A DNA stretch of 64,000 bases from a virus: positions 1 to 64,000 of the IMG/VR virus record IMGVR_UViG_3300045116_000451; one strand, given 5' to 3'. This document shows, in pieces, positions 1-64,000 of the stretch. How positions within the stretch are numbered: the stretch's first letter is position 1; each line of letters opens with the position of its first letter. The position numbers and the translations under genes were made by a program. The notes under the pieces were generated by a model. It was not told the DNA's origin. It made no database searches and saw only the letters and a program-made list of their open reading frames with translations.

Positions 1-1392
1 TGGGCGGTCGCGGGCATGTCGGCCGGGCCCCTGATCTACCAGACTCAGGCCACCTGGTACATCGATCCGGTTGCCGGCAACGACATGAACAACGGGCTCA
101 CAGAGGCGAACGCGATCCAGACGATGCGCGAGTGGTACGCTCGGACGCTGGGTATCTCACGGTGCAACATGACCGTCAACCTCGTCGGCGACTTGCCCTC
201 GAGCGACCCGCTGCCCGGCGACGTCGGGCCACAGGGAGATTTCTACATCGTCTTCAAGGGCACGCTCACTTCCGTGGAGTCCGGCACGATTGCGTCCTAC
301 ACGGCTGCGGACAAGGTCACGTACGGATTGACCCGTCCAGCCATGCTCGTAGCTGCTACCGACTGGACGCCGCACGTCGGGCGTCTGCTCAAGGACACTT
401 CCATCGGCGCGAACGGCGCGTGGATGCGCATCGCGAAGGTTCTGGCTGCGATCACAGACTGCTACGTGACGCCATGCCAGACGTTCGCGAGCGACTTCGC
501 GACCGGAGCCGCTGCGACCCCGGCCATGAACGACGGCTACGAAGTCTACACCGAGTCGAAGCTCTACATCGCATGCCGCGGCTCGCAGCCGAAGTCCGGG
601 ATGACGTACTCGGGCAGCACGATGCTCGGCGTGTACTTCGTGGACCTGGACCTTCGCCCGGCGACCGGGAACGATCTCGAATGGGCTTCGGGCATCAACC
701 GTACGCGCCTGCTTCGCTGCCGAGTTGCTGCGGACAACTCGGCGCAATTCGTCAACCTGCGCGGCGGCTTCCAGGTGTCGATGACTTCCGTGGGCCACCA
801 GTCTCAGGTATCGAGCGCTACGTTCGGTGGGCTCGGGAATATGTATTCGACGCTCGAGTCCGCGCTATTCCTTGGGACCGGCAACAGCTCCGTGTATTTC
901 CGCCAGGGACTACCGACGGCGTCGAACGGAGGCATTCTTTCGATCGGCTGCCGACTGGCCGTGCAGAATCAAACAACGCTCACCTCGAGCGCTGACATCT
1001 GTGTGATGAACGTCGCAGGCACCGGCGCAAACGGCATCGGCGTCAACGTCTACCAAGGTGCGATTCTTGATTTCCCAGGCGCAGCGGTCCTGTACGGTTC
1101 GAACAACACGGCCTGGGGCGTTCAAATCGAATCGCGCGGCGCCGTGCGTGCCGGTGGGCAATTGACTCCGGGATCTCCTCCCTACACCTACGTCAACCTG
1201 AACATCACTGGAGCTACCGGACAGGACGTGAAGATCGGTGGTGCCCTCGTGATGATGCCGGACATCACCGCTTCGGCGGGTCTCGTGCTGCCCGCAACTG
1301 CTCCCTGTCAAACGTGGGCGCAGTGCGCCAACGCTCCCTTCACCGGCACGGTCTGGAACTACGGCAACGGTGCGTACCTCGGCCTGTCGTGA
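1..1392 (+). CDS. Beta-helix / pectin-lyase-like protein, 5' truncated by window edge
   Basis: The frame is open to the left edge; the first ATG is at 16, so the gene may begin outside the window. The N-terminal part reads YIDPVAGNDMNNGLTEANA followed by a TMREW segment, the usual opening of right-handed beta-helix repeat proteins found in phage tail spikes, fibres and secreted depolymerases. The rest is rich in short Gly/Asn/Ser/Thr turns and beta-prone segments, consistent with a parallel helix ending at residue 458 counted from the ATG. No catalytic motif is evident. Inference: a receptor-binding or polysaccharide-binding surface protein of the virion; a cell-surface protein is the alternative. 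Confidence 0.65.
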   Translation, partial: WAVAGMSAGPLIYQTQATWYIDPVAGNDMNNGLTEANAIQTMREWYARTLGISRCNMTVNLVGDLPSSDPLPGDVGPQGDFYIVFKGTLTSVESGTIASYTAADKVTYGLTRPAMLVAATDWTPHVGRLLKDTSIGANGAWMRIAKVLAAITDCYVTPCQTFASDFATGAAATPAMNDGYEVYTESKLYIACRGSQPKSGMTYSGSTMLGVYFVDLDLRPATGNDLEWASGINRTRLLRCRVAADNSAQFVNLRGGFQVSMTSVGHQSQVSSATFGGLGNMYSTLESALFLGTGNSSVYFRQGLPTASNGGILSIGCRLAVQNQTTLTSSADICVMNVAGTGANGIGVNVYQGAILDFPGAAVLYGSNNTAWGVQIESRGAVRAGGQLTPGSPPYTYVNLNITGATGQDVKIGGALVMMPDITASAGLVLPATAPCQTWAQCANAPFTGTVWNYGNGAYLGLS

Positions 1393-1431
1393 GGGGGAAC
1401 GTCGTATCTGGTAACTGAACTGGTCCGGGAC

Positions 1432-1659
1432 ATGGCAGAAGAATCAATGACAATTCCAGCGGCGCGCATCGTGACCCATCTCGAACACCGGACCAAGGTC
1501 TGCCCGAGCTGCGGAGGCTCTGGCATCGACTCAACCTACTCGATGGCATTCGAGGTCCACGGTTCCACGGCCTGCCGGTGTTGGCAGTGCCGCGGCGGCG
1601 GCACGGTAATCGACGTGGTCGTGGTCCACCGGCCTGGGGTGCGCGAGGTGCCGACATGA
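1432..1659 (+). CDS. Small DnaJ-type zinc-finger protein
   Basis: A 75-residue protein with two CxxC pairs, CPSCGGSG (about residues 24-31) and CWQCRGGG (about 49-56), the CxxCxGxG pattern of the DnaJ central zinc finger but with only two of the usual four motifs. It has no J domain. An in-frame ATG five codons in (1447) is an alternative start. Its TGA overlaps the ATG of the next gene, so the two are probably translationally coupled. Probable zinc-binding protein; partner unknown. Confidence 0.6.
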   Translation: MAEESMTIPAARIVTHLEHRTKVCPSCGGSGIDSTYSMAFEVHGSTACRCWQCRGGGTVIDVVVVHRPGVREVPT

Positions 1660-2048
1660 ACGTCGCCGATCCAGCGCTGCGGATGGAGATGGAGATCGAG
1701 CGCGACCGCTCGGGCATGCGGATCTCGTACCGGGATCGCGCGGCGAGCATTCGCATGGTGCGTCCCGACCGGCTGGAGTGGCAAGACCACTTCGGCCAGA
1801 CGCGGCGAGCGCACTTCACGGTGGATGGAATGACCGTCACCATCGTGGACGGCAAGCCATACGGCAGCATCGAGCTTCGCGCGCTCATCCTCGACGGGTT
1901 GAAGTTGCCGCGCGTGCGAGAAGAGGTGCTCGCTGCAGCGCTGGACCTGTGGTTGGAGACGACCGCTCGGCAGTGGGTACTCAAACGGCCTGATCCACCT
2001 TGGAAAGCCGCTCTCCCAGTCGAATCTCTGAGCACAGGAGAAGCGTAA
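1656..2048 (+). CDS. Hypothetical protein, ATGA-coupled
   Basis: About 130 residues. The frame is open further upstream, but the ATG at 1656 overlaps the preceding stop in an ATGA arrangement, and upstream residues are low-complexity Arg/Gly typical of a shadow frame. The N-terminal part is strongly charged with beta-strand-like segments (RISYRDRAASIRMVRPDRLEW) and the C-terminal half is helical. I do not recognise a family. Neighbours are small zinc proteins in a tight rightward operon. Confidence 0.6.
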   Translation: MNVADPALRMEMEIERDRSGMRISYRDRAASIRMVRPDRLEWQDHFGQTRRAHFTVDGMTVTIVDGKPYGSIELRALILDGLKLPRVREEVLAAALDLWLETTARQWVLKRPDPPWKAALPVESLSTGEA

Positions 2049-2051
2049 CCC

Positions 2052-2588
2052 ATGCACCTTCGTTTGGTAGCGAATCCGCGGCAATTCAGCGAAGAAGACG
2101 CCTGGACCGTCGGCGAGTTGATGCAGCTCGACTGGATGTCCGTTCCGTTCGACGAGTGGTTCCTCGGTCTCAACGTCGAGATCGAGCACTACTCGATCAC
2201 CCGGGGTGACCCGCGGCGCATCGGCATGCTCGTGCTCGAGCACTTGTACGAGGACCGGCACTACTACTCGAAGATGATCCGGGCCGGGGTCGGACGGCCG
2301 CTACCAGTTGCCGAGCGAGCCGCGCCGAAGCGCCCGAGGGAGCCGGACCTCGCGTGCACGTGCAAGACCAGGCAGGGCACGTTCTCGCTCGGTAAGGGAC
2401 ACCAGTTCGGCATGCGCGTTCCGTCCGGCTCGGCCACGTGCACGACGTGCAGGTTCGTGACGCCGGATCTGGAGCGCTGCACGAACCCGGGCTTCATCAG
2501 CTGGCGCATGAGCCTGGGGGCATCGGACCCGAGCCGGTTGCCGTACGCGGCGTCCGAGTACGCTTGCGACGTGTACGAGCCGAGGTGA
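2052..2588 (+). CDS. DUF5661-like protein with C-terminal cysteine cluster
   Basis: 178 residues. Residues 10-75 resemble DUF5661, a small phage-encoded family: FDEWFLGLNVEIEHY followed by a DP...G.L.LEHL.ED..YY pattern. The C-terminal part carries six cysteines (C102, C104, C130, C133, C143, C172) arranged CxC...CxxC...C...CD, suggesting a zinc or Fe-S site, somewhat like high-potential iron-sulfur tails in phage proteins. DUF5661 proteins often sit near phage structural or head-processing genes, but their role is unknown. The family call rests on pattern memory. Confidence 0.6.
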   Translation: MHLRLVANPRQFSEEDAWTVGELMQLDWMSVPFDEWFLGLNVEIEHYSITRGDPRRIGMLVLEHLYEDRHYYSKMIRAGVGRPLPVAERAAPKRPREPDLACTCKTRQGTFSLGKGHQFGMRVPSGSATCTTCRFVTPDLERCTNPGFISWRMSLGASDPSRLPYAASEYACDVYEPR

Positions 2589-2591
2589 GCC

Positions 2592-2729
2592 ATGACGATT
2601 GGACATGTCGTCGCTGGTGTTTCCGTGCTCACGTTCCTGGCGGTGGTCGGCTGGGAACTCACGAAGGGGAGCAACACTGGCTTCGCCGCGAACGACAGGA
2701 AAAAGAAGACGCGCAAGAAGCGCCGGTGA
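2592..2729 (+). CDS. Tiny single-span membrane protein with basic tail
   Basis: 45 residues starting at the ATG at 2592, three bases after the previous stop. One hydrophobic segment (about residues 5-22) is followed by a Lys/Arg-rich tail ending KKKTRKKRR. Same plan, TM plus polybasic end, as the small proteins of the right-hand structural operon, so it may be a virion membrane protein. The open frame of the next gene extends over it, but this reading frame has its own start and stop and ends 4 nt before the next ATG. Confidence 0.55.
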   Translation: MTIGHVVAGVSVLTFLAVVGWELTKGSNTGFAANDRKKKTRKKRR

Positions 2730-2733
2730 CCCG

Positions 2734-5097
2734 ATGCAGGTAGTCACGCTCGATCAGCCGTTCGACCCGGAGCGACTTCCGGCCGGCACGTACGCGGCCA
2801 CGAGCGACACGCCGGCGTACACGCTTCTCTTCGCCATGGTCGCCTACGGCATGGCTCGCAGGCTCGGGCAAAGGTTCCTGGACGGCGGACGAATTGCCAT
2901 CGGAGCGCAGGTCCCGGGCGCCCGCCGCAACGCCGAATTGCCGTCCGGGATGCGCACGATCACGCTGCCGGAAGACTACTTCGCCGACACGCCGGACGAC
3001 TACCAGGACTGGCGAAAAGCCTGGTGGCGCGAAGTCATCCAGAACTCCGTCGACGCCGGGGCGACTCACATCGAACTCGGGATCCTGCAGCGCGACGATG
3101 GGATGTTCGTAGTTTCATGCCTCGACGACGGCTCGGGCATGACCGAGGACGTGCTCCTGAACGGCTTTCTCGTCGGCCGCGGCAGCGGCAAGCGCGCAAG
3201 AGATCAAGATCGGCGTCGGCCACAGATTGATTGCCTGGACCCGGACGCGCCCAAGTCCGAGACGATCGGTGGTTTCGGCGTTGCGAAGGAACTCATCGCG
3301 TTCGCGTGGCCCAAGTGGACGATCGTCACGAACAGGCTGCGCGTCGACGGCGCCGGCCCGAACTACAGCGTGTCCGAAGCCCCGAACGCCATCGCGCCTC
3401 ACGGGACGCTCGTGGAAGCTACGATGCCGCACGATTCTCATACGGACACGGGCGAGGCCGAAGCCGTGATCGGGATGAGCAATTTACCGGGAGTAACCTT
3501 CACAGTGAACGGGCAGCGGAAGTTCGCCCGAATGCGTCCTGGTGACGAGATCAAGGACGGTCGCTTCGGCTACTGCGCCATCGCCCACTACAACCGTGGC
3601 GCCGAGCGCAAGGGCATGTTCGTCCGTGTTGGCGGCATGTGGATGTACACGAAGCGGTTGCCGGACAAGTTGAGAGGCGCCGTCGTGATCGAGATCGACA
3701 GAGGGCGGTCGCGGTCGCTGCTCGCTGCCGACAGGGACCGAATCCGCAATTACGAGTTGTCGGATTGGGTCGACAAGCTCGGCCAGCGCATAGCCGTGGA
3801 CGTGCGCAGCAGCCTACAGGCCGCCGAAGAAGAAAAAGAGCGCGAGTACGCGGGCGCCAATGCTCCGTCCGAGCAAGCCGTCTCGAAGGTGCTCTTCGAC
3901 ATGCCCGTTCTGCCGGCGTTGCGGCGAGGCATCGGCCTGTTTGATGAGGCCGAGGCGATCCGCCTGGCACGAGCCGTCGCCTCGACAGGAACCGGACCCG
4001 GGACGGTTGGCTCTGGAGCCTCGGAGATGGACGCGGAAGCGCTCGGGCGGCTGCTGTCTCTTCTCGCTCACGCAACGCCCGTGACCGGAGAACGGCATCG
4101 AGAAAACATCGCGAAGCAGCTCGCGTGGAAACCGGCTTTCATCGTCAAGTGGGAGAAGCGGCGTGGCACTCCCCCGACGAGATTCTTCCCGGAAACGATG
4201 AGCGGGCCAGTTCTACTGCTGGCACGGGTCTGGAGCGCGCTATGCGGCTACGTGCTCATGCTCATGAACGCCGACCGGACCTACAACATCGGCTGGACGT
4301 TCGACCCGGAAGTTGGAGCGTCCTACTACACGAAGGGGCGCGCGCATCGCGAATACCTGCTCCTGAACCCGCTCGTGACGATGTCCGAGGGCGAGTTCCG
4401 GGTGTCCATGGCGAAAGAAGCCAAGGTGCTCAACCCGCACGACGACGAGCAGCTCAAGCACCTCGTCGCGGCCGCGCAGCACGAGTGCGCACACATGCTC
4501 ATGTGGCGGCCCGAGCACGAGACGACCGGATATCACGACGAGGAGTGGGGACAGTACGTCACCCGCACAATCGAGAAGATGGCGGACAAATGGCCGGTCG
4601 TGAAGAGGATCGTCCGCTTGGTGAGCGCTGCTCAGAGGAAGGCAACTGAGGCGCACAAGCAGACGGAGCAGGAAACGTCCGCCAGGGAAACGGCCCGCAT
4701 GTTGTTGCCGTTCTTACAAGAAATCGATCGATCAAGAGAAAGCGATTCGTGCGAGCGCATCGAAGATGTCATGCGCACGAATGCCGAAGTGATCTGGCGT
4801 CTGCTGGCCAACAGATCGTCGCCGGCTGTCTCGGGGACGTTCTGCGACAGCGAGCACGGTTTGGCGGTGTTGTACTGGGGCCGTATACGTGGTCCGTTCT
4901 CGGCTGACATGGCAATCGTATGGCTCAAGGAATTGGGATTTTGGGTTCTTGCTACGGACGACAGCGATAGGACCCGCTTGTGGGAAGCGGTGGCGCATGA
5001 AGCGAGCGGTCGGGACATAGAGATTGGTACAACAATCGCGCTGGGGGAGTACCGTGATCTGCTGCGCACATACAGGAAGACGGTTGAAGCGGGGTAG
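2734..5097 (+). CDS. GHKL (Hsp90/histidine-kinase fold) ATPase with HExxH motif, rIIA-like
   Basis: 787 residues from the ATG at 2734; a longer open frame upstream would overlap the 45-residue gene. The N-terminal third has the GHKL ATP-binding signature: N-box EVIQNSVDAG (about 100-109), G1 box DDGSGM (131-136), G2 box GGFG (179-182). Far downstream is HECAH (583-587), an HExxH zincin-type motif, with acidic and His residues after it (RPEHETTGYHDEEWG). Large phage proteins with an N-terminal GHKL ATPase include T4 rIIA, though I see no specific rIIA signature beyond the ATPase fold. The HExxH could be a metal-dependent peptidase site. Next gene follows after 2 nt. ATPase fold is confident; the role is not. 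Confidence 0.75.
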   Translation: MQVVTLDQPFDPERLPAGTYAATSDTPAYTLLFAMVAYGMARRLGQRFLDGGRIAIGAQVPGARRNAELPSGMRTITLPEDYFADTPDDYQDWRKAWWREVIQNSVDAGATHIELGILQRDDGMFVVSCLDDGSGMTEDVLLNGFLVGRGSGKRARDQDRRRPQIDCLDPDAPKSETIGGFGVAKELIAFAWPKWTIVTNRLRVDGAGPNYSVSEAPNAIAPHGTLVEATMPHDSHTDTGEAEAVIGMSNLPGVTFTVNGQRKFARMRPGDEIKDGRFGYCAIAHYNRGAERKGMFVRVGGMWMYTKRLPDKLRGAVVIEIDRGRSRSLLAADRDRIRNYELSDWVDKLGQRIAVDVRSSLQAAEEEKEREYAGANAPSEQAVSKVLFDMPVLPALRRGIGLFDEAEAIRLARAVASTGTGPGTVGSGASEMDAEALGRLLSLLAHATPVTGERHRENIAKQLAWKPAFIVKWEKRRGTPPTRFFPETMSGPVLLLARVWSALCGYVLMLMNADRTYNIGWTFDPEVGASYYTKGRAHREYLLLNPLVTMSEGEFRVSMAKEAKVLNPHDDEQLKHLVAAAQHECAHMLMWRPEHETTGYHDEEWGQYVTRTIEKMADKWPVVKRIVRLVSAAQRKATEAHKQTEQETSARETARMLLPFLQEIDRSRESDSCERIEDVMRTNAEVIWRLLANRSSPAVSGTFCDSEHGLAVLYWGRIRGPFSADMAIVWLKELGFWVLATDDSDRTRLWEAVAHEASGRDIEIGTTIALGEYRDLLRTYRKTVEAG

Positions 5098-5099
5098 CC

Positions 5100-5870
5100 A
5101 TGCGTGAAAGCGTGAGGCAGAAGGTCTACGTCCTCACGGCCCCTCGCCGGGACGGCGTGAGCTACCTCGGAGCGACCGTGCGAAGCATGCTCCACAAGCA
5201 GCCCGGCTTGCGCCCGGACCAGATCGTCGCTTGCGTGGGTCGGGGCGATGGCTCGGAGGCTCGAGATGCGGGCTGCGCGGTGCACATGCCCGCTGCGGAG
5301 AAGATCGCTCTGTGGGAAAGCTCGCCTCCAGCGGACAGCATCATTGGCAACATCGTCGAGGCGCTCGGCCTTGCGGTCGAGGATGGGACCGATTGGTGCG
5401 TCATGACCGAAGACGACCTCGAACTCAGCCACGACTGGCTCACGAGGGCCCTCGCCCTGGCGGATGTAGCGCGGGCGTCGAGGGGCCGATGCCTCGTGCA
5501 GGCATGCTCCAGCCACACGGGCCTTCATCCGGACCGCGAAGGCGTCGGCTCGGACAAGGTCAAGCGCTGGTCGCGTACGTACGAGTTCTGGGGCAACCAA
5601 TTGCTGGTGTTCGAGAGAGGATGTGCTCGAGAGATTCAAGAATGGATCCCTCGCTTGCGTGAGTGGGCCGCCGATCCAAAGCACTCAAAGCATGTAGAAG
5701 GCAAGGGCGTCGTACAGCTTTACTGGGGCCCGGACCGCGTCATCGCCGCGTGGTGCCACCTCGCTGGCGTTCCAATCTGGGCAACGTGCCCGTCGCTCGC
5801 GCGACACGTGGGCCTGGTCGGGACGAGCGATTGCGCAGTGCGATGGCCAACGCTGCGCTGGGAGGGCTGA
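5100..5870 (+). CDS. GT-A fold glycosyltransferase-like protein
   Basis: 256 residues. An N-terminal strand (KVYVLTAPRR) leads into a predicted nucleotide-sugar fold; TEDDLEL around residues 103-109 has the acidic DxD-like metal site, and the C-terminal PSLARHVG segment resembles the end of GT25/MGAT4-like catalytic domains. Probably transfers a sugar to a virion or host surface component. It directly follows the GHKL protein and precedes a membrane hydrolase-like gene. Acceptor and donor cannot be read from the sequence. Confidence 0.65.
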   Translation: MRESVRQKVYVLTAPRRDGVSYLGATVRSMLHKQPGLRPDQIVACVGRGDGSEARDAGCAVHMPAAEKIALWESSPPADSIIGNIVEALGLAVEDGTDWCVMTEDDLELSHDWLTRALALADVARASRGRCLVQACSSHTGLHPDREGVGSDKVKRWSRTYEFWGNQLLVFERGCAREIQEWIPRLREWAADPKHSKHVEGKGVVQLYWGPDRVIAAWCHLAGVPIWATCPSLARHVGLVGTSDCAVRWPTLRWEG

Positions 5871-5874
5871 GTCC

Positions 5875-6759
5875 GTGGACCTCATCGCCTTCGGAGGGCC
5901 CGCGGGCCCATGCTTCGCCCAGAAGGTGGCCTGGCGTCGGCCGACCGCGGTCCTGAGCGTCTCGGCCGGTACGCCTCGCAACACGTCCGACGAGCAGTAC
6001 GGAGTGTACGCCTGGCTCGCGGCCCGCGACGGCTACGCCTGGAAGCAGATGGCCGAGAAGGCGAAGATCAACCCAGCCGAGCTTGGCAGCCTCGGCATCG
6101 CCGGCTTCAGCGCCTTCCACGGGTTCGCGAACGGGTTCCTGAAGAATCCCGTCGATGCTGCGCGCTGTTGCTACGTGCACCTGGCCGACGCATGCTTCCT
6201 CGGCGCCGGCGCGACCAAGCCACACGAGGGCTACGCCAAGTTCGCGACCGAAGCGGCCCTCGGCAAGGGCGACAAGCTCATGGTCGCCACCACGAACGGC
6301 CCCTGGGGGAAGCCGTTGGAGTACTCGTACGACTACGGGGACCCGAGCGGGCCCGTGCACTTCTCGCTGACGTCTGGCGCGCAGTGCTTCGAGCTGACGT
6401 GGAACGCCGCAATGGCCGCAGTCGGTGGCAAGCCATCCAAGCCCGAGGTGCCCCCGGGTCTTCCCGAGCCCTCCAGGAGCTTCCGGGTCGGCAACCTCAT
6501 CTGGCTGCACTACGAGACGATGACCAAGGGCCTGCCCAACCCCTGCAAGGGCGAGTACACGCTGCACGGCTGGCACGTCTCGGCCCTGGCGACGCCGCTC
6601 ATGCAGTACTACGGCGCCCCCTGGATGGCCGGAGAACGCGGCGGCGCACTGAGCGCGCCCGGTGGTTCGACCGCAAAGCTCGTCGTCGCCGGCGCCGCCG
6701 CCGTGTTTGCGTACGCGCTCGTGCGGCTCGTGCTTAGACCTTGGCGAGGCCAGCCTTGA
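5875..6759 (+). CDS. Possible alpha/beta-hydrolase-like protein with C-terminal membrane anchor
   Basis: 294 residues from a GTG start; no good ATG nearby. G-F-S-A-F-H-G at 77-83 looks like a nucleophile elbow (GxSxxxG) with Ser79, followed by an LADAC acidic segment (Asp105) and a late LHGWH that could supply His. About residues 264-284 form a single hydrophobic span followed by a short basic end, a TM-anchored topology seen in other putative virion proteins here. The enzyme call is tentative; a catalytic triad is not proven. Confidence 0.5.
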   Translation: MDLIAFGGPAGPCFAQKVAWRRPTAVLSVSAGTPRNTSDEQYGVYAWLAARDGYAWKQMAEKAKINPAELGSLGIAGFSAFHGFANGFLKNPVDAARCCYVHLADACFLGAGATKPHEGYAKFATEAALGKGDKLMVATTNGPWGKPLEYSYDYGDPSGPVHFSLTSGAQCFELTWNAAMAAVGGKPSKPEVPPGLPEPSRSFRVGNLIWLHYETMTKGLPNPCKGEYTLHGWHVSALATPLMQYYGAPWMAGERGGALSAPGGSTAKLVVAGAAAVFAYALVRLVLRPWRGQP

Positions 6760-6796
6760 CGGCGTCTTGCGCAGGCCGGCCCGGCTCGCTATCGAC

Positions 6797-6907
6797 ATGG
6801 CCGCCCAGTTCGACGCGTTCGCTCGCAAGCTCGGCATCCGCGTAGCGTACAAACGGCGCGCCGTCTGCGTAACGGCCACGAAGCTGTCGGGCGCACAAAA
6901 GCGTTGA
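6797..6907 (+). CDS. Possible 36-residue protein
   Basis: A short frame from ATG 6797 to TGA 6907 in the gap before SSB encodes a basic peptide beginning MAAQFDAFARKLGIRV. It has no clear ribosome-binding site and its end overlaps the -35 of the SSB promoter. It may be a genuine small protein or chance. Confidence 0.25.
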   Translation: MAAQFDAFARKLGIRVAYKRRAVCVTATKLSGAQKR

Positions 6908-6932
6908 CAATCGCTGCGCGCGGTCTTACGGT
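6904..6932 (+). promoter_or_regulatory. Promoter of SSB operon
   Basis: TTGACA at 6904-6909, 17-nt spacer, TACGGT at 6927-6932. An AGAAAGGA ribosome-binding site at 6951-6958 precedes the SSB ATG at 6966. Confidence 0.6.
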
Positions 6933-6965
6933 TACGCAACCGCAACCCACAGAAAGGACGTTGCC

Positions 6966-7412
6966 ATGATCGGACACGCTTCGTTCCAAGCCTTCGGGAC
7001 GGTGGCCAAAACGCCGTCCCTCGACAAGCTCCCGAACGGGACCTCCCGGTTCGTCATCACGCTCGTCGCGAACCTGCCGCACAAGCCCAAGGGCTCGGAC
7101 AAGTGGACCGACCGGCCAACTTGGCTGCGCCTGGCCGTGTTCGGCGACAAAGCCGAGCGACTTGCGCGCGCCGTCAAGAAAGGGCAAGCGCTCTTCGTCG
7201 AGGGCAACATCTCGTCGTACGAGCAGACCGACTCCCAAGGGCAAAAAACCTGGGGTGTGAACTTCAACGTCCAGACAGTGCGCATCGCGCAGGATCACTC
7301 GCATCCGCGGTCCCAGCCCCAGCCCGAGAAGCGTTCGGACGGGCCGCAGCCTTCGGCCGCCCCCTACGAGATGGAGGAGCCCGTCGGAGACGACGCGCTG
7401 CCGTTCTCATGA
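6966..7412 (+). CDS. ssb: Single-stranded DNA-binding protein
   Basis: 148 residues with an N-terminal OB fold (about residues 1-105): the WLRLAVFGDKAERLARAVKKG and LFVEGNISS segments match bacterial SSB. A Pro/Ser/Gln linker and the acidic tip DDALPF at the extreme C-terminus follow; the DDxxPF tip recruits replication and repair partners. It will coat ssDNA during replication or RecT-mediated annealing. It has its own promoter and RBS, and its TGA overlaps the next ATG. Confidence 0.93.
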   Translation: MIGHASFQAFGTVAKTPSLDKLPNGTSRFVITLVANLPHKPKGSDKWTDRPTWLRLAVFGDKAERLARAVKKGQALFVEGNISSYEQTDSQGQKTWGVNFNVQTVRIAQDHSHPRSQPQPEKRSDGPQPSAAPYEMEEPVGDDALPFS

Positions 7413-7747
7413 GCGAAGACGACCTCGAGTTCCCCGCCGATCCACCCGACGGGTACAGGGACGCACAGCCGCATGCCGTGGTGGCCAGCGCGGCAAAAGC
7501 TGCGGGTGCCTCGATTGCGAACATGAGCGCGAACGAGATCACGGTCCTTTTCAACGTGCTAGCGCCAGCGACGCTCAAGCTCTGCTGGTACGAGAACCGG
7601 TACAACGCGATGTTGAAAACGATCCGGGAGCTTCGCGCAGAAAAGCGCAAGATTTCAAATCGGTTGCGGAAGCTCGAGCAGCGAACAGGCCTCGGTTCTC
7701 ACGACGCCGGCGCGAGCGACGGGCCTGAGCCAGGCGGGGACGAGTAG
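7409..7747 (+). CDS. Hypothetical protein with C-terminal coiled coil
   Basis: 112 residues from an ATG overlapping the SSB stop (ATGA). The centre is helical (EITVLFNVLAPATLKL) and about residues 68-95 form a charged heptad-like helix (MLKTIRELRAEKRKISNRLRKLEQR), followed by an acidic Gly/Pro tail. Coupling to SSB suggests an accessory role in DNA metabolism; no family recognised. It ends 4 nt from a convergent gene. Confidence 0.6.
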   Translation: MSEDDLEFPADPPDGYRDAQPHAVVASAAKAAGASIANMSANEITVLFNVLAPATLKLCWYENRYNAMLKTIRELRAEKRKISNRLRKLEQRTGLGSHDAGASDGPEPGGDE

Positions 7748-7751
7748 CGCA

Positions 7752-8318
7752 TCACCTCCGGTACGTCCCGTAGAGTATCGCCGAGGCAACCGACCACATC
7801 TTCAAGCGTTCCATCGCATCTTCATGGTCCTTCAGCGCCCCGGCGACGATGTCCGATGCGTATTTCTTCGCTCTCTTGCTTCTCGCGGCATTTTTCAGTT
7901 GCTCTCCGACAACTCTGCGTTCGGAAGCCTGCAGAACGTCGTTTTGAGCAAGTTCCATCCAGGCATCCGCAGTGTTCGCTGCGGCCATGAGGGGAGAAAT
8001 CCCTTGATGGGAGCATACGAGCCGGCGGGCCTTGGTGCTTGGCTTACCTAGAAGCGCCCGGTTGAGGGCTTCTAGGGCCACATCGCACTCCACGATGTCA
8101 TTCGTGTCTGCTCGAAGTCGCTCCAGCCATGTTTCCCGCAGAAAAGCGACTTCCCTTCTCATCGCGAGGCCAGCGCCTTTCAGCTCGAACTCGTCGGCGA
8201 GCGAACTAAATTTGCTCGCTTCGCTTCGTCGTCCGACAGACCGCTTGCGGTCTTGCTCGATCCACTTGATCGCGCGGCCGATGATGCTTGCCTTGGTGTC
8301 TTGCTTGGCTTGCTTCAT
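7752..8318 (-). CDS. Hypothetical basic helical protein
   Basis: 188 residues starting at MKQAKQDTKAS; upstream open frame is Cys/Arg-rich junk, and AGGTGA just before this ATG is a good ribosome-binding site. Highly charged and mostly helical, with the C-terminal half rich in Ala, Lys and Asp. Last gene of the leftward RecT/YqaJ operon. No family recognised. Confidence 0.6.
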   Translation of the reverse strand: MKQAKQDTKASIIGRAIKWIEQDRKRSVGRRSEASKFSSLADEFELKGAGLAMRREVAFLRETWLERLRADTNDIVECDVALEALNRALLGKPSTKARRLVCSHQGISPLMAAANTADAWMELAQNDVLQASERRVVGEQLKNAARSKRAKKYASDIVAGALKDHEDAMERLKMWSVASAILYGTYRR

Positions 8319-8322
8319 GGGT

Positions 8323-8523
8323 TCACCTGCCTTCGCAGTCGATGCTTTTGTGCGGATCTGCGGGAACGGGAGCCGCGTCGGCGTGCACGTGCACGCGAAG
8401 GCCCCCGAGCGCCGCGCTGCCGCGTGGGCGCGCTTGCACGAGCAGCGATCCGAGCACGCGCGCCGTTCGGTCGTCGATGTCAACGTCCATGGTCCCGTCT
8501 GCAGCCGTCGTCACCTTGAACAT
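8323..8523 (-). CDS. Hypothetical 66-residue protein
   Basis: Starts at MFKVTTAADGT, two bases after the stop of the upstream gene; a start 11 codons earlier (8556) is also open. Beta-rich N-terminus (MDVDIDDRTARVL) and a short His/Pro-rich end. Member of the leftward recombination operon; function unknown. Confidence 0.5.
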   Translation of the reverse strand: MFKVTTAADGTMDVDIDDRTARVLGSLLVQARPRGSAALGGLRVHVHADAAPVPADPHKSIDCEGR

Positions 8524-8525
8524 CG

Positions 8526-8756
8526 TCAGTCCCCGCACCAGTTGAGTTCGTCCCATGGCGCCGACGGAATCACCCGACTGTGATCTTGAGCGCCTCCGGC
8601 GAACACGTACTGGAGCAAGTTCAACGCTCTGCTTCTCGAAATCGTTTTTTGCTCGAGCAGGCGCAAGATCGTCTCGACCGGACCCTGGGACGCGAAGGCA
8701 GGCCCGCGCCACCAGTTCGGCGACCCGATCTCGTCCGTGATGAATCTTGGGTTCAT
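8526..8756 (-). CDS. Hypothetical 76-residue protein
   Basis: Begins MNPRFITDEIGSPNWWRG at an ATG overlapping the recT stop (TGATG), so it is translationally coupled to RecT. It contains a helical ETILRLLEQKTISRSRALNLLQ segment. Size and position recall small accessory proteins encoded beside phage annealases; no family recognised. Confidence 0.6.
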   Translation of the reverse strand: MNPRFITDEIGSPNWWRGPAFASQGPVETILRLLEQKTISRSRALNLLQYVFAGGAQDHSRVIPSAPWDELNWCGD

Positions 8757-9802
8757 CAAAACACCTCCTCCGGGTCTGGGCCAGTGCTTTCCGCAGGCTC
8801 CGGCTGCGGGCCGGGCTCCGGGGGGCTCGGGACCTTGGCCTGGGGCTGCGGCACCGGCGCCTTGAGCGCCTTCGTCGATGCGGAAGCGACCTTGGCGCTC
8901 GCTGCCGGAGCCGCTGCGCCCGAGGTCCCGGTGGCCGGCGCGCTCTGGGCAGACCCATCCGCGAGCAGTCGTTGCTGGCCTCCGTTGCCAGCCGCTGCGG
9001 CTTCGAGCCGGGCTCGCGACTCCGCGACGCGACCGGAGACGCGAGGCTCGGCCGCTCGACCGAGATCGACCATCGCGGGCTCGTCCACGTCGGCCTCGGA
9101 GAGCTGGTCGATCTGGATCGCGCGCTGAAGCTCGCTGGAGCGCGGGGCGTCCTTCAAGCCATGTCGCAGCGCCGTCTTTCGGTACATCTCGGCTCGGTGC
9201 GTTCGCCACGGGCTGTCCGGCTTGTCGTGCCCGGGCACGTTGAGTCGGATCGCGTCCAGGTCTCGGAGCGGCATGACGAAGTGCTTCACGCCGCCGGTCG
9301 TGAGCTGGATCTGGCAGTAGCCGGCGACGACTCTTCCCGGGTCGTCTCCGAGGTACGGTCCGTAGACGACCTCGTTTCTGCCAAGGCCCGAGACGTCGAA
9401 CATGTCGCGCTCGTACACCACGTACGTGTTCACGACCGAGATCAGCTGGCTGCGGTACGCCAGGCGCACCAGACCAGGGTAGCCGATCACCAGGCGCGCC
9501 CGCTTCGGCTTGCTCGGGTCCTTGGAGGCGTAGCCGATGATGAACGCCTCGCCCATCGAGCCCCCGATGTCCAGGCCAAGCTCCGCCGCCTGCACGAAGG
9601 CCCAGAAGATCGTGCTGGGATAGCACTCGGCGAGCTTCGCGTCGCGCGACAGCTCCACCACCAGGCGCGCCAGCGTGCGCTCGAAGCTCACTCCGGCCGG
9701 AAGCGCCGGCTCGATCACTGCCCGAGCGTTCACGATCTGCGTTTGGACCTGCTCGCGGAATTTCACCAAATGTTCGTCCTGTGCCATCTCGTCCTCCGTC
9801 AT
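8756..9802 (-). CDS. recT: RecT-family single-strand annealing recombinase
   Basis: 348 residues. The conserved RecT core spans about residues 35-220: PSTIFWAFVQAAELGLDIGG, IIGYASKD, LVIGYPGLVRLAYRSQ and the YVVYERDMFDV strand are hallmarks of the family. The C-terminal 110 residues are a Pro/Ala/Gln-rich tail probably unstructured. It anneals complementary ssDNA, working with the YqaJ exonuclease encoded immediately upstream (ATGA overlap) and probably the SSB. A second ATG at codon 6 (MAQDEH) is possible. Confidence 0.92.
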   Translation of the reverse strand: MTEDEMAQDEHLVKFREQVQTQIVNARAVIEPALPAGVSFERTLARLVVELSRDAKLAECYPSTIFWAFVQAAELGLDIGGSMGEAFIIGYASKDPSKPKRARLVIGYPGLVRLAYRSQLISVVNTYVVYERDMFDVSGLGRNEVVYGPYLGDDPGRVVAGYCQIQLTTGGVKHFVMPLRDLDAIRLNVPGHDKPDSPWRTHRAEMYRKTALRHGLKDAPRSSELQRAIQIDQLSEADVDEPAMVDLGRAAEPRVSGRVAESRARLEAAAAGNGGQQRLLADGSAQSAPATGTSGAAAPAASAKVASASTKALKAPVPQPQAKVPSPPEPGPQPEPAESTGPDPEEVF

Positions 9803-10839
9803 TCGTCATCGTTCGAGGCGTTCACGAGTTTGACCCTGAGCGCCCTGGTTACCTTCCTGTGACTTTCGATCGTTTCGGCGTCGAGCTTCACGCCGTACGT
9901 TTGCTGAATCCTCTGGACGAGCACTTCCCAGTCGGGTCGTCCGCGATGGCAACGCCAAGTCACTTTTCCCCAGGGTCCCTCGATGCCCTCGGCGCTTCGC
10001 ACGATCTCCTTGAGCCGCTGCGCGGCGAGTTCCTTCTGCCGCTTCGCCCGTTGCTCTTCGCGCGAGGCGCGCACGTAGTCGATCGCGATCTGCTCGGCCT
10101 CGGCCGGCGCGATGGCCATCTCGCGATCGGTCGAAGGGTACAGCTTGCGCAAGTACTTCAAGTAACCCTCGGACCCATCCGCGGCAGGAGGAATCTGCGT
10201 CACGACGTGATCTCGCCAGAACTTGTAAGCGGCATCACGCAAAAGCCCGGCGTACTCCTCGTCGTAATCGATGCGGAAGCTGCGGAACCTCGTGCCGTAC
10301 ACGAGGGCGGCGACGTCGGCGCGCTTGTAGCCCGTGACGAGCATCTGCCACTGCACCTGGCAGAAGACGTAGGTAGGAACCCGGTCGCAGTCGTCCGCGT
10401 CGTCGTCTTCGTCCAGGTTCCAGTGCCTCGCGACCCTAGAGCCGACGAGCTTGCACTCCAAGAGGTGACTCGCCGCGCCGCTGAGCGCCGCACGACGAGG
10501 GTCCATGGCCACCGGCGGGCCTACGATCACGAACCTGTCCGGGGTTGCGAGCGCCCACTGTGCGTCGGGCTCCCTGCACCGCCACGTCTCGTTGGGCTCG
10601 TACAGACGCCAACCCGACCTGTTCGGAGCGTCTTCCATGAGGTAGCGCTGCGCTACGGCCGCTTCGACGAGCGACCCCATCATGGCTTCAGGCGACGGCG
10701 GCGAGAGGGCTTCGGCTGGCTCGCATTTGTCGCGCCACACGTCGATGGGGCGGTGCCACGGGTTCTCGCCAACGATCGCTGAAATGTCGGTCGCGGTGAT
10801 GCCCGTCCTTCGCATCTGAAGCTGCTCTTCACTCAGCAT
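9799..10839 (-). CDS. YqaJ-type viral recombinase / exonuclease
   Basis: 346 residues from MLSEEQLQMRRTGITATD; the longer open frame upstream is encoded by the divergent promoter and is rejected. ITATDISAIVGENPW plus WRDKCEP (about 12-42) is the YqaJ/lambda-Exo-like start; GSLVEAAVAQRY, LLECKLVGS (ECK catalytic motif, about 148-150) and QVQWQMLVTGYKRADVAALV complete the PD-(D/E)XK core. It resects dsDNA 5'-3' to make substrate for RecT. First gene of the leftward operon, about 14 nt downstream of a predicted transcription start. Confidence 0.88.
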   Translation of the reverse strand: MLSEEQLQMRRTGITATDISAIVGENPWHRPIDVWRDKCEPAEALSPPSPEAMMGSLVEAAVAQRYLMEDAPNRSGWRLYEPNETWRCREPDAQWALATPDRFVIVGPPVAMDPRRAALSGAASHLLECKLVGSRVARHWNLDEDDDADDCDRVPTYVFCQVQWQMLVTGYKRADVAALVYGTRFRSFRIDYDEEYAGLLRDAAYKFWRDHVVTQIPPAADGSEGYLKYLRKLYPSTDREMAIAPAEAEQIAIDYVRASREEQRAKRQKELAAQRLKEIVRSAEGIEGPWGKVTWRCHRGRPDWEVLVQRIQQTYGVKLDAETIESHRKVTRALRVKLVNASNDDE

Positions 10840-10859
10840 TGCCCGAGCCTCGAACGGAC

Positions 10860-10887
10860 AGCATACGCACACGCAAGCGGATGTCAA
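10860..10887 (-). promoter_or_regulatory. Leftward promoter of YqaJ/RecT operon
   Basis: On the minus strand TTGACA (10887-10882), 16-nt spacer, TATGCT (10865-10860). The spacer contains GCGTGTGCG shared with the divergent promoter, so it lies inside the operator arm. Confidence 0.65.
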
Positions 10888-10922
10888 GGCACTTTTCGTT
10901 CTTGACTTGTGCGTGTGCATGC
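10861..10922. promoter_or_regulatory. Operator dyad between divergent promoters
   Basis: Arms 10861-10877 and 10906-10922 are inverted repeats matching at 13 of 17 positions (GCATACGCACACGCAAG and the complement of CTTGTGCGTGTGCATGC). Each arm overlaps the spacer of one promoter, a natural site for the Cro/CI-like protein encoded at 10938. Confidence 0.6.
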
Positions 10923-10929
10923 GTAAGCT
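10902..10929 (+). promoter_or_regulatory. Rightward promoter of repressor gene
   Basis: TTGACT (10902-10907), 16-nt spacer, TAAGCT (10924-10929). The ATG at 10938 is only 8 nt downstream, so the mRNA is probably leaderless, as for lambda cI from PRM. Confidence 0.6.
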
Positions 10930-10937
10930 ACGAGCGC

Positions 10938-11252
10938 ATGAGCGAGATCACTATCCAGGGCCTCGTACCGGCGGTGAGCAAGTTGCGGCGCTTGTTCGCC
11001 GAGGGCATGAAGCAGCGCCTGCTCGCCGAAAAACTGGCCGTGTCACAGGCAACCGTTTCGCGTTGGGCAAGCGGCGAGAGCGTCCCCGCTCCGGAGCATC
11101 GGCAGGCCATCGAGGACCTGAGCCGGACCTCTGGCAAGCTCGTCATCACGTTCGACGACTGGTACACGCTCGAGCAGCTCAGGCTCGCGTACCGCTTCTC
11201 GCGAAAGCGTATCGCTCGTCTTCGAGAGCGAAAGGAGCAGGGCGATGAGTGA
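10938..11252 (+). CDS. Cro/CI-type HTH transcriptional regulator
   Basis: 104 residues from ATG 10938. QRLLAEKLAVSQATVSRWASGE (about 25-46) is a textbook helix-turn-helix of the HTH_3 family. The C-terminal half is a charged helix, without a LexA-like peptidase domain, so it is a short repressor. It sits at a divergent promoter pair whose dyad overlaps both promoters, suggesting it represses the leftward recombination operon and itself. The stop overlaps the next gene by 8 nt. Confidence 0.8.
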   Translation: MSEITIQGLVPAVSKLRRLFAEGMKQRLLAEKLAVSQATVSRWASGESVPAPEHRQAIEDLSRTSGKLVITFDDWYTLEQLRLAYRFSRKRIARLRERKEQGDE

Positions 11253-12162
11253 GTACCGGACGGTGTGCAAACGCTGTGGCGAGCAAGCGGGGCGCTTGAG
11301 CTGGAACGAGGACAAGAACGGCGCCGCGCACCTCAAGGTCGAGTGCGCCGCGTGCGGCCAGTGGACCGCGTGGGCTCCGCAGAACCGGCAGACGCTCGCG
11401 CTCGCACCGAGGCATCCGTTCGCGGAGGCGTACTGCAAGGAGCCCCTCCTCGACTGGCGACGGGAGTTCGTCGCGTTCGACACGGAAACGACGGGCCTTG
11501 ACGGGCACGCTCGGATCCTCGAGTTCGGAGCGGCGCACGTGCTCGGCGGCAAACTCGTACGCGCCTACCACACGATGATCAAGCCCGACGGGTTCGACCC
11601 GAACGACGAAACGACTCGCAAGGCGCTCGAAGTGAACAAGATCACGCTCGAGCAGATCGAGTGCGCGCCGGCTTTTCTCGACGTGCTGCCGAGGATCTGC
11701 GAGACGCTGTCGTGCCCGATCTGGGTGGCACACAACCTAGAGTTCGATCTTCGCATGCTGCGCCAGGAGCGCGCTCGGCTCAAGGGTCAGCCCGCAGCGA
11801 GCGCGACGGTTCCAAGACCGGCGCTCAAGCTGTGCACGATGCTGCTCGACGTCTCGCTCGGCCCGAGCGCGAAGGGACGTAGCCTTGCGGTCGTGGCAGA
11901 ACGATGGGGAGCGCCCGTCGGTGGACCTGTCGAGTGGAAGCCGATCAGCGCTCCTTTCACGCAGGAAGACCGGTGCGAGATGCACAACGCCTGGAGCGAC
12001 GCCGCGACCGCTGCCGCGATCCTGATGCGCATGCTGCCCAAGCTGCCAGCGCGCTGCAGCGATATGACCGACCTCATGCGAGAAGGAGAGCGCCGATGGA
12101 CCAAGATCGTCGAGGCTCGAAAGCGCATCGACCGAGAACGAGCCAGCGACTCCGAGAGCTAA
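11245..12162 (+). CDS. DEDDh 3'-5' exonuclease (DnaQ-like) with N-terminal zinc ribbon
   Basis: 305 residues. Residues 8-37 hold C8, C11, C34 and C37, a zinc ribbon not usual in DnaQ. The nuclease domain follows: ExoI FDTETTGLD (Asp79, Glu81), ExoII HNLEFDLRML (conserved Asp), ExoIII HNAWSDA (His247, Asp252), so the full DEDDh set is present. Proofreading-like or RNase T-like activity is expected. Co-transcribed with the repressor. Confidence 0.85.
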   Translation: MSEYRTVCKRCGEQAGRLSWNEDKNGAAHLKVECAACGQWTAWAPQNRQTLALAPRHPFAEAYCKEPLLDWRREFVAFDTETTGLDGHARILEFGAAHVLGGKLVRAYHTMIKPDGFDPNDETTRKALEVNKITLEQIECAPAFLDVLPRICETLSCPIWVAHNLEFDLRMLRQERARLKGQPAASATVPRPALKLCTMLLDVSLGPSAKGRSLAVVAERWGAPVGGPVEWKPISAPFTQEDRCEMHNAWSDAATAAAILMRMLPKLPARCSDMTDLMREGERRWTKIVEARKRIDRERASDSES

Positions 12163-12635
12163 AGGAGCGCAACCGCGTGCTGCGCGAGCGCGTGGCGACG
12201 CTCAAGCGCCTGCACCGCGGGCACAAGGCACGGCTCGCGTCCGCGGAAGAGTGGCTGCACTCTCGCGTGTTCGGTCTGGGCGACATCCACGGCCGGGTCG
12301 TCGACGCCGCGATGCGCGTCATCGACGAGCTTCTGCGTGAAGTCGCGCGCCTGAACCTTCAACTAAGCGCGCTTCGGTCATCGCGCGATCTCGGGGTTGT
12401 GAAAGCATGGACGCTCCCTACACCCGGCGCGTCTATGCCCTTCGGGAGCCTTTCCAAACTAGGAAGCGACGCGCACGCTTCCTTTTCGCCCCCAGCACTC
12501 CCAGTCCGAAAAGCGGCGCCGGCCCGGCGACAGAAGGCAGGCGTGCCGGACGCAGGAACGAAACCTGCGGCCTCCGGCGCAGCGAAGCGAGCGCCGCGCC
12601 AGAAAGCGCGACCGAAGGCTCGGGCTGGCAGCTGA
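12096..12635 (+). CDS. Hypothetical basic coiled-coil protein
   Basis: 179 residues from an ATG at 12096 that has AGAAGGAGAG just upstream and overlaps the exonuclease gene by 67 nt. Residues 20-95 form a strongly heptad-like charged helix; the last 70 residues are Ala/Pro/Lys/Arg-rich and disordered-looking. The 3' 203 nt overlap the convergent SGNH gene, so one of the two C-termini may be misjudged. No family recognised. Confidence 0.5.
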   Translation: MDQDRRGSKAHRPRTSQRLRELKERNRVLRERVATLKRLHRGHKARLASAEEWLHSRVFGLGDIHGRVVDAAMRVIDELLREVARLNLQLSALRSSRDLGVVKAWTLPTPGASMPFGSLSKLGSDAHASFSPPALPVRKAAPARRQKAGVPDAGTKPAASGAAKRAPRQKARPKARAGS

Positions 12636-13233
12636 GCCAGGCGAAAACGTGCTCGGCCCAGCCCGCGTACCCCCGACCGCTCGGGTGGATCCCGTCGGCC
12701 TGTCGTAGCGGAAGCCTGCTCGACTCGAAGCCGTGCAGCCCGGCCTGGCGCACGAGAGGCCCGACCCTGTCCGGCTTGGGCAAGCTCGGGGGTAGGATCC
12801 AGGCCATCTCAGCCCCCCGCGAGGTCGCGAGCGCGTGCACGGCGGCAACGTCGGAGCGCAGCTGCTCGTCGGAGCGCGCGCCGTACGAGTCGTTCGTGCC
12901 GAGCGAAACGAGCACGAGCGTCGGCGAGAACGATCCGAGCGCCGCTTCGACGCTCGCTCTCGGGGCGCCCGCAATCCAGTAGGTCATGGTCGTGCCCGAC
13001 TTCGCGAGCGCCAGAAAGTCCGCGCCAGCGCGCGTGAACGCGCTGCGTAGAGGCGGCCCGAGCCCAACGGCAAGGCTGTCGCCGACCAGCAGCACGCGGC
13101 TGCCTGGAGCGACCGAGGGCCTGCAGGCGGGCTCGCCGTGCTTTCGCACCGCGACCGCAAGGCCGACGCCCGTGGCGACGAGCACGCCTCCCAGCACCCA
13201 CGGGGTCGGGTCGCGGACGTTCACGTGTCGCAT
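12433..13233 (-). CDS. Membrane-anchored SGNH/GDSL hydrolase
   Basis: 266 residues. An N-terminal hydrophobic span (about 12-29) anchors the protein. The SGNH blocks are all visible: GDS (51-53, Ser53), G in the following strand, GTND (112-115, Asn114) and DGIH (180-183, Asp/His). The family hydrolyses acyl or acetyl esters; for a phage, deacetylation of envelope polysaccharide or lipid is plausible. The C-terminal 60 residues contain L-F-G-L-G and a basic stretch. A TACCAT -10 lies 7 nt before the GTG of codon 4 (13224), which may be the true leaderless start. Confidence 0.75.
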   Translation of the reverse strand: MRHVNVRDPTPWVLGGVLVATGVGLAVAVRKHGEPACRPSVAPGSRVLLVGDSLAVGLGPPLRSAFTRAGADFLALAKSGTTMTYWIAGAPRASVEAALGSFSPTLVLVSLGTNDSYGARSDEQLRSDVAAVHALATSRGAEMAWILPPSLPKPDRVGPLVRQAGLHGFESSRLPLRQADGIHPSGRGYAGWAEHVFAWLSCQPEPSVALSGAALASLRRRPQVSFLRPARLPSVAGPAPLFGLGVLGAKRKRARRFLVWKGSRRA

Positions 13234-13288
13234 GGTAGCGCTGCGGGCGCACTCGTCGCAAGAGGCAGGCAGGCGTTACGATGCCGGC

Positions 13289-14074
13289 ATGCCTTCTGCC
13301 TGGATGAACAAGTGCGGCGTCGCCTACCGATTCTGGGAGGACGGGCGCATCGAAGTCGAGAACCTGGGTTTCCCCAGCATTGCCACGACGGGCAGGGAAG
13401 CGGACATCGTGCGCAAATCGTGGGCTCGATGGGGCGCGGCCGTCATGAGCGCCTCTGCGAAGAAAGGCGTTCCTGCGCCCTGGATCATGGGCATCATGCA
13501 CATCGAATCGGCCGGCAACCCGAAAGCTGTAGCAGCTTGCGAGCCTGTCTACTGCCCAGCCATCTGGAACCGGGGTGGCTGCGCTGCACAAGGAGGGACC
13601 GAGAAGTACTGCGCCGGGGGGCTGATGGCGTTCATCACCGCGACCGCGCGCCAGTACGGCCGGACGATCGAGTACTACATCGAGCATCCAGAAGATCAAA
13701 TCACCGACGGCGCCGACCTGATAGCCAAGAACGTGCAAAGGTACGGCGGGGACATGCTGGCGGCCGCAAAAGCGTACAACGGAGGCTCGATCTGTAGTGG
13801 CGGCGGCATCGTGAACATGGGCGGTCAGGCGAACTACGTCGAGCACTTCCTGAAGACAGTCAACGGGTTCATCGCCATGGACCTTCCCATGCCGGCCGGC
13901 TTCGAGCCCCCGGCCACGACCGGCAAGCTCGGGCTCGGAGCAGGCGCCGCCGTCGCGTTCACCCTGGGCACGCTGGCGTACATGTTCGCGGACATCCACT
14001 GGGGCTTGACGGATAAGATCGTCGAAACGGTCAACCGAACGTTCGGCACGAGCTGGCTGCAAAAAGGGGCTTGA
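13289..14074 (+). CDS. Lytic transglycosylase (SLT-like) with C-terminal membrane span
   Basis: 261 residues from ATG 13289, with TACGAT 6 nt upstream; the longer open frame reads through the divergent gene. WIMGIMHIESAGNPKAV (about 65-81) holds the catalytic Glu73, GGLMAFITATARQYG (110-124) and AYNGG (162-166) are the other SLT motifs. Six cysteines between 85 and 108 may form disulfides. Residues 213-234 are a TM span. It cleaves peptidoglycan glycan strands; with a membrane anchor it resembles entry enzymes of lipid-containing phages such as PRD1 P7 more than an endolysin. Confidence 0.85.
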   Translation: MPSAWMNKCGVAYRFWEDGRIEVENLGFPSIATTGREADIVRKSWARWGAAVMSASAKKGVPAPWIMGIMHIESAGNPKAVAACEPVYCPAIWNRGGCAAQGGTEKYCAGGLMAFITATARQYGRTIEYYIEHPEDQITDGADLIAKNVQRYGGDMLAAAKAYNGGSICSGGGIVNMGGQANYVEHFLKTVNGFIAMDLPMPAGFEPPATTGKLGLGAGAAVAFTLGTLAYMFADIHWGLTDKIVETVNRTFGTSWLQKGA

Positions 14075-14098
14075 CGCTGAAGCGCCGGTGAATATGCT
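14071..14098 (+). promoter_or_regulatory. Promoter giving a leaderless transcript
   Basis: TTGACG (14071-14076), 16-nt spacer, TATGCT (14093-14098), then 6 nt to the ATG at 14105. It starts within the transglycosylase stop. Confidence 0.6.
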
Positions 14099-14104
14099 CT
14101 CGTC

Positions 14105-14581
14105 ATGGACACCACAGAAAACGGGCTCGAGCAAGAGCTGAGCAAGGCGTTCGAGAAGTTCTACTCATCCAAGGTCGCCGCCACGCTGGCCGCCGTGCAC
14201 GCCGAGATGCACGCGGACCTCGTCAGCGAGATCGCGAAGGGACATCGTCTTCGCCGGAGCCCCGGCGGCATCCCAAACCGGCCCGCGCTGCGCCAGGTCG
14301 CCGGCAAGCAGCTCGAAAAAGCCGGCATCCGGGCGCGGCCGAAGCGAAAGCGTGGCGAGCCGAACGCGCCACGCTCGGACGTGAACGTCATCATGGGTGA
14401 GGTCGTCGACGCGCTCAAGTCGAAGGGCGAGTCGATGAAGTTCACCGAGATCGTCGAGGCGGTGAAGAAAGTCGGCGCCTACTCGCCGTCGCAGATCCGC
14501 AAGGCCGTGCAGCTCGGCAAAACCGAGGGGCACGTGCGACAGATCGGCGCTCGCCGAAGCGCCATGTACCAGGCGGTCTAG
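14105..14581 (+). CDS. Putative DNA-binding protein with winged-helix-like C-terminus
   Basis: 158 residues. Helical N-terminal half (about 1-60) with repeated Ala and His, a basic Pro/Arg linker (RARPKRKRGEPNAPRS), then about 65 residues (EVVDALKSKGESMKFTEI, SQIRKAVQLGKTEGHVR) with the spacing of a winged helix. This plan, coiled coil plus basic linker plus wHTH, suggests a nucleoid-type or regulatory DNA-binding protein. Expressed from its own leaderless promoter. Confidence 0.6.
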   Translation: MDTTENGLEQELSKAFEKFYSSKVAATLAAVHAEMHADLVSEIAKGHRLRRSPGGIPNRPALRQVAGKQLEKAGIRARPKRKRGEPNAPRSDVNVIMGEVVDALKSKGESMKFTEIVEAVKKVGAYSPSQIRKAVQLGKTEGHVRQIGARRSAMYQAV

Positions 14582-14856
14582 CTGCGCCGACGTGATGGAG
14601 GCCGGGCCGGCGGCCGCTCTTCCTCTTCCTCGTCGTCTTCTTCGAGCCAGCTCGGCTCGTGGAAGCGCTCGTCCCACTCCTCGAGCACGCCGTCGGCGAC
14701 ATCGCAAGCAAGCTCGACCGCGTCGTCCGCGTCCGGGTTGTCGTCATCGTCCGTGGTCTCGCTGATCGAACTTGAGAGCGCGCGCAGCGCTGCGTTGATC
14801 CACAGGTTCTCGATCTGCGAATTCGCGTCCGCTGGTAGTCCTTTTCTCGTTTTCAT
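14578..14856 (-). CDS. Hypothetical acidic protein
   Basis: 92 residues starting MKTRKGLPADANSQIENLW; the ATG overlaps the stop of the RHH gene (ATGA). Central Asp-rich stretch and a Glu/Asp run near the C-terminus followed by a short Arg/Pro tail. The coupling to a ribbon-helix-helix regulator suggests a partner (antitoxin-like pair cannot be excluded, but no toxin fold is seen). Ends 4 nt into the convergent gene. Confidence 0.6.
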   Translation of the reverse strand: MKTRKGLPADANSQIENLWINAALRALSSSISETTDDDDNPDADDAVELACDVADGVLEEWDERFHEPSWLEEDDEEEEERPPARPPSRRRS

Positions 14857-15065
14857 TTCTTGTGCCCTTCCAGTTGCGGCAGGTGCTGGGCCAACAGATA
14901 CCGGATGACGGCGGCTCGGCTCGCCTTGGGGTTCTCGAACCCAAGGCTCACAGCCTGCTTGCGCATCTTTTCGGCGACTCGGTCGATCCGTGCCACCATC
15001 TCGGGAGGGAGCCGGATCATGACGAGCGAGCTGGGCTTGCCTTGACAACTGCCTTTCGATGACAT
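14853..15065 (-). CDS. Ribbon-helix-helix transcriptional regulator
   Basis: 70 residues. SLVMIRLPPEMVARIDRVAEKM (about 13-34) is the strand plus first helix of an Arc/MetJ/CopG fold, and AAVIRYLLAQHLPQL the second helix. Such dimers bind short inverted repeats, typically their own promoter. Its leaderless promoter faces the promoter of 15105. Confidence 0.75.
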   Translation of the reverse strand: MSSKGSCQGKPSSLVMIRLPPEMVARIDRVAEKMRKQAVSLGFENPKASRAAVIRYLLAQHLPQLEGHKK

Positions 15066-15070
15066 AAGCT
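15042..15070 (+). promoter_or_regulatory. Promoter for the gene at 15105
   Basis: TTGACA (15042-15047), 17-nt spacer, TAAGCT (15065-15070). It overlaps the start of the RHH gene, so the two divergent transcription units have interlocking control regions. Confidence 0.6.
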
Positions 15071-15071
15071 T

Positions 15072-15100
15072 CTGCTAACGCACCTGATAGCTTTTGTCAA
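15072..15100 (-). promoter_or_regulatory. Leaderless promoter of the RHH gene
   Basis: Minus strand TTGACA (15100-15095), 17-nt spacer, TAGCAG (15077-15072), 6 nt to the ATG at 15065. Confidence 0.55.
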
Positions 15101-15104
15101 GCCC

Positions 15105-15557
15105 ATGCGAGATCGAGCGCTCAAAGCCCTGACGTCGTACTCCCCGAACCCCCTTCTGTGGTTTCTGCTGAGCCTGCCGCGAAAGCGCCCAGCCTGGCTG
15201 AAGCTCGTGCAAGAAGGGGATGCGAGCGCGGTCTACGAGACCGAGGACGGATGCTTCGTGGTCCTGAGCGCGCGCCTGGGCGAGAACGACGAGAGAATCC
15301 TGCAGCTCGAGGTCACGGCCGAAAAGCGAGAGCTGACGCTAGGACGTCTGCGCGAGATCCAACGAGCGTTCTTCGGGGCTGGGGTCCTCACGCTGCAACT
15401 AAATTTCCCTCAGACCGAAGAGCCCGACTTCGGGCGCGCTGCCATCCTGCACTCGCTGGACGGCTGGCCGTTCCCCAAGATGCGGAGCGCCTCGGACATG
15501 ACGCGCGACGAGGCCGCCAGAGAAGCGCTGCGCTTGCGAGCTTGCGAGGAGGACTGA
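15105..15557 (+). CDS. Hypothetical protein
   Basis: 150 residues. The middle is an alternating strand region (SAVYETEDGCFVVLSARL, ERILQLEVTAEKRELTL) and the N-terminus has WLKLVQEGD. The fold looks like a small alpha/beta domain and may be related to uncharacterised phage families; I cannot name one. Driven by the promoter at 15042, facing an RHH regulator. Confidence 0.6.
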   Translation: MRDRALKALTSYSPNPLLWFLLSLPRKRPAWLKLVQEGDASAVYETEDGCFVVLSARLGENDERILQLEVTAEKRELTLGRLREIQRAFFGAGVLTLQLNFPQTEEPDFGRAAILHSLDGWPFPKMRSASDMTRDEAAREALRLRACEED

Positions 15558-15635
15558 CCGTGCGTTCCTCAAGACGAAACCCCATCGCAGCGGGCTGGAA
15601 GCCGTGACGAAGCTGCGGAAAGGGGAAAAATAGGT

Positions 15636-16190
15636 ATGACTAGTTCGCGTGACCGCAAGAAGTTTTTCGGCCCCACGTTGCTCGCTGAGGCCGTGAACCA
15701 AGTAGGAGCGCTCGCGAAAGCCGAAGGCGTGCGCGTTGCGCTCATCGGCGGGTTCGCGTTGCAACTCTTCGACTCCGACCGGGCGACGGGTGACGTCGAT
15801 TTTGCCGCAAAGGAAAGAGTGCGAGCCCTGCCTCGTGGCAAGGCGCTCTCGTTCGGCGGAGAGCAGACTGTGGCCCCGAACGGTGTCCCCGTGCACGTCG
15901 TGTTGCGCAGCGACGACTACGCTGGCCTGTACGAAGAGGCGCTGATCCAAGCAACGCGCGTGCAGGGTGTGCAGGTGCCGGTGGCGCGCCCCGAGCACCT
16001 CGCCGCCATGAAGATGGTCGCCCGACGAGCCAAGGACATCGCCGACCTGGAGTTCCTCGTCGCGTCGGGCACCGCCGACCCGGCGAGGGCGCGACCCGTC
16101 ATCCGGAGCCATCTCGGCCCATACGCCGCCGACGAGTTCGATCGCGTTGTGGAAGAGATCGCGTGGAAGGCGTCGCGGGGGCGCTTGTGA
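15636..16190 (+). CDS. AbiEii/MNT-like nucleotidyltransferase
   Basis: 184 residues. VALIGGFALQLFDSDRATGDVDF (about 34-56) has the GG, R-x-T and DxD features of the nucleotidyltransferase fold (Gly38-Gly39, Arg49, Asp53, Asp55). The AbiEii family includes toxins of abortive-infection systems that modify tRNA or protein. No adjacent AbiEi-type antitoxin is seen, so it may be an orphan enzyme or a moron. AGGGGAAAAATA precedes the ATG. Confidence 0.7.
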   Translation: MTSSRDRKKFFGPTLLAEAVNQVGALAKAEGVRVALIGGFALQLFDSDRATGDVDFAAKERVRALPRGKALSFGGEQTVAPNGVPVHVVLRSDDYAGLYEEALIQATRVQGVQVPVARPEHLAAMKMVARRAKDIADLEFLVASGTADPARARPVIRSHLGPYAADEFDRVVEEIAWKASRGRL

Positions 16191-16228
16191 CATCGCCATC
16201 GCCGACGGATGGTGACGACGGAGGCAAC

Positions 16229-16687
16229 ATGAACAGAACCATCGGACACCGATCACGTCGCGGCTGGGTAGTGGCCGCGGTCTCGCTCTTGTGCTTGCTC
16301 GACTGCAGCTCGGGCCCCGAGCCGGTCCCGCCCGTGACGCCCGAGATGGCATGCGAACGCGCGGACATGGTCGTTGCCGTCGTGCAGCATCCATGCAGGC
16401 AAGACCAGTGGTGCGCCGAACGCGTGGCGGGCTCTACCTGCAAGGTCTACACGTCGGAAGGCAGCACGGTATCGTTCTACGGGTGCGCCATTCCGTGCTC
16501 GCAGGACACGCACTGCGGGTGCTGCGTCGCCGACCGATCATCGTGCTCGGCCGTCTGCGTCACGTCGGGTTCTGACGCTGGCACGTGCGCGAAGCAATGT
16601 TTCGGAGACGAGACCAGCTGCCCTTTCTATCCGCTCATGTTCTGCCGAACTGGCATCGCGGCCGGTACATCCGCCTGTCAGCCTTGA
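16229..16687 (+). CDS. Cys-rich lipoprotein
   Basis: 152 residues from ATG 16229 with GGAGG at 16219-16223. A basic N-terminus, hydrophobic WVVAAVSLLCLLDC with a lipobox (L-L-D-C, Cys about 29) mark it for lipidation. The mature part has about 16 cysteines in disulfide-like spacing. Such Cys-rich secreted proteins with SGSDAG linkers are common in Myxococcota. In a prophage context it could be a lysogenic-conversion or superinfection-exclusion lipoprotein (inference). Overlap with a preceding open frame at 16163 is ignored. Confidence 0.75.
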   Translation: MNRTIGHRSRRGWVVAAVSLLCLLDCSSGPEPVPPVTPEMACERADMVVAVVQHPCRQDQWCAERVAGSTCKVYTSEGSTVSFYGCAIPCSQDTHCGCCVADRSSCSAVCVTSGSDAGTCAKQCFGDETSCPFYPLMFCRTGIAAGTSACQP

Positions 16688-16696
16688 CCAGCTCCC

Positions 16697-17077
16697 TTGT
16701 CCATCGTGCGCCTTTCGTGGGACAATCCGATCGTGTGGACCAGCTACAACGGCGGCACGCCTCGAGACGACGCCCCCTGGGCCGAAGAGCTGCTCTGGGC
16801 GAAGCTTCGCTCCCGGCAGATCGAAGGCGTCCGGTTCCGTCGCAACTACGAGCTGGCCGGCTTCAAGATCGACTTCTACGCCCCGGGCATCAAGCTCGCG
16901 ATCGAGACCGACGGCTCGCAGCACGACTTCTCGCGCGCCAAGGACGCGCGGCGTGACGAGAAGCTCGTGCACGAGGGCGTGACGGTCATGCGCTTCGACA
17001 ACGCCGAGATCGAGGGCGATCTCGCGCGCGTGGTGCGCGAGATTCGCGCAAAGGTCGGCGAGCTTCTTCGGCGTTGA
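16697..17077 (+). CDS. DUF559 / Vsr-like endonuclease-fold protein
   Basis: 126 residues from TTG 16697 (GTG 16733 is an alternative; no suitable ATG). EELLWAKLRSRQIEGVRFRRN, GFKIDFYAPGIKLAIETDGSQH (core Asp59, Glu70, Asp72, His76) and VTVMRFDN match DUF559, a PD-(D/E)XK relative of the very-short-patch-repair nuclease. Likely cuts or nicks DNA; role unknown. It may belong with the nucleotidyltransferase and lipoprotein as a cargo cluster. Confidence 0.85.
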   Translation: MSIVRLSWDNPIVWTSYNGGTPRDDAPWAEELLWAKLRSRQIEGVRFRRNYELAGFKIDFYAPGIKLAIETDGSQHDFSRAKDARRDEKLVHEGVTVMRFDNAEIEGDLARVVREIRAKVGELLRR

Positions 17078-17114
17078 CCGCGTCGACGCGCTGTTGTAGC
17101 TTCGGGCTTCCAGG

Positions 17115-17159
17115 ACGCCCGCTCCGTGGCCCCCCTCCCCTGCATGTCGGAGCGGGCGT
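17115..17159. terminator. Bidirectional hairpin terminator candidate
   Basis: ACGCCCGCTCCG (17115-17126) pairs perfectly with CGGAGCGGGCGT (17148-17159), 21-nt loop, between convergent genes. There is no long U-run on either strand. Confidence 0.55.
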
Positions 17160-17184
17160 TCGCTTGCCCGTCATCCGACTTGTG

Positions 17185-18336
17185 CTACTGACCGATCTCG
17201 GCCGCCCGCTGCGTGCGATCGTGAAGGACCAGACCCGCCACGGTACCCAGCACGAGCACGCTCCCGCCAACCAAAAACCACCGCCGCCGTCTTTCATCGC
17301 GCTCGAGCGACTCGCGCGATTCGACCATCGCCTTCGCCATCGCACCGACCGCCGAGGCGATCCGCGCTTGCTGCGCCAGTGTTTGGCGGGACGAAACAAC
17401 TGCCTTCGCCATCGCACCAGCTGCCGAGGCGATCCGCGCTTGCTCCGCCGTCTTCGCCCGGGCAGCGGCTTCTAGCGTCGCCTTGGCCTTCGCCTGCAGA
17501 GCCGCTTGGGCCGCCGCCGCCTGCCGCGCCTGCTCGCGATTGCGAGCGACACGAGCCGCCGCGATGGCGCCGAGAAGGTCCCCGAGCGAGGCCTCGAACG
17601 CGGCCGCGAGCGCCGGAGCCCAGACGTTTCTGAGCGCCGTCGAGCCTCCCAGGACCACGGCCTGCTGCAGGTCCGCGCTTGGGCAAGCCGGCATGGGCGA
17701 GCCGTGCGTCAGCATGATGATCCACGCGTAGTCGCCCGTGATCGCCGGGCGCGATGCCAGCCACTGGTTGTCGTACGGACCGAACACGAAGCTATCGCCC
17801 ATCCAACGAGCGTCGGCCGACAGCTTCGATGCGATCGAAACGCGCGCGTCGAATTGAACGTCTACGCCGGATTGCGAACGCACGGTGTCTAGACTTTTGA
17901 TATATGCGTTGTACTGATCCGTTAGGACTTGCGCACTCCCGTCCACGAGGCACTGGTAGCACATCACGCCACAAGCCTGCGGCAAAAACGCCATGAGCGG
18001 AGCGGCGATAATCGACGAAATAACCTTGGTCGTTTCCTTGACGACCGGCCAGACGGCTTTGGAAACAACAGCCGCGATCTCATCGCACAAGAACGCGCTC
18101 GTGCCCGGCGGGATGCCGGCGCTCGCGGCGCCCGCCTGGCAACCGTACGTGAGCCCCCTTTTGACCGCGTGCTGGCCGCAGGTTTCCTCGCTCGCCTCCT
18201 GTCCGACGCACGCCTTCGCGGCCGCCCAGCCCTCCGATGCGAACTTGGCCCCTGGCTTCGCTTCGCCGGGCACCTCGAGCCCGAGCCCGGGCAGCACCGG
18301 CCCGAGCCCGAAGCGGGAGCGGCCATCCACGCGCAT
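17185..18336 (-). CDS. Virion-type membrane protein with internal repeats
   Basis: 383 residues. Starts with a short basic segment containing FGLGPVLPGLG (L-P-G-L-G at 15-19), a motif shared with structural proteins at 47-63 kb. A Cys-rich first half with a hydrophobic stretch near 100-125, then a helical Ala-rich region with two tandem 24-residue units (QARIASAxGAMAKAx..., about 297-344), and a C-terminal TM (about 353-372). Probably a virion membrane or internal protein, although encoded far from the main structural operon. Confidence 0.65.
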   Translation of the reverse strand: MRVDGRSRFGLGPVLPGLGLEVPGEAKPGAKFASEGWAAAKACVGQEASEETCGQHAVKRGLTYGCQAGAASAGIPPGTSAFLCDEIAAVVSKAVWPVVKETTKVISSIIAAPLMAFLPQACGVMCYQCLVDGSAQVLTDQYNAYIKSLDTVRSQSGVDVQFDARVSIASKLSADARWMGDSFVFGPYDNQWLASRPAITGDYAWIIMLTHGSPMPACPSADLQQAVVLGGSTALRNVWAPALAAAFEASLGDLLGAIAAARVARNREQARQAAAAQAALQAKAKATLEAAARAKTAEQARIASAAGAMAKAVVSSRQTLAQQARIASAVGAMAKAMVESRESLERDERRRRWFLVGGSVLVLGTVAGLVLHDRTQRAAEIGQ

Positions 18337-18338
18337 GG

Positions 18339-18668
18339 CTAGCCCGCGACCGGCGGCCGTCCGCCCGGGGGCGCCGAGGGGGGCCTGGCCGTTGTGGTCG
18401 TTGTGCCTGCCCGGAGCTGCTTCATCAAGGCCCCGGCGCCGACCGTGAGCCCGGCGGACACCCCGGCCCCGAGCGCTGCCCCGGCGAGGCGCTTCGAGGG
18501 CCAGAGCAGCGCGCCCGCGACGGCGCCGACGATCGCAGCCCCAACGGGCGGGCCGTACGTGCGCAGGGCGACCGTGGTAGCGCTCGGCTCCGTCCAGGTG
18601 TCCCCGCCTGGCGGCGGCGCCTTCAAACGAACGTCTCCGAGCCCGGCGAAACGGCTGAAGCGCAACAT
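18339..18668 (-). CDS. Small Gly-rich membrane protein
   Basis: 109 residues from ATG 18668 (GTG 18674 also in frame). TAGACT lies 6 nt before this ATG, indicating a leaderless start. The N-terminus SRFAGLGD resembles the LxGLG motif; two Gly/Ala-rich spans (VGAAIVGAVAGALLW and AGAALGAGVSAGLTVG) look like a glycine-zipper hairpin, and the tail is Thr/Pro-rich. Adjacent to the 383-residue protein, probably a co-acting virion membrane component. Confidence 0.6.
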   Translation of the reverse strand: MLRFSRFAGLGDVRLKAPPPGGDTWTEPSATTVALRTYGPPVGAAIVGAVAGALLWPSKRLAGAALGAGVSAGLTVGAGALMKQLRAGTTTTTARPPSAPPGGRPPVAG

Positions 18669-18717
18669 GCGCACAGTCTAACCGCTGGTGCGTGGAAACA
18701 GAAGGTGCCCGCTTGTG

Positions 18718-19467
18718 TCAGACCGCGACGAACCTGTGGATCTGGTGGAAGGCGTACTCGGCCGGGCAGAACTTGCCGATGTCGTGCAGCCATCGGTTCA
18801 CCTCTTCGTCGTTGTCGGTGAGATGGCGGAGGCGGTTGCCGATGACCTTCTCGTAGGCCCAGAAGGGCAGGAGCAGAGCGCCCGCGCTCTGCGCGAGCAC
18901 GAAACCGTGTCGCTTCACGAGGTCGATCAACTCGCGGAACCCGAATTCGCGCACGTGGTACTGGCACATGAGCGGGACTTCGACGCCGAGCTTTCGGCCC
19001 ATGCGCACGTGCAGCGAATCCCGGTTGGGAGTCGAGACCACGAACACGCCGCCCAGCTTGATGCACTCCCGGATCGCGTCCAGGCCCGCGTCGACATCGC
19101 CCCAGTGCTCGATCGTTTCTCGCGCGAGCACGAGGTCGAATGTGTCGCTGTACGACCGAAAGGTTTCGATCGGCCCGTGATGGATGGTCGCGTTTGGCAT
19201 GGCTTTGCAGGCCTCTTCGTACGCGCTTCGCACGGGCTCGACGCCGACGACACGGCATCGCAACTCGGCCATCAGCTCGCCCTTTCCGCAGCCAACGTCG
19301 AGGGCGTCAAGGTAATTCGTTTGGATCTCGGGGCACGCGAGGTCGTGAAATGCTCGGACCAGAGCTTCGTGCATTTGGCGGTCGAACGGGAGCGCCAGCG
19401 TTCCAACTCCCGGCGTGGACCAGAGCGCCTCGGCGAGACGGGTTGCGGTGTCGTGCGGTTGGCTCAT
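18718..19467 (-). CDS. SAM-dependent methyltransferase
   Basis: 249 residues from MSQPHDTATRL; upstream open frame is Arg/Ser-rich and lies beyond a TTGTGC-17-TACCCT promoter whose -10 is 7 nt before this ATG. Motif I LDVGCGKGELM (about 56-66), VVGVEP, then FDLVLARETIEHW (motif IV) and a post-core LGGVFVVSTPN define a class I small-molecule methyltransferase of the Methyltransf_11/23 type. Target unknown; sugar or lipid methylation is plausible given the glycosyltransferases. Confidence 0.85.
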   Translation of the reverse strand: MSQPHDTATRLAEALWSTPGVGTLALPFDRQMHEALVRAFHDLACPEIQTNYLDALDVGCGKGELMAELRCRVVGVEPVRSAYEEACKAMPNATIHHGPIETFRSYSDTFDLVLARETIEHWGDVDAGLDAIRECIKLGGVFVVSTPNRDSLHVRMGRKLGVEVPLMCQYHVREFGFRELIDLVKRHGFVLAQSAGALLLPFWAYEKVIGNRLRHLTDNDEEVNRWLHDIGKFCPAEYAFHQIHRFVAV

Positions 19468-19474
19468 GCTCGGC

Positions 19475-19503
19475 AGGGTAGCCGAGCGATCGGATCGGCA
19501 CAA
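19475..19503 (-). promoter_or_regulatory. Promoter of methyltransferase gene
   Basis: Minus strand TTGTGC (19503-19498), 17-nt spacer, TACCCT (19480-19475), 7 nt to ATG: probable leaderless start. Confidence 0.5.
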
Positions 19504-19510
19504 GCCGTGG

Positions 19511-19834
19511 TCACGGCTGGCGAGGTTCTCTTCGTGCTTCGTCGATGATCGCCGCCAGCTCGGCTTCCAAGCCGTCGGGTACGCCTTGCGATACGTACTT
19601 GGCAGCGAGCGTTTGTGCGAGGTGCATGTGGCCGGCCTTTGCAGCTGCGCGAACCGCACCGCAGCGTGCAGCCGCGCCCTCGAGGTCGTGTGCGGGCAAC
19701 GCCGAAGCGATTTCGCTTTCCAGCTTGCATACCTTCAAGAACGCCAGTTGACGTTCAGCGGCGGTTTTGTGACCTCCGCCGTCCGCTAGAAGGATCGCGT
19801 GCGTGACTCGGTGGTACAGGTCTTGGAGCGTCAT
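19511..19834 (-). CDS. Hypothetical helical protein
   Basis: 107 residues from MTLQDLYHRVTHAI. Almost entirely helical, Ala-rich, with ARCGAVRAAAKAGHMHLAQTLAAK in the middle, reminiscent of a TPR-like hairpin but too short for certainty. TTCAAG-16-TATTAC (19872-19845) is a possible promoter 10 nt upstream of the start. No family recognised. Confidence 0.55.
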   Translation of the reverse strand: MTLQDLYHRVTHAILLADGGGHKTAAERQLAFLKVCKLESEIASALPAHDLEGAAARCGAVRAAAKAGHMHLAQTLAAKYVSQGVPDGLEAELAAIIDEARREPRQP

Positions 19835-20255
19835 GCGCCAGAGCGTAATACACGACGGGAAACGTGCTTGAACGATCGCGCGGAAGATCGACGCGCGCGA
19901 AATCGACAAGCGTAGCTCGGCGAGACACGCGAGCGCAAGCGGAATGAAGGCGATCGTAACTGCGCGACAGTGCGCGGGATCCCGCTCGGGCGCGCACGGA
20001 TACCGCCACGTTGTAATCCGGGCACGTGCAGATAAGCACCCCTTATTGCCACGTTAGCCGTACGGCCCGCGGGGCCCGGGGTGGGGTGCGGCATCGGGAA
20101 AAATCGGCCCGCGCGCGTCAAAAACATATGGCGCGCGCGCGTACTACGTGGTATGGTCTGTCCTGGACCACGGAGGTCCAGCAACCCCCCCCCCGGCAGG
20201 GCCGGGCGACGACGGGCGCCGCGCCCCCCCCCATCGCGCGGCAGGAGCGGACGAT
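19835..20255. other. Left boundary region of the accessory block
   Basis: About 420 nt without a convincing gene. The left part holds the leftward promoter of the gene ending at 19511. From about 20050 composition becomes extremely GC-rich. TACTACGTGGTA (20134-20145) is an imperfect version of the palindrome seen in later promoters; CTGGACC-ACGGA-GGTCCAG (20163-20181) is a perfect 7-bp hairpin; C10 (20185-20194) and C9 (20224-20232) tracts follow, then GCAGGAGCGG before the next ATG. Confidence 0.6.
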
Positions 20256-20486
20256 ATGGTGACCCTGTGCACGGCCCCTAGGCCCCCCGATGACGTGCTG
20301 GTAGACCTACTGGACCCCGCGTACCCCCCGGGGGTACAGTGTTACGGCTGGACGGCCGTAGATGACGCGGAGTTGGAGGTCGCGGACGCCGTGTCGATCG
20401 GCCCGCGGGCAACGGCGGCGGCACGGGCCGTGCTAGACGCAGCCCGCGCGCGTGTCGCGTGCGCGGTGCATCCGTGTAGCCCGTAG
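20256..20486 (+). CDS. Hypothetical small protein
   Basis: 76 residues from ATG 20256 with GGAGCGG upstream. Acidic N-terminal half (DDVLVDLLDP, DDAELEVADAV) and an Ala-rich helix. First gene of the accessory block, behind a hairpin leader. No family recognised. Confidence 0.45.
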   Translation: MVTLCTAPRPPDDVLVDLLDPAYPPGVQCYGWTAVDDAELEVADAVSIGPRATAAARAVLDAARARVACAVHPCSP

Positions 20487-20515
20487 CACACCCCTGGCGA
20501 CGCGCCGCAGGGGCC

Positions 20516-21079
20516 ATGCACCGCCTAGACCCCCTCCGCGAGCTACTCCGCGCCGCCGGCGCGGCGGTCGAGGTCCGCGCGGGCCTGGCCGGACTCGCGG
20601 CGGACGGCGCGGTGCTGGCGCCTGCCACGTGGACCGCGCGCGTAGCACGTCCTGGCCTAGCTGTCGTGGCTGGTCGGGTCACGCTGGACGCGCACGCGAT
20701 CCCGCGCGCCGAGCTGCGCTCGGGCGAGCGCGCCTACCGCGCGACCTGGATCGAGGTCGTGGGCGGGGCCGTCCGGGTCGTGCGCGGAGTGATCGCGTCG
20801 CGCCTCACGGACCGGTCGCGCGTGGACTGGTCGCACGCGTCCGGGCTGGCCGAGTGGCGACGCACGGCCGGGGCCCGCGCGAGGCGCCCTAGCTGCCCCG
20901 CTGTCGCGTCGAGCACCTCGGACGGGTCGGACCATGGGCGCCCCGCCGAGCGCGATAGCGCGTGCTATACACAGTTTGCGGTGGGGCCTCGCGGCGGATC
21001 CGATGCCGCGACGTTCCACCACGCATCGATTGCGACCCCGGGCACAGCGCCCGGGGATTCGGGTTGCGCGCGCTGGTAG
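20516..21079 (+). CDS. Hypothetical protein, C-terminus uncertain
   Basis: Open for 187 residues. The first about 125 residues look protein-like (REL, AAV, VTLDAH, YRATWIEVVGGAVRVVRGV), whereas the rest runs over a promoter-like palindrome (20955-20968) and a strong hairpin, so the real C-terminus may be shorter or the frame partly fortuitous. The start is preceded by a hairpin CCCCTG...CAGGGG that includes a spacer repeated at 32711. Confidence 0.4.
   Translation: MHRLDPLRELLRAAGAAVEVRAGLAGLAADGAVLAPATWTARVARPGLAVVAGRVTLDAHAIPRAELRSGERAYRATWIEVVGGAVRVVRGVIASRLTDRSRVDWSHASGLAEWRRTAGARARRPSCPAVASSTSDGSDHGRPAERDSACYTQFAVGPRGGSDAATFHHASIATPGTAPGDSGCARW
20955..20971 (+). promoter_or_regulatory. 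Additional palindromic operator-like site
   Basis: ATAGCGCGTGCTAT with a following TATACA resembles the promoter palindromes of this block but has no good -35 hexamer. It lies about 100 nt upstream of a full copy. Confidence 0.4.
21036..21056 (+). terminator. Strong hairpin, terminator-like
   Basis: CCCCGGGC-ACAGC-GCCCGGGG: perfect 8-bp GC stem with a 5-nt loop, just before the promoter at 21064. No U-run. Confidence 0.45.
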
Positions 21080-21092
21080 CACGTGCTATCAT
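21064..21092 (+). promoter_or_regulatory. Palindromic promoter copy 1
   Basis: TTGCGC (21064-21069), 17-nt spacer, TATCAT (21087-21092). The perfect palindrome TAGCACGTGCTA (21077-21088) lies between the hexamers and overlaps the -10: a built-in operator. Confidence 0.7.
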
Positions 21093-21099
21093 GCGTAGC

Positions 21100-21155
21100 G
21101 CGTGGCGCGCGGTGCGCCTACGCGCTACGGTCGCCCGGACCGGATACCGGGCAGG
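21100..21155 (+). repeat. 56-nt leader repeat, copy A (identical to 23452-23507)
   Basis: Identical 56-nt segment found again at 23452-23507. It folds as two stems: an outer pairing including GCGC/GCGC arms around a GCGGT loop, and GCCCGG...CCGGGC immediately before the AGGGAGA ribosome-binding site. Confidence 0.85.
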
Positions 21156-21163
21156 GAGAAAAA

Positions 21164-21406
21164 ATGACACGCGAACAGGCGATCGATCGACTCGTAAACC
21201 AGGTGGCCCGGTGGGGCGAGGGCGAGCGCGATACATCGCGCCCCGCTGACTGGGATTCCCGGCCGAATCGGCGCGCCGAGCTGTGCGCCTGCCCGGACTG
21301 CGGCGAGTCGCACGTGGACAACTGCGACGACTGCGGCTGTTGTGGTTTCTGCGGCGACTGCCACTGCGGCGGCACGACGCGCTGGGATGCCGTCGCCGTC
21401 GAGTAG
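21164..21406 (+). CDS. Small protein with C-terminal cysteine-rich zinc-ribbon
   Basis: 80 residues. The N-terminal half is charged (MTREQAIDRLVNQVARWGEG); from about residue 40 the protein has ten cysteines in CACPDCG...CDDCGCCGFCGDCHCG, enough for two zinc sites. AGGGAGA lies 5 nt before ATG. Controlled by palindromic promoter copy 1 and the 56-nt leader. No family recognised. Confidence 0.65.
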   Translation: MTREQAIDRLVNQVARWGEGERDTSRPADWDSRPNRRAELCACPDCGESHVDNCDDCGCCGFCGDCHCGGTTRWDAVAVE

Positions 21407-21442
21407 TGCGCCTAGCGCCCCCGCCCGCCCCGGGGCGTCCTG

Positions 21443-21452
21443 CCCCCCCCCC
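21443..21452 (+). repeat. C10 homopolymer tract before promoter copy 2
   Basis: Ten consecutive C followed by TCCC. Similar tracts at 23396-23403 (C8) and 25434-25441 (C8) also sit just upstream of palindromic promoters. Confidence 0.8.
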
Positions 21453-21465
21453 TCCCAAAAACCGC

Positions 21466-21494
21466 TTGCGCGCGCTGGTAGCGCGTGCTATATG
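21466..21494 (+). promoter_or_regulatory. Palindromic promoter copy 2
   Basis: TTGCGC (21466-21471), 17-nt spacer, TATATG (21489-21494). TAGCGCGTGCTA (21479-21490) keeps the TAGC/GCTA arms with an altered centre. Followed by hairpin GCCCGC-ACGGA-GCGGGC (21501-21517). Confidence 0.7.
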
Positions 21495-21551
21495 ATGATA
21501 GCCCGCACGGAGCGGGCCAACGACCGGGCAGGGCCCGGGGAGGATAGAGCG

Positions 21552-22364
21552 ATGAGTCACCCACCTATCAGACTGAGCGTCACTGAACGAGGCCGACTGC
21601 ATCTGACCGGCCGCGCGGCGGGCTACCCCGCCGCGGACTACGCGTGCGTGTCGTCGCACGCGGATGATCTGGTCACGCGCTGGAGGCGCGCGTGTCAGGT
21701 CGCGGCGCGAGCATGCGACCTGCCGACGTCCGTGCGCGCGGCCGCGCTCGCCGCGCACGAGGTGCACGCGAGGCGCGAGATACAGCGGGCCACATCGATG
21801 GACCTGCTCGGCCGAAGATGCCCGGGACTCGCGGTCGCGCGCGCTACGCGCGTCCTCGCGCAGCGGTCGCGCGAGCACGAGGGACGCGTCGTGCACGCGG
21901 TGCGCGCAGCCTGGCACGTGTCCCCGTACCGTCGAGCGGCCGGGACCTGGGCAGGTGGCCATCACGGCCTGGAGGTCACCTGTTCCGAGTATGTTCAGGC
22001 TCGGACTGCAACCTGGAAAGTTTGGTCGAAAAACGGAAAATGGTCCGGGCTAGACGCTCGGACTGTCCTCGCGGTCGATCCGCGCAGGTACCCCCTCGAC
22101 CGCGCGGAGCTGCACGTGGTCGAGCGCCTGGTCACGCTCGCTGCGTCTCCGATCGCGTGCGCGACGGACGAGCAGGTCTACGACGCCTCGTGGATCAGGC
22201 AGGCGCGCGGGCTCGACGTGCGAGTGCAGCACGGTGTGATCTACCGTCGCCGATCCCGAGCGGGCGGCGCGTGGCTACCGTGGATCCACGCGTCCACGCT
22301 CGCCGCCGCTCGATCGGTCACGTCCCGTCTAGTGCGCGAGGCGCGCGCGCAGGTGTCGCCGTGA
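21552..22364 (+). CDS. Hypothetical protein
   Basis: 270 residues from MSHPPIRLSVTERGRLHL, with GGGGAGGATAG upstream. Mixed helix and strand, several Trp residues in the centre (KVWSKNGKWSGL). Its TGA overlaps the GTG of the PcfJ-like gene, so the pair is coupled and may form a functional unit. No family recognised. Confidence 0.6.
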   Translation: MSHPPIRLSVTERGRLHLTGRAAGYPAADYACVSSHADDLVTRWRRACQVAARACDLPTSVRAAALAAHEVHARREIQRATSMDLLGRRCPGLAVARATRVLAQRSREHEGRVVHAVRAAWHVSPYRRAAGTWAGGHHGLEVTCSEYVQARTATWKVWSKNGKWSGLDARTVLAVDPRRYPLDRAELHVVERLVTLAASPIACATDEQVYDASWIRQARGLDVRVQHGVIYRRRSRAGGAWLPWIHASTLAAARSVTSRLVREARAQVSP

Positions 22365-23146
22365 GCTACCGCCGCGCCCCCCTCGCTGCGTGGCTGGCCC
22401 CGGAATACCCGCGCGCGTCGCTGGAGCAGGCGCGCCAGCTGCGATCGGGCCTCGCGCCGGCCGCCATCGCGCGCCGCGCCGACCCCGCCTCGACGCTCAC
22501 GGCCGCGGAGGCGCACGCGTGGCTGAGCGAGTCGCCCGACGTCGCGCCCCTCGCGTGGGCCACGCGTCACCTGCTCCGCGGCCAGCACGTCGTGCGGTCG
22601 TGGACCGTGCTCGGGTGGCTGCGCCGCGTGCTCGCCACGCCCGCGGAGCGCGCGGCGCTCCAGCGCGATCGGACCGTGCGCGGGCCCGGCGGGCAGACCG
22701 CGCGCGTGCGGCTCGTCGACCGCATCGACGAGATCCAGGACTGCGACCTAGCGCGCGGCGCCCGCACGGGCGTCGTGGCCGCCTTCGAGGCCGCCGCGGA
22801 GCGGTGGGGGTCGGCGTACCTCGCGCGCCTCGCGACCGACCATCGCGTGCTCCGCGACCCGCCCCCGTGGCGCCTCGGAGCACGCGTGCGCGTGCTCATC
22901 ACCGCCGCGGACCTAGTCCGTGAGGGGGCGGATATGCACCACTGCGTCGGCGGGTACGCTCACGCCGTCTCGACCGGGCAGAGCGTGATCCTCTCGATCC
23001 GGTGCCGCGCGCATCGGAGCACGGTTGAGGTGTCCCGAGACGGGTGTATCCGACAGCACAAGGGGGCAGGGAATGTTCCCCCGGACTCGGTGTGTGTGGC
23101 TATTCTGGAGAGTCTGAAACGAAGGAATGGGTGGCAACATGGGTAA
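22361..23146 (+). CDS. PcfJ-like protein
   Basis: 261 residues from GTG 22361 (GTGA overlap); the longer upstream frame runs inside the previous gene. The C-terminal 90 residues match the PcfJ-like domain: DLVREGADMHHCVGGY, then SVILSIR, STVEVSRDG, QHKGAGN. PcfJ was named in conjugative plasmid pCF10 and homologues are common on phages and plasmids; biochemical role unknown. The HHCVGGY motif suggests metal or nucleotide binding. Confidence 0.75.
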   Translation: MSYRRAPLAAWLAPEYPRASLEQARQLRSGLAPAAIARRADPASTLTAAEAHAWLSESPDVAPLAWATRHLLRGQHVVRSWTVLGWLRRVLATPAERAALQRDRTVRGPGGQTARVRLVDRIDEIQDCDLARGARTGVVAAFEAAAERWGSAYLARLATDHRVLRDPPPWRLGARVRVLITAADLVREGADMHHCVGGYAHAVSTGQSVILSIRCRAHRSTVEVSRDGCIRQHKGAGNVPPDSVCVAILESLKRRNGWQHG

Positions 23147-23369
23147 CGCACGAAAAGTGAAGCTCGGCCGCGCCAGGCTCATCCTGCGCGACCATGCCGC
23201 GTGGGCCGGCGTCTCGGTTCCGCGCTCGGTGATGCGCCGCGAGACGGCGGCGCTCCTGCCGCTCGCCCGGCCGCGCGGGCTCGTGGCCGTGCTCCGCCTC
23301 GCCTGGCGGTGCGCCGTCGCCGCGTGGCGATGCTCGCGCGCCGCTGCCCGCCGTCTCCCCGTCTCCTAG
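23139..23369 (+). CDS. Small basic protein
   Basis: 76 residues from ATG 23139, overlapping the PcfJ-like stop; ATG 23127 gives four extra residues. Basic N-terminus (MGNARKVKLGRARL) followed by an Ala/Arg/Trp-rich helix (VLRLAWRCAVAAWRCSRAAARR) that looks amphipathic. Unknown. Confidence 0.5.
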   Translation: MGNARKVKLGRARLILRDHAAWAGVSVPRSVMRRETAALLPLARPRGLVAVLRLAWRCAVAAWRCSRAAARRLPVS

Positions 23370-23416
23370 CCTCCCCCGTCCCCGGGGCGGCCTGTCCCCC
23401 CCCTCCCAAAAACCGC

Positions 23417-23445
23417 TTGCGCGCGCTGGTAGCACGTGCTATATG
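23417..23445 (+). promoter_or_regulatory. Palindromic promoter copy 3
   Basis: TTGCGC (23417-23422), 17-nt spacer, TATATG (23440-23445), with perfect TAGCACGTGCTA at 23430-23441. Upstream CCTCCCAAAAACCGC is shared with copy 2. Confidence 0.7.
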
Positions 23446-23451
23446 CACAGT

Positions 23452-23507
23452 GCGTGGCGCGCGGTGCGCCTACGCGCTACGGTCGCCCGGACCGGATACC
23501 GGGCAGG
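23452..23507 (+). repeat. 56-nt leader repeat, copy B (identical to 21100-21155)
   Basis: Perfect copy of the leader at 21100-21155, 2.35 kb away, again ending directly at the ribosome-binding site (GCAGGAGA) of a gene. Confidence 0.85.
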
Positions 23508-23517
23508 AGACACCATC

Positions 23518-23949
23518 ATGGCTACTATCCTCACCCATCTGGCGGACCCCCGGAGCGCGACACCGGGTCCGTGCGCTATTTGCGGTTCCGACGCGACGTC
23601 CTGGCGCCGCACCGGCCTGGCCGCGGGCGGGCTCGTGCGCGCGGCGCGCGCTTGCGAGGCGCACGAGCACGACGTGGTCAGCGCGTTGGCCGCGCTCACC
23701 ATGGACGATTGCGTCTCGTTCGTGCCGCGCGCGAGGCGGCTCGCGCGCGCCGATGCCGCCGAGCGTCGCGCGGAGAGGCTGTGCGCGCGAGCTGGCGGGT
23801 GGCGGCGGATGTCCGCGTCGCTCCGTGGCGCATCGTCGCACACGCACACGTGTGCGCTCGTCGGGGGCGCATGCGCGCGCGAGGCCGCCGCGCTCGATGC
23901 CTATGCCGCCGCGCTCCGGGCGTCGATCGGGACGGGGGGTGAGTCATGA
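23518..23949 (+). CDS. Hypothetical protein with N-terminal zinc knuckle
   Basis: 143 residues. CAICGSD (about 19-25) and a later C-EAHEHD provide a CxxC...CxxH-type zinc site; the rest is Ala/Arg-rich helix with a second His/Cys patch (SSHTHTCALVGGAC). Overlaps the ComM-like gene by 4 nt (ATGA). Coupled expression suggests a partner of that protein. Confidence 0.6.
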   Translation: MATILTHLADPRSATPGPCAICGSDATSWRRTGLAAGGLVRAARACEAHEHDVVSALAALTMDDCVSFVPRARRLARADAAERRAERLCARAGGWRRMSASLRGASSHTHTCALVGGACAREAAALDAYAAALRASIGTGGES

Positions 23950-25433
23950 CCAGCACCTACACGCTCGCGGGCATCCGCGCTGTGCCGGTGACGATTGGCG
24001 TTACCATGACCGAGCGATCCGGGGTCTCGATCATGGGCATGACCGACGTCGACGCGCGCGAGACGCGCGTGCGCGTGCGCGCTTCCCTGGCGCGCCTCGG
24101 TGTGGACGTGGCCAGCCTCTCGGTCACAGTCATCGCCGATCCGCCCGTCACGTCGGACGCGGCGGCGCTCGATCTGCCGATCGCGTGCGCCGTGCTGGAG
24201 GCGCTCGGCGCCGTGCCGCCCGAGGCGCTGCGCGGCACCGTCATGCTCGGCGGGCTGTCGCTCACCGGCGCGGTGCGACCGATCCGGGGGCTCCTGCCTC
24301 GGCTCATCGGGGCGCGCGAGGCCGGGATGCGGCGGGCCATCGTGCCGGCGGGCAACGCGCGCGAGGCGGGCGCGGTCTCGGGGATCGAAGTGTTCGTCGC
24401 CGAGCACCTGGAGCAGGTGCGCGATCACGTGCGCGGCAAGGCTCTGCTTTCGACCGCGGCGGCGCGGGCCTACGAGGCGAGCGACGAGGCGGCGTTCGAC
24501 CTGGGCGACGTCAAGGGCCAGCACGCCGCGCGGCGAGCGCTCGAAATCGCCGCCGCGGGCGGCCATCACCTTCTCATGCTCGGCCCGCCGGGCGGCAAGA
24601 CGATGCTCGCCCGGCGAATGCCGTCCATTCTGCCGCCCCTCACCTTCGACGAGGCGATCGAGGCGAGCGTGGTTCACTCGGTCGATGGCATCTTGCCTGC
24701 CGACTCGGGCATCGTGCGGTCGCGTCCCTTCCGCGCCCCCCACTACACCGTGAGCGAAGCCGGGCTCGTGGGCGGCGGCGATCCGCCCCGGGCCGGCGAG
24801 GTCTCGCTCGCGCACCACGGCGTGCTGTTCCTCGACGATCTGGCGGAGTTCCGTCGGAGCACGCTCGAACAGTTGCGCGCTCCGCTCCACGACGGGTCCG
24901 TGACCGTCGGCCCGAACCGCGCCCGTGCGACGTTCCCGGCCCGCCCGATGCTCGTGGCGGCCATGAACCCCTGCCCGTGCGGCTACGCGGGAGAGGGGAG
25001 CGGGCGGTGCCGGTGTACCGTCGACGCGGTCACCCGATACCGCGACCGCGCGCTCGGTGCGCTCGGCGATCTGATCGACGCCCGAGTGCGGATCGAGCCG
25101 ACGAGCCCGAGCGCTCTAGCGGCCGCACCCCCGGGCGAGCCGTCGAGCGCTGTGCGAGAGCGCGTGGTGGCCGCGCGCGCGCGGCAGGCAGCCCGGCAGG
25201 ACGGGCAGCTCAACGGGCGCCTCGACCAGGCCGATTTCGAGCGCGTTGCGCCGCTCGACGAGCCCTCGACGCGCATGCTCGCTATCGCGGCGGAGGCCCG
25301 CGCGCTCGACGCCAGCGCCATTGTGCGCGTCCGTCGTGTCGCGCGCACGATCGCGGACCTAGACGGTGTCGAGCACGTGCGCGCCGAGCACGTGGCCGAG
25401 TCGCTCGCCCTCGCGGCCCCGGTTCTCCTGTAG
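23946..25433 (+). CDS. ComM/YifB-family AAA+ (Mg-chelatase-like) protein with altered Walker motifs
   Basis: 495 residues, full family length. N-terminal ChlI domain (about 1-165), AAA+ core (about 185-395) and Mg-chelatase C-terminal domain. The order of family landmarks is intact: KGQHAARRALEIAAAGGHHLL, FRAPHYTVSEAGLVGGG, NPCPCGYAG, CRC, YRDR. However the P-loop is GPPGGKT (213-219), one residue shorter than the usual GPPGSGKT, and Walker B ends LDDL (296-299) where the family has LDEL. ComM promotes branch migration in natural transformation; this copy may be an inactive or retuned relative. Overlaps the preceding Zn-protein gene by 4 nt. Confidence 0.85.
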   Translation: MTSTYTLAGIRAVPVTIGVTMTERSGVSIMGMTDVDARETRVRVRASLARLGVDVASLSVTVIADPPVTSDAAALDLPIACAVLEALGAVPPEALRGTVMLGGLSLTGAVRPIRGLLPRLIGAREAGMRRAIVPAGNAREAGAVSGIEVFVAEHLEQVRDHVRGKALLSTAAARAYEASDEAAFDLGDVKGQHAARRALEIAAAGGHHLLMLGPPGGKTMLARRMPSILPPLTFDEAIEASVVHSVDGILPADSGIVRSRPFRAPHYTVSEAGLVGGGDPPRAGEVSLAHHGVLFLDDLAEFRRSTLEQLRAPLHDGSVTVGPNRARATFPARPMLVAAMNPCPCGYAGEGSGRCRCTVDAVTRYRDRALGALGDLIDARVRIEPTSPSALAAAPPGEPSSAVRERVVAARARQAARQDGQLNGRLDQADFERVAPLDEPSTRMLAIAAEARALDASAIVRVRRVARTIADLDGVEHVRAEHVAESLALAAPVLL

Positions 25434-25441
25434 CCCCCCCC
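25434..25441 (+). repeat. C8 tract before promoter copy 4
   Basis: Eight C directly after the ComM-like stop, 10 nt before TTGCGT. Confidence 0.7.
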
Positions 25442-25450
25442 AAAATTCGC

Positions 25451-25479
25451 TTGCGTTGTGTGCTAGCACGTGCTAGCAC
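25451..25479 (+). promoter_or_regulatory. Palindromic promoter copy 4
   Basis: TTGCGT (25451-25456), 17-nt spacer, TAGCAC (25474-25479); CTAGCACGTGCTAG (25463-25476) is a perfect 14-nt palindrome. The -10 abuts the ATG at 25480, so either that start is wrong or the promoter geometry differs. Confidence 0.55.
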
Positions 25480-27096
25480 ATGTCAGACGCGCACCCGCTC
25501 GCGCGTTTTCGATCGCGCATGCGTAGCTCCTGCCCCCGTCCTAGGTCCGACCGCGCCACGTGGCAACACGTGCTGGCGGTCGAATACGACCTGCCGGCCC
25601 ACGCGGGCGCGGCGAGAATCTGGGCGCGCGTGACGCGGCCGCCGCGCCCGATTCTCACGCCGGGCGCGTACGTCGCCGCCTGCCGGCGCCTTGCGGGCGA
25701 CCGCGTCTACACAGACGTTGTCCTCGACGGCGATCCGCCGTGGCGCCCGCTCGTCGGCTACTCACGCGTTGACGGGCGCCTCGTCGCGGCCGGGTTCGGG
25801 CTCTGCCCGCCACGCCGGTGGGTCGAGTCCGAGCTGGACCGGTTCCTGCGGTTCTGGCGCCGCACGGCGGGCCGGCCCGGGCTGGTTGGTTCCTCGTACA
25901 ATCCGCATTCGCCCGAGGTCACCTACCAGGCGTTGCGCGCCGGCGTGCCCGCGTGGATCGTGGCCTCAGGCGTCCGGCTCACAGGCCGTGACGGGCGCGT
26001 GCACCGAGTGACGCGCTCTAGGCGCCGGCGCCTGCAGGCCATGGCGAGGGCCATGCGCCGCCGCAGTTTCCACCGCTACGGCGTGACGTGGGGCCACGAC
26101 GCGCTACGGGCGATCGGGCGTCTGTCGCCCGAACTACAGGCCGTGGCGGTTTTGTCGGTGCGTCGCGAGCAGGCCGCCCGCAAATTCGCCGCGTGGACCG
26201 TCCGCGCGCGGGACCTGGACTGGCCACGGATAGCCGCGGTCCAGGCCGAGATCCTGGCGAACCCCACTGGCCCCCTCCGGGCCGCGTGGTCTGCCGTCGC
26301 CGACGCAAAAACGCCGCTGGGCGTCCGCGCAACGGCGATGCTCCCCGCGTGGTGCCGGGCCGAGGACGGGACCGTTAAGACGCGCCAGGCGATCGAATGG
26401 TTTGCGCCGGGCTCGCGCTGCGTCTCGCTCGCGCGCGCGGTGCGTCTCGCGCGCGGCGAAACGCCCGCCGAGATCGCAGGCGGGCTGCTCAGCGAGGCGG
26501 ACGCCGCGCGCTGGATCGCCTCGGAGCTGGATCCGGCGGAATGGCTCGCGGCCGAGATCGCGTCGGGCCTGCCGTCGGTCCGGGATCGCGAGCGAGTTCT
26601 GGACGAGCGTGGCCCGCGGCTCCTAGCGTGGCTGCGGGCAGTCGACCTGGCCGGCGGGTTGCCGGCGCTGTCGGCCGAACGCGTCCTGTCGAACCCGCAG
26701 GGCGAGCGGTTCCGGGTGCGGTACCTGGAGCAGCTCAGCACGTTCGAGCAGGCGCTGTACGTAGATTCGACGGAGCGCAACCCGGACGTGCTATTTGCCC
26801 GCGCGTTTGACTGGGGTTCGTGGCAGGCGCGCAACCTGCGTCCAGTCGAATCGCCCGCGCAGGAGGTGATGGAGCTGCGGGCGCGCGTGCAAATAGCGCG
26901 CGAGGCAGTAGCACAGCTGCTCGACGATTTGCGCGCCGGTCGCGCGCGCAGTCGAGACCTCGACGCCGCGCGCAGGGCGCTCGACGCGCTCGACAATGCC
27001 GCGCCGGGTGACGTGGTGCTCGTGCGCGTCACGCCCCCGGCTCGCCCCGGCTCCGAACCCCCCCGCAGAAAAATCGTCCTGCGGGAGACAGATTGA
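25480..27096 (+). CDS. Large hypothetical protein
   Basis: 538 residues from ATG 25480; ATG 25519 (MRSSCPRPR) is an alternative that leaves a normal leader. The protein is Arg-rich with many Trp, organised in at least two alpha/beta regions (about 30-190 and 200-430) and a C-terminal helix plus basic tail. No catalytic motif recognised. It is the sole gene of its transcription unit between palindromic promoters 4 and 5. Confidence 0.6.
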   Translation: MSDAHPLARFRSRMRSSCPRPRSDRATWQHVLAVEYDLPAHAGAARIWARVTRPPRPILTPGAYVAACRRLAGDRVYTDVVLDGDPPWRPLVGYSRVDGRLVAAGFGLCPPRRWVESELDRFLRFWRRTAGRPGLVGSSYNPHSPEVTYQALRAGVPAWIVASGVRLTGRDGRVHRVTRSRRRRLQAMARAMRRRSFHRYGVTWGHDALRAIGRLSPELQAVAVLSVRREQAARKFAAWTVRARDLDWPRIAAVQAEILANPTGPLRAAWSAVADAKTPLGVRATAMLPAWCRAEDGTVKTRQAIEWFAPGSRCVSLARAVRLARGETPAEIAGGLLSEADAARWIASELDPAEWLAAEIASGLPSVRDRERVLDERGPRLLAWLRAVDLAGGLPALSAERVLSNPQGERFRVRYLEQLSTFEQALYVDSTERNPDVLFARAFDWGSWQARNLRPVESPAQEVMELRARVQIAREAVAQLLDDLRAGRARSRDLDAARRALDALDNAAPGDVVLVRVTPPARPGSEPPRRKIVLRETD

Positions 27097-27098
27097 AC

Positions 27099-27126
27099 TT
27101 GCGCCGCGTATACGCGGTGCTATCGT
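27099..27126 (+). promoter_or_regulatory. Palindromic promoter copy 5 (variant operator)
   Basis: TTGCGC (27099-27104), 16-nt spacer, TATCGT (27121-27126), with a different perfect palindrome CCGCGTATACGCGG (27104-27117). Followed by hairpin GCCCGC-ACGGC-GCGGGC (27134-27150) and AGGAGGTGA. Confidence 0.65.
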
Positions 27127-27171
27127 AGGCCATGCCCGCACGGCGCGGGCGCTGAACACCAGGAGGTGACC

Positions 27172-28743
27172 ATGTCCGAGAAACAGACCACCCGCCCCGC
27201 CATGGCGTCGGCGCTCATCCGCGCGAGGATTCGCGCGGTGCCGCTCGTGGCCGTGCGCACGGCGGACCAACCCGCCGCTGTGCGGGTGCTCACGGCGGCG
27301 CTGCTCGAAAGCGCCGTCGAGCGCGACGAGCCCCCGCCCGGGATCGTCGTGCATGACCCGGTGCGAGGGTTCGCGCCGGGCACCACCGCCGGAGCGGCCG
27401 GCCAGGCCGCGCAGGAGGCGATTGCGGCCATGCTCGGGGACCTCGACCCGAGCATGAGCGCCGACCCCGTTACCGCGCTCACAATGGCGGCCGCCGCGCC
27501 GCCGGACACCGTCGTGATCATGATGGCCGGTGACCGCGCGCTCGGCGAGCCGCGCCCGGCGCTGGCGGCCCTCCTGCTCCGGGACCGCTACGCCGCCGGG
27601 CGGTCCACGCTCGTTGTGCTCGGCGCGTCCTGGAGCCCCGCGGCCGAGCTTGGCTCGGACGTGTACGTGCTGGACGACGAGCCGCCAGAGACGCCCGAGC
27701 GGCGCTCGACGGTCGAGCGCCTCGTGGCCGATGCGAAACTCAGAGCGGACACGGCAACGATCGAGTCCGCATGCGGGTTCACTCGGGGGCTGAGCCGGTT
27801 CGCGGTCGAGCAGACCGTGAGCCTCGCCCTCAACGGAAAGGGGCTGCGCTTGGACGTGCTCGCGCGCGTCTGGCGCGAGGCGATCGACCGCACGCCCGGG
27901 CTCCGAGTGGAGTCCACGGGCTCCGGGGACGCCGAGTCCGTCGCCGGGCTCGCCGCGCTCCAGGCGCACGCCGCCCGCGTCACGAGCGGCCGCGCCCGCC
28001 CCGATGTTGTCGTGTGGATCGATGAGATCGAGAAGGCGCTGGCCGGCTCGTCCGGCGCCGTCGCCGACAGTTCCGGCGCCTCGCAAGCCGTGCTCGGATC
28101 CATCCTGACTGCGATGGAGCAGTCCGGGGCCGAGGGCATGATCCTCGTCGGCCCGCCCGGGACCGGGAAAAGCCTGTCCGCGCGCGTGATGGGCGCGGCC
28201 GCGGGCGTGCCCGTGATCCAGCTCGACCCCGGGCGAATCAAAGGGTCGCTCGTCGGGCAGACCGAGGCGCAAGCGGCGGCCGCCATGGCCGCGCTACGGG
28301 CCATGGGCGGCCGCTGCTACTGGGTCGCAACGAGCAACGGCCTGGCGACCGTGCCGCCCGAGCTGCTCCGCCGGTTCACGGACGGCGTGTGGTTCGTGGA
28401 CCTGCCCGCGCCCGACGAACGCGCCGCGTTGTGGCGCTTGTACCTGGACCGGTGGGATCTCCAGGACGAGATGCCCGCGTCGAGCGCCGACGTCGGCTAC
28501 AGCGGCGCCGACGTGCGCAACGTGTGCCGCACGGCGTGGCGGGACGGCGTCTCCGTCGCCGCCGTGATGGCGAGTTACGTGCCCGCCTCGAACGCGGCGC
28601 GCGATCGGATCGAGGCCCTGCGGCGCGGTGCCGTGGGCGCCTATCGATCGGCGTCCTACACGGGCGCCTACAGGATGCCGGTGGCGGAGCCGGCGAGTCA
28701 GCCGGCGACGGGCCGGAAACTGCAGCTAGGACGGGAGGGCTGA
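27172..28743 (+). CDS. Ycf46-like AAA+ ATPase with Walker B segment before the P-loop
   Basis: 523 residues from ATG 27172 after AGGAGGTGA. The N-terminal half (about 1-270) has the layout of the degenerate N-domain of Ycf46-type ATPases. Then VVWIDEIEKA (Walker B-like, Asp284-Glu285) precedes, rather than follows, the P-loop GPPGTGKS (327-334); the chain continues with KGSLVGQTEAQ, sensor-1 region ATSN (386-389) and ELLRRF (arginine finger, 397-402). The order is therefore permuted relative to classical AAA+. It is followed by DUF1257- and DUF2997-like genes, a recurrent partnership. Confidence 0.8.
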   Translation: MSEKQTTRPAMASALIRARIRAVPLVAVRTADQPAAVRVLTAALLESAVERDEPPPGIVVHDPVRGFAPGTTAGAAGQAAQEAIAAMLGDLDPSMSADPVTALTMAAAAPPDTVVIMMAGDRALGEPRPALAALLLRDRYAAGRSTLVVLGASWSPAAELGSDVYVLDDEPPETPERRSTVERLVADAKLRADTATIESACGFTRGLSRFAVEQTVSLALNGKGLRLDVLARVWREAIDRTPGLRVESTGSGDAESVAGLAALQAHAARVTSGRARPDVVVWIDEIEKALAGSSGAVADSSGASQAVLGSILTAMEQSGAEGMILVGPPGTGKSLSARVMGAAAGVPVIQLDPGRIKGSLVGQTEAQAAAAMAALRAMGGRCYWVATSNGLATVPPELLRRFTDGVWFVDLPAPDERAALWRLYLDRWDLQDEMPASSADVGYSGADVRNVCRTAWRDGVSVAAVMASYVPASNAARDRIEALRRGAVGAYRSASYTGAYRMPVAEPASQPATGRKLQLGREG

Positions 28744-28746
28744 GAC

Positions 28747-29094
28747 ATGCCGTGCAGCACTCGCTACGAAACCACGTCCATGGACGTGGCGAACATGAAC
28801 AGAACGCGCCTCGCGTCCGCGCTCGCGGACGCGGGGTGGAGCGTGAGCCACGACACCCACGCGGGGACGCTCACCGCGTGGTCCAAGGGCGGCGCGCGCC
28901 TGATGATCGACTCGCAGGGGGCACGGGTCGAAACGTCGGCCTACACCGACACCCCCGCCGCCGTCCAGACCGCGATTGCGCGCGCGTACGCGCTGCGCAC
29001 CGTGGCCGAGGTGGCCAAGCGCTTCGGGTTGCGGCAGACCGCCGCGCCCCAGACAACGAACAACGGCGCGACCCGCGTGCGCCTCACGAGGTGA
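28747..29094 (+). CDS. DUF1257 (Ycf35)-like protein
   Basis: 115 residues. YETTSMDVANMNRTRLASALADAGW is close to the start of DUF1257/Ycf35 proteins, and the following strands (GTLTAWSKG, ARLMIDSQGARVETSAY) plus a late AYALRTVAEVAKRFG helix fit that fold. DUF1257 genes often lie beside a Ycf46-type AAA+ ATPase and DUF2997, as here. Function unknown. Confidence 0.65.
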   Translation: MPCSTRYETTSMDVANMNRTRLASALADAGWSVSHDTHAGTLTAWSKGGARLMIDSQGARVETSAYTDTPAAVQTAIARAYALRTVAEVAKRFGLRQTAAPQTTNNGATRVRLTR

Positions 29095-29096
29095 CT

Positions 29097-29363
29097 ATGT
29101 GCCAGTCCGTGAAGGGGCCCCTGGCCCCGAATACCCTCGACGTCGTGATTCTGCCAGACGGCAGGATCCGAATCGAAACCGGCTCGTTCGCCGGTGCCTC
29201 GCACACCAGCGCAAACGCGTTTCTCGCCGCGCTGGTGAAAGAGCTGGGCGTGTCGATCGAGCGGCGCGAGCCGCTCGCGCACACCCACGCTCACGAGCAC
29301 GCTCACGAGCACGAGCACCAACACGCGGGCACGGGCTCGCACGGAGGGCACGACCATGGCTGA
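29097..29363 (+). CDS. DUF2997-like protein with His-rich tail
   Basis: 88 residues from ATG 29097. LDVVILPDGRIRIETGSFAG, then SANAFLAALVKELG, resembles DUF2997, the usual third partner of the AAA+/DUF1257 set. Residues 62-88 add ten or more histidines (HTHAHEHAHEHEHQHAG...HGGHDHG), a likely Ni/Zn-binding tail not part of the core family. Overlaps the next gene by 8 nt. Confidence 0.65.
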   Translation: MCQSVKGPLAPNTLDVVILPDGRIRIETGSFAGASHTSANAFLAALVKELGVSIERREPLAHTHAHEHAHEHEHQHAGTGSHGGHDHG

Positions 29364-30924
29364 CACCGGAACGCTCGGACTGCCCGTTTCGTCGCAGCCC
29401 CCGACCGAGCCCGAGGCGCGCGCCGCGGGAGCGCTCGCCGCGAACGGAGCCCGATTCGACTCGGCCGAACGCCTGGAAATCTCGCGCGTGGTCCTGGCCG
29501 CGTTCGACGCGCCCGCGGCAACGCGCGGGGCCATCGTGGGCGCGCTCGACGTCGCGGCCGACGCGGCCACCTCGATCCGAGTCGGCGGGGTCTACTCGTC
29601 GGCGGCCGCGTTCGTGCGTGACCTGCCGCGCACCACGCGCCCGGTCGCGCGGGCTCTGCTCGTCGCCTGGACCGAGGGGGCGACGGTGCAGGCGCCCGCG
29701 CCCGCGCCCGAGCCCGAGGACGACGGGTTCGAGCCGGAGCCGGCACCGGAGCCGGTGACCGACGCGCCGCCCTCGGTCGAGGCTCCTGCTCCCGCCGCTA
29801 CGGTGCCGGAGCCCGTCGCGGCTGCGCCCGCGCCCGAGCCCGTGGTTGCCCCGCCCCCTCCCCCGCCCCCGGCTCCCGAACCGGTGATGGAGGCCGCTCC
29901 GGCCCCCACGCCGGTGCCCCCGGAACCCGTTGTGGAGCCCGAGCCCGTTCCGCTCCCGGCTCCCGAGCCCGAGCCGGACCTGTCGGATCTGCCGGCCGAC
30001 GCTCTGCGGGCCGTCGAGCAGGTCGAGGATCCGCTGGCGAAATGCCGGTGGCTCGTGCTGTCGTTCGACCGGCTCGGCCGATCGCGACAGGTGCGCGGCT
30101 ACGACGTGGACGTCACGGCGAACGGCGAGGACGTGGACGCGAGGCAGCTCGCCATGTCCAAAAAAATCCTTGACGTTAAACAGTCTAGGGCAATCGGATC
30201 GGCGGACTGCGGCCTGCGCGCGCAGCTGCGCGACGAGTACGCGTTGACCGCGGTGGGGGGCATGTACGCGATTCCCGTGCGCCTCATGTCCGCCGTCCAC
30301 GATCGCCTGACCGAGCATCGCGAACGACGCGGGAGGCTAGTTGCCGCGTTCCGCGAGGCCTACGCGGCGTCCATAGAGGCCGACCGCACGCGGCTCGGCG
30401 CGCTGTTCCGCGAGGCGGACTACCCCGCCGTTGAGGACGCGTGCAATGCGTTCGCCATGGCGTGGACGTGGCGGAGGCTCGACGGCGCGAGCGATGAGGA
30501 CCTCACCGACGCCATGGCCGCCGAGCAGCGGGAGCAGCTCGCGGCCGACTACGCCCGCCAGCGAGCCGAGGTCGTGGCCGGGCTACGGGCCATGTTTGCG
30601 AAGCTCGCGGAGGAACTGCGCGAGCGGCTCACGGCCGAGCGCGAGGCAGGCAAGGGGGCCATTTTCCGCGACGAGCGGGTCGAGAAACTGCGGCGTTTCG
30701 TCGGGCTGTTCGCGGAGCGCGACGTGGGCGATCCAGCCCTCGCGGACGAGGTCGCGCGCGTTGGGCGAGCGCTCGACGGCGTGGACGCGGACGACCTGCG
30801 CCGGGACGACTCGCTCCGGCGGACCACGGCCGAGACGCTCGCGAGCGTGACGGCCGCGGTAGCCACGTTCGAGACGGGAGCGGCGCCCCGGCGCAGGATG
30901 CGCCTTCGCCCCGAGGACGAGTGA
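29356..30924 (+). CDS. DUF3150-like protein with Pro/Ala/Glu-rich linker
   Basis: 522 residues. About residues 1-115 form a helical domain, 116-205 a repetitive Pro/Ala/Glu/Val linker (AP, EPEP, PPPPP runs), and 206-522 a helical domain with MSKKILDVKQ, ALRAQLRDEYAL-type segments and VGGMYAIP resembling DUF3150, a family encoded near MoxR/CobS-type AAA+ ATPases in phages. Two later charged coiled coils. Probably works with the AAA+ protein two genes upstream. The DUF assignment is tentative. Confidence 0.6.
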   Translation: MADTGTLGLPVSSQPPTEPEARAAGALAANGARFDSAERLEISRVVLAAFDAPAATRGAIVGALDVAADAATSIRVGGVYSSAAAFVRDLPRTTRPVARALLVAWTEGATVQAPAPAPEPEDDGFEPEPAPEPVTDAPPSVEAPAPAATVPEPVAAAPAPEPVVAPPPPPPPAPEPVMEAAPAPTPVPPEPVVEPEPVPLPAPEPEPDLSDLPADALRAVEQVEDPLAKCRWLVLSFDRLGRSRQVRGYDVDVTANGEDVDARQLAMSKKILDVKQSRAIGSADCGLRAQLRDEYALTAVGGMYAIPVRLMSAVHDRLTEHRERRGRLVAAFREAYAASIEADRTRLGALFREADYPAVEDACNAFAMAWTWRRLDGASDEDLTDAMAAEQREQLAADYARQRAEVVAGLRAMFAKLAEELRERLTAEREAGKGAIFRDERVEKLRRFVGLFAERDVGDPALADEVARVGRALDGVDADDLRRDDSLRRTTAETLASVTAAVATFETGAAPRRRMRLRPEDE

Positions 30925-30932
30925 GGGGCTCT

Positions 30933-30962
30933 GCCCGGGTCGGTGTGACAGCCGGCCCGGGC
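30933..30962 (+). terminator. Hairpin after the AAA+ operon
   Basis: GCCCGGG (30933-30939) pairs with CCCGGGC (30956-30962), with an inner TCGG/CCGG extension. May be terminator or 5' leader of the gene at 31010. Confidence 0.45.
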
Positions 30963-31009
30963 GCTGGGGCGCATGGTGCGTCCTCGTTACGTACTGCGGA
31001 GGTAGGAGC

Positions 31010-31246
31010 ATGAATTTCGCGAATATTGAGCATTGGCTGGGGCACTTCTGTCCGCATCCGGGCGGCGAGTGCGATCTACTGGTCGAGCGCGACCACACGT
31101 CCGCCGCAGTTCCGTGGACGGTGAGCGTGCGATCGGACATGGGGCGCACGTTCGGAGTGGGGGCCTCGCTAGCCGAGGCGCTCGCGAACCTGGACGCGCA
31201 GCTCGGGACGAGGTTCCCGATCGGAAAGCGGGAGACCGAGCGATGA
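31010..31246 (+). CDS. Hypothetical small protein, paralogue of next gene
   Basis: 78 residues with GGAGGTAGGAG upstream. The C-terminal half (SLAEALANLDAQLG) parallels the next gene (TLANALADLNAYLG), and both have an N-terminal W-x-x-x-F segment, so the pair probably arose by duplication. Stop overlaps the next ATG. Confidence 0.6.
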   Translation: MNFANIEHWLGHFCPHPGGECDLLVERDHTSAAVPWTVSVRSDMGRTFGVGASLAEALANLDAQLGTRFPIGKRETER

Positions 31247-31521
31247 GGTACACGTGGATTGACAAGTACCTGGCCACGTTCGGGTGCGAGGTGCGCGTCG
31301 AACGCACGTCCGTCCATCGCGCTGTGCGGTGGTGGTCGAGCGTGCCTGCCAACGGAGAGGCTACATTCGGAGCCGACGGATTCGAGGTTGAGGAAAAGTC
31401 CGTAGTCTGGAAGATAAGCGTGCCCAGCGGTCACGAGCGGGTGACATACTCGGGCGAAACGCTCGCCAATGCGCTCGCGGACCTGAACGCGTATCTGGGC
31501 TGCAAATTGGCTACGATTTAG
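31243..31521 (+). CDS. Hypothetical small protein, paralogue of previous gene
   Basis: 92 residues from ATG 31243 (ATGA overlap). Beta-rich (VRWWSSVP, EKSVVWKISVPSG) with the C-terminal ALADLNAYLG helix shared with its neighbour. Unknown function. Confidence 0.6.
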   Translation: MRYTWIDKYLATFGCEVRVERTSVHRAVRWWSSVPANGEATFGADGFEVEEKSVVWKISVPSGHERVTYSGETLANALADLNAYLGCKLATI

Positions 31522-31528
31522 GGTGTGA

Positions 31529-31577
31529 CCCCGGCCACGTGGCCGGGGAATCGGGCGCCCGGCCCCGGAAGCCGGGC
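31529..31577 (+). promoter_or_regulatory. Double-hairpin leader
   Basis: Stem 1 CCCCGGCC-ACGT-GGCCGGGG (31529-31548, 8 bp) and stem 2 GCCCGGC-loop-GCCGGGC (31557-31577, 7 bp), immediately followed by AGGAGGA and the ATG at 31589. Confidence 0.6.
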
Positions 31578-31588
31578 AGGAGGACAAC

Positions 31589-31978
31589 ATGGCAATCAAT
31601 ACGCACAACGGAGACGGTAACGTGGAGGCGTTCGGGATCTACGCCCCGCATTGGGTGTGGGTCGCGCTCGGGGCAACGCCCGACTGGTGCGGCGGGAGGT
31701 TCCGGTGGGACGAGCGGGCATTCGCGGCCGCTGGCGCGGCGATCGAAATCGCCCGCGCCGAGCTGAAGAACGGGGCGACCGACGCGGCTATCCTCACGCG
31801 CGCCATGCGCATCCGACGCCGGGAGGCCAGCATCGATCGCGCCGTGGACGCGGTGCAGTCCCTCGGCGACGCGCTTCGTCGGGGCGTCCCCGTGCGCGTG
31901 AGCGGCGAGGTGACCCACGAGCTTGCGCATGCGATCGGACATGTGTTGACCACGACGTGCGAGGAGGTGGAATCATGA
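31589..31978 (+). CDS. Hypothetical protein
   Basis: 129 residues. Trp-rich N-terminus (HWVWVALGATPDW) then Ala-rich helices (AAIEIARAELKNGA). Contains HELAHAIGH near the C-terminus but lacks surrounding peptidase features. Coupled to the next gene by ATGA. Confidence 0.55.
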   Translation: MAINTHNGDGNVEAFGIYAPHWVWVALGATPDWCGGRFRWDERAFAAAGAAIEIARAELKNGATDAAILTRAMRIRRREASIDRAVDAVQSLGDALRRGVPVRVSGEVTHELAHAIGHVLTTTCEEVES

Positions 31979-32418
31979 AAACCCTGGACGTGTACGTGCG
32001 CGGGTTCTACGAGGCGCGGATCGGTCGGCGTAGGACGCTGGTGCGGATTGACGCCGTCGCACCCGACGGCGGATGGTACGCGACCAATACGAGCACTGTT
32101 CGGCCAGTGCGCGTAGTTGCGGCGCAGTTGAGCCCGCCCGATCTGCCTGCGATCGGCCCTGTCGATCCGGAGCGTGTGGACATGGCGGTGGCCGACATCG
32201 TTCAGTACACACCGGAGAATGTGCTCGACACGCACGGATCGTTTCGACTGGCGATTCTCGGCCCCGACGAGCGAGACGCGGTCGAGCACGCGATCTATTT
32301 CGCTCAGGTGTCCGACCTGGCGCGAGCCGTCGCCGAACGGGAGCCGGTGCGCCAGTGGGTGAGCAAACTGCTCGACGAGCGCGACAGAAGGCGCGCGCGT
32401 TTGGTGTTCGTGGAGTAG
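31975..32418 (+). CDS. Hypothetical protein
   Basis: 147 residues from ATG 31975 with GAGGAGGTGG upstream. N-terminal strands (LDVYVRGFYEARIG, TLVRIDAVAPDGG) and a helical C-terminus. No family recognised; member of the small-protein series of the block. Confidence 0.55.
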   Translation: MKTLDVYVRGFYEARIGRRRTLVRIDAVAPDGGWYATNTSTVRPVRVVAAQLSPPDLPAIGPVDPERVDMAVADIVQYTPENVLDTHGSFRLAILGPDERDAVEHAIYFAQVSDLARAVAEREPVRQWVSKLLDERDRRRARLVFVE

Positions 32419-32428
32419 GAGGCTGACC

Positions 32429-32665
32429 ATGGCTGTCGAAATTCGTGCACGTCAACTGTCCGGAACGAGACGCCGGTTCGTCCCCCCTCCCACGGAACGG
32501 TGGGGCACGTTCGAGGACGCCATGGATCATCTCCGTGGCGTTCACGTGCATCCCATCGAATGGGCGTCGGTGCTGTCCGACGAAGAGCGCGCCTGCGGGA
32601 CCCTGGCGCGGGGCTGGTGCCCCGCGACGTGCACCGCTTACGTTGTGGTGCAGGTCCGAGAGTAG
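32429..32665 (+). CDS. Hypothetical small protein
   Basis: 78 residues with AGGAGGCTGA upstream. VEIRARQLSGTRRRFVPP, central FEDAMDHL and a final strand AYVVVQV. Three cysteines late. Unknown. Confidence 0.5.
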   Translation: MAVEIRARQLSGTRRRFVPPPTERWGTFEDAMDHLRGVHVHPIEWASVLSDEERACGTLARGWCPATCTAYVVVQVRE

Positions 32666-32734
32666 GTTCGCCCTGCCCCCGCCGGGGGCATGGCCGCGAG
32701 GCCGTGGGCGCGCTGGCGACGCGCCGCAGGGACC

Positions 32735-32797
32735 GCGCGTGAATACGCGCTGTAGTCCTGCCCGGACGCCCGCGGCTGACATGATGTCGGCCGCGGG
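32735..32797 (+). promoter_or_regulatory. Operator-like palindrome and long hairpin upstream of 32852
   Basis: GCGCGT-GAAT-ACGCGC (32735-32750) then TGTAGT, comparable to promoter copy 5, followed by a near-perfect palindrome CCCGCGGC...GCCGCGGG (32769-32797) with inner GACAT/ATGTC. GCCGGGC-GCG-GCCCGGC (about 32823-32839) then ACGGAG precede the ATG. Confidence 0.5.
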
Positions 32798-32851
32798 AGC
32801 CTGGGACGGACTCAGGAGCAAGCCGGGCGCGGCCCGGCACGGAGAACGAAA

Positions 32852-33439
32852 ATGGATACAGGCGTGAATACGATCGAGTTGGCGGAGAAGGCGCGGCGCG
32901 TGCAGGCGGACCATGCCGACTACCTGCTCGCGCGCGAGCGCGAGCGGGAGGCGGAAGTCGCGTTGCTGCAGGCAACGATCGAGACCGTCCGTCCGGCGCT
33001 GCCCGGCATGTCGCAGTGTATTCGGCGCCGGAGCGCCAGCACGAGCGGCCGCAACGGCTGCAACCCGGTCGACGAGACGGCCGATTTCGACGACGAGATC
33101 GGCGTCCTGCTCGTCGATCGGTACGACCGCGATCGGGACGAGACGGGGAGCCGGGGCACGTACGGGGGCGATCGGCTCTACCTGCTCGACGATGGGAGAC
33201 TCGCCGACGTCGAGCGCACTGGTTCGTGGTCGCACTGGCAGGGAGAATGGTCGAGCTGGGAGGCGGCTCTGTCGCCCATGACCACGGCCGAGGCGGTGAG
33301 CGCGTACGGGCTCGACAACATCCTGGCCGGCCTCACCAAGGCGCTCGACGTCCAGATCGCCGGCAACACCAAGGCGCAGGCGCAGGAATTCCGCGATCGA
33401 GCGGACAAGCTGCGTGATGCGCTCAGGCTCTTGAAGTAG
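32852..33439 (+). CDS. Hypothetical protein with terminal coiled coils
   Basis: 195 residues. The N-terminal 50 residues are a charged coiled coil (KARRVQADHADYLLARERERE), the middle is Asp/Gly-rich (DYDRDRDETGSRG, LYLLDDGRL), and the end is another helix (AQEFRDRADKLRDALRLLK). Resembles phage proteins of unknown function that carry a display-type beta domain. Not identified. Confidence 0.6.
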   Translation: MDTGVNTIELAEKARRVQADHADYLLAREREREAEVALLQATIETVRPALPGMSQCIRRRSASTSGRNGCNPVDETADFDDEIGVLLVDRYDRDRDETGSRGTYGGDRLYLLDDGRLADVERTGSWSHWQGEWSSWEAALSPMTTAEAVSAYGLDNILAGLTKALDVQIAGNTKAQAQEFRDRADKLRDALRLLK

Positions 33440-33516
33440 CGGCTTGACCGGACAAGAGCCAATGCCTATGGTGTCCCGGAGCGCCCGAGGTGCGGCGCTC
33501 GGAAAGGCAGGAGCCG

Positions 33517-33870
33517 ATGAAATGGAATGTCTATCAGGCAACCTCCACCACGTGCTGCGTGGACCACCGCTACATAGCGTTGATGGAGCACGCCAGGGAG
33601 ATGGCGTCTCTAGCCCGCAAAGCGCTCACCATGGCGCAAGCTCTCAATCGAGACGTGTCCTGCGCGACGCTGTGGTGCGCTCCATTTCTCGTGCTCCAGC
33701 ATGCGCCCGATGACTGGGTCACCAACGGCCAGAAGTGCGACGTAGAGGAAGACCGCAACGAGAAAATCGAGGGTGCGAAACTCGTCGCAGCCACGGGCGG
33801 GTGGCGAATTTGTTTCACGCTCCGTCATCAGGGCGACGAGTACGAAACACCCATGATCAAGTGGGACTAG
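33517..33870 (+). CDS. Hypothetical protein
   Basis: 117 residues from MKWNVYQATSTTCC, with AGGCAGGAG upstream. Five cysteines and several Trp; alpha/beta. Lower GC-skewed codon use than the neighbours upstream, matching the flanking genome, so it may mark the right boundary of the accessory block. Leader contains stem GAGCGCC/GGCGCTC. Confidence 0.55.
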   Translation: MKWNVYQATSTTCCVDHRYIALMEHAREMASLARKALTMAQALNRDVSCATLWCAPFLVLQHAPDDWVTNGQKCDVEEDRNEKIEGAKLVAATGGWRICFTLRHQGDEYETPMIKWD

Positions 33871-33926
33871 AGACATGCGACTGCGCGGCGCACGGCGCGC
33901 TCGCGCACGACGAAAGGACGGCAGCT

Positions 33927-34355
33927 ATGTCGAAGTCGAAGCACGAAAAGAAACTGATGAAAAAGATGGCCAGAATGGCCGAGGAAGGGCCGCTCGTGAC
34001 CGGAGGGCTGGAGTCTGCCTGGTGGCGGAACGCCGGCCCGCCGGCCGCCGCGAATCTGACACTCGTCCCGACGCCCGAGATGAGCGCGTTCGGCGTGCCG
34101 GGCGAGGTGCTCGGCCGCTGTAGCGTCCGAGGGTGCCAGGGCAAGGTCGTCGTCGGAGGGCTCGCCGAGGACAACCCCGGCCTCGCCTGGTGCGGTTGCG
34201 ACACGTGCGGGATCGAGTCTCGCGCGCGCATCCTGCGCGAGCCCGATGGCAAGAAGGCGCGAAAGCGCGCCCGAGCGCTACTCGACGAGCGGCTGAGCCT
34301 GTCCGTCGAGGACGAAGCCCGCTACGAGGCCATGTTCGCGGAAGGCGCTGGTTGA
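33927..34355 (+). CDS. Hypothetical zinc-ribbon-like protein
   Basis: 142 residues from ATG 33927, CGAAAGGACG upstream. Basic N-terminal helix (KSKHEKKLMKKMARM), then CSVRGC (about 72-77) and CGCDTCG (about 99-105) forming a probable zinc site, and a charged C-terminal helix. Function unknown; precedes the helicase operon. Confidence 0.55.
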   Translation: MSKSKHEKKLMKKMARMAEEGPLVTGGLESAWWRNAGPPAAANLTLVPTPEMSAFGVPGEVLGRCSVRGCQGKVVVGGLAEDNPGLAWCGCDTCGIESRARILREPDGKKARKRARALLDERLSLSVEDEARYEAMFAEGAG

Positions 34356-34358
34356 CGC

Positions 34359-34640
34359 ATGGACACCACACGCAAGGCGATCGTTGCCGAGGTGACCTCG
34401 GCCATCGTGCGCGCGCTGCGCTCCGGCATGACTGCGGAGCGGGCGGCAACGGTGCTGCTCGCCGCCGGCCAGGTGCTGCGCGAAGAACTGGACGAGCCCG
34501 CCCGCCAGCGCGTGACCGAGCAGGCCGACGCAATGGCGTCGCTGGTCGGCATGGCCCGCGCTGCAGCGCAACTCCTGCGCAAGGGCAAGTTACCTCCAGC
34601 CGGACCGTCGGGCAGCCCGCCACCTGCGGAATGCGGCTGA
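34359..34640 (+). CDS. Hypothetical helical protein
   Basis: 93 residues, almost all helix (AIVAEVTSAIVRALRSGM, AATVLLAAGQVLREEL, MASLVGMARAAAQLL) with a Pro/Ser tail. Three nucleotides after the previous stop. Unknown. Confidence 0.55.
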   Translation: MDTTRKAIVAEVTSAIVRALRSGMTAERAATVLLAAGQVLREELDEPARQRVTEQADAMASLVGMARAAAQLLRKGKLPPAGPSGSPPPAECG

Positions 34641-34661
34641 TACGGTCTACGGAGACGACCA

Positions 34662-36455
34662 ATGCACGTGACCGTTCACGGCTCGCTGTTCATGATCCAA
34701 CTCACGAACCAGCAGCGGTTCGTGGCCGACGCGCAATACCTGCGTTCGCTCGGCATGAGATTCCACGGCATCAAATGCAAGGGTCGCTGCGCTGCATGCG
34801 AGCAGGACGCCCCTCGCAAGCGCTGGTGGACCGAGCACGCGACGCTGGCGCGCATGGCCGCGACGTCCTGGGACGAGGCTGCGGGGGCCGCGTTCGCTCG
34901 GCTCGAAGGGCAGGTGCGCGACAGCGCGGCCACCGACGCGGACGTGGACACGCCGTGCCCCGAGGGGCTCAGCTATCGCGGCTACCAGAAGGCCGCGATC
35001 CTGTTCGCCCGGGGCCGGCGGGGCGTTCTCATCGGCGACGAAATGGGCGTCGGCAAGACGATCGAGGCCCTCGGCATCGCGAACGACGACCGCTCGTTTG
35101 AGCGCGTGCTCGTCATCTGCCCGCTCGGGCTCAGGGCCAACTGGGCGCACGAGGCCAACCGATGGCTCGTGCGATGCCAGGGGCCGAACGCAATCCGGCC
35201 GGTGGTCGCGCAAAGCTCGGACGACGTGCCCGGCCCCGACGAGCCGTGCGTGCTCGTCGCGAACGTCGAACGCATGCTCAGCCATCGGCTCGGTACCGGT
35301 GAGGTGCGCGCTCGCGGCAAGCGCCTTCTCGCCGCACTCCTGGCGCAGCGATGGGACGTGCTCATCGTGGACGAGGTTCACCGGCTCCGCACGCAGCACT
35401 CGGAGAGTACGTTCTGCGTGTTCGGCTCGCCCGACAAAGACCTCGTCAAGGGCCATCCCATGCCTGCGAGGCCGGGCCTGGTGTCGCGCGCACGTCGCGT
35501 CGTGCTGCTCACGGGTACGCCGATCCCAAACCGCACCCGGGACATCTGGCAGGCTGTCCACGCGCTCGTGCCCGAGGAATTCCCGAACCACTGGTCGTTT
35601 TTGCACCGCTATTGCGGCGCTCGACGGGTCACGTATCCCGTGCGTGGCGGTCACGGGGAAACGCGCGAAAGCTGGACGTTCGACGGCTGTACGAATTCCG
35701 CGGATCTGTACCTACGCCTGCGCGCGTCGTGCATGATCCGGCGATTGAAGGGCGACGTGTTGAGCGAGCTGCCGGCGAAAACACGTGAGATCATCGTGCT
35801 GCCGTCCGACGACATCAAGGCCGTGGTCGATCGCGAGCGGGATGCCTGGCGCCAACTCGGCCTGATTCGGTCCGAAGGAACGGCGATCGACTACGAGCAA
35901 GCGCTCGACCGGCTGCACGGCGCGCCTTGCGGCGTCGGGCCGGCCGCCGAGATCGCCGAAGCGCGCCAGGACCTCGGGCTCGCCAAGGTGCCGTACCTGG
36001 TGCAACACCTCGAATCGATGCGCGACCAGGGCATCGCGAAAATCGTAGTGTTCGGGCACCATCACGTCGTGCTCGAAGAGCTGCACGATCGCTACCCCGA
36101 ATCGGTGCTCCTGTACGGTCCCAGCAGCGAGCGCGAGCGAGAGGACGCCCTGCATGCGTTCACGTGCACCAAGGTGCCCGTGTTCATCGGCTCGATCCAG
36201 GCCGCGGGCATCGGCCTGAATCTGCAAGTCGCCTCGCACGTTCTGTTCGTGGAGGCGAGCTGGAACCACTCGGACCTCGTACAGGCCGAGGACCGCGTGC
36301 ACCGGCTCGGCCAGCGGGAGCCCGTGCTGGTGCAGCACTTCGTGTTCGACGGCACGATCGAGGGGGACATCCTGCGCCGCGCAATCGAAAAGCAGGCGGA
36401 CGCCGACAAGGTGCTCGACGCAAAGGCGCCCGGCGCGCCGGAAAGGCAGGGCTGA
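34662..36455 (+). CDS. SNF2-family (SMARCAL1-like) DNA helicase/translocase
   Basis: 597 residues. A short N-terminal part with CKGRCAAC, then both RecA-like domains: motif I GDEMGVGKT (125-133), II DEVH (237-240), III LTGTP, V GIGLNL, VI DRVHRLGQ (544-551). Family architecture is near minimal, like the fork-remodelling SMARCAL1/HARP subgroup and phage SNF2 helicases. It probably remodels forks or displaces bound protein during viral replication. No fused nuclease domain seen. Confidence 0.9.
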   Translation: MHVTVHGSLFMIQLTNQQRFVADAQYLRSLGMRFHGIKCKGRCAACEQDAPRKRWWTEHATLARMAATSWDEAAGAAFARLEGQVRDSAATDADVDTPCPEGLSYRGYQKAAILFARGRRGVLIGDEMGVGKTIEALGIANDDRSFERVLVICPLGLRANWAHEANRWLVRCQGPNAIRPVVAQSSDDVPGPDEPCVLVANVERMLSHRLGTGEVRARGKRLLAALLAQRWDVLIVDEVHRLRTQHSESTFCVFGSPDKDLVKGHPMPARPGLVSRARRVVLLTGTPIPNRTRDIWQAVHALVPEEFPNHWSFLHRYCGARRVTYPVRGGHGETRESWTFDGCTNSADLYLRLRASCMIRRLKGDVLSELPAKTREIIVLPSDDIKAVVDRERDAWRQLGLIRSEGTAIDYEQALDRLHGAPCGVGPAAEIAEARQDLGLAKVPYLVQHLESMRDQGIAKIVVFGHHHVVLEELHDRYPESVLLYGPSSEREREDALHAFTCTKVPVFIGSIQAAGIGLNLQVASHVLFVEASWNHSDLVQAEDRVHRLGQREPVLVQHFVFDGTIEGDILRRAIEKQADADKVLDAKAPGAPERQG

Positions 36456-36456
36456 C

Positions 36457-36909
36457 ATGTACGACGAATTGTTGGCCGCGCGGGCCGTCGCGGATGCGGA
36501 GCGCTGGTGTCTCGACTCCGGCGTACCGTCTCTCGTGCGACCCGCGCGCGATGGCTACGACATGCGGACGGCGCTTCTGCGGCACGTCGCGACCGCGATC
36601 GAAGACACGCTCGGCATGCCGGCCCTGGACGTGCGCCACACGCGCAGCTACGATGAGCGCGCATCCCCGCGCGAGCACGCGCTGCAGCTGCGAGACAACG
36701 TGGTCACGGCCGTTGCGGCGACCATGTCGCACCTCGGACTGCCCGACTCCGTGCAGGTCACGGTGCAACCTGTCTCGCGCATGTCGTTCGGTTCCTCGAA
36801 GCGAACCGTCGTGATCGTCGAGCTTTGCATGGCAGGGGTCGAGCCCCCTCTGTGCGCGATCTGGGACACCGAAATGCTAGGAGAACCATCATGCGAAAGT
36901 ATCTTTTGA
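36457..36909 (+). CDS. Hypothetical protein
   Basis: 150 residues, starting one base after the helicase stop. Helical first half (LLRHVATAIEDTLGM, LRDNVVTAVAATMSHLGL), then a strand-rich end (SKRTVVIVELCMAG). Overlaps the DUF1874 gene by 19 nt. Unknown; co-transcribed with the helicase. Confidence 0.6.
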   Translation: MYDELLAARAVADAERWCLDSGVPSLVRPARDGYDMRTALLRHVATAIEDTLGMPALDVRHTRSYDERASPREHALQLRDNVVTAVAATMSHLGLPDSVQVTVQPVSRMSFGSSKRTVVIVELCMAGVEPPLCAIWDTEMLGEPSCESIF

Positions 36910-37229
36910 ACAGCGCCGTGATCACATCGCCGGGCATGTATTGCTACGAGCACGTCGATCTGGACGAAGCAACCAAGTGGCTCGAAGCCGGCGATTGGAC
37001 GAGCACCATCGGTTACCCGGAGACGGCCGAGGCCCTGTCGGAGCTGACCGGGCTGCGCATCCCGGTGAACCGGAGCGTCGTCACGATGCAGCCGGGCGAC
37101 CAGGCGCTCGTGTTCCGGCTCGTGCTGCCACCGGGCGCCCGTCGGGTCGCCCCCGGCGCCAAGGGCGGCCTGGGCGTGGGCTACATCCTGCAGCACTGCG
37201 AGATCGGCCTGCTCGAACGGGTTTCCTGA
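36891..37229 (+). CDS. DUF1874 (STIV B116 / AcrIII-1-family) protein
   Basis: 112 residues from ATG 36891, with AGGAGAA upstream. The family pattern is clear: N-terminal YLLNSAVIT, central TIGYPETAEALSELTG (about 39-54), IPVNR (57-61), GDQALVFRL (69-77), C-terminal EIGLLER. AcrIII-1 proteins are ring nucleases that degrade cyclic tetra-adenylate and blunt type III CRISPR immunity. The characterised enzymes have a catalytic His in IGH; this protein has Tyr42 in the corresponding IGY position, so activity cannot be assumed. Confidence 0.75.
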   Translation: MRKYLLNSAVITSPGMYCYEHVDLDEATKWLEAGDWTSTIGYPETAEALSELTGLRIPVNRSVVTMQPGDQALVFRLVLPPGARRVAPGAKGGLGVGYILQHCEIGLLERVS

Positions 37230-37247
37230 GAAACTCCCGCCGGGGGC

Positions 37248-37277
37248 TTGACTCCCCACGCACAGATAAAGCACACT
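37248..37277 (+). promoter_or_regulatory. Possible leaderless promoter
   Basis: TTGACT (37248-37253), 18-nt spacer, CACACT (37272-37277), 6 nt before ATG 37284. The -10 is weak. Confidence 0.4.
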
Positions 37278-37283
37278 CTACGT

Positions 37284-38030
37284 ATGCAGGGTGACGGTCC
37301 CGCCATTCGACGCCACCTCGACGCACGCCTGGTCAGCTACGCGCTGTCCGTGGTCGAGGGCAAGATGGACCAGGAGCTGGCCGGCACGCTCCAGACGTGC
37401 GCTGCGGCCTGTCTTCAAGCCGCGAGCGGCATCCTGGCGCTCGTGATGGCCTGCCGGGCAACGGCGCGCGCGCCGGCCCTGGTGCGCCTGCTCGACGCCA
37501 AGCAGCGCGAACGCTTGACCACGCTTCTCGAAAGCGTCGCCGAGGTGGTCGAGGACTCGTGGAAAGGTCAGCTGCAGGAAGTCATGGAGGTGGTGGTCGT
37601 CATGGCGTGCTCGACCACGGACGATCCCGAAGTCGAAGCGAACCTGCGCAGCTGGGCTCACGGGCTGCGCCTGGACACGCGCGCGCTCGCAGTACACGAG
37701 GACGAGGACACGATCGAGGACGTCGTCGAACCCGACACGCCCATGCACCGCAGGGAGCACAAGCGCCGATCGCGCTCGTCGCGCTCGGCCTACCAGAAGG
37801 AACGCTGCGACAACCTGGTCGCACGCGCCGTTTCGATGGGCGTTCACACGACGCGGCCGCTTCTCGCGAACGGACAGGTCGTGATCATCGGCCAGGCGCC
37901 TCGGGGACAGGCGAGGCTCGCGAAGCTGCGGGGCTCCATGGCCGAAGCCGAGGTGCTCTGCAAGCAGATCAACGAGCAGATCCGCCAGCTCGGCGTCGGC
38001 GAGCCGAAGCTATCTCAGGCCGTGGGATGA
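37284..38030 (+). CDS. Hypothetical protein preceding the recombinase
   Basis: 248 residues from ATG 37284 (a TTG at 37248 is also in frame but is part of the promoter). Helical N-terminal two-thirds with Cys/Ala-rich segments, an acidic stretch (HEDEDTIEDVVEPD), a basic one (RREHKRRSRSSR), then an alpha/beta end (VVIIGQAPRGQARLAKL). Its TGA overlaps the recombinase ATG, so it may regulate or assist recombination (excisionase-like role is only a guess). Confidence 0.55.
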   Translation: MQGDGPAIRRHLDARLVSYALSVVEGKMDQELAGTLQTCAAACLQAASGILALVMACRATARAPALVRLLDAKQRERLTTLLESVAEVVEDSWKGQLQEVMEVVVVMACSTTDDPEVEANLRSWAHGLRLDTRALAVHEDEDTIEDVVEPDTPMHRREHKRRSRSSRSAYQKERCDNLVARAVSMGVHTTRPLLANGQVVIIGQAPRGQARLAKLRGSMAEAEVLCKQINEQIRQLGVGEPKLSQAVG

Positions 38031-41000
38031 TCGAGCCCGAGGACACGCTCACGGCGGTGCCGAACCGAGCCGACGCGCTCGGCGCGTTCGGCGAGCTTGC
38101 GAACGGCCAGGCGGGCTACAAGGAATCGCGATACGCGCAGGCGATCCGCTCGCTCGTCGAGCGGCTCATGATGAGGGCGACTTCGATCCAGCAAGTGCGC
38201 GGCAAGCGCCGGCTGCGAGAGCGCCCGCAAGACCGCTCGAACAGCGTCAAGACGTACGTCAAGGCGCTGGAGCTGTTTTCGTACTGGTCGGTCACGATCT
38301 ACGGCCGTGAGCTGGACCCGGCCGAGGTCACGACGGCCGTCGTCGGCGATTACGTGTCGTGGCTCCGGGCGGACGCGACGCGTGCCATCGCGAACGCATC
38401 GCCCGAGCAGCAACAACGGCGCGAGGAATACGTCAAGACGCGTCTCGCAGTGCGGCGGCTCATGATCCGCGCATCCGGCACGGATGCGATCCAGGTGCAC
38501 GACGCTGCCCTCAGCGCGATCGAGACGTACGGACAGGCGAACATCCACCAAATCTACGAGGCGCTGCCTCCCAGGGTTCGAGACCGTTACGTGCTGCCGA
38601 AGCAAGATGCACGCGTGCCCCTGGACTACTCGCAGCTGCACCGCGTGCTCAACACCTTGCTCCGAGCGCACAGAGTGATCGAACGCAGCCCAAGCTCGCG
38701 CCAGATCCGCTCCCGGAAGGGCTACATCTGGTCGACCGAAGAGCGCGATCCGCTCATTTACCGCTACCTTCTGGCAAGGGTGACGCCGCTCAAAGAAACG
38801 AGCGTTTCGACGCACCTTTCGGCTCTGAGCGCTGTTTGGCGCGAAATGCTCAAGCGCACGGACCAGGGCCCCGCACCCCTGGTGTTCAACCCGTGGGCAG
38901 ACGCGCTCAGCCAGTCGTCGTGGAGGGTACGCGCGCAGAAGACGGCCGAACGATCACAGCTCGTGCCGAGCAAAGCGCTCACCAAGCCCATTGTGCGAGC
39001 GCTTTTTGGCGCCGCTTCGGGACCGGCGCTGGAGCAGCGGCGCGACAAGCTGGCGCTGGCGCTTCTCACCTGGCTCGGGCTTCGGGCCGAGGAAGTCGTC
39101 GGGGCGCTGCGGGCGGACCTGGGCACGCGCGAGGGCGCGATGGCGCTCACGGTCTACGGCAAGGGCAACAAGGCGCGCCTGGTGCCCGTCTTCGCGGAAA
39201 TCCGGCAGGCGTTTGAGCTGCTGAACGACACGCTTGGGTCGATGACCCGTGAGACGTTCGTCGGCGAGGACGGCCAGCGAAGGCCCACCTACAGCGCGCG
39301 TTACGCGATGGCGCTGCTCGAACCGGACGCGCCGCTCGTGCCTTCGCTCGTGCGCTGGGGCACGAACGTACGCACGGGCGATCCAGAAGCCGACGCACGC
39401 AACCCGCTGGACACCTCGGGTCTGCGGGCGCTCGTGTGCAAGCTCGGCGACCGAGCGAGGGTGCGCGTGGTCGCGACCGGTGAGATCCGGGCGCTCGACA
39501 CGTCCGAGCGGGCGCGTGTGCACCCGCACGCCTTCCGGCACTACGCCGCCACCGCGGCTTCCGAGGGGGGCGTGAGCATGGTCAAGATCAAGGGTCTGCT
39601 CGGCCACGAGTCGATCCGCACGACCGAAGGCTACGTAGAGGTGCCGGCCGAGACGAGCGTCGAGGTGTCGGTGGCGATCTACAGGGCGACGGAGGGGGGC
39701 GAGGCGATGACGGCCGATGAGCTTTCGTCGGCGAGGGTGCGGTCCTCGGCGATCGAGCAGCCGGAGATCGAAGGGGTCGTGGTGCAGCCGGCGAGGGTGG
39801 TTGGAACGGCGCCGGCGGTTTCTCCTTTGGCTGGCTCGGCGCGTGTGGATCCGGGCGAGAAGGTCGCAAGCCCTGGCTGGGCCTACGTGCCGGGATCGGA
39901 AAAGACGATCGCGTACATCCCGCGTGGGATGACCGCGGTCGCGTTCTCGCGGCATGTGCAGTCGCAGGCCCAAGGGGCGAGGGCACGGGCGGAGAAGGCT
40001 CGCGAGACGGGCGACGCCAAGACGTACGAGAGCGCGCTCGCGGAGTACGTCGTGTGGCGCTCGAAGTACCTTTACGTGACCATGCGACAGGGCGAAAAGA
40101 GCAAGCTCGCGTGGTGGACTGGACGGGCTGGACGATGGCAGGGGCTGGAGCGCGCGCCGATCATGGGACCTTCGCAGCTCGGGCCTGAGACCGATCGGGA
40201 TCGAATCGTCACGGACGGCTTGAAAGCGCTGTACGAAGCGTTCTGGGAGACGCGTGGGCCGACGAGCGCTTCGGCTCTTGCCGTGTGGGTCGGTGAGATG
40301 GTGGACACGGCTGCAGGCGTGTTTGCCAGGGCCATGGTCGAGAGGGGCGACAGCTGGGTGGCCTACGACGAGCCGGCGGCGCCGGTCGAGCCTGTGGTGC
40401 GCATGCACCGCTCCGAGGCGATTCTGGAATGGTTCGAGCGCTGGGGCTGGAGCTACCGCGTGACGGGCGAAAAGGGTTCCGAGCGAGGCGGCAACGTTGC
40501 CCTGGCCGAGTTGGAAAGCTTACCGGAGTGGTTCTGGCTGGAGGACCCTCTGCTCGCGCTGCCAGCTGCGGAGCGCCGGCAGCTTCGCTTGTGGATCGAG
40601 CAGCTGCAGGCGCTGCGCCCGTCGCCTGGGCGTCTTGCCGAGGCGGTCGAGCAGATGGTGGACATCATGCGGGCATACCGCAAGCTCGGCCGCGCCTACG
40701 AACAGCGTCTCGAGCGAGAAGGTCGAGAAGAGCTTTCGCCCGAGCTGAAGCTGATGGGCGATCGGCTGCGCGGGATGGAGGGCGCGTTCGCGCAGCAGGC
40801 GTTTAGGCTGTGGCCTACGTTGCGCGAGCCCCTGAGCGCGGCCGCGATCGTGATGGGTCCTGGCCTGCCCTTCAGGGATCGGCTCGCGAAGGCGCTGCGG
40901 GCCCAAGGGATCGACATGGGCAACGCTTCGCAGGCACGCCTGGATCCTGTGCTGCTGCCCGAGGATGCAAGAGCTGGCACGCACGTCTTCGATGCCGCGC

Positions 41001-42208
41001 GTCTTCGCTTCGACGCAAGGGACACGATCGTGCACACGGCTGCGGACAAGCGAGCATGGTTCGAGCAGTTCGGAACGGACTCCGAGTGCGTGGCGCGGCG
41101 GGCTGTGCGCGTTCTGTGGGAGCGTCGGCAGCGTCTTCTCCGATCGCAGGCGCACACGCTCGTGTCGCGACACCTCGACATGTGGCTGGCCTCGCTCATA
41201 CCGTGCCCGGCCGAGATCGAAGAGCGCATGAAGTCGAAGGGCTGGAAGCCGCCGGCTAGCGCCGAGGAAAGGCTCGAAACTTCGGCGGCGGCTTGGCGTG
41301 CGCTCATGGCGGCGATCCGCCGCAGCCTGGGACAGCCGGACCCGGAGGTGTCCCAGCAGGCCGAGCAGGGGGCCGTGGAGCTATTCGCGCCCGAGGTGCC
41401 CGAGGTGCAGGCGATCGTGGCCGAGGGCGCCGAGCAGCCCGTGGCCGTGAGCCCGGAGCGCTTCGAGGCAACGGGCGAGCTTCCCCAGGAAGCGACGGCG
41501 CCTGCCGCCGCAGCGGCGCCGGAGCCTGCTGTAGTACCGCAAGCGGCGGCGAGCGCGCTGCGCGCGTCCGCCCAGCGAGACGGCGACCTCATCGCGATCG
41601 ACGCGCGAGCGCTGTTCGATACGGCCTCCGGCAAGGTCACCTGGCTCGTGCTCACGGCAGGTGCGGCGGTGCTGGGCTGGCCCGCGGACCTGCTCCGCAA
41701 GTTCGGGGCGGGGGCCGGCAGAGTTGCGAAGGTGGCCCTGCTGGACGTCGGCGGCGCCCGCTTGATCTTTCGCTGGCCGGGCGACAAGGGAGGCTTCGTG
41801 CTGCCGGCGAAGGTGTCGGCTCCGCCCGAGGGCGAGACGGTCACCCTCGTGGACGTGACGCCTGCCGAGGAGCGAGCGACCCCGAACCCCCCATGGGCCG
41901 ACCCTAACCAGCAAGCGGCCCAGTGGCCCGGCTATCCAGGAGTGGACCCCGCTGACCAAGGCTCAGCGCTCATGGATTGCATCGCGTGGCCCGAGCAACG
42001 AGAAGCCGAGCCGACGCCCATCGACCGCTGGAGGCTCGCGTGCGCGATGCGCACCTACTCGATCTTGAAGCGCGCCGAGGCCGGAGCGCTCGGGGGACGG
42101 GTGCCGTCCGGCTGGAGCCGTTCTCCCCAGGCAGCCCTGCCGAACGCGGTGCCATCGGTGCTGCCGCACCCGATCGACGTCGCGATGGCCGCCGCTCGCT
42201 CGACCTAG
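38027..42208 (+). CDS. Giant tyrosine recombinase/integrase with 800-residue C-terminal extension
   Basis: 1393 residues from ATG 38027 (ATGA overlap); upstream open frame is a shadow. Residues 50-300 look like SAM-like/core-binding helices. Catalytic set of the tyrosine recombinase fold is complete: Arg353 (GLRAEEV), Lys379 (YGKGNKARL), His501-x-x-Arg504 (HAFRH), His527 (LLGHES), Tyr536 (TTEGY). Typical phage integrases have about 300-450 residues; here about 830 residues follow, helical and Trp-rich, with an Ala/Pro linker near 1150 and a small alpha/beta module near 1180-1270. Function of the extension is unknown. Converges with the structural operon, overlapping by 4 nt. Confidence 0.85.
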   Translation: MIEPEDTLTAVPNRADALGAFGELANGQAGYKESRYAQAIRSLVERLMMRATSIQQVRGKRRLRERPQDRSNSVKTYVKALELFSYWSVTIYGRELDPAEVTTAVVGDYVSWLRADATRAIANASPEQQQRREEYVKTRLAVRRLMIRASGTDAIQVHDAALSAIETYGQANIHQIYEALPPRVRDRYVLPKQDARVPLDYSQLHRVLNTLLRAHRVIERSPSSRQIRSRKGYIWSTEERDPLIYRYLLARVTPLKETSVSTHLSALSAVWREMLKRTDQGPAPLVFNPWADALSQSSWRVRAQKTAERSQLVPSKALTKPIVRALFGAASGPALEQRRDKLALALLTWLGLRAEEVVGALRADLGTREGAMALTVYGKGNKARLVPVFAEIRQAFELLNDTLGSMTRETFVGEDGQRRPTYSARYAMALLEPDAPLVPSLVRWGTNVRTGDPEADARNPLDTSGLRALVCKLGDRARVRVVATGEIRALDTSERARVHPHAFRHYAATAASEGGVSMVKIKGLLGHESIRTTEGYVEVPAETSVEVSVAIYRATEGGEAMTADELSSARVRSSAIEQPEIEGVVVQPARVVGTAPAVSPLAGSARVDPGEKVASPGWAYVPGSEKTIAYIPRGMTAVAFSRHVQSQAQGARARAEKARETGDAKTYESALAEYVVWRSKYLYVTMRQGEKSKLAWWTGRAGRWQGLERAPIMGPSQLGPETDRDRIVTDGLKALYEAFWETRGPTSASALAVWVGEMVDTAAGVFARAMVERGDSWVAYDEPAAPVEPVVRMHRSEAILEWFERWGWSYRVTGEKGSERGGNVALAELESLPEWFWLEDPLLALPAAERRQLRLWIEQLQALRPSPGRLAEAVEQMVDIMRAYRKLGRAYEQRLEREGREELSPELKLMGDRLRGMEGAFAQQAFRLWPTLREPLSAAAIVMGPGLPFRDRLAKALRAQGIDMGNASQARLDPVLLPEDARAGTHVFDAARLRFDARDTIVHTAADKRAWFEQFGTDSECVARRAVRVLWERRQRLLRSQAHTLVSRHLDMWLASLIPCPAEIEERMKSKGWKPPASAEERLETSAAAWRALMAAIRRSLGQPDPEVSQQAEQGAVELFAPEVPEVQAIVAEGAEQPVAVSPERFEATGELPQEATAPAAAAAPEPAVVPQAAASALRASAQRDGDLIAIDARALFDTASGKVTWLVLTAGAAVLGWPADLLRKFGAGAGRVAKVALLDVGGARLIFRWPGDKGGFVLPAKVSAPPEGETVTLVDVTPAEERATPNPPWADPNQQAAQWPGYPGVDPADQGSALMDCIAWPEQREAEPTPIDRWRLACAMRTYSILKRAEAGALGGRVPSGWSRSPQAALPNAVPSVLPHPIDVAMAAARST

Positions 42209-42516
42209 CCGCCGTACCCCCCATCGGGACCGATCTGGAAGCAGTCGGGCTGATAGAGGTACAGGTAGGTGACCTCGGGCCGGTTCTCGGCGGAAACGCG
42301 TTTTTCGATGAGTTCGGCGCCGACCGATTGCTGTACTCGCTTTTTCGCAAGCGGGTATGTGCGCTCGACGTTGGTTGCCCCACCGTAGTCTTGCGCGCGC
42401 TGCGCGAGAAACATGGTCGAAGAAACGCGCGTGATCGTGCCCACGAGCTTGCAGCCGAGGGGCGCTGCCATGAGGCCGTCACCGTAGGGGTTGTCGCCGT
42501 ACTGTCCGATTGCCAT
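42205..42516 (-). CDS. Hypothetical protein with leaderless promoter
   Basis: 103 residues from MAIGQYGDNPYG. Polar with a Gly-rich start and strands near the end (EVTYLYLYQPDCFQI). A strong promoter lies 6 nt upstream of ATG. No family recognised; location at the end of the structural region suggests a virion or regulatory role. Confidence 0.6.
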   Translation of the reverse strand: MAIGQYGDNPYGDGLMAAPLGCKLVGTITRVSSTMFLAQRAQDYGGATNVERTYPLAKKRVQQSVGAELIEKRVSAENRPEVTYLYLYQPDCFQIGPDGGYGG

Positions 42517-42522
42517 GATCAA

Positions 42523-42551
42523 AGGATACGCCGCGCTGGCGCTCGTGGCAA
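42523..42551 (-). promoter_or_regulatory. Leaderless promoter of the gene at 42516
   Basis: Minus strand TTGCCA (42551-42546), 17-nt spacer, TATCCT (42528-42523), 6 nt to ATG. Confidence 0.6.
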
Positions 42552-42566
42552 GACGGTGCGCCCGGC

Positions 42567-42596
42567 TTCTCGGATCTCGCGTTGCGCTGGTAGAGT
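42567..42596 (+). promoter_or_regulatory. Possible leaderless promoter for 42603
   Basis: TTCTCG (42567-42572), 18-nt spacer, TAGAGT (42591-42596), 6 nt to GTG 42603. -35 is weak. Confidence 0.35.
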
Positions 42597-42602
42597 GATC
42601 CG

Positions 42603-43109
42603 GTGCTTGAGGCCGAGCAGAGCAGCGCGACCGTCTCCGTCGAGTCGGGCAGAATCGCCATCGTGCCCGTGCGGAAGCGCCCCTCTCGGGTGCTCTCGGA
42701 GTACTCGCTGTGCCTGCCGGCTGCGCAAGGTCGCTACGCCGTGCTGGTCGAGCCCGAGGTGAGGCCACGTCGGGGCGTGGTGACACGGCTGTCAATCCGG
42801 CGCGAGCAGGACGGGGCCGTCTCCGAGTCGAAACCGGGGCGGTTCGCGCTCAGCGTGCTGGCGCCGTTTCTGTACGTCGGCGATCCCGGCTTCCTGTACG
42901 GCAAGGAAGAAGTCGAAGAAGAAAAGCGCGCGATTTACGCGAGCACGGAGCCCCGATCCGCTGGCTCGTATCGAACGCGCGGTGGCGATGTCGCCGTGTG
43001 CGTGCGCATCGGCGGGAAGCTAGCTTCGCTCAGGGGGCAAACCCGCCTGGACGCGGCTGACGCGTTGGACGAGCTTGTGCTGGACCGGCTGCCCGACCCA
43101 GAAGCGTGA
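42603..43109 (+). CDS. Hypothetical protein
   Basis: 168 residues from GTG 42603, divergent from its left neighbour. Beta-rich (TVSVESGRIAIVPVRK, YAVLVEPEVRPRRGVVTRLSI, GRFALSVLAPFLYVG), ending with helices. Basic and acidic patches; no family recognised. A lone rightward gene inside a leftward region, ending 2 nt before the convergent gene, so it may be a late insertion or regulator. Confidence 0.55.
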   Translation: MLEAEQSSATVSVESGRIAIVPVRKRPSRVLSEYSLCLPAAQGRYAVLVEPEVRPRRGVVTRLSIRREQDGAVSESKPGRFALSVLAPFLYVGDPGFLYGKEEVEEEKRAIYASTEPRSAGSYRTRGGDVAVCVRIGGKLASLRGQTRLDAADALDELVLDRLPDPEA

Positions 43110-43110
43110 C

Positions 43111-43446
43111 TCACTGCGCGGGCGCGACGACGGCGGGCGCCGAGCCGGTCGCGCTCACAAGCTCGATCTTGCCGGCGATCCAGCAAGCCACGATGTTGTC
43201 CGGGTCGAGCGCGACGTCGATGCTCGTGCGGGGATCGGTCGGGTTGGCGTACGTGAGGATGGGTTGTCCGTTCTGGAGCCTGAGCTTGCCCTCGACGTGG
43301 TCGAGCGCGATCGGGGTGTTCGCGTATTGATCGGAGCCGCGCATTGCCATCGGCACGAAAGACCGCCCGGAGTAGCCGAGCAGAAACACGGCCTGCTTGA
43401 GTTGCACGAACACGATCTCGCCTTCCGCGAAGGACAAGTTGATCAT
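43111..43446 (-). CDS. Hypothetical beta-rich protein
   Basis: 111 residues from MINLSFAEGEI, overlapping the glycosyltransferase stop (ATGA). Regularly spaced strands (IVFVQLKQAVFLLGYSG, IELVSATG) suggest a small barrel. Possibly a minor virion protein. Unknown. Confidence 0.55.
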   Translation of the reverse strand: MINLSFAEGEIVFVQLKQAVFLLGYSGRSFVPMAMRGSDQYANTPIALDHVEGKLRLQNGQPILTYANPTDPRTSIDVALDPDNIVACWIAGKIELVSATGSAPAVVAPAQ

Positions 43447-44537
43447 TGGTATTTTCTCCTGATGTCGTCCATCCAAGGTTGGATCTGGCGTGACCAGACC
43501 CACGCATGTGATAGCGTTTGTGCTTGGGCCACGGCGTCGCTGGCGTTCTGTTGCGCGTCACGCCGAGCTTGCTCGAGCGATTCCTTGATTGCGTGCGGGC
43601 TCGAATGGGGGGCGGTGCCGCCCGCGTCATAGATGGCCGGACCTTGACCGTCGAACGGAACGGGCACGACGCCGGGGATGGGCGCACCGTCCCGCAGCGC
43701 CCACTGCCGATGCCCCCCGCACAAGGTAACGATGACCGGAACGCCGCAGCAAAGGGCTTCCAGCGGGCAGAGGCCGAACCCTTCCCCGCGCGAAGGCTGC
43801 ACCACGTAGTCGAAACACGAATAGACCCAGCGCATGCGCTCGGGAGCTGCGTTCAAGCGGCCCATGATCGAAACGTGGTCCACGTGTTCGTCGTACTCGT
43901 CTTCGAGGCGCGCGCGCGCCACGGCGAGTTGGGAGGCGGACACGACCACGGTCAAGTGAGCTTCGCGCCGATGGTCCCAGTCGGTGAACGCTCGGATGAG
44001 CGGCCAGGTGCCTTTTCTCTCCGTGCTCGACTCGGCCAGGTGAAGCAACGACAGCCCTGGCTTACGAAAGGCAGAAAACAGCTCGCTCGCTTCGAACTCG
44101 GCGCGCTCTTCTTTCGCGATAGGCGTCATGCACTCGGACACGCCGTGAGGCACTACGGTGACCGGCAAGATGAACTCGGGCGGTGCGCCATCCACGATGA
44201 CTTTCTTGGACCACTCGCTTGGCGTGAGCAGGCCCGTGCAAGAGCACATGACCGCATCGTAGATAGAAGGTGGTACCCAAGTTGAATTCGCCGCAAGCAT
44301 GAACAGGCGCTCTTCGTGCCCGAACATGGCCATGTACCCGATCTCGAAAGGCAGCCCGCACACGAGCCCGACCGGCGCACCGGCTCCATGGCTTCCGACC
44401 TCGACGTCACCGATTCTGTTTGCGTAGCTCACGGAACCGGCGAGCAGGTTTTCTCGGTCGAGCGCGCTTGCGATACCGTGCGTGACGACCTGAAACGAGC
44501 CCCAGCCGACGGTCGAGCCGTAGACGCGCACGATCAT
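43443..44537 (-). CDS. GT4-family (GT-B) glycosyltransferase
   Basis: 364 residues. The C-terminal domain has the E-x7-E signature PSRGEGFGLCPLEAL with the following CGVPVI, typical of GT4 retaining enzymes; the N-terminal domain ends with TPSEWSKKVIV and TVVPHGV. Likely adds sugar to virion proteins or host envelope. Overlaps the upstream GT gene by 4 nt. Confidence 0.85.
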   Translation of the reverse strand: MIVRVYGSTVGWGSFQVVTHGIASALDRENLLAGSVSYANRIGDVEVGSHGAGAPVGLVCGLPFEIGYMAMFGHEERLFMLAANSTWVPPSIYDAVMCSCTGLLTPSEWSKKVIVDGAPPEFILPVTVVPHGVSECMTPIAKEERAEFEASELFSAFRKPGLSLLHLAESSTERKGTWPLIRAFTDWDHRREAHLTVVVSASQLAVARARLEDEYDEHVDHVSIMGRLNAAPERMRWVYSCFDYVVQPSRGEGFGLCPLEALCCGVPVIVTLCGGHRQWALRDGAPIPGVVPVPFDGQGPAIYDAGGTAPHSSPHAIKESLEQARRDAQQNASDAVAQAQTLSHAWVWSRQIQPWMDDIRRKYQ

Positions 44538-45934
44538 GGGCGCTCTCCGTCCACGTTGATTCCCGCGGTTGGTGTCGAAGACCGACTAGTGAGTCGATCG
44601 ACTTCACTGCGCATCTTGGCGCCGACGCGGTCGAGCGTGTAGGGGCTCGAATCGAACGCGTGCACGTAGTCGTCGCGTGACCTGAACGCGTAGACCAGGG
44701 CGACCTGAAGATGCGTCACACCGAAAGCCGACCAGACCGTGCCGACAGGCATCGCATACCAGCTCGGAATTTCGTAGCCCCATTCAGATTCGCCGATGCG
44801 AATGTCGCTCGGCGTGGCGTAATCGGAAGGGCCACCAAAGCCAGAGTAAATCAAGCGCAAGCCCATGACCTTCGCGTCGAACGCGGGCAAGTCGAATCCT
44901 TCGAAACGCCCGCTCGACACGTAGCAGTCGCACTCGGCGTACAAGCGTGCCAAGTCCGCGCGGTCGAAGCGCTGGTTCCAGAAGACGCGAATCTTCGCCA
45001 GGGCCTGCTCGCGCGTCCACAGGGAAGCCGAATAGCTAGTCAGGAAAGCTGCGTCGATGCTTTCGTAGGGGGTCGAGGGGTAGCCGGGGCTGCGCGCGAA
45101 TGGCATGCATTTGAGGACAAGCTCGACCGGGTCGTCCGGAGAAAACGCCGAAAGGAAAGCTTCGACAAGCTCGTGCTGCGCTTTGCGCGGTTCCCATTTG
45201 CCGACGTGAAGAAAGCGATACGGTCGAGGTGCGCTCGAACGAGGCGTCGTGCGCATTGGATCCCGAAACGCCATGGGATGCGGGATGATCGCGATCTTGG
45301 AGCGGTCGAGGCCGCATGCGACGAGACCTTCTGCGTTGTGCCGGCACGGCACCCAGACACCGCCGAGCCGTCCGAGAAGCTCTACGGTTTCGGAGCCGAG
45401 CGTTTGTGTCTCGAAAGCCGCAAAGAGCACCGTCGAGGCGCGCGCGGCCGAGCGTTCTTCTCGTGTGCCCTGCGCGAGCCAGGCATTGCGAGCGACGCGT
45501 TCGACGTTGGCAATGCTCGGCACGACGTGACGGATGACGAGCGCGGTCTTCCCGTGCCTCAGATCCGCAACGTGGCCGATCTCGTCTCGGACGCTCTGGG
45601 GCAATTCCGAGTAGGTCACGCGCTCGACGAGCCCGTCGTTCGAGTGCGTGTGGCTCTCGCTTTGCAGAAACACGGGCAGGCCCGTGCGGCGCAGAGCGCA
45701 GGCGTTGCGACGAACGGCTACGCATACGCCGTCGGCCTCTGTTTCGTAGGGCCCTCGATAGATGACGCCGACGGAGTACTGGGCACCGTGCCCAGGCGCG
45801 AAGACAGGACCTTCAGCTTCGAGTTCCTGCTCGGCTCGTGTGCGTTCTTCGGCCGCGTCCCGATCGGCTCGTTCTGCGAGCGCTTGCTGGTAGCGCTCGA
45901 GGTCCTCGGCGCAGACGTGGGGGTCGCCAGGCAC
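44534..45934 (-). CDS. Second GT-B glycosyltransferase with N-terminal coiled coil
   Basis: 466 residues. Residues 1-45 are a Glu/Arg-rich helix; the GT domain follows, with FLHVGKWEPRKAQHELVEAF at its inter-domain joint and CYVSSGRFEGFDLPAFDA carrying the E-x-E-like acceptor loop. The paired gene order suggests sequential sugar transfer. Coupled by ATGA overlap. Confidence 0.8.
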   Translation of the reverse strand: MPGDPHVCAEDLERYQQALAERADRDAAEERTRAEQELEAEGPVFAPGHGAQYSVGVIYRGPYETEADGVCVAVRRNACALRRTGLPVFLQSESHTHSNDGLVERVTYSELPQSVRDEIGHVADLRHGKTALVIRHVVPSIANVERVARNAWLAQGTREERSAARASTVLFAAFETQTLGSETVELLGRLGGVWVPCRHNAEGLVACGLDRSKIAIIPHPMAFRDPMRTTPRSSAPRPYRFLHVGKWEPRKAQHELVEAFLSAFSPDDPVELVLKCMPFARSPGYPSTPYESIDAAFLTSYSASLWTREQALAKIRVFWNQRFDRADLARLYAECDCYVSSGRFEGFDLPAFDAKVMGLRLIYSGFGGPSDYATPSDIRIGESEWGYEIPSWYAMPVGTVWSAFGVTHLQVALVYAFRSRDDYVHAFDSSPYTLDRVGAKMRSEVDRLTSRSSTPTAGINVDGERP

Positions 45935-45937
45935 GGG

Positions 45938-46597
45938 TCACCTCGTGCGGTACAGGCGGTTCTTGTGCACCTTGAACGTGCAACCGCAGCCGACGCCCGC
46001 GCACCGGAGCGCGTCCGTGTCCATGATTGTGCCCGCGCTGCGGTAGAACTCCCGACCACCCGGCACCGTCGGGTTTTCGGCCCATCGGACCTCTCCCGCG
46101 CCTTTTTCGTCGATGTGCCAAGCCCGGTTTTTGTCGGAGACGCGACATTGCGCGAAGCCCTGGTTCACGCCGCGAGCGACGCATTCAGGGCAGACGAAAA
46201 TGAGGATCTTTTCGCCCGTGATGTCGTCGGTCACAAGCTCACAAAGCTCGGTGATGGCCCGGCCGTCGCGGTACTCATAATAGAGCGCCACTTTGGGGCT
46301 CGCGACCGGATCGGCGAACTGGTGAGCGTACAGAGCCGCTCCACCGTGCTCGATCGGGATCGCTCCGAGCTTGTTTTCTGCGTCGTATTCTGCTCGGCGA
46401 GCTTTCGCGTCCGCAACTTGCTCGGCGAGCTGCGTGTCGAACCGGCTGCTCGTCGTGCCCCCTTGGACCCAGGTCGTCAGCTTGTAGGGCCCTTCAGCAG
46501 GCGGCTCGGCCGCACTGGGCGTCTCGGGCGACGCGGGCTCGCTCGGAGCGTCAGTCGGTTGCTCTGGGATGCAGGAGCTTTCTTCGGCCTGGCTCAT
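45938..46597 (-). CDS. Hypothetical zinc-binding protein
   Basis: 219 residues. A Pro/Glu/Ser-rich disordered start (1-37), a central domain, CPECVARG (about 135-142) and CAGVGCGC near the end forming possible zinc sites, and a basic C-terminus. A leaderless promoter (TTGATC-17-GATTTT) lies 6 nt before ATG. First gene of the glycosyltransferase unit. Confidence 0.6.
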   Translation of the reverse strand: MSQAEESSCIPEQPTDAPSEPASPETPSAAEPPAEGPYKLTTWVQGGTTSSRFDTQLAEQVADAKARRAEYDAENKLGAIPIEHGGAALYAHQFADPVASPKVALYYEYRDGRAITELCELVTDDITGEKILIFVCPECVARGVNQGFAQCRVSDKNRAWHIDEKGAGEVRWAENPTVPGGREFYRSAGTIMDTDALRCAGVGCGCTFKVHKNRLYRTR

Positions 46598-46603
46598 GCG
46601 GTG

Positions 46604-46632
46604 AAAATCGCACGAAGCCTCGGAGCGATCAA
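46604..46632 (-). promoter_or_regulatory. Possible leaderless promoter of the glycosylation unit
   Basis: Minus strand TTGATC (46632-46627), 17-nt spacer, GATTTT (46609-46604), 6 nt to the ATG at 46597. Confidence 0.45.
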
Positions 46633-47039
46633 GCCCTCTTTTGCCACGCGAGGTACGAGAAGACGGCGGCCGCGATGGCGCCGACCGCGGTCACGCCGCC
46701 CATGATCTTGATGGGCAGCATGGACTTGTCGATGTTGGCCTGCACGGTCGGCCAACTCTGGTTGACCACGTACTGGATGAGCCCCTGCGCGCCCCCCTGA
46801 AGCAGTCCCTGCAGGTCAGAGACCGCGTCTCCCATCCCGCAGCCGCGAAGGCCGGGGGGCACATGCGAGCGCAGCTGGGACATGTAGGTGTGCGCTCCGA
46901 GGCCGTCCAGGAAGCGGGGGCCGGCGGCCGCGGGCGAGTACATGGCCTGCGGGATCGCCGGGTTGTGCGTGCCTGCCTGGAAAGCTTCGAACGCAAGGCC
47001 CGGCGTGGGCTGGACCGGCTGCTGCGGGAAGTAGCTCAT
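46629..47039 (-). CDS. Single-span virion-type membrane protein
   Basis: 136 residues from MSYFPQQPVQPTPG. Disordered Pro/Gln start, the motif F-L-D-G-L-G (L-D-G-L-G at 44-48), a helical middle and a C-terminal TM (about 113-131) with KRA at the end. Likely virion membrane protein. Start overlaps the J-domain gene stop. Confidence 0.65.
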   Translation of the reverse strand: MSYFPQQPVQPTPGLAFEAFQAGTHNPAIPQAMYSPAAAGPRFLDGLGAHTYMSQLRSHVPPGLRGCGMGDAVSDLQGLLQGGAQGLIQYVVNQSWPTVQANIDKSMLPIKIMGGVTAVGAIAAAVFSYLAWQKRA

Positions 47040-47665
47040 TTCTGCCTGCTCCTTCTCACCGCAGCATACGCCTCGTCGATCGCCTTGAACAGCTTCGCGT
47101 CCAGCTCCGCGCCTTCCTTGTCGCGCCCAGCTCGGTCTGGGTGGTAGCGCGCCACGAGCTTCTTGTAGGCGCGTTTCACGTCCTGGTCGTCGGCGTCTGG
47201 ATCGACCCCGAGCGTTCTGTAGGCCCACGCGAGGTCACCGTTCGACCCGGGCGAACGAACGGGAGGGCGCCATCGCTTCACGTGCTGCGCGGCCGTACGC
47301 ATGCACGGAAAGCACACGACCGTGGCGTCCATGGCGACCAGGCAGTGCCCAACGCACACGGGCATCCCGCAGAGCAGGCAACAAGCAGCGGCCTGGGCGC
47401 CGCACCACTCGTCGGGCTTTCGCTCGAACGCGCACACGTGCGGGCCATCGACCGGCAGCACCCACTTCGAAGGCGCGAAACGAGCGACGTTCGCGGCCCA
47501 GGGCAACAGGACCGTGAGAAGCAGACGCTGCGCGCTTTCGTCCAGGTACGATTCGATAGTCTGAGCGAGCGAGCCAAGCTGCGCGAGCGTGTGCAAAGAT
47601 TCAGCGGTTTTGGCGCTCGGACGGCCACCCGCCATCGCTTGCCGGAACATGTCGAGAAGAGGCAC
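47036..47665 (-). CDS. J-domain protein with N-terminal Cys-rich module
   Basis: 209 residues. Residues 145-205 are a J domain: AYRTLGVDPDADDQDVKRAYKKL, HPD at 175-177, FKAIDEAYAAV. Nine cysteines between 78 and 121 probably bind zinc. J domains stimulate Hsp70; a viral copy beside membrane and capsid genes suggests assembly chaperoning. Confidence 0.85.
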   Translation of the reverse strand: MPLLDMFRQAMAGGRPSAKTAESLHTLAQLGSLAQTIESYLDESAQRLLLTVLLPWAANVARFAPSKWVLPVDGPHVCAFERKPDEWCGAQAAACCLLCGMPVCVGHCLVAMDATVVCFPCMRTAAQHVKRWRPPVRSPGSNGDLAWAYRTLGVDPDADDQDVKRAYKKLVARYHPDRAGRDKEGAELDAKLFKAIDEAYAAVRRSRQK

Positions 47666-47683
47666 GCGATCGAGCTTACCACA

Positions 47684-47911
47684 TCAGGGCCTCGGCTGGG
47701 CGCGCGAAACCCATTCGCGGGGAAGGTAGCGGGCTAGGTAGATGCCCGCACCGAGCCCAAGCGCGACCGACCCCGCTGCTACGATCCAGACCGGGATGCG
47801 CCGCTGCGAGAACTCGCGCACGTCCTCGGTTCCGAGCCCGGCGAGCAGCCCCGCGGCCGCGAGAAGCTTGTCGGTCACGTGAGGGTTGGCGAGCAGGATG
47901 GACGCGCCCAC
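47684..47911 (-). CDS. Small virion-type membrane protein
   Basis: 75 residues from GTG 47911, six nucleotides after the upstream stop. N-terminal amphipathic helix containing L-L-A-G-L-G (23-27), then a TM span (about 39-60) and a short polar tail. Confidence 0.6.
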   Translation of the reverse strand: MGASILLANPHVTDKLLAAAGLLAGLGTEDVREFSQRRIPVWIVAAGSVALGLGAGIYLARYLPREWVSRAQPRP

Positions 47912-47917
47912 GGCAGC

Positions 47918-48820
47918 TCAGTACCTGCGTGCGCCAGCGCGCAGCGTGAACACGTCCCGCGACAGATCGACAGGAGGCTGCCCAAGACCCCGGATGCCCT
48001 TGTACGTTGCGCTGCTTGAAGCGCTCGCCGGCCGCGGCATGGGCGGCCGGAAGGCCGCGCTTGGCTGGGCGCTGTAGCGCGGCGGCGACGGAGCGCGTTG
48101 CATGGACGACATCGTGGCCGATGCGGGTGCCGGCCCGAAGGCCCCGGGGCTCGCGCTCGGCGCGGCGTAACTTGCCGAGGGCAACGTTCCGCCCCAGCGG
48201 CTGGCCGTGCTCGAGATCGCTCGCGACGCCGCGCGCCAGGCCGAACCGATGATGCCCTGGCTGCCAGCGGGCTGCACGCCCGAGGGCATCGCGGTCTGCG
48301 AAACAGGCGCTACGTAGCCGGGGCCTGCCGGCGTGACGCTACCGGGCGCGAACGGCCCCAAGCTCGCGCCGGGGGTCGTGCCCGCTGGCTTGCCAGGTCC
48401 GATCCCGCCGCCGCCTGGCAAGGGCATGGCGCCCGGCAGCGGGCCGCCGCTCGGCCATGCCCCGCCTCCGGGCTCGGGCAAGGCGCTCCAGGGCGACCCG
48501 GAGGGAAGGTACCCGCCGCCACCACCGCCATCCCCTCCGCCTCCACCTCCGCCGCCCCCTTGCTCGGCCGCGACTTCTTCGGGGGACTTTTTCGTGAGGA
48601 AGTGACAGATCAGGCCGGCGAGCAGCCCCGCGGCAGACCCCACGGCCGCTCCCTTGCCCCTCGATGGCTTGTAGGAGAGAGCGCCGATGCCTGCGCCACC
48701 AGCCAGGCCTGCGCCGAAGCACGCCAGGCTGCGCCAGTGCAAATCGAAGAAGCTCGGCTGGGCGCCGGTCGCGTCCGTGCCGAAGCCAGCCAAGGCCACG
48801 ATGCAAGAGGGACAGGTCAT
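47918..48820 (-). CDS. Gly/Pro-rich membrane protein
   Basis: 300 residues. Start MTCPSCIVALAGFG (L-A-G-F-G at 10-14), two hydrophobic Gly-rich spans (about 29-50 and 57-76), then about 130 residues of Gly/Pro/Ala low complexity, and a C-terminus with GIRGLG and a basic end (RAGARRY). Probably an elongated virion protein spanning the membrane; no enzyme motif. Confidence 0.65.
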   Translation of the reverse strand: MTCPSCIVALAGFGTDATGAQPSFFDLHWRSLACFGAGLAGGAGIGALSYKPSRGKGAAVGSAAGLLAGLICHFLTKKSPEEVAAEQGGGGGGGGGDGGGGGGYLPSGSPWSALPEPGGGAWPSGGPLPGAMPLPGGGGIGPGKPAGTTPGASLGPFAPGSVTPAGPGYVAPVSQTAMPSGVQPAGSQGIIGSAWRAASRAISSTASRWGGTLPSASYAAPSASPGAFGPAPASATMSSMQRAPSPPRYSAQPSAAFRPPMPRPASASSSATYKGIRGLGQPPVDLSRDVFTLRAGARRY

Positions 48821-48863
48821 GCGCTGATCCTACGAGCGAGGGGCTTTTTGCCCAAGGCGCGCG

Positions 48864-49835
48864 TCACCATCTTTCGGCGGCGCGCGGCGCGAGCAGCTTG
48901 CGGGCCGCGAGATAGCCTAGCGACAACCCGACGACGAGCATGGCGGCCTTCTCCCAGCCCTTGGCCTTGGCGAGCACTTGTTGCAGGCCGCTGCCACCAG
49001 GCGGAACGACGCCGGTCGGAGGTCCGAGCCCGGGAGGCACTACCGGGGGGCCTACTTGCGTGGTTGCCGCGACCACAAGCGGCTTGAGCGTCTTGGGGTC
49101 GAACGCCGAGCCCGTCGCGATTCCGTAGCCGCCCGTGCCGAGATACGGCGGGTTCGAAGCCCACGCGTTGTCGGGCAGTCGGTCGTGCACCTTGGCGTAC
49201 ACGTACGAGTAGCCCCATGGCAGCGCCGCGTCTGGGACGCGCCGGTATTCCCAGTACGCCTGGTTCGAGATCCAAAAAGAGAGCGCGGCCCTCTGCCAGA
49301 CGTCGGTGTCGATGTCGCCCGATGAAAAGCTTGCTTCGAGCGGCATCAGGCCGACGACGAACACCTTGGGCGTTCCGCGGCTGCCGGCGAGCGCGTTCGC
49401 GAGGTACTGCTTCCAACGCTGCACTTGCGTGGCGAAGCTTTTCTCGGTCGCGTTCGGCTGGAACACGAGATCCACGGTCCAGGTGCCTGCCCCTGCCTGC
49501 AAGCTTTCGTTCCACGAGTCGCCGAACGGAAGGGTGTAGGTGTGCGGTTCTAGGTACTTCACCACGTCGCCGTTTGGCACGTGACGAAGCGCAACGCCCT
49601 TGACTTGATAGGGTCCGGCAAGCTCGCCCGTGACGGCGAACGTAGCGCCGACCTTTTTCGCAAGGTCAACGAGCAGGTGCGCGGGAGGGACGTCGAGTTC
49701 CCAGTCGTGCAGGACGACGCGAAGAACGTGATCGATGCCCCCCTCGAACGTTGCGCTCGGGGCCGCCAGCGACCAGCCTGCGAGCAGGAAGTTGTCGTAG
49801 CTGCGAAGGGCCTGGTAAAGCTCGGTGTCTGACAT
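48864..49835 (-). CDS. Virion-type protein with C-terminal membrane anchor
   Basis: 323 residues. A globular alpha/beta region (about 1-200) with VLHDWELDVP, VKYLEPHTYTLPFGDSW and many Trp/Tyr, a Pro/Gly linker, and one TM (about 295-313) followed by basic residues. The soluble part may be a receptor-side or vertex protein. No family recognised. Confidence 0.6.
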   Translation of the reverse strand: MSDTELYQALRSYDNFLLAGWSLAAPSATFEGGIDHVLRVVLHDWELDVPPAHLLVDLAKKVGATFAVTGELAGPYQVKGVALRHVPNGDVVKYLEPHTYTLPFGDSWNESLQAGAGTWTVDLVFQPNATEKSFATQVQRWKQYLANALAGSRGTPKVFVVGLMPLEASFSSGDIDTDVWQRAALSFWISNQAYWEYRRVPDAALPWGYSYVYAKVHDRLPDNAWASNPPYLGTGGYGIATGSAFDPKTLKPLVVAATTQVGPPVVPPGLGPPTGVVPPGGSGLQQVLAKAKGWEKAAMLVVGLSLGYLAARKLLAPRAAERW

Positions 49836-49837
49836 GC

Positions 49838-49922
49838 GGAACCCCGGGTTCGAGATCGGCCAGGGTGCGCTCGGGCTTGTTGTTTGCCGTCGCGACCGCG
49901 TGCGATCCTACGCCGGGGTTCC
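49838..49922. repeat. Inverted repeat in the gap before the capsid genes
   Basis: GGAACCCCGG (49838-49847) and CCGGGGTTCC (49913-49922) pair perfectly, spaced 65 nt. Both are followed or preceded by GAGATCG(G/A)CC. It may be a regulatory site or transcript structure. Confidence 0.45.
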
Positions 49923-49933
49923 GAGATCGACCA

Positions 49934-50728
49934 CTACCGCAGGCTCTCGCTCAGGTCACGCTCGATCTGCTTGAGCAGCATGGCCGGGCACTTGTAGCCC
50001 ATCACCTCGCCCTGGATGAAGGCGACCGGGCTTTCGATCTGCCGGTACACGACGCCCGTCATGGTGAAGATGACGTCCTCGTAGACGTACTCGGTGAAGG
50101 GAGCATCGGGGGCGCCGTAGCGGCGCGGCGTCTGAGGCATGACGCTGGAGCCGTATCCCGCGGCGGAAGCGTACTGCGTGGCCGCCGCGATGATGAAGTC
50201 GGCCGCGGTCTGCTGGCGGATGGGCACGATGGGCCCGCGGCTCATCTGGCTGGACTGCGTGCGCAGCGTGCTTGGGATCGGGTCGAGCCGGTAGCGCAGG
50301 TTGCCCGGGTTCTGGTTGTTCATGCGCACGACGTAGCCGAGCGAGCCCGACAAGCGGCCCTCATCGAGCGGCACGAAGTCGAACGCGTTCACGCCGCTGA
50401 AGCGATACGGCTGGATGCGGTAGTCCAGGAGAATGATGGCCTGCCCGACGTCGGCCTTTACGGCTCCGATCTCGAAGCTCGTCGGGCTGGTCGGCGATCG
50501 TGCCGGGTCGAACCACGCCTCGTTCGGCTCGACCCGGAAAAGCTCGTGGTAGGGCTTGGTCTCGGGGTTGCGGGCGATCTTCGCCATGATGGCGCCCGCT
50601 TCCGAGACCACGGACGAGGCGCCGGTGCCTGGTTGGCCGGACCAAGGCGGCGGAATGGGAGCGCTCGGATCGAGCGGGCACCCCTCTCGGTTCAGGGGCC
50701 CCGTGTGCAACGGAAAAGGCTTCGGCAC
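49934..50728 (-). CDS. Beta-rich capsid candidate 1
   Basis: 264 residues. Pro-rich start (1-45), then alternating strands: FEIGAVKADVGQAIILLDYRI, YRFSGVNAF, SGSLGYVVRMNN, EYVYEDVIFTMTG. No TM. With the next two genes it forms a trio of soluble, similarly sized, beta-rich proteins, as in viruses with jelly-roll capsids (for example Thermus P23-77-type or Salisaeta phage SSIP-1). Fold is inferred, not shown. Confidence 0.55.
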   Translation of the reverse strand: MPKPFPLHTGPLNREGCPLDPSAPIPPPWSGQPGTGASSVVSEAGAIMAKIARNPETKPYHELFRVEPNEAWFDPARSPTSPTSFEIGAVKADVGQAIILLDYRIQPYRFSGVNAFDFVPLDEGRLSGSLGYVVRMNNQNPGNLRYRLDPIPSTLRTQSSQMSRGPIVPIRQQTAADFIIAAATQYASAAGYGSSVMPQTPRRYGAPDAPFTEYVYEDVIFTMTGVVYRQIESPVAFIQGEVMGYKCPAMLLKQIERDLSESLR

Positions 50729-50747
50729 GGCGACCTCCTAGAGCCCG

Positions 50748-51731
50748 TCAAATCATGCGCACGCCAGCCGGCTGCAGGATTCGGAACCCGAGCAGACCGA
50801 CGATGACCACGCCGTCGGGCTTGCGAATGATGGTGTCCTGCACGCCCTCGTCGCATTCCCATTGCGAGTAGCCGATGCCTTCGTGGCCGTCGTACTGGCC
50901 CGCGAGGTAGGGCATCGAGCCCACGATCGCCTGGATGTTGCCGGCGATGGGATTGTTGATGTGCATGGGCTCCAGTTCCAACTCGATCGTTTCGCCCTTC
51001 TCCCAGTAGTCGAGAACTGGCAGCGTGAGCATCTGCTCCATGCCGGGGGCCCACAGGCTCGACGGGACTTTGTCGGACTGGCGAGGGTAAACCGCGCCCT
51101 TGAGCGAGATCCAGCCGTCCCACTCCATCGTACGGAACGGAGATTGGTTGGTCGCGCGGTGCGGCACGGCGCCAAGGGGCGTCGTTTGCGGCGGCACGCA
51201 CCCCTCGTTGCCCAGGTTCCAGCTCCAATCCCATCCGTTCATGGCGTCCATGAAGTCGAGCACGCTCGAGATGGGACGCTGCCTGCCCCAGGAGCGCCCT
51301 TCGAAACGCTGTACGTTCTGGCCGTCGGTCACTTCGAACCCGTACAGGGACACGAACGTCGCGTAGCGCGCAACGGCGACGAAAGGCCCGTCCTGCGAGA
51401 TCGTGAAGCTGCCCGAGACGCCCGTTTGAAGGTTCGCGGGCACGGCGATCTGAATGGGGATGTCGAACGGGATCCTGCGGCCCGGGATGTCCTCGATGGC
51501 GAGCATGTCGGGCGTTCCGAGAAGGGTCCCTCCGCCCTTGGAGCCTCGGACCTTCATGCCTTCGAGCATGCCGCCCATGCGCTGGATGGCGGCGGCGTGC
51601 GCGGCGTGCGAGCGGCGAAGCTCGTCGTGAGCGGCGCCGAGCCTGCGGCTCGCCTCGACCGCTTCTCGGGCGGCGCGATTCGCGCCGTCCGTCATCTGCT
51701 GGATACGTGCCCAGATTTGGTTGATGTCCAT
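50748..51731 (-). CDS. Beta-rich capsid candidate 2
   Basis: 327 residues. The first 60 residues are a helical coiled coil (WARIQQMTDGANRAAREAV), followed by long strand-rich sequence: IPFDIPIQIAVPANLQTG, SGSFTISQDGPFVAVARYATF, VSLYGFEV, ETIELELEPMHINN. The strand/loop pattern suits a jelly-roll or minor capsid protein. AAGGAGCGAC precedes ATG, behind a double-hairpin leader. Confidence 0.6.
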   Translation of the reverse strand: MDINQIWARIQQMTDGANRAAREAVEASRRLGAAHDELRRSHAAHAAAIQRMGGMLEGMKVRGSKGGGTLLGTPDMLAIEDIPGRRIPFDIPIQIAVPANLQTGVSGSFTISQDGPFVAVARYATFVSLYGFEVTDGQNVQRFEGRSWGRQRPISSVLDFMDAMNGWDWSWNLGNEGCVPPQTTPLGAVPHRATNQSPFRTMEWDGWISLKGAVYPRQSDKVPSSLWAPGMEQMLTLPVLDYWEKGETIELELEPMHINNPIAGNIQAIVGSMPYLAGQYDGHEGIGYSQWECDEGVQDTIIRKPDGVVIVGLLGFRILQPAGVRMI

Positions 51732-51833
51732 CTGTCGCTCCTTGCGCCTTCGAGCGCGGAGTCACCGGCCCCCGGGATCTCCGAGGGCCGGCGCGATCAG
51801 GGATGCGAAGCGGGCCCGGCGGCCCGCCCCGGG
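51732..51833 (-). promoter_or_regulatory. Double-hairpin leader of capsid candidate 2
   Basis: On the minus strand GCGGGC/GCCCGC, then CCGGCCC/GGGCCGG stems, then AAGGAGCGACAG before ATG. Same organisation as accessory-block leaders. Confidence 0.45.
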
Positions 51834-52601
51834 CTACTGCACGTCGCGGCTCAGCAGGCCGTCGATCGTCATCGACACGACCTTGGTGATCGCGTCGACG
51901 GCGTTCAGGTTGCTGATGGGGTCGCGCATGTTGCGGTTCTGGTTGGTCGCGGTGCCGAAGACGGTCGCGTTGCCGCCGTCCGGGTACGCGACGCCCTGGA
52001 CGCTCACCTTGATGAACTGGCGAGGCGTGATCGTGATGGCGCGCGCGATGCGCAGGATCGCCGCGTGCGTCGAGTCACCGTTCTGCCAGTGGATGAGGTC
52101 GGTCGGGCCACCGTTGTCGCCGCTCAGGCCGCCGCCGTACGGGAAGTACATCGTCGGCATCGACTTGAGCGAGTCCTTCTCGCCGGCTCCGAGCGTCCAG
52201 AACAGGCCCTCGGCGCACTGCGAGTGCAGGCGGTAGACGTCGTAGAGGTCGCCCGGCGCGTTGCCGATGGCGACACCGCCCGGACCGTTCGGCCACACGA
52301 TGGCGTCGCCCGGCGTGACGTGGCCCCAGTCGCCGTTGACGGCGACAGGGCCCGCGGGATCCAGCACGCGCTGGATCGGCGCGCGGAACCAGAGCATGAC
52401 CCGCGCGGCCAGGATGATCATGCTCGAGTCGTTCGGCAGGATCGCGCTGGTCTTGAGGTTGGTGAAGCCCTCGTCGCGGCCCTGCAGGATGAACAGGTCC
52501 GTCTGGGGGTTGAGCCCGCCGGGGCTGATGCCGAACGTCCTGATGAGGGCGTCTCGGTACGGCTGGTGGACTCGCTCGCGCACATTCAGAATCTTTGCCA
52601 T
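51834..52601 (-). CDS. Beta-rich capsid candidate 3 (major capsid candidate)
   Basis: 255 residues. MAKILNVRERVHQPYRDALIR, TDLFILQGRDEGFTNLKTSAIL, then strands IILAARVMLWFRAP and ILRIARAITITPRQFIKVSVQGVAYP, and a C-terminal helix. Asn/Gly-rich loops, no TM, no repeats. Strong leader and RBS (AACGGAGAA) suggest high expression. Size suits a single jelly-roll capsid subunit; HK97 features not evident. Confidence 0.6.
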   Translation of the reverse strand: MAKILNVRERVHQPYRDALIRTFGISPGGLNPQTDLFILQGRDEGFTNLKTSAILPNDSSMIILAARVMLWFRAPIQRVLDPAGPVAVNGDWGHVTPGDAIVWPNGPGGVAIGNAPGDLYDVYRLHSQCAEGLFWTLGAGEKDSLKSMPTMYFPYGGGLSGDNGGPTDLIHWQNGDSTHAAILRIARAITITPRQFIKVSVQGVAYPDGGNATVFGTATNQNRNMRDPISNLNAVDAITKVVSMTIDGLLSRDVQ

Positions 52602-52720
52602 GGTGGTTTCTCCGTTGCCCGGGTATTCACCCGGTTGCTTGCCGGCCGGTGCTGTTGTTCACGCGGCCAAGTTCCGCGAGCCGGCCGGCGTTGTTCCTTT
52701 TTTCCTCGTGGTCCCCGGCA
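52602..52720 (-). promoter_or_regulatory. Hairpin leader of the major capsid candidate
   Basis: Minus strand: two GCCGGCCGG-type inverted segments flank the region, then CCGGGT-GAAT-ACCCGG stem and CAACGGAGA ribosome-binding site before ATG. TACCCGGGCAACGGAGA resembles the accessory leaders. Confidence 0.5.
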
Positions 52721-55354
52721 TCAGCCGAAGACGCCGTTCGAGCCTCCGACGTCGAAGATCCCCGTGTCCGGCGCGATCTCCTGCCCACCGACGACGCTCA
52801 TCTGCGTGGTCGGCACGTAGTCGGAGCGCGTTCCGGGCCCGCCGCCCGTCAGCATGCCGGGCCCGGCGCCCAGGCCCGCTGCGGCCTCCATCACACCGAA
52901 TTCGGCGTCCAGGTTCCCGTCCGGGCGCACGCCGTCGTTGATGTAGCCGAACCCATCCGCTGAGCCCGAGAAGCTCGGCAGCACCTCGTAGTCGCCGTAG
53001 CCCTCGACCTGCAGGCCCGAGGCGACGTACTCGCCGAAGTCACTGACGGGCGCGAGCGAGCCGTCCGAAACGTACTCGCCGGTGCCGGTCACGTACTCGC
53101 CGAAGCCGGCGTTTGCCTGGTAGAACTGGCCCATGCCGGCGGCAGCCTGCACGAAGCGCGGGTCACCGAAGCCGGCGTTCGCCTGGTAGACGGGCTGCCC
53201 GAAGCCGCCCATCACGTAGCGCGAGCGCTGGCCCTGGCCCGGGATGCCCGAGAACCCGGGGATGGTGTAGCCCACGGCGTTCAGAATGCCCTGGATGACG
53301 CCCGTCGCCATGGCGACGAAGCTGCCGACGCTCACGGCCTGTGCGTAGTGGCTCTTGCTCGGGTCGGTGAGGAACCACTTGCCCGAGGCGTACATGCCGA
53401 TGCCACCGGCGACGACCTTGGAGGCGGGGCCGACGAACTTCGCGACGCCCGGCCCGAGGTAGCCGCCGAGGATGCTGAACAGGCCCGAGAGCAGGTTGAT
53501 GCCGATGAACCCGCCGATGCCGGTGAGGCCGGCCTTGATGGCATCGCCCCAGCTCGGGTACGCGAGGTTCTCCATGTAGAAGCCCGGGTTCTTGCGGAAC
53601 TTCTTGCCCATGCGCTTGTACATCTTCGACGCCTTCTTGACGCCGTAGCGCTTGACCAGGGCCTTCCACGTGCGCTTGCCGAAGCGCTTCTTCGCTTTCT
53701 TGCCGTACTTGCGCTTCTTGCTCGTGGACCGGCGCTTCTTGCTCTTGCCGCGCTTCTTTCCCTTGCTGCGCTTCTTGCCGCCGATCGCCCAGTAGTCGGG
53801 CTTGCGGAACGCGCTCTTGGTGCGCGCCTTCTTGAGGTACTTGCGGAAGCGCTTGGAGCCCATCATGGCCCGCACCCACGCGTCGAAGTCCTCGTACTCG
53901 GGGAACTGGCGCTGGGCGTGCCCCTCGGCCATGGCTTCCATCGCGAGGGCGAGCTGCTGGGGCGTCACGCCCATGTCGCGCGCGGCCTGCACGGCGGCGT
54001 ACGTGAACTTCGGGGGCTTGGGCATCTTCGGGGGCTTGATGCGCCTGCCGACCCAGGGAGGAAGGAAGCCGGGCCCCCAGTCGAGGCGCTGAGCCCAGGC
54101 ATACGGATCGAGGCGCTGGCCGCCGATGCCGGGCCGGAACGGGTAGCCGGTGCCTGCGCGCGTCTGCATGCGCGTGATGACGAGCAGGCGGCTTCGCGCA
54201 AGCGCCTTCTGCGACGCCGTCGCGCCCGGATGTGCGAGCACGGCCTGGAGCAGGCTTTCGGCGTAGCGGAAGTTGCGAGACCGAAGAGCCGTCAGGGCGC
54301 GCGCCAGCATGCCGGCCGGATCGCCGTGCCCGGCTGCAGCGCCGTACTGGTTGGGAGCGAACGGGCTGTTCTTGATGGTGACGTTGAGCGCGCCCCGTCC
54401 GCCCACGGCGTGCACACGACGAGCGCGCAGCGCGCCCTTGCGCGCGTAGCCCTTGCGCCCACGCTTGGCCTTGCGGCTGCGCTTGGCCTTGCGGCCGTAG
54501 CCCTTGCGGCCGCGCTTTCCCTTGCGCGCGTAGCCTTTGCGCCCGAAGCCGCGCTTGGCGTACGCGCCCTTGCGGCCCTTCTTGCGTCGGCGCTTGCCCT
54601 TGCCGCGACGCTTGCCCATGTTCTCCTCGAACTCGAAGCTCGAAGAGCTGGACGAGCTGCTGTCGTCGTTCGCTTCGAACTCGTCCGCGTTGCGGCGGAA
54701 GGCTCGCACCTTGCCCCTGTACGGACGCAGGGTGAAGCTTTTTGAGATCAAGCCGGGAAGCCCATGGCGTCCCTTGCCCTTGCGGCCTCGCTTGCCCTTG
54801 CCGCGCTTGCGGCCCTTCTTGCGATTCTCTTCCATGACGATCATTGGATCCTCCGTCCAGGGTGGGCCGGCGCCCGGGCCGGCGGGGTTGTTGAGCGCGG
54901 TCTGGACGCCGTACTTCTTGGCGGCGGCGCGGATCCGGCGCTTGATCTTCGAGCGCACTGCCGGCGTGTAGCTCGGGCAGTGCTTGCCGCAGTAGCTGGC
55001 GGCGGCGCGCACGAACGATTGGCTCTGGGCCTTGGTTTTTCCGTGGATCGGGTACGCGTAGCATTCCGGCAGGGCGTAGTGCTTTCTTTCTGTGGCACCG
55101 CGGCGGCGGTGTTTTGCTGGAGGTGACGAATGGCAGGTGACCCCGCCGACCTTCTTGGCGTTCGTGAGGAAGCGCCCCTTGTCGTCTCTGGGCTGCGCCC
55201 GCGGACGCCGCCGATTCCCCGGGTTCGAGATGCCCATGAGGGTGGTGACGCCGGCAGGGTTCGGGTTCAGGCGCAAGGGATGGCCCTTGGGTACGCCGTA
55301 CCCCTTGGCGATCTTGCTGCTCACCTCGAAGACCTCGCCGGTCGCCACGCGCAT
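52721..55354 (-). CDS. Histone H1-like Lys/Arg-rich membrane protein
   Basis: 877 residues from ATG 55354 (GTG 55384 is also open). N-terminal globular part; three blocks of Lys/Arg/Gly repeats (about 177-197, 247-313, 525-590) with GRKGYARKG-type units, a Ser8 run (232-239), hydrophobic stretches (about 610-632, 645-660, 675-700), and an acidic Gly-rich end with two YQANAGFG repeats and GEYV repeats. Composition is like DNA-condensing proteins of chromatinised viruses; the hydrophobic part suggests a link between genome and membrane. A good promoter lies upstream. Confidence 0.75.
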   Translation of the reverse strand: MRVATGEVFEVSSKIAKGYGVPKGHPLRLNPNPAGVTTLMGISNPGNRRRPRAQPRDDKGRFLTNAKKVGGVTCHSSPPAKHRRRGATERKHYALPECYAYPIHGKTKAQSQSFVRAAASYCGKHCPSYTPAVRSKIKRRIRAAAKKYGVQTALNNPAGPGAGPPWTEDPMIVMEENRKKGRKRGKGKRGRKGKGRHGLPGLISKSFTLRPYRGKVRAFRRNADEFEANDDSSSSSSSSFEFEENMGKRRGKGKRRRKKGRKGAYAKRGFGRKGYARKGKRGRKGYGRKAKRSRKAKRGRKGYARKGALRARRVHAVGGRGALNVTIKNSPFAPNQYGAAAGHGDPAGMLARALTALRSRNFRYAESLLQAVLAHPGATASQKALARSRLLVITRMQTRAGTGYPFRPGIGGQRLDPYAWAQRLDWGPGFLPPWVGRRIKPPKMPKPPKFTYAAVQAARDMGVTPQQLALAMEAMAEGHAQRQFPEYEDFDAWVRAMMGSKRFRKYLKKARTKSAFRKPDYWAIGGKKRSKGKKRGKSKKRRSTSKKRKYGKKAKKRFGKRTWKALVKRYGVKKASKMYKRMGKKFRKNPGFYMENLAYPSWGDAIKAGLTGIGGFIGINLLSGLFSILGGYLGPGVAKFVGPASKVVAGGIGMYASGKWFLTDPSKSHYAQAVSVGSFVAMATGVIQGILNAVGYTIPGFSGIPGQGQRSRYVMGGFGQPVYQANAGFGDPRFVQAAAGMGQFYQANAGFGEYVTGTGEYVSDGSLAPVSDFGEYVASGLQVEGYGDYEVLPSFSGSADGFGYINDGVRPDGNLDAEFGVMEAAAGLGAGPGMLTGGGPGTRSDYVPTTQMSVVGGQEIAPDTGIFDVGGSNGVFG

Positions 55355-55417
55355 GCCTCTGCCGCATTCGCGGGAAGCCGCCACCCTGGCGAAACGGATC
55401 TCCGCTACCTGCGTGCC

Positions 55418-55446
55418 GTTCTACCGGCGCGGACACGATCTGTCAA
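55418..55446 (-). promoter_or_regulatory. Promoter of the H1-like gene
   Basis: Minus strand TTGACA (55446-55441), 17-nt spacer, TAGAAC (55423-55418), about 57 nt before the ATG. Confidence 0.6.
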
Positions 55447-55457
55447 GCGCGGCGCCG

Positions 55458-56204
55458 TCAGTCGAACCCGTGCAGCGACTGCAGCAGTACGCCGACGAAA
55501 GCGTCCGCCCATTCGACGGCGAACGGTCGGGAGCCAGCAGGGCGGCCGGCAGCGCCCGCGAGCGACCTCAGCTTGGAAGCCACTTCGACCGAGGGCCAGG
55601 CGGTCTCGGGGTCGCTCATGTGCACGGGCACTTCAGCGCGTCCGAGTAGAGCTTGCAGAGCGAGCGCGAGACGCTTGGTGTAGACCTCGGCTGTGATCGC
55701 GGATTGTTCGGGTTGCATCGCCCAGGCTTTGCCGAGCGTCACCGGATCGCCCGCGACCGTGTGACCGAACCCTGCCCACCAAAAGCCTCGGAGAACACCC
55801 GGTTCGGTTTTCGCGTTTGGTTTGGTGCGTTCGAATTCGTAGCCCCGCTTCGAATGCGCCACGCGCATGAGATGTTCGCTCGCCGGATGGCGAAACTCGA
55901 CGAGCGCTGCTCCTTCGACAAGCTTGTCGATTCGATCCCTGAGAACAGCGATTGTGTCGGCACTAGGCCACTCGCTTTTTGCCTGTTTGGACCAAACGTG
56001 CACGTGCTCGTCACCGAGGAGTGCGGTCAAGGCCAACTTCAAGTTGTCAGCCATGATGCCGGCAGCTTTACGCGCATGCGTCCGATCAATCGACCAGGCG
56101 GTGCCTATTTTGATTTCGTCGCGCCACAGCAATCCAGGATCACTGTAAAAGGTGTGGCCGAAGTCGGACGACCACAGTATCGTCAACGGGTCGGATTGTT
56201 TCAT
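55458..56204 (-). CDS. Protein with internal duplication
   Basis: 248 residues made of two similar modules: FGHT (15-18 and 146-149), KLALTALLG/ALALQALLG (56-64, 180-188) and W-P-S (79-81, 203-205), each followed by a helix. The halves are about 130 residues apart. No homologue recognised; soluble, encoded between membrane proteins. ATGA overlap with the upstream gene stop. Confidence 0.65.
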   Translation of the reverse strand: MKQSDPLTILWSSDFGHTFYSDPGLLWRDEIKIGTAWSIDRTHARKAAGIMADNLKLALTALLGDEHVHVWSKQAKSEWPSADTIAVLRDRIDKLVEGAALVEFRHPASEHLMRVAHSKRGYEFERTKPNAKTEPGVLRGFWWAGFGHTVAGDPVTLGKAWAMQPEQSAITAEVYTKRLALALQALLGRAEVPVHMSDPETAWPSVEVASKLRSLAGAAGRPAGSRPFAVEWADAFVGVLLQSLHGFD

Positions 56205-56803
56205 CCCACGATCCCGTCCTTCTTGATGTCAATCTCCGATCCGGTGACGAGAAAGTGCACCCCCTCGTCCGAGTACACGAGCAGGAACGTTTCACCGGTG
56301 TCGGGCCGCTTGCCCGACGCCCAGGTTGCCTTGGGAAGGCGCATCTCGTAGTAGCGGCCGTCGGTCGCCAGGACCTGCACGCCCTTGAATTCAGCCAGGT
56401 CCGACACGAACTTAGGCATCGGGCCCGTCAGCTCGTAGCTTCGGCCCGAGAACTCGACGGGCGCTCCGGCTGCGTGACGCACCGACCGAGCACGCCCGTT
56501 TCCTTCTCGGAACACGACGGCCTGAGCCCGATCGTTCACGAGCTGAGTGATGGCCGCGTTGACGAATAGATTCTGCGGCGCTTCGGCGACGTGCTTGTAC
56601 AGCTCCCACTTGCCGCCGTTGAGCATCTTGTTCGAGAAGTAGATTTCAGCGTTGGTTTGTCCGAGGTGCATCCAGAACCTAGGCCACTCGAACGAAAGCT
56701 CGTGCGGGTTTCTCGCGGGTTTTCCGTAGAATACCTCGCGCTGGCGTTTCGCCGATTCGAAGACGTTCTTGGTGCTGACTACGGCGACGCGTTCGCGGCT
56801 CAC
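56201..56803 (-). CDS. Hypothetical virion-operon protein
   Basis: 200 residues. Alpha/beta with strong strands (YYEMRLPKATW, ETFLLVYSDEGVHFLVTG) and basic N-terminus. No TM. Position suggests structural or assembly role. Confidence 0.6.
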   Translation of the reverse strand: MSRERVAVVSTKNVFESAKRQREVFYGKPARNPHELSFEWPRFWMHLGQTNAEIYFSNKMLNGGKWELYKHVAEAPQNLFVNAAITQLVNDRAQAVVFREGNGRARSVRHAAGAPVEFSGRSYELTGPMPKFVSDLAEFKGVQVLATDGRYYEMRLPKATWASGKRPDTGETFLLVYSDEGVHFLVTGSEIDIKKDGIVG

Positions 56804-57195
56804 GAGACGGACCTTTCTTTCTGGCGCGAGCGCATGATCGCAAAAGCGCCCAAAGCAGCCACGGCTGCGACCACAGCTCCGACAGCGAGAAAGCGAGCCC
56901 GATCGCCGACAGGCGCAGCAAAAGCCCCGATGCCAGACGGTACCCCGGTTTTCTTCGTCCCCTTCCAGACGCCGACTTCACCGCTCGAGATCGAGCCGAC
57001 CGGAAGGACCCCGTGGCCGACTTTGCGGGCGTCGGGCGGGAGCGGCCGGCCGGCCATGCTCGCCGGGACTCCGACCGGAGTTGCGAGCGGCGCGAAGTAG
57101 CGAGGCGTCGGCAGGTCGTCGTTGAGCGGAACGCGGTCGCCGGCCTCCCAGTAGTCGAACCCGCCCTCGTACGGGTTGTGCACCGAGTAGATCAC
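56800..57195 (-). CDS. Membrane protein with C-terminal TM
   Basis: 131 residues from GTG 57195 (GTGA overlap with upstream stop). Tyr/Asp-rich start (VHNPYEGGFDYWEAGD), Pro-rich middle, TM about 101-120, then RSRQKERSVS. Virion-type topology. Confidence 0.6.
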   Translation of the reverse strand: MIYSVHNPYEGGFDYWEAGDRVPLNDDLPTPRYFAPLATPVGVPASMAGRPLPPDARKVGHGVLPVGSISSGEVGVWKGTKKTGVPSGIGAFAAPVGDRARFLAVGAVVAAVAALGAFAIMRSRQKERSVS

Positions 57196-58232
57196 AGCGC
57201 GCCCTCGAACTCGGCCTCCTCGTACTTGGGCGTCTCGGCAAGCTCGCGGTGGCGTTCGCGCAAGCGCTTGAGGCTGCGCGCCTTGTGCTCGCCGTACGCC
57301 TCGCCCGCCTTGGACAGGGAGGTGACGATCTGGGGCGCGAACTGGATGACGAGGTAGATGCCGAGACCGGCGGCCCCGAGCCCGATGATCCAGCGCTGGG
57401 TGCTCTTCGAGATGAACTGGTCGATGATGCTGGGCGGATTCTCGGAAAGCTTCGTGACGGCATCCGCCATGTTGCGGCAAATGATCTCGGCGTCCTTGTG
57501 GTTCGTGCTGATGGCGAGCTTGCACGCCTCGAGCATCTGCTCTCGGTTCTTCAAGCTCGCCTGCACGTACGCGTACCAGCTCACAAGGCCAGCCGCCGCT
57601 AGGATGGCGATGATGCCCACGTAGAAAAGCACCGGCCCTCCCAGCCCAACCGCGCCCAAGCTCGGCCCGGTCGTCATGGCGCCCGGTGTCGCGATCGTGA
57701 TGCGTGAGCCAGGCCCGGCGCCTACGCTTTTTGCGTGCCCCTCGGCGTTGACGACCGGGCCCAGCATGGCCGTGCGCCCAAGATGGATGATCTCGGAAAA
57801 CTGCCGGATGCGCACCTCAACGCCCGCGTCGAAGTCGGCCTGCGACAGCCGGCCGATGGCGACTTGTTCGCGGGCGTAGCCCGTCAGGTACGCGCCCAGG
57901 TTCGCCGACGCCTGGGCGAATTTTCCGAAGTAGATCGATCGTGCTTGTTCGGAATCGTACGTGAACGCGGCTTGCTCGGGAACGTCCTGGCCGGACGAAA
58001 GCGACTGGATGAGCGTGCCGGCGTAGCGGTCGATGTGGTTGCCGGTCAGCTCGGAGGCGTTCTCGTACTGCGAGGTGTTCAGAACCGTGCCGGCCGGGAA
58101 CACGGCGCGGAGCGACGCCGCCGCCTCGTCGTAGGCATGCCCGAGCCTCTGCTCGGCGCTCATGAGCGGGTCGGCGTAGTAGAGCGGCTGCTTGACCAGG
58201 GCAACCGCGCTCGCTTCTTCGCGCCCCGGCAT
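57192..58232 (-). CDS. Two-span membrane protein
   Basis: 346 residues. A helical N-terminal half with VFPAGTVLNTSQ and Ala-rich helices, TM about 200-225 and about 290-312, joined by a charged loop with Cys (EACKLAIS, IICRNMADAV), and a basic C-terminal coiled coil (KARSLKRLRERHREL). Possibly the viral assembly or delivery membrane protein. Confidence 0.65.
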   Translation of the reverse strand: MPGREEASAVALVKQPLYYADPLMSAEQRLGHAYDEAAASLRAVFPAGTVLNTSQYENASELTGNHIDRYAGTLIQSLSSGQDVPEQAAFTYDSEQARSIYFGKFAQASANLGAYLTGYAREQVAIGRLSQADFDAGVEVRIRQFSEIIHLGRTAMLGPVVNAEGHAKSVGAGPGSRITIATPGAMTTGPSLGAVGLGGPVLFYVGIIAILAAAGLVSWYAYVQASLKNREQMLEACKLAISTNHKDAEIICRNMADAVTKLSENPPSIIDQFISKSTQRWIIGLGAAGLGIYLVIQFAPQIVTSLSKAGEAYGEHKARSLKRLRERHRELAETPKYEEAEFEGAL

Positions 58233-58247
58233 GCTCCAGCCTCCGGC

Positions 58248-59693
58248 TCAGTTCGAGCAGTTGCGGCGGGCCTTGCGACCGCGGCGGCGCCGAGCACGCT
58301 TTCGCTTTCGGTTGGCCGAGTAGAACGCGGGCTCGCCGTAGGCTCCGGCTCCGAGGTCCTCACCCATGCCAAGCTCGTCCATGCCGGGCTCCAGGCCCGC
58401 CAGACCGAACTCGTCGCCCATGGCGGGGCCGCCGAGCATGCCTTCCTCGGCCACCTTCTTGCGCTTGTAGGCGATGTAGCCGACCGCGGCCGCGCCCACG
58501 CCGAGAACTCCCAGGATCACCCACCAGTACTTGCCGAGGAGCGAGGTGCCCGGGGGAGTCGGAGTGGGCGGATAGCCGGGCGGCACGGGGCCCGGAGGCG
58601 TGGTCTGGCCGAAGCAGAACGGCGGGAAGCCGTACTGGCCCGCGGGGCAGGCGCCGCCGATGGGCGGGATAGAGGTGTCGCCGGGCGCCGGCGTCCCGAA
58701 GCAGAAGGGAGGGACGCCGAACTGGCCCGACGGGCACTGGCCCCCTGGCTGAGGCGGACCGGAGGGAGGGGGCTGGCCCGGGATGGCGGGCGTGCCGACG
58801 CAGCCGATGATGGGCAAGTACGTCTGGCCCTGCTGGCAGCCGTGCGTGTCGGTCGGGGGCTGGCCGGGCATGCCGACGCAGCCGGCCGGGGTCTTGACCT
58901 GGCCGCCGGGGCATTCGCTCGGCTCAGATGGGCCCGAGCCGATGCACTTCGGCCCGAAGGGGAAGGGGTTCTTGGTCTGGCCCGCGGCGCACTCGCTGGG
59001 CGGGTTGACGACGCCGCCTCCACCTCCGCCGCCTGGCCCGGTGGCGCCGATGGGCATGCAGCCGAGCATGGGCACGTAGGTCTGCCCGGCAGGGCACTGG
59101 CCGGCTGGGGGCGGCTGCCCTGGTTGCGGGGGCGGCACCGTCGGCGAGATCGGCGGGATCGTCGAAATGGGGTCGGGCAGGCACTGGCTGATCATCGGTT
59201 CCCAGTGCTGGCCCTGCGGGCACTGCTGCGGCACGGGCCCGCCTCCGCCGGGGCAACGACCCTCGACTGGAACGCCGTCCGTGCAGTCGGTGCACACGTT
59301 GACGTTCGAGACGGTGAAATCGGGCACGATGTCACCCCAGACCACGTTCTCCGACTTGCACCTCTGACCCGTGGCTTCGTAGATTTGGGCGGACTTCACG
59401 AAGGGATCGCCGCCGTGCTGGTACTTCCAGGCGCTTGCGGTGCAGCCCTTCCAGTCGCCGTCGACGTGCAGGCTCGGTGCGCCGCGCGCCTTCAGGTACG
59501 CCTGGATCTGGCGCACCAAGCTCGTGTTCGCGGTGTTGCACGAGACGAGCGGGCCTGAGCCACCGGCCCCGCCCCCCCCGCCTCCACCGCCGCCGCCGGG
59601 CAGACCACCCGGGATTCCCTCGGGGAACGGCCAAGTACCCACGCCGAGCACGTTTCGCTCACTGAAGATGCCGCCTCGTCCGCTTCGCTTCAT
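58248..59693 (-). CDS. Virion protein with peptidoglycan-binding-like domain, CPxGQ repeats, TM and basic tail
   Basis: 481 residues from MKRSGRGGIFSERN. A poly-Gly linker (34-46) leads to VRQIQAYLKARGAPSL-VDGDWKGCTASAWKYQ (about 60-91), resembling a PG_binding_1 fold. Then seven modules of type C-P-x-G-Q...P...C separated by Pro/Gly linkers, a TM (about 395-418), and a tail ending KRKRARRRRGRKARRN. Fits a virion spike or entry protein anchored in the internal membrane with a basic end toward the genome. Confidence 0.7.
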   Translation of the reverse strand: MKRSGRGGIFSERNVLGVGTWPFPEGIPGGLPGGGGGGGGGGAGGSGPLVSCNTANTSLVRQIQAYLKARGAPSLHVDGDWKGCTASAWKYQHGGDPFVKSAQIYEATGQRCKSENVVWGDIVPDFTVSNVNVCTDCTDGVPVEGRCPGGGGPVPQQCPQGQHWEPMISQCLPDPISTIPPISPTVPPPQPGQPPPAGQCPAGQTYVPMLGCMPIGATGPGGGGGGGVVNPPSECAAGQTKNPFPFGPKCIGSGPSEPSECPGGQVKTPAGCVGMPGQPPTDTHGCQQGQTYLPIIGCVGTPAIPGQPPPSGPPQPGGQCPSGQFGVPPFCFGTPAPGDTSIPPIGGACPAGQYGFPPFCFGQTTPPGPVPPGYPPTPTPPGTSLLGKYWWVILGVLGVGAAAVGYIAYKRKKVAEEGMLGGPAMGDEFGLAGLEPGMDELGMGEDLGAGAYGEPAFYSANRKRKRARRRRGRKARRNCSN

Positions 59694-59697
59694 GTTC

Positions 59698-60393
59698 TCA
59701 CCTGGGTCCGTAGGATAGGTGGCGCTTGCGACCGCGTCCAGAGCGCCGCCCGCCCCGGCTTCGGGGCCGATTTGAAACAGCTTTGGGCGTGCGCGTCGCA
59801 CGGTAGATGACGTAACCCACGGTCAGCACGAGCACCGTTGCGCCGAGCGCAAACGCTCTGACCATGCCCTCAAACAGCTCGAGCTGAGGCCTCTTGTGAG
59901 GTTCTTTGGTCAGATCGATGGTCGACGACTCGGGCAGGTCGGAGATGCGCAGCTTGGGCAGCACCGCGAACCGAGCGGTGCTCGAGAGCGTCGGCGCGGC
60001 GGCCTGTTTGGCGGCGAGAGCCCGCGCCATCGCAGCGTACGGCGAGTAGTCGATGGGCTTCGGAGGCGTGACGCAGTTTCCCTGCGCGTCCTTCACCTTG
60101 CCCGCGCCGCAGACGGCCGTGAACGCGAATCCTGTCGGCTGAGCCGGCGTGCTCGGGATCTTGGTAAAGAACCCGCCGATGGTAGGAGGCGGTGCCTGGC
60201 AACCAACGCCCGGCAAGTAGACCTGGCCCTCGGGGCAGGAGGTCAATTCTTCAGGGACGAGTGGCTGACAGCCAACCCCGACTACGTAGGCTTGCCCTTC
60301 GGGGCATTGAAGCATGTCGGCCGGAATCTCTGGCTGTTTCACCGAGCCTGGCATGCCCCAGGCGCCAAATGCGCGCAGACCGAAACGCGTCAT
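59698..60393 (-). CDS. CPxGQ-repeat membrane protein, paralogue of 60701-61549
   Basis: 231 residues. Two CPEGQ...C modules (30-42, 53-65), a segment shared nearly identically with the gene at 60701 (AGKVKDAQGNCVTP to VLPKLRISDLP, about 96-155), a TM (about 181-199), and a basic tail (RGGRRSGRGRKRH). Tandem duplication is evident. Virion membrane protein. Confidence 0.7.
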   Translation of the reverse strand: MTRFGLRAFGAWGMPGSVKQPEIPADMLQCPEGQAYVVGVGCQPLVPEELTSCPEGQVYLPGVGCQAPPPTIGGFFTKIPSTPAQPTGFAFTAVCGAGKVKDAQGNCVTPPKPIDYSPYAAMARALAAKQAAAPTLSSTARFAVLPKLRISDLPESSTIDLTKEPHKRPQLELFEGMVRAFALGATVLVLTVGYVIYRATRTPKAVSNRPRSRGGRRSGRGRKRHLSYGPR

Positions 60394-60713
60394 CGGTCCC
60401 TCCCATATCGCCCTCGGGGGCGTTCAACACGCCGCCGGTTCGTCGCAAGTGAGCCACCGCGTGCTTCCCGCACGAGCTTGACGACGGGTTTCAAGAATTC
60501 GCGTTTGCTCGCTGTGACCACGATGTATCCAACGACCGCCATGCCGAGCACCATCGTAGCCGATTGAATGAAACCAGAAGTGAGCGGCCCCGCCCACCAT
60601 CGATCGACGCACCATCCGAACGGGTTGAGCCGCTGCCAGTAAGGACACGCCTGCCGGCGAATTCCTTCGCGGTAGTCGTCGGGCGAAAGCAGGTCGGCGC
60701 CTAGCGATTGCAA
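60390..60713 (-). CDS. Small membrane protein
   Basis: 107 residues, probable TTG start at 60713, overlapping the upstream gene end by 13 nt; no ATG is near. Trp/Cys-rich middle (ACPYWQRLNPFGWCVDRWW), TM about 52-70, then basic tail (RRRVERPRGRYGRD). Start uncertain. Confidence 0.5.
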   Translation of the reverse strand: MQSLGADLLSPDDYREGIRRQACPYWQRLNPFGWCVDRWWAGPLTSGFIQSATMVLGMAVVGYIVVTASKREFLKPVVKLVREARGGSLATNRRRVERPRGRYGRDR

Positions 60714-61549
60714 TTTCGCAGAGCCTCCCCGCAGTTGGGCGTGGCCCCGGGCTTCCGCGTCATCTTGTAGACGACCACGCCACCGACCAGGAGCGCGACC
60801 GCGCCGAGCCCCCAGAGCCACGCGCGCGAGCCAGGAGCCATCCCGGGCAACGGCATCGCCTGTCGTTCCTTGGGCAGATCGGAAATGCGAAGCTTCGGAA
60901 GCACCGCGAACCGAGCCGTGCTCGAGAGCGTCGGCGCAGCGGCCTGCTTGGCGGCGAGGGCTCGTGCCGCCGCTGCGTACGGCGAGTAGTCGATGGGCTT
61001 CGAGGGCGTGACGCAGTTGCCCTGCGCGTCCTTGACCTTGCCCGCGCCGCAGACGGATGTGATCGCCCAGCCGACGCTCGGCTCAGCCGGCGTGCTCGGG
61101 ATCTTCGTGATGAACCCGCCCACCGTGGGCCCCTGGCATCCGACGCCCGGAAGGTAGACCTGCCCCTCGGGGCAGCCCGCCGGAGCCGGAGGCGTCACGT
61201 AGTCCTCGCCCGCCGGGCAAGGTCGTTTTGGCGGGACCTTGTAGAACTTGCCGCATTCGATACCGACGGCGCGCAGGGATGCCTTGGTCGCGGGCTCCCC
61301 GAACATCTGCTGGAACACGCTGTCGGTGCAGACGCCCCACAAGCCGTCTTGCGTCAGCTTTTTGGCGCCGGCTTCTTTCATGGACTTTTGCATGAAACGC
61401 GCCACCGCCGTGTCGCTCCATTCGTCAAGAACGCAGCTCGGGAACTTGACGAGCGCATCGGCCTCGGTTCCGAGCCCGAGCAAAGGGCCCCCGAGAGATC
61501 CGAGCCCCTGAGCGAGCGCGCCTCGACCGAAGATGCCAGCGTTTCTCAT
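60701..61549 (-). CDS. CPxGQ-repeat membrane protein with peptidoglycan-binding-like start
   Basis: 282 residues. N-terminus GIFGRGALAQG and LLGLG (6-10, 23-27), then LTQDGLWGVCTDSVFQQMFG (about 69-88) resembling PG_binding_1, CPAGEDY and CPEGQVY modules, the segment shared with the gene at 59698, a TM (about 243-262) and short tail. Paralogue pair. Confidence 0.7.
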   Translation of the reverse strand: MRNAGIFGRGALAQGLGSLGGPLLGLGTEADALVKFPSCVLDEWSDTAVARFMQKSMKEAGAKKLTQDGLWGVCTDSVFQQMFGEPATKASLRAVGIECGKFYKVPPKRPCPAGEDYVTPPAPAGCPEGQVYLPGVGCQGPTVGGFITKIPSTPAEPSVGWAITSVCGAGKVKDAQGNCVTPSKPIDYSPYAAAARALAAKQAAAPTLSSTARFAVLPKLRISDLPKERQAMPLPGMAPGSRAWLWGLGAVALLVGGVVVYKMTRKPGATPNCGEALRNCNR

Positions 61550-61550
61550 G

Positions 61551-61655
61551 TCACTTCCCTCGCCGGCCAGGGCCGGTCTGCACCGTCATCATGGCCACGA
61601 TGATCGCGCTCGCGACCGCGGCCACCGCAAGAACTCCTATCCAGCCATTCAACAT
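61551..61655 (-). CDS. 34-residue single-span membrane peptide
   Basis: ATG 61655 to TGA 61551: MLNGWIGVLAVAAVASAII followed by a short basic tail (GPGRRGK). One base separates its stop from the next ATG. Small but consistent with phage small-membrane proteins. Confidence 0.5.
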   Translation of the reverse strand: MLNGWIGVLAVAAVASAIIVAMMTVQTGPGRRGK

Positions 61656-61665
61656 CGCGTGCCGT

Positions 61666-61944
61666 TCATCTGTACTTGCGACGCCCGCGCCTACGCGGCT
61701 TCATCCATGACCAGCGCCGGGTGCCGGCGCGCTTTCGCTTTCTTCGCTTGCGACGATTGGCGACCGCCTCGCCCGGCTTCTTTCGGGTGATGATGACCGC
61801 GCCGATACCGATGACCAGAACGCCAACGGCTCCAAGCATGAGCGTCTTCGTGGACACCCGCGAGAGAAGGGGCACCGGAGCTGGCGGGATCGACAGGGGC
61901 TGGATGCCGCTGCCCCCACCAATCTTCGTGATCGCAAAAGCCAT
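61666..61944 (-). CDS. Single-span membrane protein with polybasic tail
   Basis: 92 residues. Gly/Pro-rich ectodomain, TM (about 35-53), then a tail almost wholly Lys/Arg (NRRKRRKRKRAG, KPRRRGRRKYR). Typical of proteins that tether DNA to an internal membrane (inference). Confidence 0.7.
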   Translation of the reverse strand: MAFAITKIGGGSGIQPLSIPPAPVPLLSRVSTKTLMLGAVGVLVIGIGAVIITRKKPGEAVANRRKRRKRKRAGTRRWSWMKPRRRGRRKYR

Positions 61945-61947
61945 GAC

Positions 61948-62691
61948 TCAGTACCCTCCGGCGTAGGCAGGCTTTCTTTTGGTCGCGACGGAGATTCCGA
62001 CCACGACCATGATGGCACCGGCGCCGAACCACGCGATGACCGGCAGGCCGAGGAACGGCTTCGTGAGGAAGCCCATGACGCCACCGCCAGGTGGCTGCAC
62101 GACCGGCGGCGTGGTCGGTGGCGTGTACGTCGGGGGCACGGTCTTCACCGGCGGCGTGGTCGGTGGCGTGTACCCGCCCCCGCCTCCGACCGTGACGCAC
62201 TTGTTCGTCTTCGGGTCGAGCTTCTGGCCGGTCGGGCACATTGGCGCTACAGGCGGCGTGTAGCCGGGAACTTCGCACGACTCCCTGCTCGGGTTCCAGA
62301 CCTGACCGGTCGGGCACTCGGGCACAAGCTCGACCGGCTCCGGCGGGACGCTTGAAACAAGGCCCTCGCACGTTCCGGGGCAGGCGGCTTCGCAGTTGGG
62401 ATCGCGTTCGCACATGCCCTGGCAGTTGAAGATGCACGTCGCAACCGCGGGATCGGCGCCGAGTCCATGCAACGACGATGGACGAGCCCGACGCAGGTGC
62501 AATCCCCACGGCAGGCCACGACGATCAACCACGTTGTAGATGTGCGCACCGAGTCCTTCGTCGCCGAGTCCATCAAGCGACGTGCCCAGGGTAGTCGGTC
62601 CGCGGAAGATGCCCGTTTCGCCAAGGCCGCTCAGCACACCCGCGCCTCGCCGTCGAAACGTATCCCTCGTGTAGAAGATGCCTTGTGCCAT
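61948..62691 (-). CDS. Virion-type membrane protein with LxGLG and CPxGQ motifs
   Basis: 247 residues from MAQGIFYTRDTFRRRGAG. L-S-G-L-G (20-24), L-D-G-L-G (39-43), L-H-G-L-G (74-78), a Cys-rich stretch (CIFNCQGMCERDPNCEAACP), CPTGQVW and CPTGQKL modules, Thr/Pro repeats (YTPPTTPPV), TM (about 215-236), short basic end. Strongest concentration of the shared motifs. Confidence 0.7.
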   Translation of the reverse strand: MAQGIFYTRDTFRRRGAGVLSGLGETGIFRGPTTLGTSLDGLGDEGLGAHIYNVVDRRGLPWGLHLRRARPSSLHGLGADPAVATCIFNCQGMCERDPNCEAACPGTCEGLVSSVPPEPVELVPECPTGQVWNPSRESCEVPGYTPPVAPMCPTGQKLDPKTNKCVTVGGGGGYTPPTTPPVKTVPPTYTPPTTPPVVQPPGGGVMGFLTKPFLGLPVIAWFGAGAIMVVVGISVATKRKPAYAGGY

Positions 62692-62702
62692 GTCCGTGCC
62701 TT

Positions 62703-63245
62703 TCACCACGCGGTCGCGTGTTCGCGCTTTCGCTTGATGCCAACGATGAGAGCGCCGACGGCAGCCAGACCGACCGCGCCCGCGCCAAGGTAGAGCGGGT
62801 CCTTGTACCAGGGGACCTTGCCCGCGGGCCCGACGCCTGGCCCCGTTCGGCCAGCGAGCTTGCCGTAGTAGCAACCTGCCCAGGCCGTGTAGTCGGCTTG
62901 CATCCCGGCGCAAGCAGCCGACGCCTGAGCCATGAGCGCCGAGTACTCGGCCGTCTTCGAGGGGTTCGCGGCGATGTCCGCCGCCATCCTCGTGTTGAAC
63001 GCGACGCAGTCGGCGTGAGCCTGCGGGTTCGAGCTGACGGGAGCACAAGCGGCCTCGACGCCCGAGCCGATGCCGGGAAGAACGCCGAGGCCCTCGAGCG
63101 CCGGCATCCTGACGATCGGCTGCACGACGAAGTTTCCCTGCCGGCTGTCTTCGCGGAAAACCGGGCGCGTGTAGATCGGGCCGCGAATGTACGGCCATCG
63201 AAGCCACTCGAAGTACGTCGGGTTGAGGATGCGCCGGTGGCTCAT
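62703..63245 (-). CDS. Virion-type membrane protein
   Basis: 180 residues from MSHRRILNPTYF. L-E-G-L-G (50-54) and L-P-G-I-G (56-60), five Cys in a helical region (ASAACAGM, AWAGCYYGK), TM (about 152-170) and KRKREHATAW tail. Start ATG overlaps the upstream stop (ATGA). Confidence 0.65.
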   Translation of the reverse strand: MSHRRILNPTYFEWLRWPYIRGPIYTRPVFREDSRQGNFVVQPIVRMPALEGLGVLPGIGSGVEAACAPVSSNPQAHADCVAFNTRMAADIAANPSKTAEYSALMAQASAACAGMQADYTAWAGCYYGKLAGRTGPGVGPAGKVPWYKDPLYLGAGAVGLAAVGALIVGIKRKREHATAW

Positions 63246-63625
63246 CGTCGCTTCCCGTGGCGCCGGCGGCGGCGCTTTCGGTTGGGGCTCGCGCTGCCAG
63301 TTCCGCGGTACGCCGCGTAGCCGGCGGAGACGATGGGGCCGCCGAACAGGCCTCCCCAGAACCAGCCGTGCTTGCCGCCGTGCGCCTTCTTGCCGATGTA
63401 CCAGCCCATGGCCGCGCGAAGAGCGCCACCGACGAGGAGCACGCCGGCCAGAATACCGAGGGCCACCATCTGCCCTCGCTTCGAGACTTGCTGCGGCTCG
63501 ACAGCACCAAGGCCCGAGAGCCGGGCTTTGAGAGCCTCGCCGAAACGCATCGGCCGCAGGAAGAGCGCGGGCCTGCCGAACGAGAACGGCCCAACCGGGG
63601 GCCATGCCTGCCCGAGAGCGTTCAT
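63242..63625 (-). CDS. Virion-type membrane protein with basic tail
   Basis: 127 residues. Phe/Pro-rich N-terminus, A-R-L-S-G-L-G (36-40), TM (about 52-72), Gly/Trp-rich loop and a tail RKRRRRRHGKRR. Same plan as 61666-61944. Confidence 0.65.
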   Translation of the reverse strand: MNALGQAWPPVGPFSFGRPALFLRPMRFGEALKARLSGLGAVEPQQVSKRGQMVALGILAGVLLVGGALRAAMGWYIGKKAHGGKHGWFWGGLFGGPIVSAGYAAYRGTGSASPNRKRRRRRHGKRR

Positions 63626-64000
63626 CGCGCACCTCGCTTGCCCTTGCGGGTCTTTTTGCGTTGCTTGGTGCCCCTCTCGACGAACACGTCATGCCCCACC
63701 ACGCGCTTGCCGTGACGTTCGGTGTGGATTCGGATTTTGATCGTTCGCTGATCACAAGCGGGCGCGAGAACGCCGATGGCACGATGCACCTGCGCTCTGC
63801 TCGGCGCTTGTGCAGGCGGGGTGAGGCGCATGCTGAGATTCGGGCATTTCGCTCCGGTTCGCTTGATGTTCGCGAGCGCGCTCTGTCCGGCGCCTGGCTT
63901 GGCGAAGAGCGCTACCCCGAATAGGCCCGTCGTGCCGAAGACCGTGCCGGCCAAGCTTCCGGCAATGGGGTGGCCCAGGCGCTTGCCCACGTAGTAGCTG
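63622..64000 (-). CDS. Membrane protein, 5' end beyond window
   Basis: At least 122 residues; the frame is open to the right edge (GTG at 63990 is possible). A hydrophobic Gly-rich segment (GSLAGTVFGTTGLFGVALF) near the start, a Cys-containing polar region, and a basic tail (KQRKKTRKGKRGAR). Continues the structural operon. Confidence 0.6.
   Translation of the reverse strand, partial: SYYVGKRLGHPIAGSLAGTVFGTTGLFGVALFAKPGAGQSALANIKRTGAKCPNLSMRLTPPAQAPSRAQVHRAIGVLAPACDQRTIKIRIHTERHGKRVVGHDVFVERGTKQRKKTRKGKRGAR

What the first reader, a model, noticed from the sequence alone, without database searches (positions are those of the whole stretch)
27172..30924. Ycf46-like AAA+ / DUF1257 / DUF2997 / DUF3150-like set in a mobile block
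Four consecutive genes match a recurrent association of an AAA+ ATPase with small DUF partners known from cyanobacteria/plastids and phages but without assigned function. Here they share one promoter and leader, and the DUF2997-like protein has a histidine tail, pointing to a metal-linked AAA machine.
Basis: partly seen in the sequence, partly recalled or inferred. Interest (0 to 1): 0.65.

Follow-up and report, generated by a model that had tools for sequence, protein, structure and literature searches.

The report
Phage AAA+ motor with rearranged core
A group of about 70 phages, seen almost only in metagenomes, carries a relative of the chloroplast/cyanobacterial ATPase Ycf46 in which two blocks of the ATP-burning core have swapped places along the chain, together with three partner genes; the catalytic residues are all kept, so it appears to be a working and so far undescribed layout of a very common molecular motor.

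Summary
The DUF labels hold only at family level. Pfam does not pass any of the three window partners. Profile-profile comparison links g036 to DUF1257 (prob 96%), g037 to DUF2997 (91%) and g038 to DUF3150 (99.9%), with negative cross-controls for the first two. The His-rich tail of g037 is conserved in its family (29 of 32 members).

In the AAA protein the Walker B segment precedes the Walker A segment. A profile of canonical Ycf46-type relatives matches it in four blocks, order 1-3-2-4. The same order was found in 73 of 74 relatives (one broken gene unresolved). Undoing the swap in silico raises the best single-domain score by at least 106 bits (mean 81 to 256). The permuted proteins form one group (SH-aLRT 100%). 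Walker A K, Walker B DE, sensor-1 N and the arginine-finger candidate are invariant in 56 sequences. AlphaFold2 gives a confident model (pLDDT 92.8). Of 50,697 phage records only Tunturi_3 was found to carry it.

Most likely: an active Cdc48/Ycf46-like remodelling motor with an almost constant DUF3150-like partner and an exchangeable DUF1257/DUF2997-like module. Its substrate is unknown.

The parts
27099..27123 (+). Promoter-like element TTGCG...TGCTAT upstream of the four-gene unit; one of five similar elements at 21064, 21466, 23417, 25451 and 27099
   Evidence: recurrent in the window, function not shown
27172..28743 (+). Ycf46-like AAA+ ATPase with segment-swapped core (523 aa)
27172..27975 (+). 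N-terminal part (residues 1-268) that aligns with the N-terminal domain of canonical Ycf46-type proteins; alpha/beta fold then helices, no Walker motifs, read as a degenerate AAA+-like domain
   Evidence: profile match 15-250 to residues 15-268; secondary structure; 'degenerate AAA+' is inference
28006..28125 (+). Displaced Walker B block (residues 279-318, VVWIDEIEKAL; beta3-alpha3), placed before Walker A
   Evidence: profile 329-367; D284 and E285 invariant 56/56
28132..28314 (+). Walker A block (residues 321-381, GPPGTGKS; beta1-alpha1-beta2-alpha2)
   Evidence: profile 269-332; K333 56/56
28315..28659 (+). Sensor-1 (N389), arginine-finger candidate R401 and lid (residues 382-496), in canonical place
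   Evidence: profile 371-500; N389 and R401 56/56
28747..29094 (+). g036: MPC-family small protein, divergent DUF1257 relative
   Evidence: family of 31 loci; hhalign to DUF1257 family prob 96.1
29097..29363 (+). g037: DUF2997-like small protein with His-rich tail
   Evidence: Pfam DUF2997 15.1 bits; hhalign prob 90.6
29280..29360 (+). Histidine-rich C-terminal tail of g037
   Evidence: sequence; conserved in 29 of 32 members
29356..30924 (+). g038: DUF3150-like partner, with N-terminal extension and Pro/Glu/Ala-rich linker
   Evidence: 64 of 69 loci; DUF3150 hits in 20 of 56 relatives, best 2.7e-9
30043..30885 (+). Confidently predicted C-terminal domain of g038 (residues 230-510), no solved relative found by fold

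Best explanation
Shown by sequence: the phage encodes a Ycf46-type AAA+ ATPase whose catalytic domain carries an internal permutation. The beta3-alpha3 (Walker B) block was moved in front of the beta1-alpha1-beta2-alpha2 (Walker A) block, while sensor-1, the arginine-finger candidate and the lid stayed in place. This arose once in a phage lineage and has been kept since. The gene sits in one unit with a DUF3150-like partner and a small DUF1257-like/DUF2997-like pair, of which there are two interchangeable versions; the window has the MPC/His-tail version. Inferred: the rearranged blocks fold back into a normal AAA+ core, because the three new connections each bridge neighbouring or near-neighbouring strands of the central sheet. 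The protein forms an ATP-driven ring like Cdc48 and remodels a target protein. The DUF3150-like protein is its standing partner. The DUF1257/DUF2997-like pair is an exchangeable adaptor that selects or senses the target, in type II perhaps through a metal ion held by the histidine tail. What it acts on in the infected cell is unknown.
For: Block order 1-3-2-4 against the canonical profile. In 73 of 74 relatives Walker B precedes Walker A, and de-permuting raises the best-domain score from a mean of 81 to 256 bits, minimum gain 106, window 62 to 224. Spacing is Walker B to A 42-48 aa in permuted proteins and Walker A to B 55 aa in canonical relatives where the motifs were resolved; none with both orders was found. 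Single origin: 1 change on the tree, SH-aLRT 100. Catalytic residues invariant in 56 sequences. AlphaFold2 pLDDT 92.8, pTM 0.87, with strands and helices in the permuted order. Foldseek best solved hits are Cdc48/p97/Rix7; best viral hits are named ycf46. DUF3150-like partner in 64 of 69 loci; two mutually exclusive cassettes, 31 type II and 23 complete type I, with no mixed locus; at least 7 switches of cassette type on the AAA tree. The same cassette occurs with canonical AAA genes on bacterial chromosomes. His tail.
Against: No biochemical data. The model was not inspected in coordinates, so the placing of D284/E285 next to K333 was not measured. The permuted clade is known almost only from metagenome sequences. 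About half of the permuted proteins have Ala (or Ser) instead of the last Gly of Walker A (GxxGxAK), which could alter nucleotide handling. A ring, the role of the partners, remodelling activity and metal binding are all inferred.
Confidence: 0.6

Rival explanations
1. The inverted motif order is an assembly or reading artefact, or the 'Walker B' before Walker A is a chance motif.
For: One relative, L212, has a broken reading frame close to the block junction.
Against: The order recurs in some 70 separate viral contigs, in one MAG contig and in the isolate genome Tunturi_3. The displaced block matches the canonical profile over 39 positions with 35.5 bits, and nothing like it is left in the canonical place after the Walker A block.
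Confidence: 0.02
2. Metal-linked machine: the AAA motor with DUF1257/DUF2997-like proteins loads or strips a metal or Fe-S cofactor of a target enzyme, in the manner of metal-chelatase or metallochaperone ATPases.
For: Conserved His-rich tail in type II; conserved Cys or His at position 3 of the DUF1257-like protein (MPC / MSH); in Synechocystis a cluster duf2997-ycf35(DUF1257)-fed7 ferredoxin is described (PMC4284462) and the ycf46 operon responds among other stresses to iron deficiency, with a loss of carbonic anhydrase EcaB activity in the mutant (PMC7496141).
Against: Type I cassettes, with the same AAA and DUF3150-like proteins, lack the tail. Unstructured His tails also occur without a metal role. 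No metal-binding test.
Confidence: 0.3
3. Virion-assembly or virion-processing chaperone, like MoxR-vWA pairs of some viruses.
For: AAA+/partner pairs with an assembly role are described or proposed in phages and an archaeal virus (PMC7824862).
Against: In Tunturi_3 the cassette lies far from the structural genes. No vWA-like partner was recognised among the Pfam hits of the window genes scanned. Chromosomal bacterial copies with the same partners exist.
Confidence: 0.12
4. Anti-defence or superinfection-exclusion module.
For: Weak match to the anti-phage ATPase IteA (33 bits against a cut-off of 510); accessory, switchable partner modules are usual in conflict systems.
Against: The IteA match covers the general AAA+ motifs only; no toxin, nuclease or protease is part of the conserved cassette; PADLOC was not searched.
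Confidence: 0.15

Closest known systems
Ycf46 / Ycf46-like AAA proteins (cyanobacteria, plastids, many bacteria, some phages)
   Same: Same two-part architecture and clear homology over N-terminal part, Walker A block, Walker B block, sensor-1 and lid; best viral structural matches carry that name.
   Different: Order of the Walker A and Walker B blocks is swapped, in a single viral clade.
Cdc48/p97/Rix7-type classic AAA unfoldases
   Same: Closest solved structures by fold and by profile.
   Different: Permuted C-terminal core; N-terminal domain without Walker motifs; overall TM-score only about 0.3-0.5.
Chromosomal Ycf46-DUF1257-DUF2997-DUF3150 cassettes of Verrucomicrobiota, Lentisphaerae, Bacteroidota
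   Same: Same four families side by side (e.g. L075, L077, L081, L082, L109, L131, L134).
   Different: AAA is canonical; DUF1257/DUF2997 are of the ordinary (type I) kind.
Tunturiibacter phage Tunturi_3 gp103-gp101 and gp96
   Same: Permuted AAA, DUF1257, DUF2997 and DUF3150-like gene in an isolated phage.
   Different: Type I cassette, genes spread out; gp96 is annotated as HNH endonuclease.
Circularly permuted GTPases (YjeQ/RsgA kind)
   Same: Another P-loop NTPase group whose motif order is permuted (own knowledge).
   Different: Different superfamily, and there the domain termini move; here two adjacent blocks inside an AAA+ domain are exchanged.

Membership tests
Ycf46-type AAA+ ATPase | Homology to the N-terminal domain of canonical relatives | tested here: met
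   Profile 15-250 matches residues 15-268, 29.5 bits
Ycf46-type AAA+ ATPase | Walker A, Walker B, sensor-1 Asn and arginine-finger candidate present | tested here: met
   K333, D284/E285, N389, R401 56/56
Ycf46-type AAA+ ATPase | Motif order Walker A - Walker B - sensor-1 | tested here: not met
   Order is Walker B - Walker A - sensor-1; hence filed as a permuted derivative, not as an ordinary member
DUF1257 (PF06868), for g036 | Pfam match above gathering score | tested here: not met
   No hit
DUF1257 (PF06868), for g036 | Profile-profile similarity of its family to a DUF1257 family | tested here: met
   hhalign prob 96.1, E 3.2e-9; cross-control to the DUF2997 family 1.5%
DUF2997 (PF11211), for g037 | Pfam match above gathering score | tested here: not met
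   15.1 bits against 24.1
DUF2997 (PF11211), for g037 | Profile-profile similarity of its family to a DUF2997 family | tested here: met
   hhalign prob 90.6, E 1.3e-6; cross-control to the DUF1257 family 2.1%
DUF3150 (PF11348), for g038 | Pfam match above gathering score in the window protein | tested here: not met
   No hit
DUF3150 (PF11348), for g038 | Homology through its own family | tested here: met
   20 of 56 relatives hit DUF3150 at E <= 0.01, best 2.7e-9; hhalign to canonical-locus DUF3150-like proteins prob 99.9
IteA anti-phage ATPase (NF042959) | NCBIfam equivalog cut-off | tested here: not met
   33 bits against 510
MoxR-vWA chaperone pair | vWA partner beside the AAA gene | tested here: inconclusive
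   None recognised among the window genes scanned with Pfam; not every gene was scanned

The most novel reading that the evidence does not exclude
A phage clade has evolved, once, an AAA+ motor with a new motif order inside the catalytic domain that is fully active; the rearrangement changes how nucleotide state is coupled to the lid and to the DUF3150-like partner, giving a new mechanical variant of the Cdc48-like motor whose small adaptor module can be exchanged between a DUF1257/DUF2997 pair and a metal-binding MPC/His-tail pair.
Probability: 0.4. Interest if true: 0.85.

Novelty: new variant of a known kind. Interest (0 to 1): 0.74.

Why it matters
AAA+ domains are among the most widespread motors, and a fixed motif order (Walker A, Walker B, sensor-1) is built into the profiles used to find them; the Pfam AAA model picks up only the Walker A part here, and the best PHROG and our canonical profile hit it in four pieces. 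A natural, conserved block swap that keeps every catalytic residue is a ready-made test of how much of AAA+ chemistry and force coupling depends on chain order. It also gives an entry, in an isolated phage of a soil bacterium (Tunturi_3), to the Ycf46-DUF1257-DUF2997-DUF3150 association, which has no assigned mechanism.

Tried and rejected
Sigma-70 promoter and terminator scan: nothing above chance. Literature: DUF3150 in no held paper; no paper found on a permuted AAA+ domain (the circular permutations met in the two papers opened were of methylases). Only open-access papers were searched, so an earlier description elsewhere is possible. Foldseek with g038 against the PDB: no match (best E 0.56). 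Search of 284 genomes of the phylum of the Myxococcales MAG: only that MAG carries the permuted form. Random same-size swaps as control: mean gain -0.3 bits, but the largest was 176 bits, which I take to be a random cut that fell at or near the true junctions (not examined one by one). The assembly-artefact explanation was rejected. PADLOC was not searched.
Full report
WHAT IS THERE. The window is bases 1-64000 of a 95,653-base viral contig. At 27172-30924 four + strand genes follow each other with gaps of 3 and 2 nt and an 8-nt overlap: an AAA+ ATPase (27172-28743), g036 (28747-29094), g037 (29097-29363) and g038 (29356-30924). Upstream, at 27099-27123, lies a TTGCG...TGCTAT element, one of five like elements on the + strand between 21 and 27 kb; it is probably a phage promoter, although it does not fit the sigma-70 consensus.

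THE DUF LABELS. Pfam alone does not carry them: the AAA hit is partial (residues 323-377), DUF2997 scores 15.1 bits against a cut-off of 24.1, and g036 and g038 have no hit to DUF1257 or DUF3150. Relatives do. In sister loci the corresponding genes hit DUF1257 (L009 4.6e-12, L038 1.2e-7), DUF2997 (L012 3.9e-12, L006 1.6e-8) and DUF3150 (L013 1.1e-16, L012 8.6e-5). The family of g036 aligns with the DUF1257 family at hhalign probability 96.1% and that of g037 with DUF2997 at 90.6%, while the crossed pairs give about 2% or less. The family of g038 aligns with DUF3150-like proteins of canonical loci at 99.9%, and 20 of 56 of its members hit DUF3150 directly.

THE REARRANGED CORE. In the AAA protein VVWIDEIEKAL (Walker B) comes before GPPGTGKS (Walker A). 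A profile built from 98 canonical relatives matches the window protein in four blocks: profile 15-250 to residues 15-268, 329-367 to 279-318, 269-332 to 321-384 and 371-500 to 382-496. So two adjacent blocks, beta1-alpha1-beta2-alpha2 and beta3-alpha3, have changed places, and everything before and after is in order. A partial tandem duplication followed by loss of the outer copies would produce this (inference).

IT IS CONSERVED AND OLD. Scans of IMG/VR with the whole protein and with the part after Walker B brought in about 70 loci. With the canonical profile, 73 of 74 permuted-clade proteins show Walker B before Walker A; one stays unresolved, and one relative, L212, has a broken frame. Exchanging the blocks back in silico raises the best single-domain score from a mean of 81 to 256 bits, with a smallest gain of 106 (window 62 to 224). 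Canonical relatives, bacterial and viral, have Walker A to Walker B at 55 residues where both motifs were resolved, and no protein with both orders was found. On a tree of 110 de-permuted and canonical proteins the 65 permuted ones are one side of a branch with SH-aLRT 100. Walker B D284 and E285, Walker A G330 and K333, sensor-1 N389 and R401 are invariant in 56 sequences; the last glycine of the P-loop is Ala or Ser in about half. AlphaFold2 on 56 sequences gives pLDDT 92.8 and pTM 0.87, with the elements in the permuted order: strand 279-283, helix 303-317, strand 321-326, helix 333-344, strand 348-351, helix 361-379, strand 382-388. The closest solved folds are Cdc48, p97 and Rix7 at low overall TM-score; the closest viral models are named ycf46. 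Model coordinates were not examined.

WHERE IT OCCURS. Of 50,697 phage records, only Tunturiibacter phage Tunturi_3 (soil, Finland) was found to have the permuted protein; other phages hit (Rhodobacter, Stenotrophomonas, Agrobacterium phages) match mainly around the general AAA+ motifs, and RcMenchie was read and is canonical. One bacterial MAG (Myxococcales, L074) carries a permuted gene on a 78-kb contig; the same bin holds weaker matches on two other contigs that I take to be canonical copies. The 283 other genomes drawn from its phylum do not have the permuted form. It is thus essentially viral.

THE CASSETTE. Among 69 non-redundant permuted loci a DUF3150-like gene is found in 64. The small partners come in two versions that never mix: type II, the MPC protein plus the His-tailed protein (31 loci, the window included), and type I, DUF1257 plus DUF2997 plus an 83-aa protein (23 complete loci). 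On the AAA tree the version changes at least 7 times, so the module is exchanged as a unit. The His tail is a property of type II (29 of 32 with at least 4 His in the last 30 residues, against 1 of 26 in type I DUF2997). The MPC protein begins with (M)PC in essentially all members and most DUF1257 proteins with MSH, so the third residue is Cys or His. With canonical AAA genes the cassette is also found on bacterial chromosomes, chiefly of Verrucomicrobiota.

HOW IT MAY WORK. From the families, the best reading is an ATP-driven ring motor with a standing DUF3150-like partner and an exchangeable adaptor pair. The predicted C-terminal domain of the DUF3150-like protein is confident but has no match in the PDB. 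What is known of cellular relatives is thin: in Synechocystis the ycf46 mutant has lower carbonic anhydrase EcaB activity and the operon answers many stresses including iron deficiency (PMC7496141), and DUF2997 and DUF1257 lie beside a ferredoxin gene (PMC4284462). A metal or redox link is therefore possible, but it is not shown.

VERDICT. The rearrangement is near certain, activity is likely, and the biological role is open.

Noticed in passing
window 21064, 21466, 23417, 25451, 27099: Five TTGCG...TGCTA elements on the + strand ahead of successive genes; probable recurrent phage promoter.
   Followed up: partly
window 21091-21155 and 23443-23507: 65-nt direct repeat, 95% identical, just downstream of two of these promoter-like elements.
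   Followed up: no
window 23946-25433: Full-length YifB/ComM-like Mg-chelatase-type AAA+ protein (Pfam Mg_chelatase E 1e-77) on a phage genome, two genes upstream of the cassette.
   Followed up: no
window 38027-42208: 1393-aa protein with a tyrosine-integrase domain at residues 323-539; unusually long for an integrase.
   Followed up: no
window 2734-5097: 787-aa protein with an HSP90/gyrase-B-type ATPase match (HATPase_c_3, 1.7e-7).
   Followed up: no
L212:5043-6651: Relative with a broken reading frame and missing residues just after Walker B; broken gene or assembly error.
   Followed up: partly
L038:15285-16244: Tunturi_3 gp96, annotated as HNH endonuclease, is a homologue of the DUF3150-like g038 and has no HNH match in Pfam.
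   Followed up: partly
L036:5178-5522, L013:7015-7320, L018:7498-7770: Small proteins that also begin with MPC stand beside canonical AAA genes in other viruses, so the MPC family may be older than, or have moved into, the permuted clade.
   Followed up: no
L005 (record bases 92223-94581): Three tandem paralogues beginning ISGTRTDIGPVGATGWTDAQREHL or close to it.
   Followed up: no
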